Part shown: positions 1 to 40,481 of the stretch, piece by piece
How positions within the stretch are numbered: the stretch's first letter is position 1
Layout: every line of letters starts with the position of its first letter
Position numbers and translations under genes: made by a program
From: Sharpea azabuensis DSM 18934
GTDB lineage: Bacteria; Bacillota_I; Bacilli_A; Erysipelotrichales; Coprobacillaceae
Length of the DNA stretch: 40,481 bases
Direction of reading: 5' to 3'
Assembly (NCBI RefSeq): GCF_000702165.1
Contig: NZ_JNKU01000025.1
Span: 1-40,481, forward strand
The notes under the pieces: generated by a model
Seen by the model: only the letters and a program-made list of their open reading frames with translations
The model's database searches: none
Told to the model about the DNA's origin: nothing

Positions 1-261
1 CGGTGACAGTCCGTTCTGTACATAATCCTGAACGACCATTTCTTTGAATTCTTTTGAGTAAGATGAATTTCTTTCTTTAGGCTTGAGAGCTTCTTGCCCG
101 TTAGCTTTATAGAGATTCGACCATTCACGTATTCTGTTGTCACCATTTTTCCCCATACCTAATTCAAAGGCAATATCAACTGCTGATTTCTTTCCTGACT
201 GATAATCCAGTACAGCCTGAAGTTTCTGTTCAAATGTATATTTTGCTTTTCTTCCTATAAT
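1..261 (-). CDS. IS3-family transposase OrfA (helix-turn-helix protein), partial
   Basis: The minus-strand reading frame is open from about 261 to the window edge. It encodes a small helix-turn-helix protein typical of IS3/IS150 OrfA: a basic start (GRKAKYTFEQKLQAVLDYQS), then the segment GDNRIREWSNLYKANGQEAL, then KERNSSYSKEFKE. OrfA binds the terminal repeats and in this family is normally joined to the OrfB integrase by programmed frameshifting; orfB is outside the window. There is no ATG, GTG or TTG at the expected start. An AGGGGG ribosome site (266-271) precedes an in-frame ATT (259-261) and ATA (256-258), so a non-canonical start is likely. The family call is firm; the exact start is not. 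Confidence 0.75.
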   Translation of the reverse strand, partial: MIGRKAKYTFEQKLQAVLDYQSGKKSAVDIAFELGMGKNGDNRIREWSNLYKANGQEALKPKERNSSYSKEFKEMVVQDYVQNGLSP

Positions 262-265
262 AAAA

Positions 266-320
266 CCCCCTAAAAGCAGGGCAGTACATTTTGTGTATTT
301 GTACTGTCTACCTTTAGGGG
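266..320 (-). repeat. IS3 terminal hairpin overlapping the orfA ribosome binding site
   Basis: On the minus strand CCCCTAAA (313-320) pairs with TTTAGGGG, and CAGTACA pairs with TGTACTG further in, with G-U-containing pairing between. The 3' arm contains the AGGGGG that serves as orfA ribosome site. The same structure is kept in the diverged second copy. Confidence 0.7.
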
Positions 321-365
321 ATCATATCATCAATAACACCGTTTTTTTGTTTTCTTTATAAATGT

Positions 366-394
366 AAAAAAAAAACGAAGACCAATGTCTTCGT
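366..394 (-). terminator. Rho-independent terminator of tRNA-Leu
   Basis: A perfect 8-bp stem (ACGAAGAC at 375-382 with GTCTTCGT at 387-394) around a 4-nt loop is followed, on the minus strand, by a run of ten T. It lies just 3' of the tRNA-Leu gene. Confidence 0.85.
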
Positions 395-405
395 CATTTC
401 ATCGA

Positions 406-492
406 TGGTGCCCTGGGCCGGACTCGAACCGGCACGGGTTTGAAGCCGGCAGATTTTGAGTCTGCTGCGTCTACCAATTTCGCCACCAGGGC
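406..492 (-). tRNA. tRNA-Leu (anticodon CAA)
   Basis: On the minus strand the acceptor arms GCCCTGG and CCAGGGC pair, followed by discriminator A and an encoded CCA (406-408). The anticodon stem GCAGA/TCTGC encloses the loop CTCAAAA, giving anticodon CAA, which reads UUG leucine codons. The T arm has GGTTCGAGTCC. A long variable arm is present (87 nt in all with CCA), as expected for a class II tRNA. It has its own promoter and terminator and stands alone, not in a tRNA cluster. Confidence 0.95.
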
Positions 493-508
493 CTCGCGTT
501 GCTCATTC

Positions 509-537
509 ATTATACATTAGTCAACCAGCAAAAGCAA
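509..537 (-). promoter_or_regulatory. Promoter of tRNA-Leu
   Basis: On the minus strand, TTGCTT (532-537), a 17-bp spacer and TATAAT (509-514) precede the tRNA by about 17 bp. Confidence 0.65.
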
Positions 538-673
538 TAATCAATTTATTTTTCTTGCCGCTACAAAAATCCTAAAGAATGACGGGAATATATAGTATGT
601 TGTCTATACATAACTATAGTATATGGAAAAACACATTTTAAATCGATAAAATAGTGTTGGAGGGAAAATGTAT

Positions 674-991
674 ATGCGGGATCTTTTTATTATTGAATGC
701 TTAAATACAAAGCTTTTTCAAAGCATCGTCAATGAATTAAGACGATGCGATTATGTATGTTATTCAAATTTTGATGAAAGTGAATACTATGAAGTGACAC
801 CGGCATTGATTGCCGAGGTATTAAGCTATCGTAATTTTATTATGATTGATCATGATCTAGTATTCTATTATCAAGGAGAAATTGTCTTGAATTATAGTTG
901 TCTTTCAAGGGAAATAGAGATTAGCTATGATTTCTTTCATGACTTCATTAATGATGGTCGAAGATTTCTCTTGGATTACTATGCTTTCTAA
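674..991 (+). CDS. Small hypothetical protein, 105 aa
   Basis: I do not recognise this protein. It is acidic and rich in aromatic residues (many Tyr and Phe), with no signal peptide, membrane segment or cysteine metal motif. The middle part (about 20-60) carries RRCDYVCYSNFDESEYYEV and the tail is DGRRFLLDYYAF. Two in-frame ATGs exist (668 and 674). The GGAGGG ribosome site at 659-664 lies only 3 nt from the first but 9 nt from the second, so 674 is preferred. It has its own terminator immediately after the stop and stands between tRNA-Leu and the aro operon. The strong ribosome site and terminator argue that it is a real gene. Confidence 0.6.
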   Translation: MRDLFIIECLNTKLFQSIVNELRRCDYVCYSNFDESEYYEVTPALIAEVLSYRNFIMIDHDLVFYYQGEIVLNYSCLSREIEISYDFFHDFINDGRRFLLDYYAF

Positions 992-1015
992 CTCTTTGCA
1001 AGAAGAGTTTTTTTT
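990..1015 (+). terminator. Terminator after the small orphan gene
   Basis: AACTCTT (990-996) pairs with AAGAGTT (1003-1009) around a 6-nt loop and is followed by a T-run. The stop codon lies inside the hairpin. Confidence 0.8.
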
Positions 1016-1016
1016 A

Positions 1017-1045
1017 TTTGGAATAAATGGAGATTTTGCTATAAT
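1017..1045 (+). promoter_or_regulatory. Extended -10 promoter of the aro operon
   Basis: A consensus TATAAT (1040-1045) preceded by TGC (extended -10 element) stands 27 bp upstream of aroB. The -35 match 17 bp upstream (TTTGGA, 1017-1022) is poor, which an extended -10 tolerates. Confidence 0.65.
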
Positions 1046-1071
1046 GTACGCAATGAAAGGTAGGGGTGTTC

Positions 1072-2127
1072 ATGGATTTAAAAGTGAATTTAGGTAAAGA
1101 TAGTTATCATATTTATATTGAACAAGGTATTTTAAAACAAGCACATCGCTATATTGCTGAAGTTTATCATGGCAAGAAAATAGCTATTATAAGTGATGAT
1201 AATGTCTTTCCACTCTATGGCAAAGAACTGAGTGAAAGCTTAAAAGATTATGAAGTCACACAGATTGTCATTCCTCATGGTGAATTGAGTAAACGTTTTG
1301 ATATATTACCATCGCTTTATTCACAATTGCTTGAAGCGCATTTAACACGCAGTGACATGATAATTGCCCTTGGTGGTGGGGTTGTTGGTGATTTGGCTGG
1401 TTTTGTCGCAGCAACATATTTAAGAGGTGTCAAGTTTGTTCAGATTCCTACAAGCTTGCTAGCTCAGGTTGATTCTTCTGTTGGGGGTAAAGTAGCGGTT
1501 GATCTACCTGAAGGTAAGAATTTAGTAGGGGCTTTTAAGCATCCTTTATTAGTGCTTATTGATCCGTTGACATTAAAGAGTCTCAATGATCATTTTATTC
1601 GTGATGGTATGGGTGAAGTGATTAAGTATGGCTGTATTAAAAGTGCTCGTCTCTTTGAGAAATTAGAAAGCTATCAAAGTTTTGAAGCATTATATCAGGA
1701 TATTGATGATATTATTTATCAATGTGTGGATATTAAAAGAGATGTTGTGGAAAAGGATCTTTTTGACTTTGGTGATCGCTTAGCACTTAACTTTGGTCAT
1801 ACGATTGGTCATGCGATAGAACAATATTATCACTATGAGCACTATAGTCATGGTGAAGCAGTTGGCGTAGGCATGGTGGATATTACAAGAATTAGTGAAC
1901 AAAGAGGAATCAGTGCTCCTGGTACAACAAAGCGCATCATTGAAGCTCTTGAGCACTATGGCTTACCTACGCATTGTGGTCTTAAAAGCAAAGATTTGCT
2001 TGAAGCCATTAGCCATGATAAGAAAAATATTGATAACACTTTTGCCTTTGTTGTTCTTAATAAGATTGGGGAAAGTGCGATCTTAAGACATGATGCAAAA
2101 ATGATTCTAGAAGTAGAGGAGATGTAG
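1072..2127 (+). CDS. aroB: 3-dehydroquinate synthase
   Basis: Second step of the shikimate pathway: cyclises DAHP to 3-dehydroquinate using NAD and a divalent metal. The protein is 351 aa, normal for AroB. Visible motifs are the glycine-rich NAD segment GGGVVGDLAGFVAATYLRG (about 100-118), SSVGGKVAVDLPEGKN, the metal ligand Glu in DGMGEVIKYG, and the metal-binding histidines in NFGHTIGHAIE and HGEAVGVGM. ATG 1072 is preferred over GTG 1066 because the AGGGG at 1062-1066 would overlap the GTG. It is the first gene of the operon, with aroA starting 1 bp after its stop. Confidence 0.95.
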   Translation: MDLKVNLGKDSYHIYIEQGILKQAHRYIAEVYHGKKIAIISDDNVFPLYGKELSESLKDYEVTQIVIPHGELSKRFDILPSLYSQLLEAHLTRSDMIIALGGGVVGDLAGFVAATYLRGVKFVQIPTSLLAQVDSSVGGKVAVDLPEGKNLVGAFKHPLLVLIDPLTLKSLNDHFIRDGMGEVIKYGCIKSARLFEKLESYQSFEALYQDIDDIIYQCVDIKRDVVEKDLFDFGDRLALNFGHTIGHAIEQYYHYEHYSHGEAVGVGMVDITRISEQRGISAPGTTKRIIEALEHYGLPTHCGLKSKDLLEAISHDKKNIDNTFAFVVLNKIGESAILRHDAKMILEVEEM

Positions 2128-2128
2128 T

Positions 2129-3388
2129 ATGACATCAATCACAATACAACCCAAAAAACTCAAAGGTACAATTGCAGTACCAACAAGTAAATCATTAGCC
2201 CATCGCGAAATCATTGCTGCTTCGCTCGCACCTGGACAATCCATTATTTCCAATGTTTCCATGAGTGATGATATTACTGCAACAATTGAAGGCATGAAAG
2301 CTCTTGGTGCCTTGATTAAGGAAGAAGATGGTAAGCTCTATATTACTGGAGCACTTACTAATGGTTTAAGTAATGCAAGCATTGACTGTCATGAGTCTGG
2401 ATCTACATTACGCTTCTTAATTCCAATTTCCTTAATTCATGATAACTATGTTCATTTTACAGGTCAGGGTAAACTAGGCAGTCGACCTCTTGATGTCTAT
2501 TATAAGATCTTTGATTCGCAAAAGATTGTCTATCTCTATCGTGAAAATGCTCTTGATCTTTATCTCATGGGTTATCTAAAACCTGGACGTTTTGAAGTGC
2601 CAGGAAATGTCAGCAGTCAGTTTATTACCGGCTTATTATTTGCCCTGCCACGTTTAGAAGGGGATAGCGATATTGTTTTGACAAGTCCACTTGAATCCTC
2701 TGGCTATATTGACTTAACATTGGATGTTCTTAAAGAATATGGCATTCAGATTGAGCAAACTGAAGAAGGCTATCATGTGCCTGGAAATCAGGTTTATCAG
2801 GCGCAAAAGAGCAGTGTTGAAGGCGACTTCTCACAAGCAGCTTTCTATCTTGTGGCTGATGTATTAGGTAATGATATTACGATCACTAACCTGAATATGA
2901 ATACCCATCAGGGGGATAAGGCCATTGTGGAGATTCTTGAACGCATGGGTGCCAAGCTTATTCAAACAGAAGAAGGTTATAAAATGACAGCTGACAAGCT
3001 TGTAGCAACGGATGTTGATGCATCCAATTGTCCTGATGTCATCCCTGTGCTTTCACTCGCTATGGCTTTAGCAGAGGGAACAAGCCATATCACTAATGCT
3101 GGTCGTTTACGCATTAAGGAATGCGATCGTTTGCATGCGATTTGTGAAGAGCTGAAGGCGATGAATGTAGATGTTACAGAACATGAAGATGCAATTACGA
3201 TTGTCGGCAGAAAGGATTTAACGGGGGTAAGACTTTCAAGCTACAATGATCATCGCATGGCAATGATGGAAGCTATTGCTGCAACTGTTACAAAAGAACC
3301 AGTCAGTATCGATAATCGTGAATGCGTCAGCAAGAGTTATCCAGAATTCTTTAATGATTATGTTAAACTAGGAGGAGAAGTGGAATGA
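2129..3388 (+). CDS. aroA: 3-phosphoshikimate 1-carboxyvinyltransferase (EPSP synthase)
   Basis: Transfers the enolpyruvyl group of PEP to shikimate-3-phosphate. Usual length (419 aa) and usual motifs: PTSKSLAHRE (18-27, substrate-binding Lys21, Ser22 and Arg26), ESGSTLRFLIP, SSQFITGLLFALP, the catalytic Asp region NCPDVIPVLSLAMA, GRLRIKECDR and YNDHRMAMM. All key residues appear present. The aroC ATG overlaps its last codon and stop, so the two genes are translationally coupled. Confidence 0.95.
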   Translation: MTSITIQPKKLKGTIAVPTSKSLAHREIIAASLAPGQSIISNVSMSDDITATIEGMKALGALIKEEDGKLYITGALTNGLSNASIDCHESGSTLRFLIPISLIHDNYVHFTGQGKLGSRPLDVYYKIFDSQKIVYLYRENALDLYLMGYLKPGRFEVPGNVSSQFITGLLFALPRLEGDSDIVLTSPLESSGYIDLTLDVLKEYGIQIEQTEEGYHVPGNQVYQAQKSSVEGDFSQAAFYLVADVLGNDITITNLNMNTHQGDKAIVEILERMGAKLIQTEEGYKMTADKLVATDVDASNCPDVIPVLSLAMALAEGTSHITNAGRLRIKECDRLHAICEELKAMNVDVTEHEDAITIVGRKDLTGVRLSSYNDHRMAMMEAIAATVTKEPVSIDNRECVSKSYPEFFNDYVKLGGEVE

Positions 3389-4458
3389 GCGCAAACTGGG
3401 GAAGAAATATTGAACTCTCCATCTTTGGAGAATCTCATGGAAAAGCATTAGGTATTAATATTGGCAATTTGCCTTCTGGTATTAAGATTGACATGGATGC
3501 TGTAAAAAGAGAAATGGCTAGACGTGCTCCAGGACAAACATTAATGGCAACATCACGCAGAGAACCTGATGAAGTGGAAATCATGAGTGGTCTTGTAGAT
3601 GGGATAACAACAGGTGCACCACTACTTGGCATGATCTATAATACATCCCAGCATTCAAAAGACTATTCAGAATTAAAAATTAAGATGCGACCAGGTCATT
3701 CTGACTATCCTGCCTATATCAAATATCATGGCTTCAATGATGTACGTGGAGGCGGTCATTTCTCTGGACGATTGACTGCACCGATTGTCTTTGCCGGGGC
3801 TATCTGTAAACAAATTTTAGCTGCCAAAGGGATTCATATTTACTCCCATGTACTTTCTATCAAGGATATCAAGGATGATCATTTCAGCGTGGATATCACG
3901 GATGAACAATTAGAAGAGCTTGCCAATAAAGAGTTTTCGGTGCTTTCTGATGAGAAGTTTGAGAAGATGCGTGAACTCATTCTTGAGGCAAGAAAGAATC
4001 GCAATAGTGTTGGTGGTAAGATTGAATGTATGATTAAAGGTGTTCCTGCTGGTATTGGGTCACCATTCTTTGATTCCTTAGAATCAAGAATGTCAACATT
4101 GTTTTTCTCAATTCCTGCGGTGAAGTCAGTGTCATTTGGTGATCTTGATGATATTACACAATATTATGGTTCTGAGGCAAATGATGCTTATTATTATGAT
4201 GGTGAGATTGTTAAGACAAAGACAAATCATAATGGTGGCATCATTGGTGGCATTACAAATGGTATGCCTATTCTCTTTACACTTGGCATTAAGCCAACGT
4301 CATCCATTGCCTTAGAGCAGGATACAATTAATGTTGCAACACATGAAAATACAAAGCTTGCCATCGTTGGCCGGCATGATCCTTGTATTGCCATGCGTGC
4401 ACCTTCAGTTGTTGAAGCGATGGCTGCCATCGCTATTATGGATGAGGTGAATGTATGA
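3385..4458 (+). CDS. aroC: Chorismate synthase
   Basis: Makes chorismate from EPSP with reduced FMN. The protein is 357 aa and carries GESHG (15-19, with the active-site His), RRAPGQ, RPGHSDYPAYIKY, DVRGGGHFSGRLTA, NHNGGIIGGITNGMPI and GRHDPCIAMRAPSVVEAM. RPGHSDY replaces the more common RPGHADY, a mild change. The start overlaps the aroA end by 4 bp, and its end overlaps pheA by 4 bp (ATGA). FMN must be reduced by another cellular enzyme, since no flavin reductase domain is fused. Confidence 0.96.
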   Translation: MSANWGRNIELSIFGESHGKALGINIGNLPSGIKIDMDAVKREMARRAPGQTLMATSRREPDEVEIMSGLVDGITTGAPLLGMIYNTSQHSKDYSELKIKMRPGHSDYPAYIKYHGFNDVRGGGHFSGRLTAPIVFAGAICKQILAAKGIHIYSHVLSIKDIKDDHFSVDITDEQLEELANKEFSVLSDEKFEKMRELILEARKNRNSVGGKIECMIKGVPAGIGSPFFDSLESRMSTLFFSIPAVKSVSFGDLDDITQYYGSEANDAYYYDGEIVKTKTNHNGGIIGGITNGMPILFTLGIKPTSSIALEQDTINVATHENTKLAIVGRHDPCIAMRAPSVVEAMAAIAIMDEVNV

Positions 4459-5579
4459 AAGATTTAAAGACATGTCGTGATGAAATTGATGCGATCGACC
4501 AGAAGTTAATTGCCCTTTTTGAAGAACGTATGCATATCTCAAAAAACGTTGTGAAATACAAGATGGCGCATAATATGGAAATATTCCAGAGTGATCGTGA
4601 GACAGAAGTTATTGAGAAGAATCTCAAACGTGTGCATGACAAGAATCTTGCGCCCTATGTACGCAACTTTGTTTTACAGAATATGAACCTTTCTAAACGC
4701 TATCAGACAACATTCCTGCCTGGAGAAATTATTGATCTCAAGCCGGCAAAAGAAGATAATCTGATTGTTGGATATCAGGGGGTACCAGGCTCATTCTCTT
4801 ATGAGGCAATGGAAAACTATTTTGGTGATCGGGTGGCTTTTAAAGTCAATTATCCTCATTTTGAAGATGTCTTTAAGGCCCTTAAAGCAAATGAAATTGA
4901 TTACGGCATCCTTCCTCTAGAAAATTCAACAACTGGTGCAATCAATGATAATTATGACTTTATCAATGATTATGGTTTTTATATTGTCGGCGAACTGTCA
5001 CTATCCGTCTCACAGAATTTGCTTGGCGTTCCTGGCAGTACCATTGATGATATTCAGACAGTTTATTCCCATTCGCAGGGCTTGCTTCAGACTTCCCAGT
5101 TTCTAGCAAAGCATCATATTGCCAAGGAACCTTACCCCAATACTGCAATGGCTGCTAGCTATGTCAGCCATCTTAACAATAAACATATTGGGGCGATTGC
5201 TAGCAAGAAGGCGGCTGAGTTATATGGCTTAGATGTTCTTGCATCCGATATCCATAATGATAAAAGCAATCATACCCGTTTTATTGTCATTGGTCATAAT
5301 CTAGAGTCAAGCAAGCAAGCTTCACGTATTTCAACAGTCTTTACTTTAAGACATGAAGTTGGGGCCCTTTATGAAGTCTTGCAGATTATCAAGGATCATC
5401 AAATCAATATGGTACGTATAGAATCACGCCCAATTCAGTCATCACCATGGGAATATTATTTCTATCTGGATTTTGATGGCAACCTGCATGATCCCAATGT
5501 TGTAAGGACGATTGATGAATTAAGAGCATGTACTTATACATTTAGACTGATTGGTAATTATGAAAGGAAGATTGCATGA
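4455..5579 (+). CDS. pheA: Bifunctional chorismate mutase / prephenate dehydratase (P-protein)
   Basis: Converts chorismate to prephenate and then to phenylpyruvate for phenylalanine synthesis. Three domains are visible in 374 aa: an AroQ-type chorismate mutase (about 1-85, CRDEIDAIDQKLIALFEER), a periplasmic-binding-like prephenate dehydratase (about 100-280, with GYQGVPGSFSYEA, LPLENSTTGAI and the catalytic Thr in NHTRF), and a C-terminal ACT domain (about 293-370, with GALYEVLQII and the Phe-sensing ESRP). The intact ACT domain implies feedback inhibition by phenylalanine. No tyrA is present in this operon. Confidence 0.95.
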   Translation: MKDLKTCRDEIDAIDQKLIALFEERMHISKNVVKYKMAHNMEIFQSDRETEVIEKNLKRVHDKNLAPYVRNFVLQNMNLSKRYQTTFLPGEIIDLKPAKEDNLIVGYQGVPGSFSYEAMENYFGDRVAFKVNYPHFEDVFKALKANEIDYGILPLENSTTGAINDNYDFINDYGFYIVGELSLSVSQNLLGVPGSTIDDIQTVYSHSQGLLQTSQFLAKHHIAKEPYPNTAMAASYVSHLNNKHIGAIASKKAAELYGLDVLASDIHNDKSNHTRFIVIGHNLESSKQASRISTVFTLRHEVGALYEVLQIIKDHQINMVRIESRPIQSSPWEYYFYLDFDGNLHDPNVVRTIDELRACTYTFRLIGNYERKIA

Positions 5580-6076
5580 AAAATATCGTGTTAATTGGCA
5601 TTATGGGGGCTGGCAAGACAACGATTGGTAAGAAGCTTAGTGCTGATCTTAATAGGCCTTTTATTGACATGGATGACTATCTTGAAAAGAAGTATAATAT
5701 GAGCATAGCAGATATGTTTAAAATCTCTGAAGACTATTTCCGCAATCATGAGAGTGCATGCTGTAAAGATATGAGTATGCAGACAAATACTGTCATTTCA
5801 ACGGGTGGAGGTGTCATCAAGCGTGCGGAGAATATTGCTTATTTAAAGAAAAATGGCATTATTTTCTATATTGATCGTCCTCTTGAACTAATTGTTGATG
5901 ATGTGGATACATCATCAAGACCGCTTCTAAAGGATGGGGCTCAAAAACTCTATAACTTAGATCATGAGCGTCGTGCACTTTATATGCAAAGCTGTGATTA
6001 TCATTTGATTAATGATGGAGGACTTGAAGAAATTTGCCGGAAAATCATTGCTGTGATAAAGGAGGAAGATGCATGA
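5576..6076 (+). CDS. aroK: Shikimate kinase
   Basis: Phosphorylates shikimate at the 3-OH with ATP. Compact 166-aa P-loop kinase: Walker A GIMGAGKTTIGKKL (8-21), shikimate-binding DMDDYLEKK, Walker-B-like STGGGVI, and the lid segment SSRPLL. Overlaps the pheA end by 4 bp and the thyA start by 4 bp, so it is coupled on both sides. Its position after aroC and pheA means gene order does not follow pathway order. Confidence 0.94.
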   Translation: MKNIVLIGIMGAGKTTIGKKLSADLNRPFIDMDDYLEKKYNMSIADMFKISEDYFRNHESACCKDMSMQTNTVISTGGGVIKRAENIAYLKKNGIIFYIDRPLELIVDDVDTSSRPLLKDGAQKLYNLDHERRALYMQSCDYHLINDGGLEEICRKIIAVIKEEDA

Positions 6077-6921
6077 GTTATGCCGATCAGGTATTCAAGA
6101 AAATGTGCCAGGATGTTTTAGAAAACGGCACTGACACAAAGGATGAGATTGTTAGACCTATCTGGGAAGATACGGGTGAAAAGGCTTATACGATTAAACA
6201 GTTTGGGGTTGTCAATCGCTATGACTTACGCAAAGAATTCCCGGCTTTGACCTTAAGACGCACAGCACTCAAGAGTGCCATGGATGAAATCCTTTGGATC
6301 TATCAAAAGAAAAGCAATAATATTAAAGACCTGCATTCCCATATATGGGATGAATGGGCTGATGAAAATGGCAGCATAGGAACCTGTTATGGCTATGTTA
6401 TTGGCCAGGAAGATATGCGCAAAGGGGAAATGATTGACCAGATGGACTTTGTCTTGAAAGAACTCAAGCGCAACCCTTATTCAAGACGTATCATGACGAA
6501 TATGTATATTCCTCAATATCTTGATGGGGGACATTTAGAACCTTGTTGTTTCCTTGTGATGTATAATGTCACAAAAGATAAGAATGGTGCTAATGTGCTC
6601 AATATGTCCGTTATTCAGCGTTCCCAGGATATTCTAGCTGCAAATAACTGGAATGTTTGCCAGTATGCCATTCTATTGATGATGGTGGCACAATGTGTTG
6701 ATATGATACCAGGAGTTATGGTGCACTATATTAATGATGCGCATATCTATGATCGTCATGTTCCAATGATTAAGGAACTCTTGACAAGAGAAGAATATCC
6801 TGCCCCACATGTTTCCCTCAATCCAGATGTTAAAGATTTCTATGCCTTTACTACCGATGATCTCATTGTGGAAAACTATCAACATGGCCCACAGATCAAG
6901 AATATCCCCATTGCAGTGTAG
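6073..6921 (+). CDS. thyA: Thymidylate synthase (ThyA, B. subtilis/phage phi3T type)
   Basis: Methylates dUMP to dTMP, turning methylene-THF into DHF. The protein is 282 aa, using ATG 6073 with AAGGAGG at 6059-6065; an upstream in-frame ATG at 6034 lies inside aroK and lacks a ribosome site. Catalytic Cys158 lies in LEPCCF, with SRRI (dUMP phosphate arginines), QRSQD, NWNVCQYA (Asn194) and DAHIYDRH. The motifs differ from the common ThyA forms LPPCH and LGLPFN. From memory, the tail PDVKDFYAFTTDDLIVENY resembles the phi3T-like B. subtilis ThyA. Paired with dfrA, which recycles its DHF product. Confidence 0.92.
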   Translation: MSYADQVFKKMCQDVLENGTDTKDEIVRPIWEDTGEKAYTIKQFGVVNRYDLRKEFPALTLRRTALKSAMDEILWIYQKKSNNIKDLHSHIWDEWADENGSIGTCYGYVIGQEDMRKGEMIDQMDFVLKELKRNPYSRRIMTNMYIPQYLDGGHLEPCCFLVMYNVTKDKNGANVLNMSVIQRSQDILAANNWNVCQYAILLMMVAQCVDMIPGVMVHYINDAHIYDRHVPMIKELLTREEYPAPHVSLNPDVKDFYAFTTDDLIVENYQHGPQIKNIPIAV

Positions 6922-6929
6922 GTGAGCAG

Positions 6930-7397
6930 ATGATTACTATTATTGTAGCTGTTGATGAAAGTAATCTTATTGGCACAAGCAATTCAGCTAATGGCATGGC
7001 TTGGCACAATAAAGAAGACTTCCAGCATTTCAAACAAACAACCCTTCATCATACGCTTGTCATGGGACGTAAGACATATGAAGCAATTGGCAGACCATTG
7101 CCACAGCGCCATACAATCGTCATTACAAGAGGAGAGATGGATGACGATCGTGTTGAAGTGCGCCATTCGCTTGACGAAGTACTTGATGAATTCAAAAATA
7201 GTGATGAAGATCTGATGATCTGTGGAGGGGCAAGTATTTATAAGCAGGCTTTAGGAGTCGCAAACCGCATGCTTTTGAGTCGCATACCAGGTAAACATGA
7301 AGGAGATACCTATTTTCCTGATATTAAACAAAGTGGTTTAAAGCTTTCTGAAAAGAAGCCATTTGATACTTTTACACTAGAAATCTATGAACGATAG
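6930..7397 (+). CDS. dfrA: Dihydrofolate reductase
   Basis: Reduces dihydrofolate to tetrahydrofolate with NADPH. The protein is 155 aa. Features: a Met20-loop-like NGMAWHNKEDFQHFK segment (catalytic acid Asp30), MGRKTYEAIGRPLP (NADPH binding, 45-58) and ICGGASIYKQAL. It starts 8 bp after thyA with a weak AGGTGAG ribosome site (6921-6927) and ends the aro operon in a strong terminator. The pairing with thyA is common because thymidylate synthesis generates DHF. The gene symbol could equally be given as folA. Confidence 0.94.
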   Translation: MITIIVAVDESNLIGTSNSANGMAWHNKEDFQHFKQTTLHHTLVMGRKTYEAIGRPLPQRHTIVITRGEMDDDRVEVRHSLDEVLDEFKNSDEDLMICGGASIYKQALGVANRMLLSRIPGKHEGDTYFPDIKQSGLKLSEKKPFDTFTLEIYER

Positions 7398-7417
7398 GCT
7401 TTTGCTTATCGTTTTTT
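7390..7417 (+). terminator. Terminator of the aro-thyA-dfrA operon
   Basis: A 10-bp stem (7390-7399 with 7404-7413, one G-T pair), TTTT loop, then a T-run; the dfrA stop lies in the stem. Confidence 0.85.
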
Positions 7418-7472
7418 CTTGTATTCAAGATGTATTTTGATTATAGTTAATAAGAAGGAATTGAGGATAGAT

Positions 7473-8183
7473 ATGATTAGATTAGTTTTTATTGTGATAC
7501 GTTTTTTCTTTGAAATTCCGAGCATATTTCATCGTATTCACAAACAATTGAAGAATAAAGATCAAATAAGCGTTGCTGAACGTATTGATACGATGCGTAA
7601 GATATTACGTAAGGCTGTTAAAAGAGCCAATGTGGATTTGAAGGTTTATGGTATTGAAAATCTTCCCGAAGAAGGAGGCTTTCTCATCACACCAAACCAT
7701 CAGGGAATGTTTGATATTGTTGCTCTCTTTTATGCTATCGATCGTCCGTTTAAGATTGTCTACAAGAAAGAACTGAGAAAAATAAAGATTGTCGCAGATG
7801 CCTTAGACAGCATGGATTATCTAGCTATTGATCGTCAGAATTTACGTCAGAGCATTCAGGTCATTCGTCAGGTGAAAAAAGAGCTTGCTGAAGGAATGCC
7901 TTGGGTTATCTTCCCGGAAGGAACAAGAAGCAAGAATGGAAATCAATTGCTTGAATTCAAGGGTGGTTCCTTTAAAAGTGCAATGGATGCCAAGGTTCCG
8001 GTTGTACCAGTAGCCAATATCAACTGTTATGAAGTGCTTGATCGCAATACTTTGAAAAAAGTACATTGCCAGATTCATTTCTTAAAACCTATCAGCTATG
8101 AAGAATATAAGGACATGAATTCTGAAGAACTCGCTATGCATGTTAAGAAACTTATAGAAAGATGTATTGAAGAACATGCCTAA
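7473..8183 (+). CDS. plsC: 1-acyl-sn-glycerol-3-phosphate acyltransferase
   Basis: Adds the second acyl chain to lysophosphatidic acid at the membrane, giving phosphatidic acid. The protein is 236 aa with a hydrophobic N-terminus (IRLVFIVIRFFFEI) as membrane anchor, the catalytic HX4D box NHQGMFD (His76, Asp81), FPEGTRSK (147-154) and a late VPVVPV motif. ATG 7473 follows GAGGAT at 7463-7468; an upstream in-frame ATG (7419) has no ribosome site and lies in the dfrA terminator. A possible promoter is TTGTAT (7419-7424), 17 bp, TATAGT (7442-7447). Appears to be a single-gene unit with its own terminator. Confidence 0.9.
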   Translation: MIRLVFIVIRFFFEIPSIFHRIHKQLKNKDQISVAERIDTMRKILRKAVKRANVDLKVYGIENLPEEGGFLITPNHQGMFDIVALFYAIDRPFKIVYKKELRKIKIVADALDSMDYLAIDRQNLRQSIQVIRQVKKELAEGMPWVIFPEGTRSKNGNQLLEFKGGSFKSAMDAKVPVVPVANINCYEVLDRNTLKKVHCQIHFLKPISYEEYKDMNSEELAMHVKKLIERCIEEHA

Positions 8184-8199
8184 GGGCTGTTCTTTTTTT
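8171..8199 (+). terminator. Terminator overlapping the plsC end
   Basis: AGAACA (8171-8176) pairs with TGTTCT (8188-8193) and an inner GCC pairs with GGC after a one-base bulge; a T-run follows directly. The plsC stop is in the loop. Confidence 0.7.
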
Positions 8200-8203
8200 G
8201 ATT

Positions 8204-9301
8204 ATGAAAAGAATATTCTTACTTATTGTGGCACTGATCTTAAGTGGATGTACAAATAGAATTCAATATTATACTAAGAGCTTTCCTGATTATCTTGATA
8301 CAATCACAACCTATATTACATATGCATCTTCAAAAGATGACTTTGATAAACAATGTCAATATATTGAAAAAAGACTAGATTACTATGACAAGCTTTTTGA
8401 TAACTACCATACTTATCCATCTATTACAAATGTCATGACTATTAATCAGAATGCAGGCAAGAAAGCAGTTGTTGTTGATTGGGATTTGTTTGAGCTGCTA
8501 AAAGTTTCCAAGGAACGCTATCAAAGCTTGTCATCACAGGTTAATATCGCCTATGGCAGTGTCCTCACTCTTTGGCATGATGCAAGAGAGAAGGCAGTCA
8601 AGCACAAAAATATTGGTGAACCACCTCATCTAGAGAACTTAGAAGAGGCGCGAGCACATACAAATATCAATCACGTTATTCTTGACGAAAACGGTCATAG
8701 TGTCTATTTAGAAGATCGGGTAATGTCACTTGATTTAGGCGCGGTTGCCAAAGGATATACGATGGAGAAAATCAAACAGGGATTAGTTAAAAGAGGTGTC
8801 AAATCCTTCCTGTTGAATGGTGGCGGAAATGTTGTTGGGGTTGGTAAGCGACTTATTGCGAGTGATCAGGCAGATTATAAAGCGTGCAAATCTCACTATT
8901 GTATTGGCATAGCGAGTCCAAAGGATGGTAACTATGCTTCAACAAAGAGTGACTATGAAGCTGTTCTTGTTGCTGATAATAAGGCTGTTGTCACAAGTGG
9001 TGATTATGAACGCTATTTCATGGATGCACAAGGCAATCGATATTGTCATCTTATTGATCCACGTACAGGTTATCCGGCTCGCTATATGCGTTCGGTAACC
9101 GTTATTACAAAAGATTCAGGCTTGGCCGATTACTTAAGCAGTGCACTCTTTTTGATGAACTATGAAGATGGTAAGAAATTTATTGCTGAATTAGATGATG
9201 TTGAGGCTATCTGGCTCTTAAGTGATGGTCATATTGTGACAAGTGAGGGTATTAAAAATAAGGATTTCTATGTCTTTGAGAAAGAAAGAATGTATAATTG
9301 A
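8204..9301 (+). CDS. apbE: FAD:protein FMN transferase, lipoprotein
   Basis: Attaches FMN covalently to a Thr or Ser of extracytoplasmic flavoproteins. The protein is 365 aa. The N-terminus MKRIFLLIVALILSGC is a lipoprotein signal peptide with lipobox LSGC (Cys16), so the enzyme is anchored outside the membrane. ApbE motifs seen: DLGAVAKGYTMEKI, FLLNGGGNVVGVG, SGDYERYF and HLIDPRTGYP. ATG 8204 is required by the signal peptide, yet no proper ribosome site lies 5-12 nt upstream: it begins 4 nt after the T-run of the plsC terminator. No flavoprotein substrate is visible in the window. Confidence 0.9.
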   Translation: MKRIFLLIVALILSGCTNRIQYYTKSFPDYLDTITTYITYASSKDDFDKQCQYIEKRLDYYDKLFDNYHTYPSITNVMTINQNAGKKAVVVDWDLFELLKVSKERYQSLSSQVNIAYGSVLTLWHDAREKAVKHKNIGEPPHLENLEEARAHTNINHVILDENGHSVYLEDRVMSLDLGAVAKGYTMEKIKQGLVKRGVKSFLLNGGGNVVGVGKRLIASDQADYKACKSHYCIGIASPKDGNYASTKSDYEAVLVADNKAVVTSGDYERYFMDAQGNRYCHLIDPRTGYPARYMRSVTVITKDSGLADYLSSALFLMNYEDGKKFIAELDDVEAIWLLSDGHIVTSEGIKNKDFYVFEKERMYN

Positions 9302-9321
9302 GATAATGAGGGAAAAGCAAA

Positions 9322-10104
9322 ATGATTCTAAAAGAAAAAATCTATTTTACACCAGCACAAAGTGAACGGGGGCTACATATTTACTTACCTGATGATTATC
9401 AGACAAGTGGAAAGAGATATCCAGTAATGTATTATTTTGATGGACATAATCTTTTCTATGACAGTGATGCCACATATGGTAAGAGCTGGGGCTTAAAGGT
9501 ATTCTTAGATCATTACAGTAAAGAATTCATTGTTATGGGATTAGAATGCAGTCATGTTGGTAATGAAAGATTAGTGGAATATTGTCCTTATCATTATCAA
9601 GGCAAGTTCTGGGGAGATTTGCATGGGAGAGGGAAGGAAACACTTGACTGGATGGTGAACACGCTTAAGCCAATGATTGATGCTCGTTTTCCTACCTATG
9701 TGCATCGTGAAGCAACAGGTATATGTGGCAGCTCAATGGGAGGTTTAATGGCACTTTATGGTGTTATTGCACACAATGATGTCTTCTCTAAGGCTGGCTG
9801 CCTTTCCTCAGCTATCGGCCCTGGCATCAAAAATCTATGTGCTGACATTGAAAGTCATGCGATTGATGCCAATACCCGTGTCTATCTATCAATAGGTGAA
9901 AAGGAAGCAAGCAGCCTTCCTGTAAAGAATATCTATGCGACAGTGATGGCAAGAAGTGCAAAGAAAGTAACGAAATTACTAGAGACAAAAGGCGTGAATA
10001 CAGCTATCTATATCCAGAAAGATGGCCGACATTGTGAAGCTGACTGGGAGAAACAAAACAAGCTGTACTTCGATTATCTCTGGTGCAACCAAAAGAGTTT
10101 TTAA
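9322..10104 (+). CDS. Alpha/beta-hydrolase esterase (PF00756-like)
   Basis: The protein is 260 aa with the esterase-D/enterochelin-esterase fold: YLPDDYQ... PVMYYFDGHNLF near the N-terminus, nucleophile elbow GSSMGG (Ser138), an Asp-containing stretch after SIGEKEA, and the catalytic His in DGRHCEADWEKQN near 240. No signal peptide, so cytoplasmic. It starts 20 bp after apbE with GAGGGAAAAG as ribosome site, so the two are probably one transcript. The substrate is not predictable: family members cleave acyl esters, siderophore esters or S-formylglutathione. Confidence 0.8.
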   Translation: MILKEKIYFTPAQSERGLHIYLPDDYQTSGKRYPVMYYFDGHNLFYDSDATYGKSWGLKVFLDHYSKEFIVMGLECSHVGNERLVEYCPYHYQGKFWGDLHGRGKETLDWMVNTLKPMIDARFPTYVHREATGICGSSMGGLMALYGVIAHNDVFSKAGCLSSAIGPGIKNLCADIESHAIDANTRVYLSIGEKEASSLPVKNIYATVMARSAKKVTKLLETKGVNTAIYIQKDGRHCEADWEKQNKLYFDYLWCNQKSF

Positions 10105-10118
10105 TTAAACTCTTTTTT
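10091..10118 (+). terminator. Terminator after the esterase gene
   Basis: A perfect 10-bp stem (AAAAGAGTTT at 10091-10100, AAACTCTTTT at 10107-10116) with a TTAATT loop. T's follow on plus and A's precede, so it may act in both directions. Confidence 0.8.
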
Positions 10119-10165
10119 CATTTATGTAAAGATTGTTAAGTGGTTAAAAAACTATTTTTCTAAAA

Positions 10166-10227
10166 TTAACATAAACTTAACAATATTTACCTAAGTATAA
10201 CTTTCTCTTAACAAAGCGAGATATAAG
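10166..10227 (+). promoter_or_regulatory. Pho-box-like repeat array and promoter of the Na/Pi transporter
   Basis: TTAACA occurs at 10166 and 10177 (11 bp apart), followed by the related TTTACC (10186), TATAAC (10196) and TTAACA (10208). A -10-like TATAAG lies at 10222-10227 with no good -35 hexamer. This is the layout of PhoP/PhoB-activated promoters (TT-ACA repeats every 11 bp replacing the -35). The gene behind it moves phosphate, which fits. Confidence 0.6.
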
Positions 10228-10290
10228 AGACAGGTGAATCATATTACTCTTTAATTGAACAAAAAGATTTTGTTTGAAGGAGTTATCGAT

Positions 10291-12006
10291 ATGAGCGAAA
10301 CATTAAAAATCATCTTCGGCTTAACAGGTGGGCTTGCGATTTTCTTGTTTGGAATGAACCAGATGAGTGAATCATTACAAAAGGCTGCTGGAGAGAAAAT
10401 GAAGAAAATATTATCCATGCTGACAAGTAATCCAATCAAAGGTGTTCTTGCCGGTGCTCTTGTGACAGCTGTCCTGCAGTCATCATCGGCGACAACGGTT
10501 ATGGCTATTGGCTTTGTCAGTGCCGGCTTGATGTCATTGCCACAAGCCATCTCTGTTATTTTTGGGGCTAATATTGGGACAACTATGACAGCACAGCTGA
10601 TTGCCTTTGATATTGGTGACTATATTTATCCGATTATCTTTATTGGCTTCTTAGTGAATTTTATTGCCAAGAAGGAAAAGACTAAGAGTGTTGGGATGGT
10701 CATCTTATCATTTGGTATTCTTTTCTTGGGTATTGAGACAATGTCAACAGTCATGAAGCCATTAGCCTCATCGCCTATCTTTATCCATGCTTTAGAGAAG
10801 GTTGCTGATATTCCAGTCTTGGGTGTTCTAGTCGGCTTAGGTATGACACTTGTCGTCCAGTCTTCTTCCGCAACAATTGCCGTCTTGCAGAATTTTGCGA
10901 TGCAGGCAGGTCCAAATGGCCATAGCTTACTTGGCTTAACAGGTGCCATTCCTGTTCTTTTGGGTGACAATATCGGTACAACAATTACGGCATTATTAGC
11001 TTCGATTGGTGGCAGTAAGGATGCCAAGCGTACAGCCATTGCCCATTCTATTTTCAATCTTTCTGGAACGCTCTTATTTATTTGGTTCGTTCCACAGTAT
11101 GCAGCTCTGATTAAGGCTATTTCAACGCACGGCCCTGAACTGCAGGTCATCTCAAGACAAATTGCGAATGCCCATACAGGTTTCAACCTGACAATGACAA
11201 TAATCTGGACGCCATTGGTCTGGTTAATGGTTAAGATTGTCATGAAGATCATCCCTGATGCTAAGACGGAAAAAGCAATCAATCCTAATGAACCACTTTA
11301 TCTCGACAACAAAGTTCTTAATCAGCCCGCAGCTGCCTTGCAGCTAGTAGCTGAAGAAAGCATGAATGTCGCTAATATTGTAGGTGAAATGCTTGTCGAA
11401 TTGCCAGGTGTCTTCAAAGGTAAGAATGAAGCCTTGCGTAAAGAAATTGATGAGAAAGCAAATATCAGCAAGAATATCTATAAACAAATTCTTGACTATC
11501 TTGCCAATCTTTATTCCAATGGTTCTCTTATTGAGGAGCAAGCTGCTCGTTCAGCAGGAATAATGTATATCTTGAATGAAATTGATCGTATACGTCACCT
11601 TATTCACTCATTAGAGGAAATTGCCGATGAAGATTTGGAAAATGGCTTGCATTATTCGTCAACGGCTAAGAGTGATCTTAAGGTTATGCTCGAAGACGTC
11701 TATAATCTTTATTATGATGTGTTACAGGTTGTTATTACTGGTGATACTGAGGGTATGCATCGCCTGATGGAAAAAAAGGAACAGTTGACACGTAAGAATT
11801 CTGGCCTTTTAAAGGACCATTTAAAGCGTGTTGCTAAGGGTGAGTGTAATGATGAATTGACTCTTTCTTTTACTGAAATCATTTCCAATATTGATCGTAT
11901 TGCAGCAAACTTAATGAATATTCTTGAGGCTGTTTCAGGTAAGGTGAATTTGAATTCTTTCCATGCCTTGGGAGAAAGTCAGGATGTGTTAAGCGAACCA
12001 GCTTAA
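10291..12006 (+). CDS. Na/Pi cotransporter family protein with C-terminal PhoU-like domain
   Basis: Sodium-coupled phosphate transporter (PNaS/NptA type). The protein is 571 aa. The N-terminal half (about 1-330) is membrane-embedded and carries the two inverted QSSSATT/QSSSATI signature repeats (in TAVLQSSSATTVMAIGF and VVQSSSATIAV). Residues about 345-555 are a helical PhoU-like cytoplasmic domain, commonly fused in bacteria. ATG 10291 follows GAAGGAG at 10276-10282; the upstream in-frame TTG at 10255 lacks one. Preceded by a Pho-box-like array and followed by its own terminator, so probably a single-gene phosphate-starvation unit. Confidence 0.9.
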   Translation: MSETLKIIFGLTGGLAIFLFGMNQMSESLQKAAGEKMKKILSMLTSNPIKGVLAGALVTAVLQSSSATTVMAIGFVSAGLMSLPQAISVIFGANIGTTMTAQLIAFDIGDYIYPIIFIGFLVNFIAKKEKTKSVGMVILSFGILFLGIETMSTVMKPLASSPIFIHALEKVADIPVLGVLVGLGMTLVVQSSSATIAVLQNFAMQAGPNGHSLLGLTGAIPVLLGDNIGTTITALLASIGGSKDAKRTAIAHSIFNLSGTLLFIWFVPQYAALIKAISTHGPELQVISRQIANAHTGFNLTMTIIWTPLVWLMVKIVMKIIPDAKTEKAINPNEPLYLDNKVLNQPAAALQLVAEESMNVANIVGEMLVELPGVFKGKNEALRKEIDEKANISKNIYKQILDYLANLYSNGSLIEEQAARSAGIMYILNEIDRIRHLIHSLEEIADEDLENGLHYSSTAKSDLKVMLEDVYNLYYDVLQVVITGDTEGMHRLMEKKEQLTRKNSGLLKDHLKRVAKGECNDELTLSFTEIISNIDRIAANLMNILEAVSGKVNLNSFHALGESQDVLSEPA

Positions 12007-12011
12007 TTTTC

Positions 12012-12038
12012 AAGCAACAAAGAAATTTGTTGCTTTTT
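12012..12038 (+). terminator. Terminator of the Na/Pi transporter gene
   Basis: A 10-bp perfect stem (AAGCAACAAA with TTTGTTGCTT) with GAAA loop and T-run. Confidence 0.9.
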
Positions 12039-12143
12039 GTATACAAAATGCAGTATAACTAGAACATACTATTGATAATATTTACACATGTTGTTTTCAT
12101 GCCGTTAATTTTATTAAAAGTTTGGAAATCAAATTAGAAATAA

Positions 12144-12172
12144 TTCTCAATGAAAAACAATTGTGTTAATAT
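12144..12172 (+). promoter_or_regulatory. Promoter of pfkA-pyk
   Basis: TTCTCA (12144-12149), 17-bp spacer, TATAAT-like TAATAT (12167-12172) preceded by TGT, an extended -10. It is 34 bp upstream of the pfkA start. Confidence 0.65.
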
Positions 12173-12205
12173 GTCTTTAGAGATTTTATGTACGAGGTGA
12201 ATAAA

Positions 12206-13165
12206 ATGGTAAAAAGTATTGGTGTTTTGACATCTGGCGGTGACGCACCTGGTATGAACGCTGCTGTTCGTGCTGTTGCGCGTACTTGCCTCAACAAGGG
12301 AATTGACGTCTATGGCGTCATGCTTGGATATAAGGGATTACATGAAGGTCAGTTCTATAAATTCAACAGACATTCAACACGTAATATCATCAATATTGGT
12401 GGTACAATCTTAAAGTCTGCAAGATTCCCTGAATTCAAGAATCCACAGATAAGATTAGAAGCAATTGAACAGATGAAAGCTGTAGGTATGGAAGCTCTAG
12501 TTGTAATTGGTGGAGATGGTAGCTATCATGGTGCGCTTGAACTTACAAAACTAGGCGTTAACTGTATTGGTATTCCAGGCACAATCGATAACGATATTCC
12601 ACTTACTGATCATACAATTGGTTTTGATACTGCTTTAAATACAATTGTCGAAGCATTGGATCGTTTAAGAGATACATCTGGCTCCCATCAGAGATGTACT
12701 ATTCTTGAAGTTATGGGTCGTACTTGTGGTGACTTAGCTGTTAATGCAGGTCTTGCATGTGGTGCTGAAATCGTTATTACAAGTGAAACTGGCTTTGATG
12801 AAGAAAAGGTTATTGAAAGATTACGTCAGTCCAAAGCTGGTGATAAGAAGCATGCCATTGTCGTTATTACAGAACATGTTACTGATGTTAATGAATTAGC
12901 TAAGCGTATTGAAGCTGCTACTGGCTTTGAAACTAGAGCTAACGTTTTAGGCCACTTACAGCGTGGTGGACGTCCAAGTGCTAATGACCGTGTTCTTGCA
13001 AGCCGTATGGGTGTGCGTGCTGTTGAATTGCTTGAACAGGGCAAAGGTGGTCTTGCCATCTGTGAACAGGGCGGTGTCATCACAGAAGTACCAATGTTGA
13101 CATTATTTGACTCTAAACGTGATGTTCCTGAGGAGTTATATGAAGATGTGTTAAAGCTTCGTTAA
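12206..13165 (+). CDS. pfkA: ATP-dependent 6-phosphofructokinase
   Basis: Commits glucose carbon to glycolysis: fructose-6-phosphate plus ATP to fructose-1,6-bisphosphate. The protein is 319 aa, exactly the usual bacterial PfkA size, when started at ATG 12206 after GAGGTG (12194-12199); the upstream ATG 12188 precedes that site. Motifs: LTSGGDAPGMNAAVRA (ATP), VVIGGDGSYHGA, PGTIDNDIPLTDHTIGFDTA (catalytic Asp) and GHLQRGGRPSANDR (substrate). GGDGS rather than a PPi-type GGDDS indicates ATP use. No terminator separates it from pyk, so the pair is probably cotranscribed, as in Bacillus. Confidence 0.96.
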   Translation: MVKSIGVLTSGGDAPGMNAAVRAVARTCLNKGIDVYGVMLGYKGLHEGQFYKFNRHSTRNIINIGGTILKSARFPEFKNPQIRLEAIEQMKAVGMEALVVIGGDGSYHGALELTKLGVNCIGIPGTIDNDIPLTDHTIGFDTALNTIVEALDRLRDTSGSHQRCTILEVMGRTCGDLAVNAGLACGAEIVITSETGFDEEKVIERLRQSKAGDKKHAIVVITEHVTDVNELAKRIEAATGFETRANVLGHLQRGGRPSANDRVLASRMGVRAVELLEQGKGGLAICEQGGVITEVPMLTLFDSKRDVPEELYEDVLKLR

Positions 13166-13182
13166 TTTTTAGGTATTCTATC

Positions 13183-13210
13183 TTGAAAGTTACTGAAAAT
13201 TGTGTATGAT
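13183..13210 (+). promoter_or_regulatory. Internal promoter before pyk
   Basis: TTGAAA (13183-13188), 16-bp spacer, TATGAT (13205-13210), 38 bp before the pyk start. It would add pyk transcripts to those read through from pfkA. Confidence 0.6.
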
Positions 13211-13248
13211 AATAGCGGTGTCGGTTAAGACACAGGGGGATTAAGTAG

Positions 13249-14679
13249 ATGCAAAAAGAAAAAATGAAAAAAACTAAAATCGTTTGTACAATCGGTCCAG
13301 CTTCTGACAACAAAGAAATGTTGAAGAAGTTAATTAAGGCTGGCATGAATGTTATGCGTTGTAACTTCTCTCATGGTGACCATGAAGAACATGCTGCTAA
13401 AATGCAGAAGTTAAGAGAAGTCAACGAAGAACTTGGTACTAATGTTGCTATCATGCTTGACACAAAGGGTCCTGAAATCAGAACTGGTAATTTCGTAGGT
13501 GGTACTACAGAATTCAAAAAAGGTCAGGTTTCAGTTATCACTAGAGAAGATATCGAAGGTACTTCTGATCGTTTCACTGTATCTTACAAGAACTTATATC
13601 AGGATGTTAAGCCAGGTGGTTTCATCTTAGTTAATGATGGTCAGGTAGCTTTACTTGTAGACCATGTTGATGAAAATGGTGATATCTACACTGTTGCTGC
13701 TAACGATGGTAAAGTCAAGAATAAACGTGGTATTAACGTACCAGGTGCAATCCTTGAATTCGAATTCTTATCTGAAAAAGATAAGTCTGATATCACATTT
13801 GGTTGTGAACAGGATATCGATTTCATCGCTGCTTCATTCGTAAGAAGACCTCAGGATATCTTAGATATCAAGAAGTTATTAGTTGAAAATGGTAAACCTG
13901 ATGTTAAAGTCTTAGCTAAGATTGAAAACGTTGAAGGTGTTGAAAATATGGATGGTATCATCGAAGTTGCTGATGGTATCATGGTAGCTCGTGGTGACTT
14001 AGGTGTTGAAGTTCCTGCTGAAGATGTTCCAGGTATTCAGAAGTCATTAATCAAGAAATGTAATGCTGCTGGTAAGATCGTTATTACTGCAACTCAGATG
14101 CTTGAATCTATGCAGGAAAACCCAAGACCAACAAGAGCAGAAGTTTCTGACGTAGCTAATGCCATTTATGATGGTACTGATGCAATCATGTTATCAGGTG
14201 AATCTGCACAGGGTAAATATCCTGAAGAAGCTGTATTATACATGAGCAAGATTGCTAGAAAGACTGAAGAACAGTTAGATTACGGTCATTTATTAAGACA
14301 GGCTATCCGTACTTCAGATGACAACACTTCAGAAGCTATCTGTATGTCAGTTGCTCAGATTGCAAACAACTTCAAAGTTGCTGCTATCATCGCCTTCACT
14401 GAAACAGGTGGAACTGCTAAGCGTGTATCTAGATACAGACCTGAATGTCCAGTAATCGCTGCTACTCCTTACTTAAAGACTGTAAGAGGCTTAGCTCTTA
14501 ACTGGGGTGTTAAACCAGTATTAGTTAAGGAAATGAAGTCTAAGGAAGGCTTAGTTAACTTAGCACAGGTTGTTGCTAAAGAAGTTGGCGTTTCTGCTGG
14601 TGAAAAAGTATTAGTAACTGGTGGTACACCAGGTGTTACTGGTCAGACTAACTATCTTGAATTAGTAACAGTAAAATAA
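13249..14679 (+). CDS. pyk: Pyruvate kinase
   Basis: Last glycolytic step: PEP plus ADP to pyruvate plus ATP. The protein is 476 aa and carries TKIVCTIGPAS, MRCNFSHGDHEEH, LDTKGPEIRTG, the signature-region Lys (VKVLAKIENVEGVENMD), MVARGDLGVEVP and TQMLESMQENPRPTRAE. The length ends after the standard C domain, so the extra PEP-utiliser-like C-terminal domain of Bacillus-type enzymes is missing. ATG 13249 follows AGGGGGA at 13233-13239; ATG 13264 is an alternative that would remove five residues. Codon use is strongly biased, as for a highly expressed gene. Confidence 0.96.
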   Translation: MQKEKMKKTKIVCTIGPASDNKEMLKKLIKAGMNVMRCNFSHGDHEEHAAKMQKLREVNEELGTNVAIMLDTKGPEIRTGNFVGGTTEFKKGQVSVITREDIEGTSDRFTVSYKNLYQDVKPGGFILVNDGQVALLVDHVDENGDIYTVAANDGKVKNKRGINVPGAILEFEFLSEKDKSDITFGCEQDIDFIAASFVRRPQDILDIKKLLVENGKPDVKVLAKIENVEGVENMDGIIEVADGIMVARGDLGVEVPAEDVPGIQKSLIKKCNAAGKIVITATQMLESMQENPRPTRAEVSDVANAIYDGTDAIMLSGESAQGKYPEEAVLYMSKIARKTEEQLDYGHLLRQAIRTSDDNTSEAICMSVAQIANNFKVAAIIAFTETGGTAKRVSRYRPECPVIAATPYLKTVRGLALNWGVKPVLVKEMKSKEGLVNLAQVVAKEVGVSAGEKVLVTGGTPGVTGQTNYLELVTVK

Positions 14680-14698
14680 TTTCGCAAATCTACTTAGT

Positions 14699-14726
14699 AA
14701 GAGGCTGCAATGCAGTCTCTTTTTTT
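14699..14726 (+). terminator. Terminator of pfkA-pyk
   Basis: AAGAGGCTGC (14699-14708) pairs with GCAGTCTCTT (14712-14721, one G-T pair), followed by a T-run. Confidence 0.85.
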
Positions 14727-14736
14727 ACTTCAGGCA

Positions 14737-14765
14737 TTGACAAAGCATGCTGTTTGTAGGACAAT
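14737..14765 (+). promoter_or_regulatory. Promoter of the thrS leader
   Basis: Consensus TTGACA (14737-14742), 17-bp spacer, GACAAT (14760-14765). It places the RNA start near 14772, just before the T-box leader. Confidence 0.7.
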
Positions 14766-14771
14766 GAACCC

Positions 14772-14977
14772 GTAATCTAAAGGCAATCATTTAGGATATG
14801 TCACTTATATCATTGGCTTAGAGAAGAAGTGGTTGGTGAAAACTTCTGCATAGTATAGGTGGTACTCCCTAATAGCTGATTTCGAAAGAAAAGCCGGTTC
14901 ACAGACGTTATAAGTGAAGAGAAGTAATAAAGGTGGTACCACGAAGCTTTCGTCCTTGACGATAGCTTCTTTTTTTA
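14772..14977 (+). promoter_or_regulatory. T-box riboswitch (threonine-specific) of thrS
   Basis: The T-box sequence AAAGGTGGTACCACG (14929-14943) is present, followed by a terminator stem (GAAGCT at 14943-14948 with AGCTTC at 14964-14969, inner CGTC/GACG) and a T-run. Stem I shows the AGAGA bulge and a GGTTGGTGAAAAC apical part (about 14820-14842). The likely specifier is ACT (14864-14866, Thr): it lies directly above a helix ATTTAGG/CCTAAT and below CACTTATA/TATAGGTG. Uncharged tRNA-Thr would pair with ACT and with the T-box, favouring the antiterminator and thrS expression. Confidence 0.9.
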
Positions 14978-14993
14978 TTGAAGGAGAAGGAAA

Positions 14994-16754
14994 ATGAGAG
15001 ATTTTTTAAATGATGTTGAATTAAATACTTTGAATCATTCATGTGCTCATGTCATGGCACAGGCTGTTAAGCATCTCTATCCACAGGCTAAGTTCTGGGT
15101 AGGTCCTGTTGTAGAAGAAGGATTCTATTATGATATTGACTTAGGTGATCAGACGATTACTGATGATGATTTACCTAAGATTGAAAAAGAAATGAAAAAA
15201 ATCTGTAAAGATGGCAAACGTATCGTTCGCCATGAAGTGAGCAGAGAAGAAGCATTAAAAGAATTTGCAGATGATGAATACAAAGTAGATCTCATCAGCA
15301 ATATGCCAGAAGGCACTGTTATATCAACATATTCTCAGGGAGACTTCACAGATTTATGTCGAGGCCCTCATGTTGATACAGTTAAGAAATGTAAGAACTT
15401 TAAGCTTTTAAAACATTCTGGTGCTTACTGGAAGGGCGATAAAAACAACAAAGTCTTACAGCGTATTTATGGTGTATGCTTCCCTACAAAAGAAGAACTT
15501 GATGAACATCTTGCATTGCTTGAAGAAGCCAAAGAAAGAGATCATCGTAAGCTTGGTAAGGAACTTGGTATCTTTATGTTTGCGGACTTAGTTGGTAGAG
15601 GTTTACCTATGTGGTTACCAAATGGCTTTACAGTAAGACGTATTCTTTCTGACTATATCATGGATAAGGAATTAGACTTAGGTTATGAACATGTCATGAC
15701 ACCATCAGTTGCCAATGTCGCTTTATATAAGACTTCTGGTCACTGGGATCACTATAAAGATGATATGTTCCCAGCTATGGAAATGGATGATGAAGCCTAT
15801 GTCCTTCGTCCAATGAACTGTCCAGAACATATGATGATCTATAAGTCACAATTACATTCGTATCGTGATTTACCAATCAGAATGGCTGAAATTGCTAATG
15901 ACTTCCGTTTTGAAGCAAGTGGAGCATTAACAGGTATTGAACGTGCAAGAGCCTTTACTCAGAATGACTCACATATCTTCTTAAGACCTGATCAGATTGC
16001 TCAGGAATTTAAAGAAGTTTCAAAGCTCATCCTTGATGTCTATAAAGACTTTGGCTTTACTGATTATGAATTCAGATTATCATTAAGAGATCCTGAAGAT
16101 ACAGAAAAGTATTTCGGTAATGATGAACTTTGGGAAAAGTCAGAAAATGAATTACGTGCAGTCTTAAATGATATGGGCGTCAAGTATTATGAAGCAAAAG
16201 GTGAAGCTGCTTTCTATGGTCCTAAGTTAGATGTCCAGGTGAAGAGTGCATTAGGCCATGACGTAACACTTTCAACAATCCAGCTTGATTACCAGTTACC
16301 AGAACGTTTTGAATTAACATATGTTGATGAAAATGGTGAAAAGGTAAGACCAGTCGTTATTCATAGAGCTATCCTTGGCTCTTTGGATCGTTTCATTGCC
16401 TTCCTGCTTGAAGAAACAAAGGGCGTACTTCCATTATGGTTAGCACCTAAGCAGGTTGTTGTATTACCTGTTAAGAATGAATATCATGAAGAATATGCAC
16501 AGGAAGTTGTCAAGAAACTCAGAAAGGCACATTTCAGAGTTCAGTTAGATAACCGTGATGAAAAGCTTGGCTATCGTATCCGTGAAGCACAGATGCATAA
16601 GATTCCTTATGAATTAGTCCTTGGTAACAATGAACGTGATGAAGGCACTGTTACTTATAGACAGTATGGTCATCAGGAACAGACAACTGTACCATTTGAT
16701 GAATTTGTTGCTTTATTAAATGATGAAGTCGAAAAGAAAGCATTACAGAAATAA
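14994..16754 (+). CDS. thrS: Threonine--tRNA ligase, lacking the N-terminal TGS domain
   Basis: Charges tRNA-Thr. The protein is 586 aa; the usual length is about 640. The missing part is the N-terminal TGS domain: the protein opens directly with the editing domain (NHSCAHVMAQA, His15/His19, and DLCRGPHV with its editing Cys and His). The class II catalytic core follows (MNCPEHM, motif 2 FRFEASGALTGIERARAFTQ, motif 3 VVIHRAILGSLDRF), then the anticodon-binding domain (about 485-586). ATG 14994 follows GAAGGAGAAGG; the T-box terminator is immediately upstream, so no coding space is left for a TGS domain. Regulated by the T-box. Confidence 0.95.
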   Translation: MRDFLNDVELNTLNHSCAHVMAQAVKHLYPQAKFWVGPVVEEGFYYDIDLGDQTITDDDLPKIEKEMKKICKDGKRIVRHEVSREEALKEFADDEYKVDLISNMPEGTVISTYSQGDFTDLCRGPHVDTVKKCKNFKLLKHSGAYWKGDKNNKVLQRIYGVCFPTKEELDEHLALLEEAKERDHRKLGKELGIFMFADLVGRGLPMWLPNGFTVRRILSDYIMDKELDLGYEHVMTPSVANVALYKTSGHWDHYKDDMFPAMEMDDEAYVLRPMNCPEHMMIYKSQLHSYRDLPIRMAEIANDFRFEASGALTGIERARAFTQNDSHIFLRPDQIAQEFKEVSKLILDVYKDFGFTDYEFRLSLRDPEDTEKYFGNDELWEKSENELRAVLNDMGVKYYEAKGEAAFYGPKLDVQVKSALGHDVTLSTIQLDYQLPERFELTYVDENGEKVRPVVIHRAILGSLDRFIAFLLEETKGVLPLWLAPKQVVVLPVKNEYHEEYAQEVVKKLRKAHFRVQLDNRDEKLGYRIREAQMHKIPYELVLGNNERDEGTVTYRQYGHQEQTTVPFDEFVALLNDEVEKKALQK

Positions 16755-16761
16755 AGTTTTA

Positions 16762-16789
16762 AGACCTAGTGAAATCCACTAGGTTTTTT
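16762..16789 (+). terminator. Terminator of thrS
   Basis: CCTAGTG (16765-16771) pairs with CACTAGG (16777-16783), with weaker outer A/G-T pairs, followed by a T-run. Confidence 0.85.
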
Positions 16790-16794
16790 CATGC

Positions 16795-16824
16795 AAAAAA
16801 AGATTCTAGCTTTCACTAGAATCT
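16795..16824 (-). terminator. Terminator of lon
   Basis: On the minus strand AGATTCTAG pairs with CTAGAATCT (16801-16809 with 16816-16824), then a T-run (16795-16800). The lon stop codon lies within the loop-proximal arm. Confidence 0.85.
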
Positions 16825-19100
16825 TCTAAAATACCAACCGTCTTTAAAACTTCTTCAATATGATGAACAGGAATGATTTCAAGATGTTCTTTGACTTCCT
16901 TGGCAACATCTTCAAGATCATCAACATTCTCTTTTGGAATAAAGACTGTCTTTACTCCAGCACGGTCTGCTGCCATGAGCTTCTCAGGAAGACCACCAAT
17001 CGGCATTACATTACCACGTAGAGAGACTTCACCAGTCATTGCATATTGTGATGAAACAGGCTTGCCTGTGACAAGTGAGGCAAGGGCTGTTGTAAAGGTA
17101 ATACCAGCTGATGGACCATCTTTCTTGATTGCTCCTTCAGGAACATGGATATGAATATCATTATTCTCAAAGAAGTCTGCTTTCTCAGGGAAATAATGCT
17201 TAACAAGTGTTAAGGCGATTTCTGCCGATTCTTTCATGACATCTTCAAGCTGTCCCGTTAAGATGAGCTTGCCAGATCCCTTTGTTTGCATTGTTTCAAT
17301 AAAGAGTATTTCACCACCAACCTGTGTCCATGCTAGACCTGTGACAACACCTGGCTGTTTCATTTCAGAAACACGTTCATGGGTGATCAGATGCATATCA
17401 AGATATTTTCTTAGCATATCTTTTGTGACAGTGATTTTCTCTTCACCTTTGACAAGTTCAACAGCTGCTTTACGACAGATGGCATCCATGCGCTTCTTCA
17501 AGCCACGCACACCAGCTTCAAGAGTATAGTCATTGACGATTGTTGCTAGTACATCATCATCAAGTTCTAATTCCTCAGGCTTAATACCCATCGTCTTCAT
17601 TGCCTTTGGCAGTAAGTGTCTTTTTGCAATCTGTTGCTTCTCTAATGGTGAATAGCCATTAAACTGAATAACTTCCATACGGTTTAATAATGGGGCAGGA
17701 ATGGTATCTGTCGAATTGGCTGTACAGATGAAGAAGACATCGCTTAAGTCATAGGAAACATTCATATAATGATCAGTAAATGTGCTATTTTGTTCAGGAT
17801 CAAGTACTTCAAGAAGTGCACTTGCTGGATCACCATTATAGCTTATACCAAGCTTATCTACTTCATCTAAGACCATCACAGGATTGCTCGTTCCTGCTTT
17901 GGCAATGGCATCCATGATACGACCAGGCATCGCACCAATATAGGTACGACGATGACCACGGATATCCGCTTCGTCCTTACTGCCCCCTAAAGCTACACGT
18001 TCATACTTTCTGCCCAATGCTCTGGCAATCGATTGACCAATTGATGTCTTACCGGTACCAGGTGCACCAACGAATAAGAGAATTGAGCCAGATTGTTTCT
18101 TATTGAGGTTCATAACGGCAATTTGCTGGAGTATTCTTTCTTTGACTTTAGCTAAGCCATAATGATCTTCATCAAGAATTTCCTGTGCTTTATTCAAATC
18201 AATCTTCTTGAAACGTGACTTTTTCCAAGGCACCTGTGTCATGAAGTCAAGATAGTTATAAAGCTGTCCATATTCAGGCGAGTTCTCACCTTCCTGCTTC
18301 ATACGATTCAATGTCTTACGGGCTTCTTTTTCAGCTTCTTCATTCATCGAAGCTTTATTAATCTTAATTTCAAATTTACGAATTTCAGAGACGTTTTCTG
18401 GATGCATGGCATCTAATTCTTTTTGTAAAAATTCAATTTGTTTTTTCAAAGCCTGTTCACGATAAGCTTTCTGGTTATCTTCTTCCTGGGCTGTTTCGGC
18501 TTCGCTTGTGACACGGTAGATTTCAATGTTTTCCATGATCACTTTTTTATAAAGCTCGAGACGTTCCTTCTTGCTGTCGGTGGCAATAAAGCTATATTTA
18601 TCTTCTGGCGTAATTGTCATCCAAGAGGCACCTGTTGCAATCACTTCTTCAAGTGAACGTAAACGGACAACCCATGTACGATACATATTGCCCATACTCA
18701 TATACTTCAAAGCACCAAGCAGGGCTGTCTTTGTCTCTTCAAGCGTACTCTTTTCTTCATCAGCACTTAAGTCTTCCTCATCAGGACGATCTGTATAAGA
18801 GATGCTGATTTCATTGTTGGTGATGGAGACATCTTTGATATTGGCACGATCAGTTGTTCTAATGGCAATATAGCCATTTAAATTGACTTCTGAAACGCTG
18901 CCCGATACACCGATTGGTTCAAATGAATCATTTGTCAGTTCATCATAGGGCGTATCTTCTTTCTGAATAATAAAGATCACATTATCACCAATAATAGGAT
19001 CCTTACCTGTCATTTGTTTATAATAATCCGCATTAAAATACAATGTCGCATTAGGTATGACAATCGTATCATATACGGGAATTACAAGTGCATTTTCCAT
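16806..19100 (-). CDS. lon: ATP-dependent protease Lon (LonA)
   Basis: Degrades misfolded and regulatory proteins. The protein is 764 aa: an N-terminal substrate domain (about 1-190), a coiled-coil linker (about 190-260, with KKQIEFLQKELDAMHPENVSE), AAA+ module with Walker A GAPGTGKTS (about 344) and Walker B MVLDEVDK (about 405), and the S16 protease domain with catalytic Ser in KDGPSAG (about 661) and Lys in GGLPEKLMAADRAG (about 704). ATG at 19098-19100 follows AAGGAGG (19107-19113); ten upstream codons are excluded. The CIRCE element just 5' of the ribosome site indicates HrcA-controlled heat-shock expression. The N domain is shorter and more divergent than in E. coli Lon. Confidence 0.95.
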   Translation of the reverse strand: MENALVIPVYDTIVIPNATLYFNADYYKQMTGKDPIIGDNVIFIIQKEDTPYDELTNDSFEPIGVSGSVSEVNLNGYIAIRTTDRANIKDVSITNNEISISYTDRPDEEDLSADEEKSTLEETKTALLGALKYMSMGNMYRTWVVRLRSLEEVIATGASWMTITPEDKYSFIATDSKKERLELYKKVIMENIEIYRVTSEAETAQEEDNQKAYREQALKKQIEFLQKELDAMHPENVSEIRKFEIKINKASMNEEAEKEARKTLNRMKQEGENSPEYGQLYNYLDFMTQVPWKKSRFKKIDLNKAQEILDEDHYGLAKVKERILQQIAVMNLNKKQSGSILLFVGAPGTGKTSIGQSIARALGRKYERVALGGSKDEADIRGHRRTYIGAMPGRIMDAIAKAGTSNPVMVLDEVDKLGISYNGDPASALLEVLDPEQNSTFTDHYMNVSYDLSDVFFICTANSTDTIPAPLLNRMEVIQFNGYSPLEKQQIAKRHLLPKAMKTMGIKPEELELDDDVLATIVNDYTLEAGVRGLKKRMDAICRKAAVELVKGEEKITVTKDMLRKYLDMHLITHERVSEMKQPGVVTGLAWTQVGGEILFIETMQTKGSGKLILTGQLEDVMKESAEIALTLVKHYFPEKADFFENNDIHIHVPEGAIKKDGPSAGITFTTALASLVTGKPVSSQYAMTGEVSLRGNVMPIGGLPEKLMAADRAGVKTVFIPKENVDDLEDVAKEVKEHLEIIPVHHIEEVLKTVGILEDSSES

Positions 19101-19114
19101 AGTTTTCCTCCTTC

Positions 19115-19141
19115 TTAGCAAACTTATCAAAAGAGTGCTAA
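19115..19141 (-). promoter_or_regulatory. CIRCE element (HrcA operator) in the lon leader
   Basis: On the minus strand TTAGCACTC (perfect half-site) - N9 - GTTTGCTAA (7 of 9 matches to GAGTGCTAA). The 9-nt spacing is exact. It lies directly upstream of the lon ribosome site, about 45-70 nt downstream of the predicted transcription start, a usual place for CIRCE. Confidence 0.8.
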
Positions 19142-19192
19142 TATCAAATTAAAAGAAATAGCACCTTGCGGTACTTCTCTTAGTTCAATACT

Positions 19193-19221
19193 ATTGTAAT
19201 TCTATATGATCTATTAGTCAA
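19193..19221 (-). promoter_or_regulatory. Promoter of lon
   Basis: On the minus strand TTGACT (19216-19221), 17-bp spacer, TACAAT (19193-19198). This gives a leader of about 85 nt holding a GCAA-tetraloop hairpin (about 19158-19181) and the CIRCE element. Confidence 0.65.
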
Positions 19222-19267
19222 TTGATGTACACAAAGAGTTGATTGATTTTTTAGGAAGCTGTTTGCG

Positions 19268-19296
19268 TTGTATCTTAAAGCAATAATAGGTATAAT
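19268..19296 (+). promoter_or_regulatory. Promoter of proBA
   Basis: TTGTAT (19268-19273), 17-bp spacer, TATAAT (19291-19296), 24 bp before proB. The 19142-19320 gap thus holds divergent promoters for lon and proBA. Confidence 0.7.
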
Positions 19297-19320
19297 GGCA
19301 AAAAAGAGAGGAAAAAGAGA

Positions 19321-20442
19321 ATGAAAAGATCAATTCAAGATATTAAAAAAATCATCATCAAGGTTGGAAGCACAACACTATGTGATGATGATGGTCAAAT
19401 CAATAAGGAAAAGATCCTTAAAGTTATAGCTCAGATCGCTAAGCTTAAAAGAGCAGGATATACCGTCCTGCTAGTATCATCAGGAGCGATTGCAGCTGGC
19501 ATGGGGGCTTTGCATCTTGATGAGAAGCCGACTCTTCTTCCTCAAAAACAGGCACTTGCTGCCATTGGTCAGGCACGCTTAATGGAAATCTATGAAGAAC
19601 TTTTTAGTATCTTTCAGATGCGTTGTTCACAGATATTGTTGAATCATGGGGATTTTGATGATCGTAAACGTTTGATGCATCTCAATCTCACGATGAATGC
19701 GTTATTAGATTATGATGTTGTACCAATTATTAATGAAAATGATGCTTTATCTGTTGATGAGATTAAGGTTGGTGATAATGATACTTTAGCAGCTTTACTT
19801 GTACCTGTTGTTGAAGCAGAATTACTGATCTTGGTTTCTGATATTGATGGGCTTTATACAGCTAATCCACATGATGATCCGAGTGCTAAACTTCTCTCCT
19901 ATATCGATTATCTGACACCAAAAATTATGAGCTATGCCGGTGATAGTCATTCGACACTCGGAACGGGTGGGATGGCGACAAAGCTCAAGGCTGCAAAAAT
20001 GGTCAATGATTTTGGCAGTCATATGTGTATTGTCAATGGTTCAAAGCCAGATGCGATTGTCAATGCCTTAAAAGATGAAGGAACATGGTTTAATGGTCGA
20101 AGCGGTCGTAAGATGAAAGCACGTGAACACTGGATTGCCTATCGTTCAAAGCCTAAAGGAAAGATTGTTGTTGATGCAGGCTGTCAAAGAGCCTTAATGC
20201 GCCATACGTCACTTTTACCTAAAGGTATTGTTGATGTAGAAGGGGATTTTCTTTCCGGTGCCGTTGTTGATGTTGTAAGTCAAGAAGGTGAACTTCTTGC
20301 CAAAGGTATTACAAATTATGCCAGTGATGAAGTCAGACTGATCAAGGGCGTCAATACTGACCAGATTGAGAAAATCCTACATTATAAAGATTATGATACA
20401 ATTATTCATGCCAATAATATGGTTGTCTTGGAGGAAAAATAA
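19321..20442 (+). CDS. proB: Glutamate 5-kinase
   Basis: First step of proline synthesis, phosphorylating the gamma-carboxyl of glutamate. The protein is 373 aa: an amino-acid-kinase domain (about 1-255; KKIIIKVGSTTL at the start, LLVSSGAIAAGM, INENDALSVDEIKVGDND, GTGGMATKLKAAK) plus a C-terminal PUA domain (about 275-370; KGKIVVDAGCQRAL ... GIVDVEGDF). The full-length form with PUA is the usual proline-feedback-inhibited type. ATG 19321 follows GAGGAAAAAGAG. The proA ATG follows its stop directly with no gap. Confidence 0.95.
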   Translation: MKRSIQDIKKIIIKVGSTTLCDDDGQINKEKILKVIAQIAKLKRAGYTVLLVSSGAIAAGMGALHLDEKPTLLPQKQALAAIGQARLMEIYEELFSIFQMRCSQILLNHGDFDDRKRLMHLNLTMNALLDYDVVPIINENDALSVDEIKVGDNDTLAALLVPVVEAELLILVSDIDGLYTANPHDDPSAKLLSYIDYLTPKIMSYAGDSHSTLGTGGMATKLKAAKMVNDFGSHMCIVNGSKPDAIVNALKDEGTWFNGRSGRKMKAREHWIAYRSKPKGKIVVDAGCQRALMRHTSLLPKGIVDVEGDFLSGAVVDVVSQEGELLAKGITNYASDEVRLIKGVNTDQIEKILHYKDYDTIIHANNMVVLEEK

Positions 20443-21681
20443 ATGAATGCACAATTAGAAAAACAATTAAAAGCTGCTAAAATGGCTGCTCGTGAAATGA
20501 TGACATTGGATACAACGGATAAGAATGATGCTTTAGAAGCTATCAGTGATGCTTTATTAGAACATCAGCAGGACATCCTAACTGCCAATGCGATTGATTT
20601 AAAAAATGCTAAAGAAAATGGCATTACTGATGCCATGTATGACCGACTAACACTTGATGAAAAGCGTATTGCAGCATTGAGTGCGAGTGTGAAGAGTCTT
20701 ATTAGCCTCGATGATCCAGTTGGTGAAGTGATTCGTGAGATTGATCGTCCCAATGGCTTAAAAATCGTTCAGGTCCGTGTCCCAATGGGTGTTTATGGCA
20801 TTATCTATGAAGCAAGACCTAATGTTACTGTTGATATTGCAGCATTATGTTTAAAAAGTGGTAACTGTTGCGTTCTTAAGGGTGGCAAAGAAGCAATTAT
20901 GACCAATAAGGCTTTAATGGATATTATGCTTGAAGCGATTGCTGGCATTATTCCTGAAGGTGTTCTTTCGCTTATTGAAAATAATGATCATGAAATCGTC
21001 AATGAACTGATTCATGCCAATGATTATCTTGATGTTGTTGTCCCTAGAGGGGGAGCAGGGCTTATTCAGTTTGTCGTTAAAAATGCGACAGTACCTGTTA
21101 TCGAGACAGGGGCTGGTATTTGTCATCTTTATGTCGACAAGGATGCTGATTTATCGATGGCTCTTGAAATTGCGAAAAATGCCAAATTGCAGCGTCCATC
21201 CGTATGTAATGCGATAGAAACTATCCTCATTCATAAGAATGTCTATGAAGAATTCTTACCACCACTTAGAGAAGCCTTCAGTAAGGTGAAAATCTATGGC
21301 GATGAAAGAACATGTGAAGTCATCAAGGCAGAAGAAGCAACAGAACGTAATTATGCAACGGAATATGATGATTATATTGTCAATATCAAGATTGTGGATG
21401 ATGTCAATGAAGCTATTGATCACATCTATAAATATTCTACAAAACATTCCGAATCCATTATTACCAATAATCAGGCAACAGCTAATCTCTTTATGAATGC
21501 ATTGGATTCAGCCTGTGTATACCATAATGCCTCAACACGTTTCTCTGATGGGGGAGAGTTTGGCTTTGGTGCAGAACTTGGTATTTCAACCCAGAAATTA
21601 CATGCCAGAGGTCCTCTTGGCTTAAGAGAAATGTGTTCATTCAAATATAAGATTGAAGGTAATGGACAAATCAGAGAATAG
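20443..21681 (+). CDS. proA: Gamma-glutamyl phosphate reductase (glutamate-5-semialdehyde dehydrogenase)
   Basis: Reduces gamma-glutamyl phosphate with NADPH, giving glutamate semialdehyde that cyclises to pyrroline-5-carboxylate. The protein is 412 aa, usual length; aldehyde-dehydrogenase fold with VPMGVYGIIYEARPNVTVD, LKGGKEA, ETGAGICHLYVDKDAD, catalytic Cys in RPSVCNAIET (about 255) and the tail DGGEFGFGAELGISTQKLHA. Its ribosome site GGAGG lies inside the end of proB, so the pair is coupled. The last enzyme, ProC, is not in the window. Confidence 0.95.
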   Translation: MNAQLEKQLKAAKMAAREMMTLDTTDKNDALEAISDALLEHQQDILTANAIDLKNAKENGITDAMYDRLTLDEKRIAALSASVKSLISLDDPVGEVIREIDRPNGLKIVQVRVPMGVYGIIYEARPNVTVDIAALCLKSGNCCVLKGGKEAIMTNKALMDIMLEAIAGIIPEGVLSLIENNDHEIVNELIHANDYLDVVVPRGGAGLIQFVVKNATVPVIETGAGICHLYVDKDADLSMALEIAKNAKLQRPSVCNAIETILIHKNVYEEFLPPLREAFSKVKIYGDERTCEVIKAEEATERNYATEYDDYIVNIKIVDDVNEAIDHIYKYSTKHSESIITNNQATANLFMNALDSACVYHNASTRFSDGGEFGFGAELGISTQKLHARGPLGLREMCSFKYKIEGNGQIRE

Positions 21682-21704
21682 GCACACATTGTGTGTCTTT
21701 TCTT
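21681..21704 (+). terminator. Terminator of proBA
   Basis: GGCACAC (21681-21687) pairs with GTGTGTC (21691-21697, one G-T pair) around a 3-nt loop, then TTTTCTTTT. Confidence 0.7.
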
Positions 21705-21709
21705 TTCAC

Positions 21710-21754
21710 TTGACAATACTTAGCACGCTAACTATAATACTTAGCATACTAAGT
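21710..21754 (+). promoter_or_regulatory. Consensus promoter with two phased operators (MarR autoregulation)
   Basis: TTGACA (21710-21715), 17-bp spacer, TATAAT (21733-21738): both hexamers are perfect. Two inverted repeats overlie it: ACTTAG-CACG-CTAACT (21718-21733) inside the spacer, and ACTTAG-CATA-CTAAGT (21739-21754) right after the -10. They are 21 bp apart, two helical turns. MarR dimers bound here would block RNA polymerase, so the operon is very likely repressed by its own first gene. Confidence 0.8.
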
Positions 21755-21772
21755 AAATAAGGAGGAAGGAGC

Positions 21773-22231
21773 ATGGAAGATAATTCCCAGCAAATCAATG
21801 ATGTGTTTGCGAATTTTAGACGCATAGGTATTGCCTATCGTAATGCGGCAAGTCGTCAATTGAATGATATGCATATTACACATGAACAGTGTGCTTTGCT
21901 TTATCTTATTGAGCAGAGTGATATGACGCAAAAAGAAATTGCTCAAAAACTGAAAATCAGTGAAGCAACGCTTTCAGGCCGTGTGAAGCGTCTAGAAAAG
22001 ATGCATTATATTGAACGTGTTCAAGATCAAAATGATAAACGTAAATATGATCTTTTCATCACGCCATCGGGCAAGAAAGCCTTAGATGAAGCTAAGAGTA
22101 TTGTCGATCGGTTATCAAAGCAGTGCTTTGAAGGTTTTGATGATCAGGACTTTGCATTATTAATGTCATTATTTCAACGTGTTTATAAGAATTTAGAAAA
22201 AATGAAAGGAGAAAACGCATGTTCCGATTAA
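21773..22231 (+). CDS. MarR-family transcriptional regulator
   Basis: The protein is 152 aa, a winged helix-turn-helix dimer. MTQKEIAQKLKISEATLSGRVKRLEKM (split around residues 51-77) is the DNA-reading HTH, and VQDQNDKRKYDLFITPSG is the wing with the typical DxR/K pattern. The long N- and C-terminal helices form the dimer interface. GGAGGAAGGAG precedes ATG 21773. Its end overlaps the first ABC gene by 13 bp. From the context it should repress the two ABC genes and itself, being released by a ligand that the transporter exports. The ligand is unknown. Confidence 0.9.
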   Translation: MEDNSQQINDVFANFRRIGIAYRNAASRQLNDMHITHEQCALLYLIEQSDMTQKEIAQKLKISEATLSGRVKRLEKMHYIERVQDQNDKRKYDLFITPSGKKALDEAKSIVDRLSKQCFEGFDDQDFALLMSLFQRVYKNLEKMKGENACSD

Positions 22232-24585
22232 GAAAGTATTTTAAGAAATACTGGGCTTTATTCCTGATTGCCATTGTCATGATCCTTGGCCAGGCAGCCA
22301 GTGAATTAGCACTTCCAGATTACATGAGTAACATTGTCTCTAATGGTATTCAGGCTGGTGGCTTTAAGGACGCTGTCAGTGATGTGCTTACAACGGATAC
22401 TTATCACCATATTCTCTTGTTTGCCAATGAGAAAGAACAAACAGTCATAAAAAGGAGCTATCGTTATACAAAAGAAGAAAAACTTGATTCAGATATCAAG
22501 AAGACTTTCCCTAAAGCCAAGAATATCTATGTCTTAAAAGATGATATTAATCATGATGAGCTTAATAAAGCCATGCTTAAAAGCATGTTGATTGTTTCAT
22601 CAATAGAGGATATGGATAAGAATTCAGAAAGCTATAAGAAACTGATGGGGCAGTTAACAGCAAGTGTAGCTTCTTTTAGACAGAAATATGAACAAGCCTA
22701 CAACAGCTATCAGGCAAATAAAAACAATCTTCCCGAAACAACCCGCCAGGCAAGTGAAACAAAGCTTGCAGCAATGAAAACACAGCTTCAAATGATGGAA
22801 GAAAAAGTGAAGGAAGGCGATGTCTTCTATTTCATTGGTGCAATGCCTGAAGATAGCCGTAATAAGATGTTTGACAGCATCGACAAACAAATGAAAACAA
22901 TGGGGAATAGTACCATGAATATTGCCGGTGGAAATGCGGTTAAGAGTGAATATAAACGCTTAGGCGCCAATACGGATGATATTCAGAATGCCTATGTTTT
23001 TCAAGCTGGTGTGAAAATGCTTGTGATTGCCTTGCTTGGTGCTGTTGCTTCTATTGCGGCGGCTTTCTTTGCCTCAAAGACAGGTGCAGCTATTGCGAGA
23101 GATCTGCGCTTGGATCTTTTCAAGAAGGTGGAAAGCTTCTCAACACATGAAATGGATCAGTTCTCAACAGCTTCCCTGATTACCCGTTCGACAAATGATA
23201 TTACCCAGATCCAGCAGGTTGTTGTGATGTTTATCAGACTGGTCTGCTTTGCGCCAGTATTAGGGCTAGGTGCCTTTGTCAGAGCCATCCAGCAATCGAA
23301 ATCAATGACCGGTGTTATTGGTCTTGTCCTCATTGTCATTCTTGGGGTATTAGGTGTGACATTTAGTATTGTTCTGCCTAAATTCAAGATCATTCAGTCA
23401 TTGATTGATAAACTTAATCTTGCAATGCGTGAAAACTTATCCGGCGTTCTTGTCATTCGTGCCTTTGGTAATGAGAAAGAAGCTGAAAGACGCTTTGATG
23501 TCTCTAATACGGATTTAACGAAAGTCAATTTATTTGTCAATAGAGTGATGATTAGCCTGATGCCAATCATGATGTTTATTATGAATGCCGTAACGTTAGC
23601 GATTGTCTATGTCGGTGCTAAGCAGATTGACTTAGGACATATCCAGATTGGTCAGATGATGGCCTTCTTGCAATATGGCATGATGATCATCATGGGCTTC
23701 TTGATGATTGCAATGATTGCCATCATGCTTCCTCGTGCCTCTATTTCTGCTAAGCGTATTGCCGATGTTTTAGAAACAGAAAATAGTATTGTTGAACCAG
23801 CTCATCCTGAAGCATTCCCTGATGATCAACGTGGTGTTGTCACATTTGATCATGTCAGCTTTGCCTATCCTGGTTCAGAAGAAAATGTTTTAAGTGACAT
23901 TAGCTTTACAGCTAAGCCAGGTCAGACAACAGCCTTTATTGGTTCAACGGGTTCAGGTAAGTCAACACTGATTAATCTTGTCCCACGTTTCTATGATACA
24001 ACAAGTGGCCATGTCTATGTTGATGGTGTTGATGTGCGTAATGCCAGTATTCATGAGCTGAGAAGTAAGCTTGGTATCGTGCCACAAAAAGCGAACCTCT
24101 TTAGTGGTGATGTACGCAGCACTTTACAATATGGTGCTTCCAATGCTTCAGATGAAGATCTTGAGCGTGCATTAGAAATCTCACAGTCTAAGGAATTTGT
24201 CGATAAGCTTCCTGGTGGTTTAGATCATGAAATTGCGGCCGGAGGGACAAATGTGTCTGGTGGCCAGCGTCAGCGTCTTGCCATTGCGAGAGCACTAGCT
24301 AAGAATCCAGAAATTCTCATCTTTGATGATTCCTTCTCCGCACTTGACTTTAAGACCGATGCCAAACTAAGAAAAGAACTTAATGAAATGTGTCAGAAAG
24401 AACATAATACTGTCTTGCTTGTAGGTCAGCGCATTGCTTCCATCATGCATGCCGATCAGATTATTGTTCTTGATGAAGGCCGTATGGTAGGCAAGGGAAC
24501 ACATGATGAACTGATGAAAACATGTGATGTTTATCAGCAGATTGCCTACTCACAATTATCAAAGGAGGAATTAGAAAATGAATAA
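22219..24585 (+). CDS. ABC exporter half-transporter A (degenerate ATPase site, large extracytoplasmic insert)
   Basis: The protein is 788 aa: TM1 at about 12-30, then an unusual insert of about 200 residues (about 50-255, helical, with a Gln/Lys-rich coiled coil near 145-200), TM2 from about 262, the rest of the exporter membrane domain, and an ATPase domain (about 540-780). Walker A GSTGSGKST (about 575) and signature VSGGQRQRLA (about 679) are normal. Walker B ends FDDSFS, with Asp in place of the catalytic Glu, and the switch His is Gln (LLVGQRIAS). These are hallmarks of the degenerate partner in heterodimeric exporters such as LmrCD and BmrCD. Overlaps the partner gene by 8 bp. Confidence 0.9.
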   Translation: MFRLRKYFKKYWALFLIAIVMILGQAASELALPDYMSNIVSNGIQAGGFKDAVSDVLTTDTYHHILLFANEKEQTVIKRSYRYTKEEKLDSDIKKTFPKAKNIYVLKDDINHDELNKAMLKSMLIVSSIEDMDKNSESYKKLMGQLTASVASFRQKYEQAYNSYQANKNNLPETTRQASETKLAAMKTQLQMMEEKVKEGDVFYFIGAMPEDSRNKMFDSIDKQMKTMGNSTMNIAGGNAVKSEYKRLGANTDDIQNAYVFQAGVKMLVIALLGAVASIAAAFFASKTGAAIARDLRLDLFKKVESFSTHEMDQFSTASLITRSTNDITQIQQVVVMFIRLVCFAPVLGLGAFVRAIQQSKSMTGVIGLVLIVILGVLGVTFSIVLPKFKIIQSLIDKLNLAMRENLSGVLVIRAFGNEKEAERRFDVSNTDLTKVNLFVNRVMISLMPIMMFIMNAVTLAIVYVGAKQIDLGHIQIGQMMAFLQYGMMIIMGFLMIAMIAIMLPRASISAKRIADVLETENSIVEPAHPEAFPDDQRGVVTFDHVSFAYPGSEENVLSDISFTAKPGQTTAFIGSTGSGKSTLINLVPRFYDTTSGHVYVDGVDVRNASIHELRSKLGIVPQKANLFSGDVRSTLQYGASNASDEDLERALEISQSKEFVDKLPGGLDHEIAAGGTNVSGGQRQRLAIARALAKNPEILIFDDSFSALDFKTDAKLRKELNEMCQKEHNTVLLVGQRIASIMHADQIIVLDEGRMVGKGTHDELMKTCDVYQQIAYSQLSKEELENE

Positions 24586-26410
24586 AAGAAGAAATCATCC
24601 TGGTCGTCCTTCTATGGGTAATGGTGAAAAAGCCAAAGACTTTAAAGGAACGATGGCGAAACTTATTCGTTATTTGAAACCTTACTATCTCAAACTCATC
24701 TTTGTCATGATCTTTGCTGTTGGATCAACAATCTTCTCCATTGTCGGTCCTAAAATTCTTGCCAAAGCAACCGATAAGCTTTCCCAAGGGATCGTGGCGA
24801 AGGTCAGAAATGTCGGGGGAATTGATTTTAGCTATATTACCCATATCCTCCTTATCCTCTTAGCTCTCTATCTTGTAAGTGCCTTATTTAACTATATTCA
24901 GGGCTGGATTACGAGTGGTATCTCGCAGAAAGTTGCTTATGACTTTAGAAAAGATATTTCTGAAAAGATGAACCGTTTGCCTCTTTCTTATTTTGATCAC
25001 CACAGTAATGGGGACATTCTCTCAAGAGTAACGAATGATGTCGATATGATTGCCCAATCTCTTAATCAGTCAATGAGCCAGATGATCACTTCAACAGTAT
25101 CAGTCATTGGGATCCTTGTGATGATGCTTTCGATTAGCTGGCAAATGACAATCATTGCAGTCGTTGTCCTTCCTATTACTTTGACGGTAGCAAGCATTAT
25201 TATGAAACGTTCACAAAAATTCTTTAAGATGCAACAGGATGCATTAGGTGATGTGGATGGTCATATTGAAGAGGTATATGGTGGTCATGAAGTTGTCAAA
25301 GCATTTAATGGTGAAGAAAAAGCCATTGATACCTTTGATCAATATAATGATAAGCTTTATGAATCAGCCTGGAAGTCACAGTTCTTTGGCTCATTGATGA
25401 TGCCGGTTGCCAGCCTTATTGGTAATATTGGCTATGTCGCTGTATGTATTGTAGGGGGCTATCTTGCGAGCGGCAAGATTATTACGATTGGTGATATTCA
25501 GGCCTTCATTCAGTATGTCCGTCAGTTCAATCAGCCAATTACTCAGATGGCCCAGATTGTCAATATGTTGCAGTCAACTGCTGCAGCAAGTGAACGTGTC
25601 TTTGAATTCTTAGAAGCAAAAGAAATTGATGATGAAAAGGCTACTGTCAGCCGTGATGTAATTGATCATATGAAGGGTGCTGTTACATTTGACCATGTCA
25701 AGTTTGGCTACAACCCAGATAAGATCATTATTCATGACTTCAATCTTCATGTTCATGCTGGACAAAAGATTGCCATTGTTGGTCCTACTGGGGCTGGTAA
25801 GACAACAATCATTAAGTTATTGATGCGTTTCTATGAATTAAATAAAGGTTCTATTCTTATTGATGGCGTAGATATCAAGGATATGAAACGTAGTGATTTA
25901 CGTTCGATGTTTGGAATGGTCTTGCAGGACACTTGGCTTTTCAATGGCAGCGTAAAAGAAAACTTGAAATATGGCAAACTTGATGCAACCAACGAGGAAG
26001 TCGAAACAGCCATCAAGAATGCCCGTGTGGACCACTTCGTTCATACTTTGCCAGAAGGACTTGATACAGTCATTAATGAAGAATCTTCCAATATCTCAGC
26101 TGGCCAGAAGCAGCTGTTGACAATTGCCCGTGCTTTCTTAAAAGATCCAAAGATTCTTATTCTTGATGAAGCAACATCTTCCGTTGATACACGTACAGAA
26201 GTGATGATTCAACAGGGTATGGATGCTTTAATGGAAGGAAGAACATCTTTCGTTATTGCCCATCGTCTTTCAACAATTCGTGATGCCAATACGATTATTG
26301 TCATGCGTGATGGTGATATTGTTGAAGTTGGTAATCATCAGTCACTGCTTGATGAAGGCGGGTTCTATGCTTCACTCTACAAGTCACAGTTTGAAGGCGC
26401 CCAAATTTAA
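24578..26410 (+). CDS. ABC exporter half-transporter B (catalytic Walker B)
   Basis: The protein is 610 aa with a standard six-helix type IV exporter membrane domain (about 30-335) and ATPase domain (about 365-605). Walker A GPTGAGKTT, Walker B LILDEATSSVD with the catalytic Glu, and the switch His in FVIAHRLSTI are intact, but the signature is ISAGQKQLL rather than SGGQ. With half-transporter A this yields one competent and one degenerate ATP site, as in multidrug heterodimers. Substrates are likely amphipathic drugs or an endogenous peptide or lipid; the sequence does not decide. Confidence 0.92.
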   Translation: MNKRRNHPGRPSMGNGEKAKDFKGTMAKLIRYLKPYYLKLIFVMIFAVGSTIFSIVGPKILAKATDKLSQGIVAKVRNVGGIDFSYITHILLILLALYLVSALFNYIQGWITSGISQKVAYDFRKDISEKMNRLPLSYFDHHSNGDILSRVTNDVDMIAQSLNQSMSQMITSTVSVIGILVMMLSISWQMTIIAVVVLPITLTVASIIMKRSQKFFKMQQDALGDVDGHIEEVYGGHEVVKAFNGEEKAIDTFDQYNDKLYESAWKSQFFGSLMMPVASLIGNIGYVAVCIVGGYLASGKIITIGDIQAFIQYVRQFNQPITQMAQIVNMLQSTAAASERVFEFLEAKEIDDEKATVSRDVIDHMKGAVTFDHVKFGYNPDKIIIHDFNLHVHAGQKIAIVGPTGAGKTTIIKLLMRFYELNKGSILIDGVDIKDMKRSDLRSMFGMVLQDTWLFNGSVKENLKYGKLDATNEEVETAIKNARVDHFVHTLPEGLDTVINEESSNISAGQKQLLTIARAFLKDPKILILDEATSSVDTRTEVMIQQGMDALMEGRTSFVIAHRLSTIRDANTIIVMRDGDIVEVGNHQSLLDEGGFYASLYKSQFEGAQI

Positions 26411-26414
26411 TGAG

Positions 26415-26443
26415 ACATCCCATTTTCTAATGGGATGTTTTTT
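26415..26443 (+). terminator. Terminator of the marR-ABC operon
   Basis: A perfect 10-bp stem (ACATCCCATT at 26415-26424, AATGGGATGT at 26429-26438) with a TTCT loop and T-run. Confidence 0.9.
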
Positions 26444-26451
26444 GCTAGAAT
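26443..26451 (+). promoter_or_regulatory. Extended -10 promoter of the GNAT gene (possibly leaderless)
   Basis: TGC plus TAGAAT (26446-26451) is an extended -10 element placed 7 nt before the ATG at 26458, so transcription would start at or next to the A of the start codon. It sits directly on the T-run of the preceding terminator; no good -35. Confidence 0.45.
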
Positions 26452-26457
26452 AGGTTT

Positions 26458-26943
26458 ATGATAAAGATAGAACAAGCAAAAGCAGAAGATCTAAAAGATA
26501 TCGCAAATATCGAAGCCATTTGTTTTCCTCAAACAGAAGCATGTGGATATGAAGAATTTGTGAAGCGTTATGAAGTTTTTGGGGAGAATTTTCTTGTCGC
26601 GAGAAAGGATGATCAAATCGTTGGTTTTATCAATGGCAATGAAACAAGTCAGCGCTATCTTCCTGATTGCTTCTACAGTGATGCTTCATTGCATGATCCC
26701 AAAGGTATTTATATGACTGTCTTTGGGATTGATGTATTGCCCACATACCAGCATCAGGGGATTGCAAGCATGTTGATGCATGCCTATATTGATCTTGCAA
26801 GAAAGAAAGGAAAAGAGGGTATCATTCTCACCTGCAAAGATCGCTTATTGCCTTTTTATGAAAGCTTTGGCTATAAGAAATTACAGGACTCTTTAAGTAG
26901 TCATGGTGGGGCAAAGTGGAATGATATGTTTTTAGAAATCTAA
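26458..26943 (+). CDS. GNAT-family N-acetyltransferase
   Basis: The protein is 161 aa. Acetyl-CoA-binding motif A is VLPTYQHQGIASMLMHAYIDLAR (split around residues 94-116), with the Q/R-x-x-G-x-A loop QHQGIA. The later CKDRLLPFYESFGYKKLQ is the usual C-terminal segment with Tyr in the active region. The N-terminus (IEAICFPQTEA) recalls the arylalkylamine/ribosomal-alanine acetyltransferase branch; the substrate is not predictable. No ribosome site stands before ATG 26458, which fits a leaderless message. It begins a run of closely spaced genes (SRAP, HD, EIIB/ROK, amidohydrolase). Confidence 0.82.
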   Translation: MIKIEQAKAEDLKDIANIEAICFPQTEACGYEEFVKRYEVFGENFLVARKDDQIVGFINGNETSQRYLPDCFYSDASLHDPKGIYMTVFGIDVLPTYQHQGIASMLMHAYIDLARKKGKEGIILTCKDRLLPFYESFGYKKLQDSLSSHGGAKWNDMFLEI

Positions 26944-26975
26944 GGCTGACTTAGAATTTGAAGCTAGGTATAAAT

Positions 26976-27521
26976 ATGTGTGGACGTTATTTTATTGATC
27001 GTAATATTATTGATAAACTGCTTGAAGATATGTATGATGCAAGAATAAAGCCTGGGGATGTTCATCCTGGTGATTTTGGTATCATTGCTTCACAAAAAGG
27101 CTATGAAGTCATGCAATGGGGGAAGCCGATTGGTTCAAAGCTTGTCTTTAATGCGAGAAGTGAAAGCGTGACGACAAAGCCATTCTTTCAGGATGATTTC
27201 AATAAGCGACGTTGTGTCATCTTTGCCCGCAGTTTCTATGAATGGAATCAGGAGAAAAAACAATTTCGCTTTCATTATCCCAAAAATGGCATGATGCTGA
27301 TGGGTGGTCTTTATGATCAAGCAGGACATTATGTCATTATCACTAAGCCAGCCAATGATTCGATGATTGCTATTCATGACCGCATGCCATTTTTACTTGC
27401 ACCAGGGGTTATGAAGGATTATCTTTTTGATGAAGAAAAAGCGAAAGCATTATTAAAACAAAAACAGCCACCTTTAGTAAATGAGGCTATGGATGGCCAG
27501 TTATCATTATTTGAGGTGTAG
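26976..27521 (+). CDS. SOS-response-associated peptidase family protein (SRAP; YedK/HMCES type)
   Basis: Covalently traps abasic sites in single-stranded DNA through its N-terminal cysteine. The protein is 181 aa; E. coli YedK is about 220. All four key residues are present and correspond to YedK C2, N75, E105 and H160: Cys2 (MCGRYF), Asn59 (NARSES), Glu89 (FYEW) and His134 (HDRMPF). Because Cys2 must be exposed after Met removal, the start must be ATG 26976, not the upstream TTG at 26958. The ribosome site is weak (AGGT, 7 nt). It lies 32 bp after the GNAT gene and 2 bp before the HD gene. Confidence 0.92.
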   Translation: MCGRYFIDRNIIDKLLEDMYDARIKPGDVHPGDFGIIASQKGYEVMQWGKPIGSKLVFNARSESVTTKPFFQDDFNKRRCVIFARSFYEWNQEKKQFRFHYPKNGMMLMGGLYDQAGHYVIITKPANDSMIAIHDRMPFLLAPGVMKDYLFDEEKAKALLKQKQPPLVNEAMDGQLSLFEV

Positions 27522-27523
27522 AT

Positions 27524-28021
27524 ATGAACAAGGAAAATATTGTAAAAAGAAAAATGATTGCCTTTGATCATGGTGATCCTAAAAGAATTCAGCACTTTCT
27601 TAAAGTCGCAAGCTTCGCCAACATGATTGCCATTGAAGAAGGTTTAGATAATGAGATTGTAGAACGTGTGACCCTTGCTGGCTATGTGCATGATATTGGT
27701 ATTATTGTTGCAGAAAGTCAGGGCTTAAAGAATACGCCTAAACGACAGGAAGAATTTGGGCCCAAGCCTGCAATGAAGCTCTTAAAGTCAGCTGGCTATG
27801 ATGATGCATTATGTCAGCGTGTTGGCTTTATTGTTGGACATCATCATACCATAAGTGCGGTTGATGACATTGATTTTCAGATTCTTGTTGAAGCGGATTA
27901 TCTTGTCAATGCCTATGAAGATGGGGATGACAAAGAGAAAATCAAGAATGCCCGCGATCATTTCTTTAAGACGGCTTCAGGCATAAGAATCATCAATGAA
28001 ATGTTTGGCTTAGAGGGGTAA
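27524..28021 (+). CDS. HD-domain phosphohydrolase
   Basis: The protein is 165 aa. The full HD ligand set is visible: His24 (HFLKVASFAN), His56-Asp57 (GYVHDIGI), the triple His106-108 (GHHHT) and Asp125 (VEADYLVN). Such small stand-alone HD proteins are metal-dependent phosphohydrolases, usually on nucleotides or related small phosphates; I cannot name the substrate. GAGGTG before ATG 27524 lies inside the SRAP gene end, so both are translated together. It ends 4 bp before the EIIB/ROK gene. Confidence 0.85.
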   Translation: MNKENIVKRKMIAFDHGDPKRIQHFLKVASFANMIAIEEGLDNEIVERVTLAGYVHDIGIIVAESQGLKNTPKRQEEFGPKPAMKLLKSAGYDDALCQRVGFIVGHHHTISAVDDIDFQILVEADYLVNAYEDGDDKEKIKNARDHFFKTASGIRIINEMFGLEG

Positions 28022-28025
28022 GATC

Positions 28026-29453
28026 ATGTTCATGGATGAATTTTTAAGAGAAATCTATGTAGCCATATTTGCAAAATGGATTCAATTGCAGGATCATGGC
28101 GATATTGGTGTGACAGAAGGCAAGGTTGGAGAAAATACTGCCCTTGATTTTGATACAGCTGGAGCTAAAGGCCAGGTTGTATTTCACCAGGATAATTCCA
28201 TCATAGAATTCTCAATTACCAATAAGAAGAACCAGAATATTGAATTCTATCTCCATTTTCAATTACAGACTCTTAAACATGCAGTTGGTATTTATCAAGA
28301 GTTTATGGATATCATGCATCATGTGGATGATCATAAGACTGTCAAGGTCCTCTTATCATGTTCCTCAGGTCTAACGACAAGCTTCTTTGCCCAGGAACTC
28401 AATAAAGGTGTACAAACATTGAATCTTGATTATGAATTCTCAGCCGTTGCTTACAATGAATTAGCAGATGCTGGAATGAATTATGACATGATTTTACTTG
28501 CCCCACAGATAGGCTATCAGCTTGCCCGTGTACGCTCTATTTTCCATCGTATTCCTGTGCTGACTTTGCCTTCAGCAATCTTTGCGAAATATGATGTTGG
28601 TGCTACCATTGACCTGATTAAAGAAACTCTCACCCAGGCGAAACCAGAGAAAAAGGAAGAAGCATTACCAACATTATCCCTTAATTATGACAAAAAGATT
28701 TTAGCGATTGGTATATTAAAGAATTATCGTCATACCCATATCCATTATCGTGTCTATCAGAATGCTGAAGTGCTATTGGATGGTGAGAGAATCCATGATC
28801 AGCTCAATCTGCGTGATCTCAACGATATTATTGACTATGTCTTATTAGAACATTCCGATATTCATTATGTCGGTATTGGGGCACCAGGTATTATTCATTA
28901 TGGCTTTATGACTAATGAAAATGAAGGCTTTGATTATACGGATGTGGCTGGTTATCTTAAAAGCAAGCATCCAGAACTTGGCTTTTCTCTTGATAATGAT
29001 GTCAATGCTGTAGCAGCAGGTCTTAATGTGCTTCAGGATGACTGTGACTCGGTCAGTTTCTATTTCCTGCCAAGAGGACATAATCGGGGTGGGGCAGGTA
29101 CAATCTTCCACGACCGGGTTATTAAGGGCTATATGAATATTGCTGGTGAAACACAATATTTGCCTTTGACCTACAGTGATGATCCAGCAATACTTGCCCG
29201 CTATGAAGAAGGCGCTAAGGAAGTTGTGGCTAAGAATCTTGTGGCCTTAATTGCGACAATTGGACCACAATTATTGACCTATTATTGTTCCAATGTACCA
29301 AGTGTTGATGAACTTGTGGAAGAAATGGCAAAATATATTCCAAAGAAGTACATCCCGCCTGTAAGAAAGATTGAAAATCTTAAAGAATTCATTCTTTTTG
29401 GGGAAATGATTATGTGTATCAATCGTATTAGAGATTGTAAAGGAAATATGTAA
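28026..29453 (+). CDS. PTS EIIB-like / ROK-like fusion protein of unknown function
   Basis: The protein is 475 aa with three parts. Residues 1-102 match no family I recognise. About 105-205 is a lactose/cellobiose-type PTS IIB fold: VKVLLSCSSGLTTSFFAQEL with the phospho-accepting Cys112, then YDMILLAPQIGYQLARV, which corresponds to the LLgPQvrY element. About 222-475 resembles the ROK sugar-kinase/ASKHA fold: YVGIGAPGII, SLDNDVNAVAAGL and NRGGAGTIFHDRVIKG. The ROK phosphate loop (DxGGT) is replaced by AIGILKNYRH, and the Cys/His zinc motif of ROK kinases is missing, so catalysis is doubtful. No HTH is seen. It may be a phosphorylation-dependent sugar sensor. GAGGGG precedes ATG 28026. Confidence 0.7.
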   Translation: MFMDEFLREIYVAIFAKWIQLQDHGDIGVTEGKVGENTALDFDTAGAKGQVVFHQDNSIIEFSITNKKNQNIEFYLHFQLQTLKHAVGIYQEFMDIMHHVDDHKTVKVLLSCSSGLTTSFFAQELNKGVQTLNLDYEFSAVAYNELADAGMNYDMILLAPQIGYQLARVRSIFHRIPVLTLPSAIFAKYDVGATIDLIKETLTQAKPEKKEEALPTLSLNYDKKILAIGILKNYRHTHIHYRVYQNAEVLLDGERIHDQLNLRDLNDIIDYVLLEHSDIHYVGIGAPGIIHYGFMTNENEGFDYTDVAGYLKSKHPELGFSLDNDVNAVAAGLNVLQDDCDSVSFYFLPRGHNRGGAGTIFHDRVIKGYMNIAGETQYLPLTYSDDPAILARYEEGAKEVVAKNLVALIATIGPQLLTYYCSNVPSVDELVEEMAKYIPKKYIPPVRKIENLKEFILFGEMIMCINRIRDCKGNM

Positions 29454-29464
29454 GGAGTGATAAC

Positions 29465-30751
29465 ATGAAATATGCTTTTATAAATGGTCATATCTTGGAT
29501 GGTAGTGAACATATGGAAGTCATCTCCCATAAAGTCATTCTCACCAACAATGATAAAATAGAATCCATCACTGATGAAAGCACATCACGGGCTGGTTATC
29601 AGGAAGTTGATTTACAAGGGGCATTCATTATGCCTGGCTTGATCAATATGCATGTCCATCTTCCTGGAAGTGGCAAACCTAAAAGAAAACAGAAAGATAG
29701 TGCGAAGGCAGCTGAGATGGCAACACGCAATAAGCTTTTTCGACATATGTCCATGAAAATGTGTGAAAACTATGCTCGAACGGAATTAATGAGTGGTGTA
29801 ACGACAATCAGAACTGTCGGTGGGCTATTGGACTATGATACGCAAATAAGAGATAAAATTAATCGTGGTGAACTTGTTGGACCGCGTATTCTTACGAGCA
29901 ATCAGGCGATTACAGTTGAAGGTGGTCATATGGCCGGCTCTGTTGCACGTGTTGTTGGCAATGAAAAAGAAGCACGCCAGGCTGTTGATAACCTTGTTGA
30001 ACAGCATGTAGATTTTATTAAGCTGATGATTACTGGTGGGGTTATGGATGCGACTGAAAAGGGTGGCGCTGGAGCTTTGAAAATGCCCCCTGAAATCATT
30101 AAGGCGGCTTGTGATGAGGCTCATCGTAATAACTTGATTGTTGCTGCCCATGTGGAATCAAGTGAAGGTGTTCGTGTTGCCTTAGAGAATGGTGTGGATT
30201 CCATTGAACATGGGGCTATGTGTGATGAAGAAATCATTGATCTTTTTAAAAAGCGTCATGCCTTTCTTACAACAACTATTTCACCAGCACTTCCTTTTGC
30301 CTTGTTCGATCGTAAGATTTCTCATTGTAATGAAATCCAGCAATATAATGGCAAATTGGTCTTTGATGGCATTATTGATAATGCCAAAAAAGCCCTCGCC
30401 AACAATATCCCCGTGGCTCTAGGAACAGATACCGCTTGTCCCTATGTGACACATTATGATATGTGGCGTGAGCTTATCTACTTTGTCAAGTACTGTGGTG
30501 TTTCTCCACGCTATGCCCTCTATAGTGCAACATTGGGTAATGCGAAATTATTGAATGTCGGCAAGATCACAGGCTCTATAACAGCTGGTAAATATGCCGA
30601 TATGATTGTCACAAAGATCAATCCACTTGATGATCTTTCAACACTCAGTAATGTGACGCATGTCATCATGCGTGGCAAGCTTTATAAACCTGATTATATC
30701 AAGAAATATGCAGAGGTCGAACGTCAGCTTGATCCTTTCTGTAAACTCTAG
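29465..30751 (+). CDS. Metal-dependent amidohydrolase (imidazolonepropionase/prolidase-like)
   Basis: The protein is 428 aa with the PF01979 TIM barrel: metal-binding His63 and His65 (NMHVHLPG), the bridging Lys in DFIKLMITGGV, His in VAAHVES, His in SIEHGAMCD and Asp in LGTDTACP. The C-terminal KYADMIVTKINPLDDLSTL closes the small beta-sandwich. Relatives hydrolyse cyclic amides or Xaa-Pro dipeptides; the substrate is open. TAAGGAG precedes ATG 29465, 11 bp after the EIIB/ROK gene, and a terminator follows, so it is the last gene of this group. Confidence 0.88.
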   Translation: MKYAFINGHILDGSEHMEVISHKVILTNNDKIESITDESTSRAGYQEVDLQGAFIMPGLINMHVHLPGSGKPKRKQKDSAKAAEMATRNKLFRHMSMKMCENYARTELMSGVTTIRTVGGLLDYDTQIRDKINRGELVGPRILTSNQAITVEGGHMAGSVARVVGNEKEARQAVDNLVEQHVDFIKLMITGGVMDATEKGGAGALKMPPEIIKAACDEAHRNNLIVAAHVESSEGVRVALENGVDSIEHGAMCDEEIIDLFKKRHAFLTTTISPALPFALFDRKISHCNEIQQYNGKLVFDGIIDNAKKALANNIPVALGTDTACPYVTHYDMWRELIYFVKYCGVSPRYALYSATLGNAKLLNVGKITGSITAGKYADMIVTKINPLDDLSTLSNVTHVIMRGKLYKPDYIKKYAEVERQLDPFCKL

Positions 30752-30752
30752 T

Positions 30753-30788
30753 GACTAGCATGAGCGCATTGCTCGTGTTAGTCTTTTT
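30753..30788 (+). terminator. Terminator after the amidohydrolase gene
   Basis: A 13-bp stem (30753-30765 with 30771-30783, two G-T pairs) with a GCATT loop and T-run. Confidence 0.85.
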
Positions 30789-30805
30789 TAAAGAAATGAG
30801 AAAAG

Positions 30806-30870
30806 TTGAAGAGAATGAGGAAAAACTATAGAATAAGAACCACAACAAGAAAAAGGAGAAGAAAATGTGA
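30806..30870 (+). pseudogene. Orphan promoter, RBS and start codon of a gene removed at the IS3 junction
   Basis: TTGAAG (30806-30811), 17-bp spacer and TAGAAT (30829-30834) form a promoter. AGGAG (30854-30858) stands 6 nt before an ATG (30865-30867), which is followed at once by TGA. About 10 bp further the IS3 remnant begins. All expression signals are present without a body, so a gene on the plus strand has most likely been lost at the insertion/deletion junction. Confidence 0.55.
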
Positions 30871-30875
30871 GCGAT

Positions 30876-31171
30876 AGACCATTCTTTGAATTCTTTTGAG
30901 TAAGATGAATTTCTTTCTTTAGACTTGAGAGCTTCTTGCCCGTTAGCTTTACAGAGATTCGACCATTCACGTATTCTGTTGTCACCATTTTTCGCCATAT
31001 CTAATTCTGATGCGATCTCAGTTGCTGATTTCTTTTCTGACTGATAATCCAGTACAGCTTTCAGCTTCTGTTCAAATGTATATTTTGCTTTTCTTCCTAT
31101 AATAAAACCCCCTAAAAGCAGGGCAGTACATATTGTGTATTTGTACTGTCTACCTTTAGGGGATCATATCA
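30876..31171 (-). mobile_element. Decayed IS3-family end with truncated orfA
   Basis: The minus strand matches the element at the left window end over about 295 bp with many substitutions (for example the codons around GMGKNG differ). Its orfA runs from about 31103 downward, loses one T near 30883 relative to the other copy (frameshift), and stops at the junction near 30876. The outer end (31171) lies 10 bp from the stop of the second foldase gene. No orfB or other end remains. The divergence shows it is not a recent copy of the left element. Confidence 0.8.
31108..31162 (-). repeat. IS3 terminal hairpin, second copy
   Basis: Same arrangement as at 266-320: CCCCTAAA pairs with TTTAGGGG and CAGTACA with TGTACTG on the minus strand. 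The single difference lies in the loop (ACAATAT in place of ACAAAAT), so the stem is conserved while the coding part has drifted. Confidence 0.65.
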
Positions 31172-31181
31172 GATCATGGTC

Positions 31182-32144
31182 TTAATCTTTAATATATGAT
31201 TTTGAGATTTCCTTAATTGCTTTTTTCATCTTGTTGTCATAAACAGTGAAATGATACTTGTTTAAGTAGTATGCATTGATATCTGTTTTGACTTTATCAA
31301 GCTTATAAAGAGCAGAAACAATATCATCCTTATGGGCAGCACGATCAGTGTTATAAACATAAACAACAGCATAAGCACCTGTTGAAAGCTTTACAGCACT
31401 GCCATAGACGCCATCTTTTTTCATCTTATAGAGAGTACTTGCTTTCTTGACAAGATTGCTGTCAGCTGATGACTTTGTAGAAAGAATACCAACATCAGTA
31501 CTTGTGCTTGATGCATCCGCAAGTTTCTTATAGTCCTCTTCACTCTTGATTGACTGAATAGCTTTTAATGCCTGAGATTCTTTTTCATAAGTGAAATACT
31601 TGACATAGCTGACTTTATATTTGTCAATGGCTGTTGTGAACTTAGAAGTGAGATACTTCTTCACAAGGGCATTCTGTTTTGCGTTAGGTGTAAGTGTGGC
31701 TTTTCTGAAGGCTTCTTCAGAACTGTAGCCAACAGATTTCGCATAGTCCTTCACAGAACCCATATAATTCTTATATTGATCTTCAAGTGCTTTCGTCTCT
31801 GTTTTAATACTTGCCTTATCAGCTTTTGTTGTAAGTTCTTTGTCAGCAATCTTCGTTAATGCCTGGCTGACAATTTCACTTGCGCCACTACCATCCATTA
31901 AATACTCATAATAGCCTTGCTTGCTGACGGTCGTATCGCCAGTAATGAGATCTTTCGATCCATCCGTTACCTTAGAAACATAATCAGTTTCTTTTGTATT
32001 TTTCACATAGTAGTAACCACCAATACAACCAGCTGCTAATACAATGGCTAAAACAAGACCAACAATCGCTTTTTTATTAATTGGTTTTTTTGTCTTTTTA
32101 ACAGGAACCTTATGGACCTGTCTAAATTCTTTATTTTCGTCCAT
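31182..32144 (-). CDS. Membrane-anchored foldase-like protein (SurA/PrsA-like)
   Basis: The protein is 320 aa: a basic cytoplasmic start (KVPVKKTKKPINKK), one transmembrane helix (about 26-47, IVGLVLAIVLAAGCIGGYYY), then an extracytoplasmic lysine-rich helical part (about 60-170) like the SurA/PrsA N-domain, and a segment about 175-280 (SYVKYFTYEKESQALKAIQ ... VGILSTKSS ... GVYGSAVKLSTGAYAVVYV) laid out like a parvulin domain but weakly conserved. The helix is followed by no lipobox. It starts 2 bp after its upstream partner stops, so both foldases form one operon. Its end abuts an IS3 remnant and no terminator is visible after it, so the native 3' end may be disturbed. Confidence 0.7.
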   Translation of the reverse strand: MDENKEFRQVHKVPVKKTKKPINKKAIVGLVLAIVLAAGCIGGYYYVKNTKETDYVSKVTDGSKDLITGDTTVSKQGYYEYLMDGSGASEIVSQALTKIADKELTTKADKASIKTETKALEDQYKNYMGSVKDYAKSVGYSSEEAFRKATLTPNAKQNALVKKYLTSKFTTAIDKYKVSYVKYFTYEKESQALKAIQSIKSEEDYKKLADASSTSTDVGILSTKSSADSNLVKKASTLYKMKKDGVYGSAVKLSTGAYAVVYVYNTDRAAHKDDIVSALYKLDKVKTDINAYYLNKYHFTVYDNKMKKAIKEISKSYIKD

Positions 32145-32146
32145 AA

Positions 32147-33115
32147 TTATTTCCTTTCCTCAGCTCTGTTTTTAAGATTTTCATCAATCACTTTCTTGAT
32201 GGCTTCTTTTGTAGCTTTGTCTTGATAAGTGATCTTATATGTCTTGAAGGCTTCATAAACCATATAGTTATCATAAGTGATGAGTGGTGAATTTGCATCA
32301 ACATTCTTTAATTCCTTCTTGATCTTTTCCTTATCAGTTGAAGAACAGTAAAGGAAATAATAACCATTTGTGCCCTTGATGGCTTCACTTGTCTGTCCGG
32401 CTGTTAAAGTCAAAGCCGTACTTGCGACATCACTGCCATATGTATCGGATAAAGAACTTGTTGTATCAACAATACCTAGGCTGCCTTTAGCATTCTTTGT
32501 ATCGTTGTCATCAGAATAACTTTTCGCAATATCACCAAAGTTCTTGCCACTCTTCAATAAGTCTTTTACTTCCTGCAGCTTGTCACTTTCCGTATTTGTT
32601 GGTGCATCTACAGATGCCATAGAAACCTTGATAATAGAAATATAACGTGGAGTTGCCATCTTGTAGTAATCATCAAAGACAGCATTGAAATGTTTCTTGA
32701 CATAGTTCTTCATCATTTCCGCATACTGAAGAGAGTAAACAACTTTCTTACGATAATCAGCAATGCTTGAATATCCAGAAGATTTCAAGTCCTTTTCTAG
32801 CTGCTTCTCATATTCACTTTCACTATATTGTGATTTGTAGCTTTCTTTAATAGAATCAACCATGTTGTCAGCATTTTCTTCCATAGCTTTCGTTGCTGGA
32901 TACTTGCTATGAAGAAGCTGATCTAGGGTGTAATTGAAAAGCTGTGTACGTCCTGAAGATGTTGAAGATATGCTTGAATAAATACTGTCGGCATAGACAT
33001 TATCACCATCTAAGGATGCCACAACACTCTTGTTATTGACAGTTTTGCCTGCACTACAGCCAGACAAAAGCATCATGCCTGTAATTGTAAGACATGTTAG
33101 TCTTTTTACGTTCAT
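32147..33115 (-). CDS. prsA: PrsA-like peptidyl-prolyl isomerase lipoprotein
   Basis: The protein is 322 aa with signal peptide and lipobox LLSGC (Cys20), so it is anchored outside the membrane where it would assist folding of exported proteins. It has an N-terminal SurA-like helical domain (about 35-165) and a parvulin-type region (about 165-270: YISIIKVSM, VKDLLKSGKNFGDIAKSYSDD, GSLGIVDTTSSL, TAGQTSEAIKGTNGYYFLYC) that keeps the family spacing but has lost some typical residues. AAGGAGG precedes the ATG at 33113-33115; an upstream in-frame start at 33136 is rejected. First gene of the minus-strand foldase pair. Confidence 0.82.
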   Translation of the reverse strand: MNVKRLTCLTITGMMLLSGCSAGKTVNNKSVVASLDGDNVYADSIYSSISSTSSGRTQLFNYTLDQLLHSKYPATKAMEENADNMVDSIKESYKSQYSESEYEKQLEKDLKSSGYSSIADYRKKVVYSLQYAEMMKNYVKKHFNAVFDDYYKMATPRYISIIKVSMASVDAPTNTESDKLQEVKDLLKSGKNFGDIAKSYSDDNDTKNAKGSLGIVDTTSSLSDTYGSDVASTALTLTAGQTSEAIKGTNGYYFLYCSSTDKEKIKKELKNVDANSPLITYDNYMVYEAFKTYKITYQDKATKEAIKKVIDENLKNRAEERK

Positions 33116-33140
33116 ACAAACCTCCTTAAGTAACAATCTT

Positions 33141-33168
33141 ATTATACATACATTTCCCTTTTTTTCAA
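33141..33168 (-). promoter_or_regulatory. Promoter of the foldase operon
   Basis: On the minus strand TTGAAA (33163-33168), 16-bp spacer, TATAAT (33141-33146). Confidence 0.7.
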
Positions 33169-33186
33169 TCTAAGCAGGCAAATCAC

Positions 33187-33206
33187 AATCTTTCACATGA
33201 AAGATT
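33187..33206. promoter_or_regulatory. Inverted repeat (candidate operator) between foldase and suf promoters
   Basis: AATCTTTCA - CA - TGAAAGATT: 9-bp perfect arms with a 2-bp centre. It is 14 bp upstream of the suf -35 and 18 bp upstream of the foldase -35. The centre is too tight for a good RNA hairpin, so a protein-binding site is more likely than a terminator. Confidence 0.5.
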
Positions 33207-33220
33207 TCTTATTATATTAT

Positions 33221-33249
33221 TTGAGTTAGCCATATCTTTATTATAAAAT
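33221..33249 (+). promoter_or_regulatory. Promoter of the suf operon
   Basis: TTGAGT (33221-33226), 17-bp spacer, TAAAAT (33244-33249), 22 bp before the chosen sufC start. Confidence 0.6.
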
Positions 33250-33271
33250 GAGTGAACGAGGTGGTAGAAAT

Positions 33272-34060
33272 ATGTCAGTATTAAAAATTAATGATCTCCA
33301 TGTCAGTGTTGATGACAAAGAGATTTTAAAAGGTATAACTTTAGAATTTAAAACAGGTGAAACACATGCATTAATGGGTCCAAATGGTAATGGTAAATCA
33401 ACATTACTCTCAACAATCATGGGTCACCCTAGTTACAAGGTTACACAGGGTTCAATTACACTTGATGGTGAAGACTTGCTCGCTATGAGTGTTGATGAAA
33501 GAAGCCGTAAAGGAATCTTCTTAGGCATGCAGTATCCTGAAGCTATTCCTGGGGTCACAAATAGTGATTTCCTGAAAGCTGCAATTAACGCAAGAAGAGA
33601 TGAACCTGTGCGTTTGTTTGATTTCATGAACAATCTTGATCAGGCAATCAGCGAACTTAAGATGAATGAGGATTTAGCACATCGTTATTTAAATGAAGGT
33701 TTCTCAGGTGGGGAGAAGAAGCGTAATGAAATTCTTCAAATGGAATTGTTGAAGCCAAGCTTTGCCTTGCTTGATGAAATTGATTCAGGGCTTGATGTTG
33801 ATGCGTTAAGAATTGTCGCTGATGCCGTCAACAAGATGAAAGAAGAGAATGAAATGGGCTTAGTCATGGTATCCCATTATGAAAAGCTTTATCAGCTTGT
33901 TAAGCCTAGTCATGTTCATGTTCTTGTTGATGGTGAAATTAAGGCTGAAGGTGGCTATGAATTAGTCGAAAAGATTAATAATGAAGGCTATGAATGGCTT
34001 GTTGGTAAACAGGATAACAGTGATTTAATTGAAAAGCTCTTTGGCTTTGGAGGCAAGTAG
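33272..34060 (+). CDS. sufC: Fe-S cluster assembly ATPase SufC
   Basis: Soluble ABC-type ATPase that drives cluster building on the SufB-SufD scaffold. The protein is 262 aa. Walker A GPNGNGKST, the SufC-typical signature FSGGEKKRNEILQ, Walker B LLDEIDSGLD with catalytic Glu, and switch His in VSHYEKL. ATG 33272 follows GAGGTGG (33258-33264); an in-frame ATG at 33248 would place that ribosome site inside the gene and its start in the promoter. First of six tightly packed genes (sufC-D-S-U-B and a folate gene). Confidence 0.96.
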   Translation: MSVLKINDLHVSVDDKEILKGITLEFKTGETHALMGPNGNGKSTLLSTIMGHPSYKVTQGSITLDGEDLLAMSVDERSRKGIFLGMQYPEAIPGVTNSDFLKAAINARRDEPVRLFDFMNNLDQAISELKMNEDLAHRYLNEGFSGGEKKRNEILQMELLKPSFALLDEIDSGLDVDALRIVADAVNKMKEENEMGLVMVSHYEKLYQLVKPSHVHVLVDGEIKAEGGYELVEKINNEGYEWLVGKQDNSDLIEKLFGFGGK

Positions 34061-34062
34061 TG

Positions 34063-34959
34063 ATGGGAGAAAATAGTTATATTTATTCTCATCATGTGTT
34101 CTTAGAAGATGATCAAGTTAAGGATGTTGTCTTACCAGAAGGTGTTCATTTAGAAGGCACAACATTGTCCTTTGATGAAGGCAAGTATGACTTACATGTT
34201 GTGATCTCATTGCATCATGATGGTGAATTACATTATCATTTTGCAAAAAATACAACAGTTAATCTTGTTGAGACAAGAACACTGGCAGATAATGTCAAGC
34301 TTTCAAGAACATTCAAGGTTGATGAGAATGCGCATATCAATATCTTTAATGAAAATGATTCTGTCAATAAGGCAGCAATTCATTTTGATGATCAGGGTGT
34401 TGTTGGCCGTGATGCATCTTTCCACTTAGGCTACGCAGAGCTATCTGATGGCTCATTAGATGCCAATTATAATTTTATCTTAGCAGGTACAAATGCCAAT
34501 ATGAAGCTACGTATGGCAGCTTTAAGTAAGCTTGAAGAAAAGAAGCATTATACTGTTAATATCGAACATCATGCTCCATACACATATGGCATTATGGATA
34601 ACTATGGTGTTGCGAAGGATGCTGGCAGCATGACGATTGATGGTATTGGGACAATTAAGAAGGGCATGCATAAGAGCGAAAGCCATCAGACAAACAAAAT
34701 CATGGTCTTTGATGAAGCGTCTCGCGCTAGCGCAAATCCATATCTTTATATTGATGACTATGATGTCCAGGCATCCCATGCTGCTGGGGTTGGACGTATG
34801 GATGAAAACCATCTTTACTATCTCCAGAGCAGAGGCCTTACAAAACGCCAGGCTATGCAGCTCATCACTTATGGTTATTTAAAGCCAGTTATTGATGTCG
34901 TTGATAATCCTATGATTAAAGAACGTTTCGAAAAAGTCTTAGGAAAGGTTGGTGCATAG
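34063..34959 (+). CDS. sufD: Fe-S cluster assembly protein SufD, short form
   Basis: SufB/SufD beta-helix scaffold subunit. The protein is 298 aa, while typical SufD is about 420-440, so the N-terminal helical part is largely missing. The conserved C-terminal core remains: KSESHQTNKIMVFDEASRAS, PYLYIDDYDVQASHAAGVGRM with the conserved His, and YYLQSRGLTKRQAMQLITYGYLKP. ATG 34063 follows GGAGG at 34049-34053, which lies in the sufC end. The short length seems native, as the reading frame begins right after sufC with no space for more. Identity as SufD rather than a second SufB rests on gene order and the SHAAGVG motif. Confidence 0.88.
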   Translation: MGENSYIYSHHVFLEDDQVKDVVLPEGVHLEGTTLSFDEGKYDLHVVISLHHDGELHYHFAKNTTVNLVETRTLADNVKLSRTFKVDENAHINIFNENDSVNKAAIHFDDQGVVGRDASFHLGYAELSDGSLDANYNFILAGTNANMKLRMAALSKLEEKKHYTVNIEHHAPYTYGIMDNYGVAKDAGSMTIDGIGTIKKGMHKSESHQTNKIMVFDEASRASANPYLYIDDYDVQASHAAGVGRMDENHLYYLQSRGLTKRQAMQLITYGYLKPVIDVVDNPMIKERFEKVLGKVGA

Positions 34960-34960
34960 T

Positions 34961-36193
34961 ATGTATGATGTTTATAAAGTAAGAGAAGATTTCCCAATGC
35001 TTAAAAACAATGTCAAGATGCATAATGCTCCACTCGTTTATCTTGACAGCAATGCAACAACACTTAAGCCACAATGCGTCATTGATGCAGTTGTCGATTA
35101 TCTCTCCAACTATTCAGCTAATGCCGAAAGAGGGGACTATGATCTTTCCCATGATGTTGATATGCATTTTGAAGGGGCAAGAGAAACATTACGTCAGTTC
35201 ATCAATGCGAAAGAAAAGGATGAACTGATCTTTACATCAGGTTCAACTGATGGCTTGAACATGGTTGCTTATGGCTATGGTCTCACGCATTTAAAAGCTG
35301 GTGACGAGATCCTGCTTTCATATGCTGAACATGCCTCTAACACATTACCATGGTTTGATGTTGCCAAACAGACAGGCGCTATCATCAAATATATTCCTAT
35401 TGATGAAACAGGGCATATCACTTTGGATGCTGTTAAAGCAACAGTAACAGAACATACAAAAATCATTTCCCTAGCCATTATGACCAACGTTCTTGGCTTT
35501 GAAGTCCCTATTGGTGAGATTGCGCATTATGCCCATACAAAGGGCATTGTTGTTGTGGCTGATGGGGCACAATCCGTTCCCCATATGGTAACAGATGTAC
35601 AGAAGGACGATATTGATTTCTTAGCTTTTAGCGGTCATAAGATGTTAGGGCCAACAGGGATTGGTGTCCTTTATGGCAAACGTGCCTTACTTGAAGAAAT
35701 GCATCCTGTTCGTTCAGGGGGAGGAAGCAATGCCCGCTACAATAAAGAGGGTGAAGTGACCCTCAAGGAAATCCCTTATCGCTTTGAAGCAGGAACACCA
35801 AATATTGAAGGTGCTGTAGGCTTAGGCGCAGCTGCAAAATATCTCATGAATCTTGGCATGGAGAATGTTGTTGCTCATGAGGAAGCTATGCGTAAGTATG
35901 CGATTGAACGTCTTGAAGAGCTCGACAATGTCGATGTCTACAATAAAGAGGCGACTGGGGCAATCGCTATGAATATCAAGGACGTCTTCTCACAGGATGC
36001 TGCCTCTCTCTTTAATACCTATGGTATTGCCGTAAGAGCTGGCGAACACTGTGCAAAGATTCTTGATAACTATCTTGGTGTGAATTCTACTGTTCGTGCA
36101 TCATTCTATGTCTATACGACAAAAGAAGATATTGATGCCTTTATTGAAGTATGTAAGAAAGGAGATGACTTCTTAGATGCATTCTTTAGATAA
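34961..36193 (+). CDS. sufS: Cysteine desulfurase SufS
   Basis: PLP enzyme that takes sulfur from cysteine and passes it to SufU. The protein is 410 aa. YLDSNATTLKPQCVIDAV near the start, TSGSTDGLNMVAY, SYAEHASNTLPW, PLP-binding Lys in FSGHKMLGPTGIGVLYG, and the persulfide Cys in RAGEHCAKI (most relatives have RAGHHCAQP). RRSGGG-like VRSGGGSNARY is present. ATG 34961 is 1 bp after the sufD stop; the ribosome site is weak (AGGAAAGG, 12 nt away), so translation probably depends on coupling. Overlaps sufU by 17 bp. Confidence 0.95.
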   Translation: MYDVYKVREDFPMLKNNVKMHNAPLVYLDSNATTLKPQCVIDAVVDYLSNYSANAERGDYDLSHDVDMHFEGARETLRQFINAKEKDELIFTSGSTDGLNMVAYGYGLTHLKAGDEILLSYAEHASNTLPWFDVAKQTGAIIKYIPIDETGHITLDAVKATVTEHTKIISLAIMTNVLGFEVPIGEIAHYAHTKGIVVVADGAQSVPHMVTDVQKDDIDFLAFSGHKMLGPTGIGVLYGKRALLEEMHPVRSGGGSNARYNKEGEVTLKEIPYRFEAGTPNIEGAVGLGAAAKYLMNLGMENVVAHEEAMRKYAIERLEELDNVDVYNKEATGAIAMNIKDVFSQDAASLFNTYGIAVRAGEHCAKILDNYLGVNSTVRASFYVYTTKEDIDAFIEVCKKGDDFLDAFFR

Positions 36194-36626
36194 CCCACTC
36201 GTTATGCGAGAAATCATTATGGATCATTACAAGAATCCAAGAAATCATGGCATTATTGATGATGATGCCTATATGAAAACCAATATGAATTCATCTACAT
36301 GTATCGATAATATCGACATTGAAGCAAAATTCAATGGTGATATGATTGAAGATGTACGTTTTGATGGTGAAGCATGTGCTATCTCAACAGCTTCAACTTC
36401 CATCATGACAGAACTTGTCAAAGGAAAAAGCAAGGAAGAAGCACGTAAAATTATTGAAAACTACAAGGACATGATTTATGAAAAAGATTATGATCCTTCT
36501 TTAATACAGGAAGCCTATGTCTTTAAGAATACTTATAAGCAAGCCAATCGTATTAAATGTGCAACAATTGGCTGGAATGGGCTAGAACGATTAATTGATG
36601 AAAGTGAGGGGAAGAAGAATGGATAA
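36177..36626 (+). CDS. sufU: Fe-S assembly sulfur acceptor SufU
   Basis: Zinc-dependent sulfur relay from SufS to SufBCD. The protein is 149 aa. The zinc ligand set is kept: Cys42 and Asp44 (STCIDNI), Cys67 (GEACAIS) and Cys128 (RIKCATIGW). The usual CGD is CID and the usual GGC/GC is AC, so the first two sites vary while the ligands stay. It carries the extra stretch before the last Cys that separates SufU from IscU. ATG 36177 lies inside sufS with GGAG at 36161-36164, and sufB starts within its end. Confidence 0.93.
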
Positions 36627-38031
36627 GAACTTTGATGATATTCCTCTTACTGGTGTGGATAATTCAGCTGATTTCATTGAACCTGATAAAGCTGTCTTTA
36701 CAACACCTAAAGGACTTAATGCAGATATTGTAAGAGAAATCTCTGCAATTAAAAAAGAACCAGAATGGATGCTGGAATATCGTTTAAAATCATTAAAAGA
36801 ATTTGAATCAAGACCATTACCTACATGGGGTGTTGATTTAAGTGATATTGACTTCTCTGATTTCACTTATTATAAGCGTCCGGCTGATAATCAGACGAAT
36901 GACTGGGAAGAGGTACCTGATGAAATCAAGGATACATTTGATCGACTAGGTATTCCTGATGCCGAAAGAAAATATCTTTCAGGGGTTTCAACACAATATG
37001 AATCAGAAGTTGTTTATCATAATATGCTTGAAGAAGTTAAAGAGAAGGGTGTTATTTTCTTAGATATTGATAGTGGTCTAAGAGAGTATCCAGAAATCTT
37101 CAAGAAGTATTTTGATACAGTTATCCCATACAATGACAACAAGTTCTCAGCTCTAAATGGGGCAGTATGGTCAGGTGGATCATTTATCTATGTCCCTAAA
37201 GGTGTTCACCTTGAAAAGCCATTACAGGCATATTTCCGTATTAATTCATCAGCCATGGCACAGTTTGAAAGAACATTAATTATTGTTGATGATTATGCCG
37301 ATATTACCTATGTAGAAGGCTGTACAGCACCAAGCTACTCAAAAGATAGCTTACATGCCGGGGTTGTTGAAATTGTAGTTGGCAAGCATGCCCATTGCCG
37401 TTATACAACAATCCAGAACTGGTCAAAGAATGTCTTGAACCTAGTGACTCAGCGTGCTCGTGTTGATGTAGGTGGTTTTATGGAATGGGTCGATGGTAAT
37501 ATTGGTAGCCGTATTACGATGAAGTATCCTTGCTGCATTCTTGCAGGTGAAGGAGCTAAGGGCAACGTTATTACGATTGCTGTTGCAGATAAAACACAGA
37601 TTATTGACTCTGGCGCTAAAATGATTCATTTAGCACCAAATACAAGCAGTCAGATTATTTCTAAGTCCATCTCTAAAAATGGCGGTAAAGCCAATTTTAG
37701 GGACTTGGTAACCCATGCACCTAAAGCTAAAGGAGCAAAGAGCAAGATTGAATGTGATACGCTCATTCTTGATCCTCTTTCAACATCCGATACAATTCCT
37801 ACAAACAAAATGTTGAATAACGATTCAACAATTGAGCATGAAGCAACAGTCTCTAAAGTCTCTGAAGATCAGCTCTTCTATTTAATGAGTAGAGGTCTGA
37901 CAAAAGCACAAGCAACAGAAATGATTGTCATGGGCTTTATTGAACCATTCTCAAGAGAACTTCCAATGGAATATGCCGTTGAATTGAATCAGCTGATTAA
38001 ATTTGATATGAGTGATAAAGCCATTGGATAA
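36619..38031 (+). CDS. sufB: Fe-S cluster assembly scaffold SufB
   Basis: Main scaffold on which the cluster is built, with SufC and SufD. The protein is 470 aa, usual length. Shows [46 protein letters not shown], the [21 protein letters not shown] segment (21 residues in all, from about 235), and C-terminal [20 protein letters not shown] with the conserved Glu/His, then [24 protein letters not shown] 36619 follows GAGGGG (36607-36612); overlaps sufU by 8 bp. Confidence 0.96.
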
Positions 38032-38563
38032 GAAACAATTACGTAAGTCCATGATTCAAAAGAGACTAGCTCTTGATGAAGAAAGCTATCAGCATTACTG
38101 CCTGCAGATTCAAAAGCAGCTTGAATCATTAAAGGCGTTTCAAGAAGCACAGTCAATAGCGCTCTATATGAGCTACCGTCATGAAGTGGATACAAGAGCT
38201 TTGATGGCTAAGTATTTTGGCAAGAAAGAGATTTTTGTACCAAAATGTGTTGGTGATGATCTTGTCTTCTACAAGATTGAATCTTTTGATGATGTGGCTA
38301 AGGGGTATTTTGGGGTTGATGAACCTATTACAAACATTACAAGAAATATCAATGATATTGATTTTGTGGTTGTCCCACTCTTGATGTTTGATGATCAAAG
38401 AAATCGTGTTGGTTATGGCCGTGGTTTCTATGATCGTGCGCTAAAGAACTATCCCCACACAACATGTGGAATTGCCTTTAGCTTCCAGCATGTTAAGGAT
38501 ACAGAGCCGCATAGTCTTGATGTTCCATTGGATATGATTATTACTGACGAGAAGATCTATTAG
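38024..38563 (+). CDS. 5-formyltetrahydrofolate cyclo-ligase
   Basis: Returns 5-formyl-THF to 5,10-methenyl-THF with ATP. The protein is about 179 aa: N-terminal [15 protein letters not shown] (phosphate-binding Lys/Arg), [15 protein letters not shown], and the signature [23 protein letters not shown]. No ATG stands at the expected start. Candidates are TTG 38024 (with GAGTGAT upstream; used here), GTG 38012 or ATG 38051, which would drop the basic N-terminal motif. It overlaps sufB by 8 bp and closes the suf operon at a terminator. A folate enzyme in a suf operon is unusual; it may be there only for coupling. Confidence 0.9.
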
Positions 38564-38579
38564 GTCTTCTCGTTTTTTT
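38547..38579 (+). terminator. Terminator of the suf operon
   Basis: An 11-bp stem (38547-38557 with 38563-38573, one G-T pair) with TATTA loop and T-run; the stop codon of the folate gene is in the loop. Confidence 0.9.
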
Positions 38580-38584
38580 CGTGA

Positions 38585-38613
38585 TTGTGAGTTGTATACA
38601 ATTATGGTATAAT
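38585..38613 (+). promoter_or_regulatory. Promoter of the HEAT-methyltransferase gene
   Basis: TTGTGA (38585-38590), 17-bp spacer, TATAAT (38608-38613) preceded by TGG (extended -10). A 10-bp palindrome TTGTATACAA (38592-38601) lies in the spacer. Confidence 0.7.
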
Positions 38614-38637
38614 AGGAGAAAGTTGCGAGGGAAAAGT

Positions 38638-40101
38638 ATGAGGGAAGAATTAATTCACAATATAATTAATAATAAAGATATACGTCAGAACTTGATTGCT
38701 TTAAAGAATGATATGCGTGATGATGAGCAGCTTGTCTCTGAAGAACTTTACAGTAAATTGAAAGTATTACTTCATGATGCGGATCCAAAGATCAGAAAGA
38801 ATGCAGCACTTCTTCTAGGGTGCTATGGAAAAACAGCTGTTAAGAGTTTATTGTTGAATGCTTATCGTGAAGAAGACAAGGACTTTGTGAAAGATAGCTA
38901 TCTGAAAGCCTTAAGCAAGCAGAATGTTAAGAGCATCATTAATGACCTCAAGGAGATACAGGCAGATTTGTTGGCCGATGAGCACACTGACAGCAAGCAC
39001 ATCCAGGCTCAGCTTAAAATCCTCAATCCAATCATTCTTTCATATACAACACATAAGAAAAAGATGATCAGACTCTTACATAAGGATGTTGATGTCATTC
39101 TCACAACATTGCCCTATTATCAGTTCACACTCTTTGAATATGTCCTGCATTTAAAATATAAGCCAGTTGGACAGGGGGTACTTGTCCGTACAAATTCCGT
39201 CTACGATTTATTACCATTACGTAATTATCGTGATATGATCATCCCTATTCATAAGTGTGCCAATATGCCAAAGGATGCAGATGTCATAATTGAATGTTTC
39301 CGTCAGAGTAATTTACTTGACTTGCTGGATCGTTTATTTGATAGTAATGAGCTTTTCTATTATCGTTTATCAGATCATTTACGTGAAAAAGACCCAAAGC
39401 TTATTCAGGCTGTTGTCAAAGGGTTATATGATCTTTATCCAGATAAGCTCTTAAATGTCGTCAATAACTATGAGATTGAGATTATTTTCAAGGAATTAAG
39501 AGAAGGTTATGTCTCTGCCTATTTAAAGCTGTCAACACTGGAGAATCCACGCTTTGATTATCGTAAAGAAGTCATTTCTAATTCCATGCAGCCTTATGTA
39601 GCAGCGACTTTGCTAGAACTTGCCAAGCCCTATATGACTGATCATGCCAAAGTGCTAGATCCTTTTGTAGGCAGTGGGATTACTTTGATTGAAAGATGTC
39701 TCATGCGTCCAACAAGCTTTGCCCTAGGCCTGGATATTTACTCCAAAGGACTAGAAGCAGCTAAGCGTAATACAAAAGCGGCTAATCTCAATATCCATTA
39801 TGTCAATAAGGATGCATTGCGCTTTGTCAATGGGGAAATGTTTGATGAAATCATCACCGACATGCCAACCTATGCACAGATGCGTAATAAGCAGGAATTA
39901 GAGAAGCTCTATGATACATTCTTTAAACGTATCCACCGTCTTGTTAAGCCAGATGGCTATGCCTTTATCTATACAAGTGAAATAGGTCTTGTAGAAAAGA
40001 ATTTACGTGTTAATAAAGGCTATCTTTCACTTATTGAACACTATGACGTCCCACGTGGAAAGAATCAGTTCTATTTCTTTATTATTCAAGTCAGATCTTA
40101 G
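38638..40101 (+). CDS. HEAT-repeat protein with RNA-methyltransferase (UPF0020/TRM11-like) domain
   Basis: The protein is 487 aa. The N-terminal part (about 30-110) has HEAT-like helical repeats (LKVLLHDADPKIRKNAALLL, then a second unit). A middle part (about 150-310) carries no motif I know. From about 310 it is a class I SAM methyltransferase of the UPF0020 group: STLENPRFDYRKEV, then motif I VLDPFVGSGITLIER (about 339), LGLDIYSKGLEAAKRNTKAA and motif IV TDMPTYAQM in place of the usual NPPY/NLPYG. Probably modifies guanosine N2 or similar in tRNA or rRNA; the target is unknown. ATG 38638 follows GAGGG; own promoter and terminator. Confidence 0.78.
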   Translation: MREELIHNIINNKDIRQNLIALKNDMRDDEQLVSEELYSKLKVLLHDADPKIRKNAALLLGCYGKTAVKSLLLNAYREEDKDFVKDSYLKALSKQNVKSIINDLKEIQADLLADEHTDSKHIQAQLKILNPIILSYTTHKKKMIRLLHKDVDVILTTLPYYQFTLFEYVLHLKYKPVGQGVLVRTNSVYDLLPLRNYRDMIIPIHKCANMPKDADVIIECFRQSNLLDLLDRLFDSNELFYYRLSDHLREKDPKLIQAVVKGLYDLYPDKLLNVVNNYEIEIIFKELREGYVSAYLKLSTLENPRFDYRKEVISNSMQPYVAATLLELAKPYMTDHAKVLDPFVGSGITLIERCLMRPTSFALGLDIYSKGLEAAKRNTKAANLNIHYVNKDALRFVNGEMFDEIITDMPTYAQMRNKQELEKLYDTFFKRIHRLVKPDGYAFIYTSEIGLVEKNLRVNKGYLSLIEHYDVPRGKNQFYFFIIQVRS

Positions 40102-40147
40102 GACCTGGCTTTTTTGAATAAAAGAAAAACAGATCATTGCTGATCTC

Positions 40148-40188
40148 AGACTGTTGACGATTAACCACATCGTTGGCGGTCTTTTTTT
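40148..40188 (+). terminator. Terminator after the methyltransferase gene
   Basis: A 14-bp stem (40148-40161 with 40169-40182, four G-T pairs) and a T-run. A smaller hairpin AGATCA-TTGC-TGATCT precedes it (40131-40146). Confidence 0.8.
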
Positions 40189-40270
40189 ATAGATTGATAT
40201 ATTTTATGATTCATCCTCTTTTTTCTGAATATATTTCTCCAGATAATAAAAAAATTGGGCCTAGATCCTT

Positions 40271-40481
40271 CTATCCTATCCCCATCGCCTTTAACGTTTC
40301 CTCATTTTGATGCTCAAAGCAGGAATTTTGGGCGCAATGCGCCTCCTGCATCCTTCCAAGGTATGTGCATAACTTCTTGAGATTCATTCCTGTGAATATC
40401 AACATAAGATTATCATACACTCTTTCGAATCCTGTATATAGCGTATAGTCCAGCCCGTGTCTTCTCTTGCCATCCGCAAAT
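40271..40481 (-). CDS. IS1182-family transposase, C-terminal part
   Basis: The minus strand is open from the right edge to a TAG at 40271-40273. It reads FADGKRRHGLDYTLYTGFER, VYDNLMLIFTGMNLKKL and then a divergent tail ending MGIG. The FADxKxxHGLxYxxxRGLxxVxxxxxLxxxxMNLKK pattern is the C-terminal end of IS1182/DDE-type transposases. The catalytic DDE core lies outside the window. The extended tail after MNLKKLCTYLG is not family-typical. Outside it, 40190-40270 may hold the terminal repeat, but I cannot place it with only one copy. Confidence 0.8.
   Translation of the reverse strand, partial: FADGKRRHGLDYTLYTGFERVYDNLMLIFTGMNLKKLCTYLGRMQEAHCAQNSCFEHQNEETLKAMGIG

Follow-up and report, generated by a model that had tools for sequence, protein, structure and literature searches.

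A fused N-domain, PTS IIB and degenerate ROK protein of Sharpea azabuensis: a candidate PTS-coupled sugar sensor from a conserved paralogous family

Members of the ROK family and EIIB components of the PTS are known to meet in E. coli, where the ROK regulator Mlc is directly controlled by EIICB-Glc: the dephosphorylated EIICB-Glc binds Mlc, a precedent for ROK-EIIB contact that involves another EIIB type than the one described here (PMC3901232). The ROK signature is made up of DxGxT, a catalytic Asp, ExGH and a Cys-rich zinc motif (PMC5458393), the roles of which have been described (PMC5458393, PMC2742894). The DNA studied here, a stretch of 40,481 nucleotides from Sharpea azabuensis DSM 18934 (hereafter the window), encodes a 475-amino-acid protein (28026-29453, forward strand) in which an N-terminal domain, a PTS IIB domain and a degenerate ROK domain are fused. 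With the lactose/cellobiose/chitobiose EIIB proteins of the PTS (ChbB, 1h9c; CelA, 2l2q) this protein has in common the phospho-Cys loop, the LxPQIxY motif, the domain length and PF02302, but it is joined to the N-domain and to a predicted ROK pseudo-kinase, and no EIIC is encoded with it. It shares the ROK domain with the repressors of the Mlc, XylR and NagC type, and its split relatives (see below) have HTH and ROK regions that both align with XylR and Mlc, the latter being itself controlled by an EIIB. Contrary to these repressors, the fused form lacks the HTH, DxGxT and the zinc motif, and its IIB domain is covalently joined and of lac/cel rather than Glc type. The MtlR/LicR and PCVR regulators (AtxA, Mga) similarly have an EIIB-like domain in a non-transport regulatory protein; yet theirs is of Gat type, whereas the one studied here is of lac/cel type and stands beside a ROK domain that replaces PRD sensing, and neither the 475-residue protein nor the relatives profiled gave any PRD or HTH match in Pfam. 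Finally, the ROK kinases (NanK, 5nck; glucokinase, 2qm1) match at fold level in profile comparisons and have the same Asn-Asp and Glu in the sugar site, whereas the ATP motif is absent here and the His of ExGH is replaced by a Tyr, as also in LmNanK (PMC5458393).

The open reading frame, whose coordinates are exact, is a genuine gene. It starts 4 nt past an HD-domain gene and is followed after 11 nt by a prolidase-like amidohydrolase gene (29465-30751, forward strand), the closest solved relative of which is 2p9b, a possible prolidase. This neighbour is kept in the clade of the window: the amidohydrolase directly follows the fused gene in the window and in Eggerthia (L054), is separated from it by IS genes at L053 and lies one gene away at L056. 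The orthologue from Sharpea porci is 93% identical to the window gene, and the dN/dS between them, estimated by the Nei-Gojobori method under partial saturation of synonymous sites, is 0.05 overall (N-domain, 0.058; IIB, 0.024; ROK, 0.051). The segment with the weakest dN/dS constraint, measured on few sites, is a linker (residues 201-222; 28626-28691) that is also variable in the alignment of relatives. This constraint, together with the match of 30/30 relatives to PTS_IIB (PF02302) and of 28/30 to ROK (PF00480, at E 0.1), indicates that the protein is not a chance reading frame. A Pfam scan of 28 window proteins found no PTS gene, in keeping with the remark of the first-pass annotation that no PTS transporter lies nearby; among these 28 proteins, an EIIC or EIIA partner is neither fused to the protein nor encoded alongside it. 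Elsewhere in the window, two adjoining genes on the reverse strand (31182-33136) encode probable exported proteins; one of them matches PPIC-type peptidyl-prolyl isomerases (7.5e-10), and nothing in Pfam passed its cut-off for the other.

The first-pass annotation, which was made from the letters alone, had described a lac/cel-type IIB segment with a Cys112 loop followed by a ROK-like half lacking DxGGT, the zinc Cys motif and an HTH, and all these observations were confirmed. The IIB domain (residues 105-200; 28338-28625) is matched by PTS_IIB at residues 107-177 (E 8.1e-8; 33.2 bits for a curated cut-off of 23.6). It also matches the NCBIfam lac/cel IIB family at 7.9e-14, a score under the equivalog-style cut-off of that family, and a 30-row profile of relatives matched the chitobiose IIB 1h9c in the PDB at 6.8e-14. 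The stretches SCSSGLTTS and LLAPQIGYQL respectively align with the active-site Cys and with the LxPQIxY motif of the solved chitobiose/cellobiose IIB proteins, which places the phospho-acceptor Cys in a C[ST]xG loop. This residue, Cys112 (codon 28359-28361), is the predicted phosphorylation site on the grounds of this alignment and of its conservation: it is invariant in the 83/83 relatives inspected (46/46 fused proteins, 18/18 N+IIB proteins without ROK and 19/19 proteins from the sister family), and the relatives also conserve its loop, C[ST]x[GA][LMIF]TT, together with the APQ motif.

The ROK (ASKHA) domain (residues 223-470; 28692-29435) is more degenerate. PF00480 matches residues 275-376 (E 7.6e-6; 26.1 bits for a curated cut-off of 22.9), the 30-row profile matched the N-acetylmannosamine kinase NanK (5nck) at 1e-12, and the motifs PGI (287-289) and DNDVNA (323-328) are present. 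The sugar-binding and catalytic-base positions Asn324-Asp325 (28995-29000) are kept, with Asn in 45/46 fused proteins at the former; the latter is Asp in 34/46 and Asn in 10, and the catalytic Asp is strict in 7/7 split and 18/18 HTH-only ROKs. Within ExGH, the sugar-binding Glu375 (29148-29150) is kept (45/46 fused proteins) and Tyr378 stands for the His. DxGxT is absent from the protein (residues 225-238 read ILAIGILKNYRHTH), as is the Cys-rich zinc motif CxCG after residue 375, and Pfam gave no HTH match over the 475 residues. Some active ROK kinases also have a Tyr in the place of the ExGH His, as LmNanK does, and lack zinc (PMC5458393), which leaves the loss of the ATP motif as the one firm argument against kinase activity. 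DxGxT is missing not only in the fused relatives but also in the split and HTH-only ones, so its loss preceded the association with IIB and is independent of it. The sequence thus suggests that the ROK half is a pseudo-kinase which kept its sugar-binding residues and lost its ATP site. Profile-level homology supports both the IIB and the ASKHA folds proposed in the first-pass annotation; the AlphaFold model of the whole protein (three sequences) has a pLDDT of 37. As far as could be tested, none of the three outcomes which that annotation had named as contradicting it (no IIB fold around Cys112, no ASKHA fold in the C-terminal half, poor conservation of Cys112) was encountered.

The N-domain (residues 1-104; 28026-28337) had been left unassigned, and it matched nothing in Pfam or NCBIfam and nothing credible in the PDB. 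Its AlphaFold model (three sequences; pLDDT 79.4) has an alpha-beta5-alpha arrangement with a helix at 5-22, strands at 28-34, 37-43, 47-54, 59-66 and 72-79, and a helix at 83-102. Foldseek and VIA-align comparisons of this model to the PDB stayed within noise, with a best Foldseek E of 0.01 and a best Z of 6.0, which is no proof of a new fold. Two residues stand out by their conservation: Glu61 (codon 28206-28208), present in 44/46 fused proteins, and His77 (codon 28254-28256) in the motif FYLHF, invariant in the 45/45 fused rows with a residue at this position, in 18/18 N+IIB proteins and in 19/19 sister-family proteins. Both are invariant in a 26-row alignment of N-domains that are 21-45% identical to that of the window. 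The register of the strands suggests that residues 61 and 77 are opposed to each other across a hairpin made by the last two. An EIIA-Glc-like identity, considered for the motif HF..xT, was dropped as neither profile nor fold supported it. The N-domain is family-specific and always joined to IIB in family members, and it probably helps the IIB domain to receive or transmit its signal.

The full-length protein, whose named relatives are from Sharpea porci and Eggerthia catenaformis, matched 51/60 related genomes, and its family is large, with many paralogues; many of the matches in the sister family are weak and may correspond to ROK or IIB alone, so the N-domain profile was used as a clean marker. 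This profile matched 43/43 genomes from the bacterial family of the window and 43/273 from its sister family. All 18 matches in a sample of 392 genomes from the phylum belong to those two families, and no relative was found in viral contigs. The window protein belongs to an order-wide, strongly conserved paralogous family. N-domain frames in the listed genomes are either about 200-240 residues long (N+IIB) or about 470-500 (N+IIB+ROK); a few are shorter or longer, and those inspected proved to be pseudogenes, fragments or terminal extensions. Four layouts were distinguished: fused N-IIB-ROK (F), split (S), N+IIB alone (NB) and HTH-ROK without an N+IIB neighbour (H). In the split layout, found at seven loci from four genera (L033, L034, L035, L036, L038, L150 and L151), an N+IIB gene and a ROK gene with an N-terminal HTH adjoin each other on the same strand, with an overlap of at most 29 nt or a gap of at most 3 nt. 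The H genes (L133-L147 and L152) belong to the same ROK subfamily, mostly lie beside a PHP-domain gene and also lack the ATP motif. The individual Pfam HTH matches in S and H proteins are weak (HTH_24 in 11/20, best 8e-7), and their common profile can be aligned to XylR, Mlc and Lmo0178 starting at the N-terminus.

Some further arrangements recur around members of this family. In eight genomes from several genera, an N+IIB-only gene stands head to head with a calcineurin-like phosphoesterase gene, near genes for an HflX-like GTPase and a rubrerythrin-like protein (L178:6364-7940, where the phosphoesterase was tested with Pfam, L179:14946-16513, L180:18498-19901, L181:3763-5275, L182:3128-4666, L183:17429-18954, L184:15796-17323 and L187:11109-12627). 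Another conserved N+IIB-only gene has a maltose-acetyltransferase-like gene beside it, in many cases together with genes for PAP2 and a YdjC/ChbG-type deacetylase (L048:4959-7504, L181:14666-16406, L184:6778-9051 and L186:3274-5261). One clade of fused genes lies directly upstream of genes whose starts, judged by eye, resemble those of the NAD synthesis genes nadA and nadB (L065:5265-7689, L071:7503-9909 and L077:7536-9970). At L061:8444-10893 and L070:6928-9914 the same N-terminal stretch, MPAQTRIIHFYVCLGAAGGKECEVIM, starts the fused gene at one locus and another gene at the second; both loci are beside one transposase-like gene, and an IS end may supply the start. Finally, L037:6952-8360 comprises an N+IIB piece of 213 residues followed by a ROK piece of 197, which looks like a decayed fused gene.

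The origin of the fusion was studied with a maximum likelihood phylogeny of 72 ROK halves and one kinase, which was rooted at its midpoint and in which the kinase outgroup joins a long branch. The tree entails one change each for F, S and H and groups S with F. S is supported at 98/86 and the branch uniting S and F at 88/98; for F the values are 78/75, with a single change in 88% of bootstraps, which gives moderate support to a single origin of the fused form. HTH followed by ROK is the common layout of ROK repressors. Given the midpoint root, the direction of change is taken from this layout: neighbouring N+IIB and HTH-ROK genes would have been fused with the loss of the HTH, probably once. 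No N-IIB-HTH-ROK intermediate was found among the long reading frames of the sister family (518-620 residues), the extra length of which is a terminal extension. Since the fusion would have joined an N+IIB gene to a neighbouring ROK repressor, the IIB module was probably already in contact with the ROK regulator beforehand.

Several functions may be considered for such a protein, with some probability left for others than those discussed below. The first-pass annotation had suggested a sugar sensor that either reads PTS phosphorylation or is read out by it, and this is the best fit because the sugar residues have outlasted the ATP and zinc motifs, because the split relatives pair the IIB protein with an HTH-ROK, and because EI, HPr and lac/cel-type IIA are present in the genome; the phosphorylation, the ligand and the output are its inferred parts. 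In our formulation, which we consider to have an even chance of being correct, the protein would be a soluble PTS sensor of the cytosol without a transport role, in which the phosphorylation of EIIB is coupled to the binding of a sugar by the pseudo-kinase. It draws on the 83/83 conservation of Cys112, the retention of Asn324, Asp325 and Glu375, the loss of DxGxT and the seven split loci; the distance of most family genes from PTS genes speaks against it. A phosphorylated lac/cel-type IIA would transfer its phosphate to Cys112 of the IIB domain (residues 105-200), while the ROK cleft (223-470) would still bind a sugar or a sugar phosphate but would be unable to use ATP. If both events were allosterically coupled, a single protein could integrate PTS flux with the internal sugar level. 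As the HTH was lost, the fused protein would have to act on another protein, perhaps the neighbouring amidohydrolase in this clade. A phosphate route to Cys112 exists in the genome of the window, which has EI, four HPr-like and three lac/cel IIA matches. The component parts of this putative sensor are known, and their joining is not described in the literature searched, in which no ROK and IIB fusion was found; as the search covered only part of the literature, this is weak evidence.

Alternatively, the IIB domain could be a dimerisation or redox module in which Cys112 is kept for structure or a disulphide rather than for PTS phosphorylation. C402 of AtxA and C470 of RivR, in EIIB-Gat-like domains, have been implicated in dimerisation (PMC8560693), and the family mostly lies away from PTS operons: most of its genes do not adjoin PTS genes, and the paralogues elsewhere occupy varied places, some of them beside PTS genes, beta-glucosidases or RpiR regulators. 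Nevertheless, conservation extends beyond the one Cys to all of the active-site loop, C[ST]xGLTT, and to LxPQ, which a scaffold role would not lead one to expect, and free IIB genes are enriched nearby. Seven of 38 family genes, in seven genomes, have an ordinary IIB gene (the only kind counted) within 2.5 kb, where 1.0 would be expected (P 5e-5; the null is approximate, as it takes account of neither contig ends nor the relatedness of the genomes). A dimerisation or redox role thus seems rather unlikely.

Another possibility is that the HTH-less fused proteins are titrating partners which block HTH-ROK repressors from their own subfamily by binding to them at the ROK dimer surface. The common ROK ancestry of both forms and the coexistence of several fused paralogues with an HTH-ROK in many genomes would fit this scenario. 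In the genome of the window, both matches to this ROK subfamily are fused forms, the other ROK matches are near full-length kinase matches in open frames of 298-318 residues, and no ROK match has a length that would clearly mark it as an HTH-ROK repressor. The output there cannot therefore run through an HTH-ROK of this subfamily, yet the gene is under strong constraint; titration, already unlikely for this species, is improbable overall.

It is still harder to credit that the protein is an enzyme in which the ROK half replaces EIIC and phospho-Cys112 donates to a sugar in the ROK cleft, a soluble PEP-dependent kinase of cytosolic sugars with phosphate passing from IIA~P, or via His77 as an IIA-like acceptor, to Cys112 and then to the sugar. 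In the PTS it is indeed IIB~P that normally hands phosphate to the sugar, and the protein retains the Asn, Asp and Glu of the sugar site without having the ATP motif. This motif was, however, also lost in HTH-ROKs without IIB and so not by adaptation to IIB, and the catalytic Asp that is strict in split and HTH-only ROKs (25/25) is relaxed in the fused proteins.

It would seem that one order of gut bacteria has turned the pairing of ROK and EIIB into a permanent one by fusion, has multiplied the product to many paralogues in a genome and has dropped DNA binding. If this is true, these proteins would form a class of PTS-coupled sensors that act via something other than DNA binding. They are accompanied by a small N-domain of unassigned fold, whose nearly invariant Glu and invariant His adjoin the phospho-Cys domain, and their split relatives would allow a direct test of the contact between ROK and IIB.
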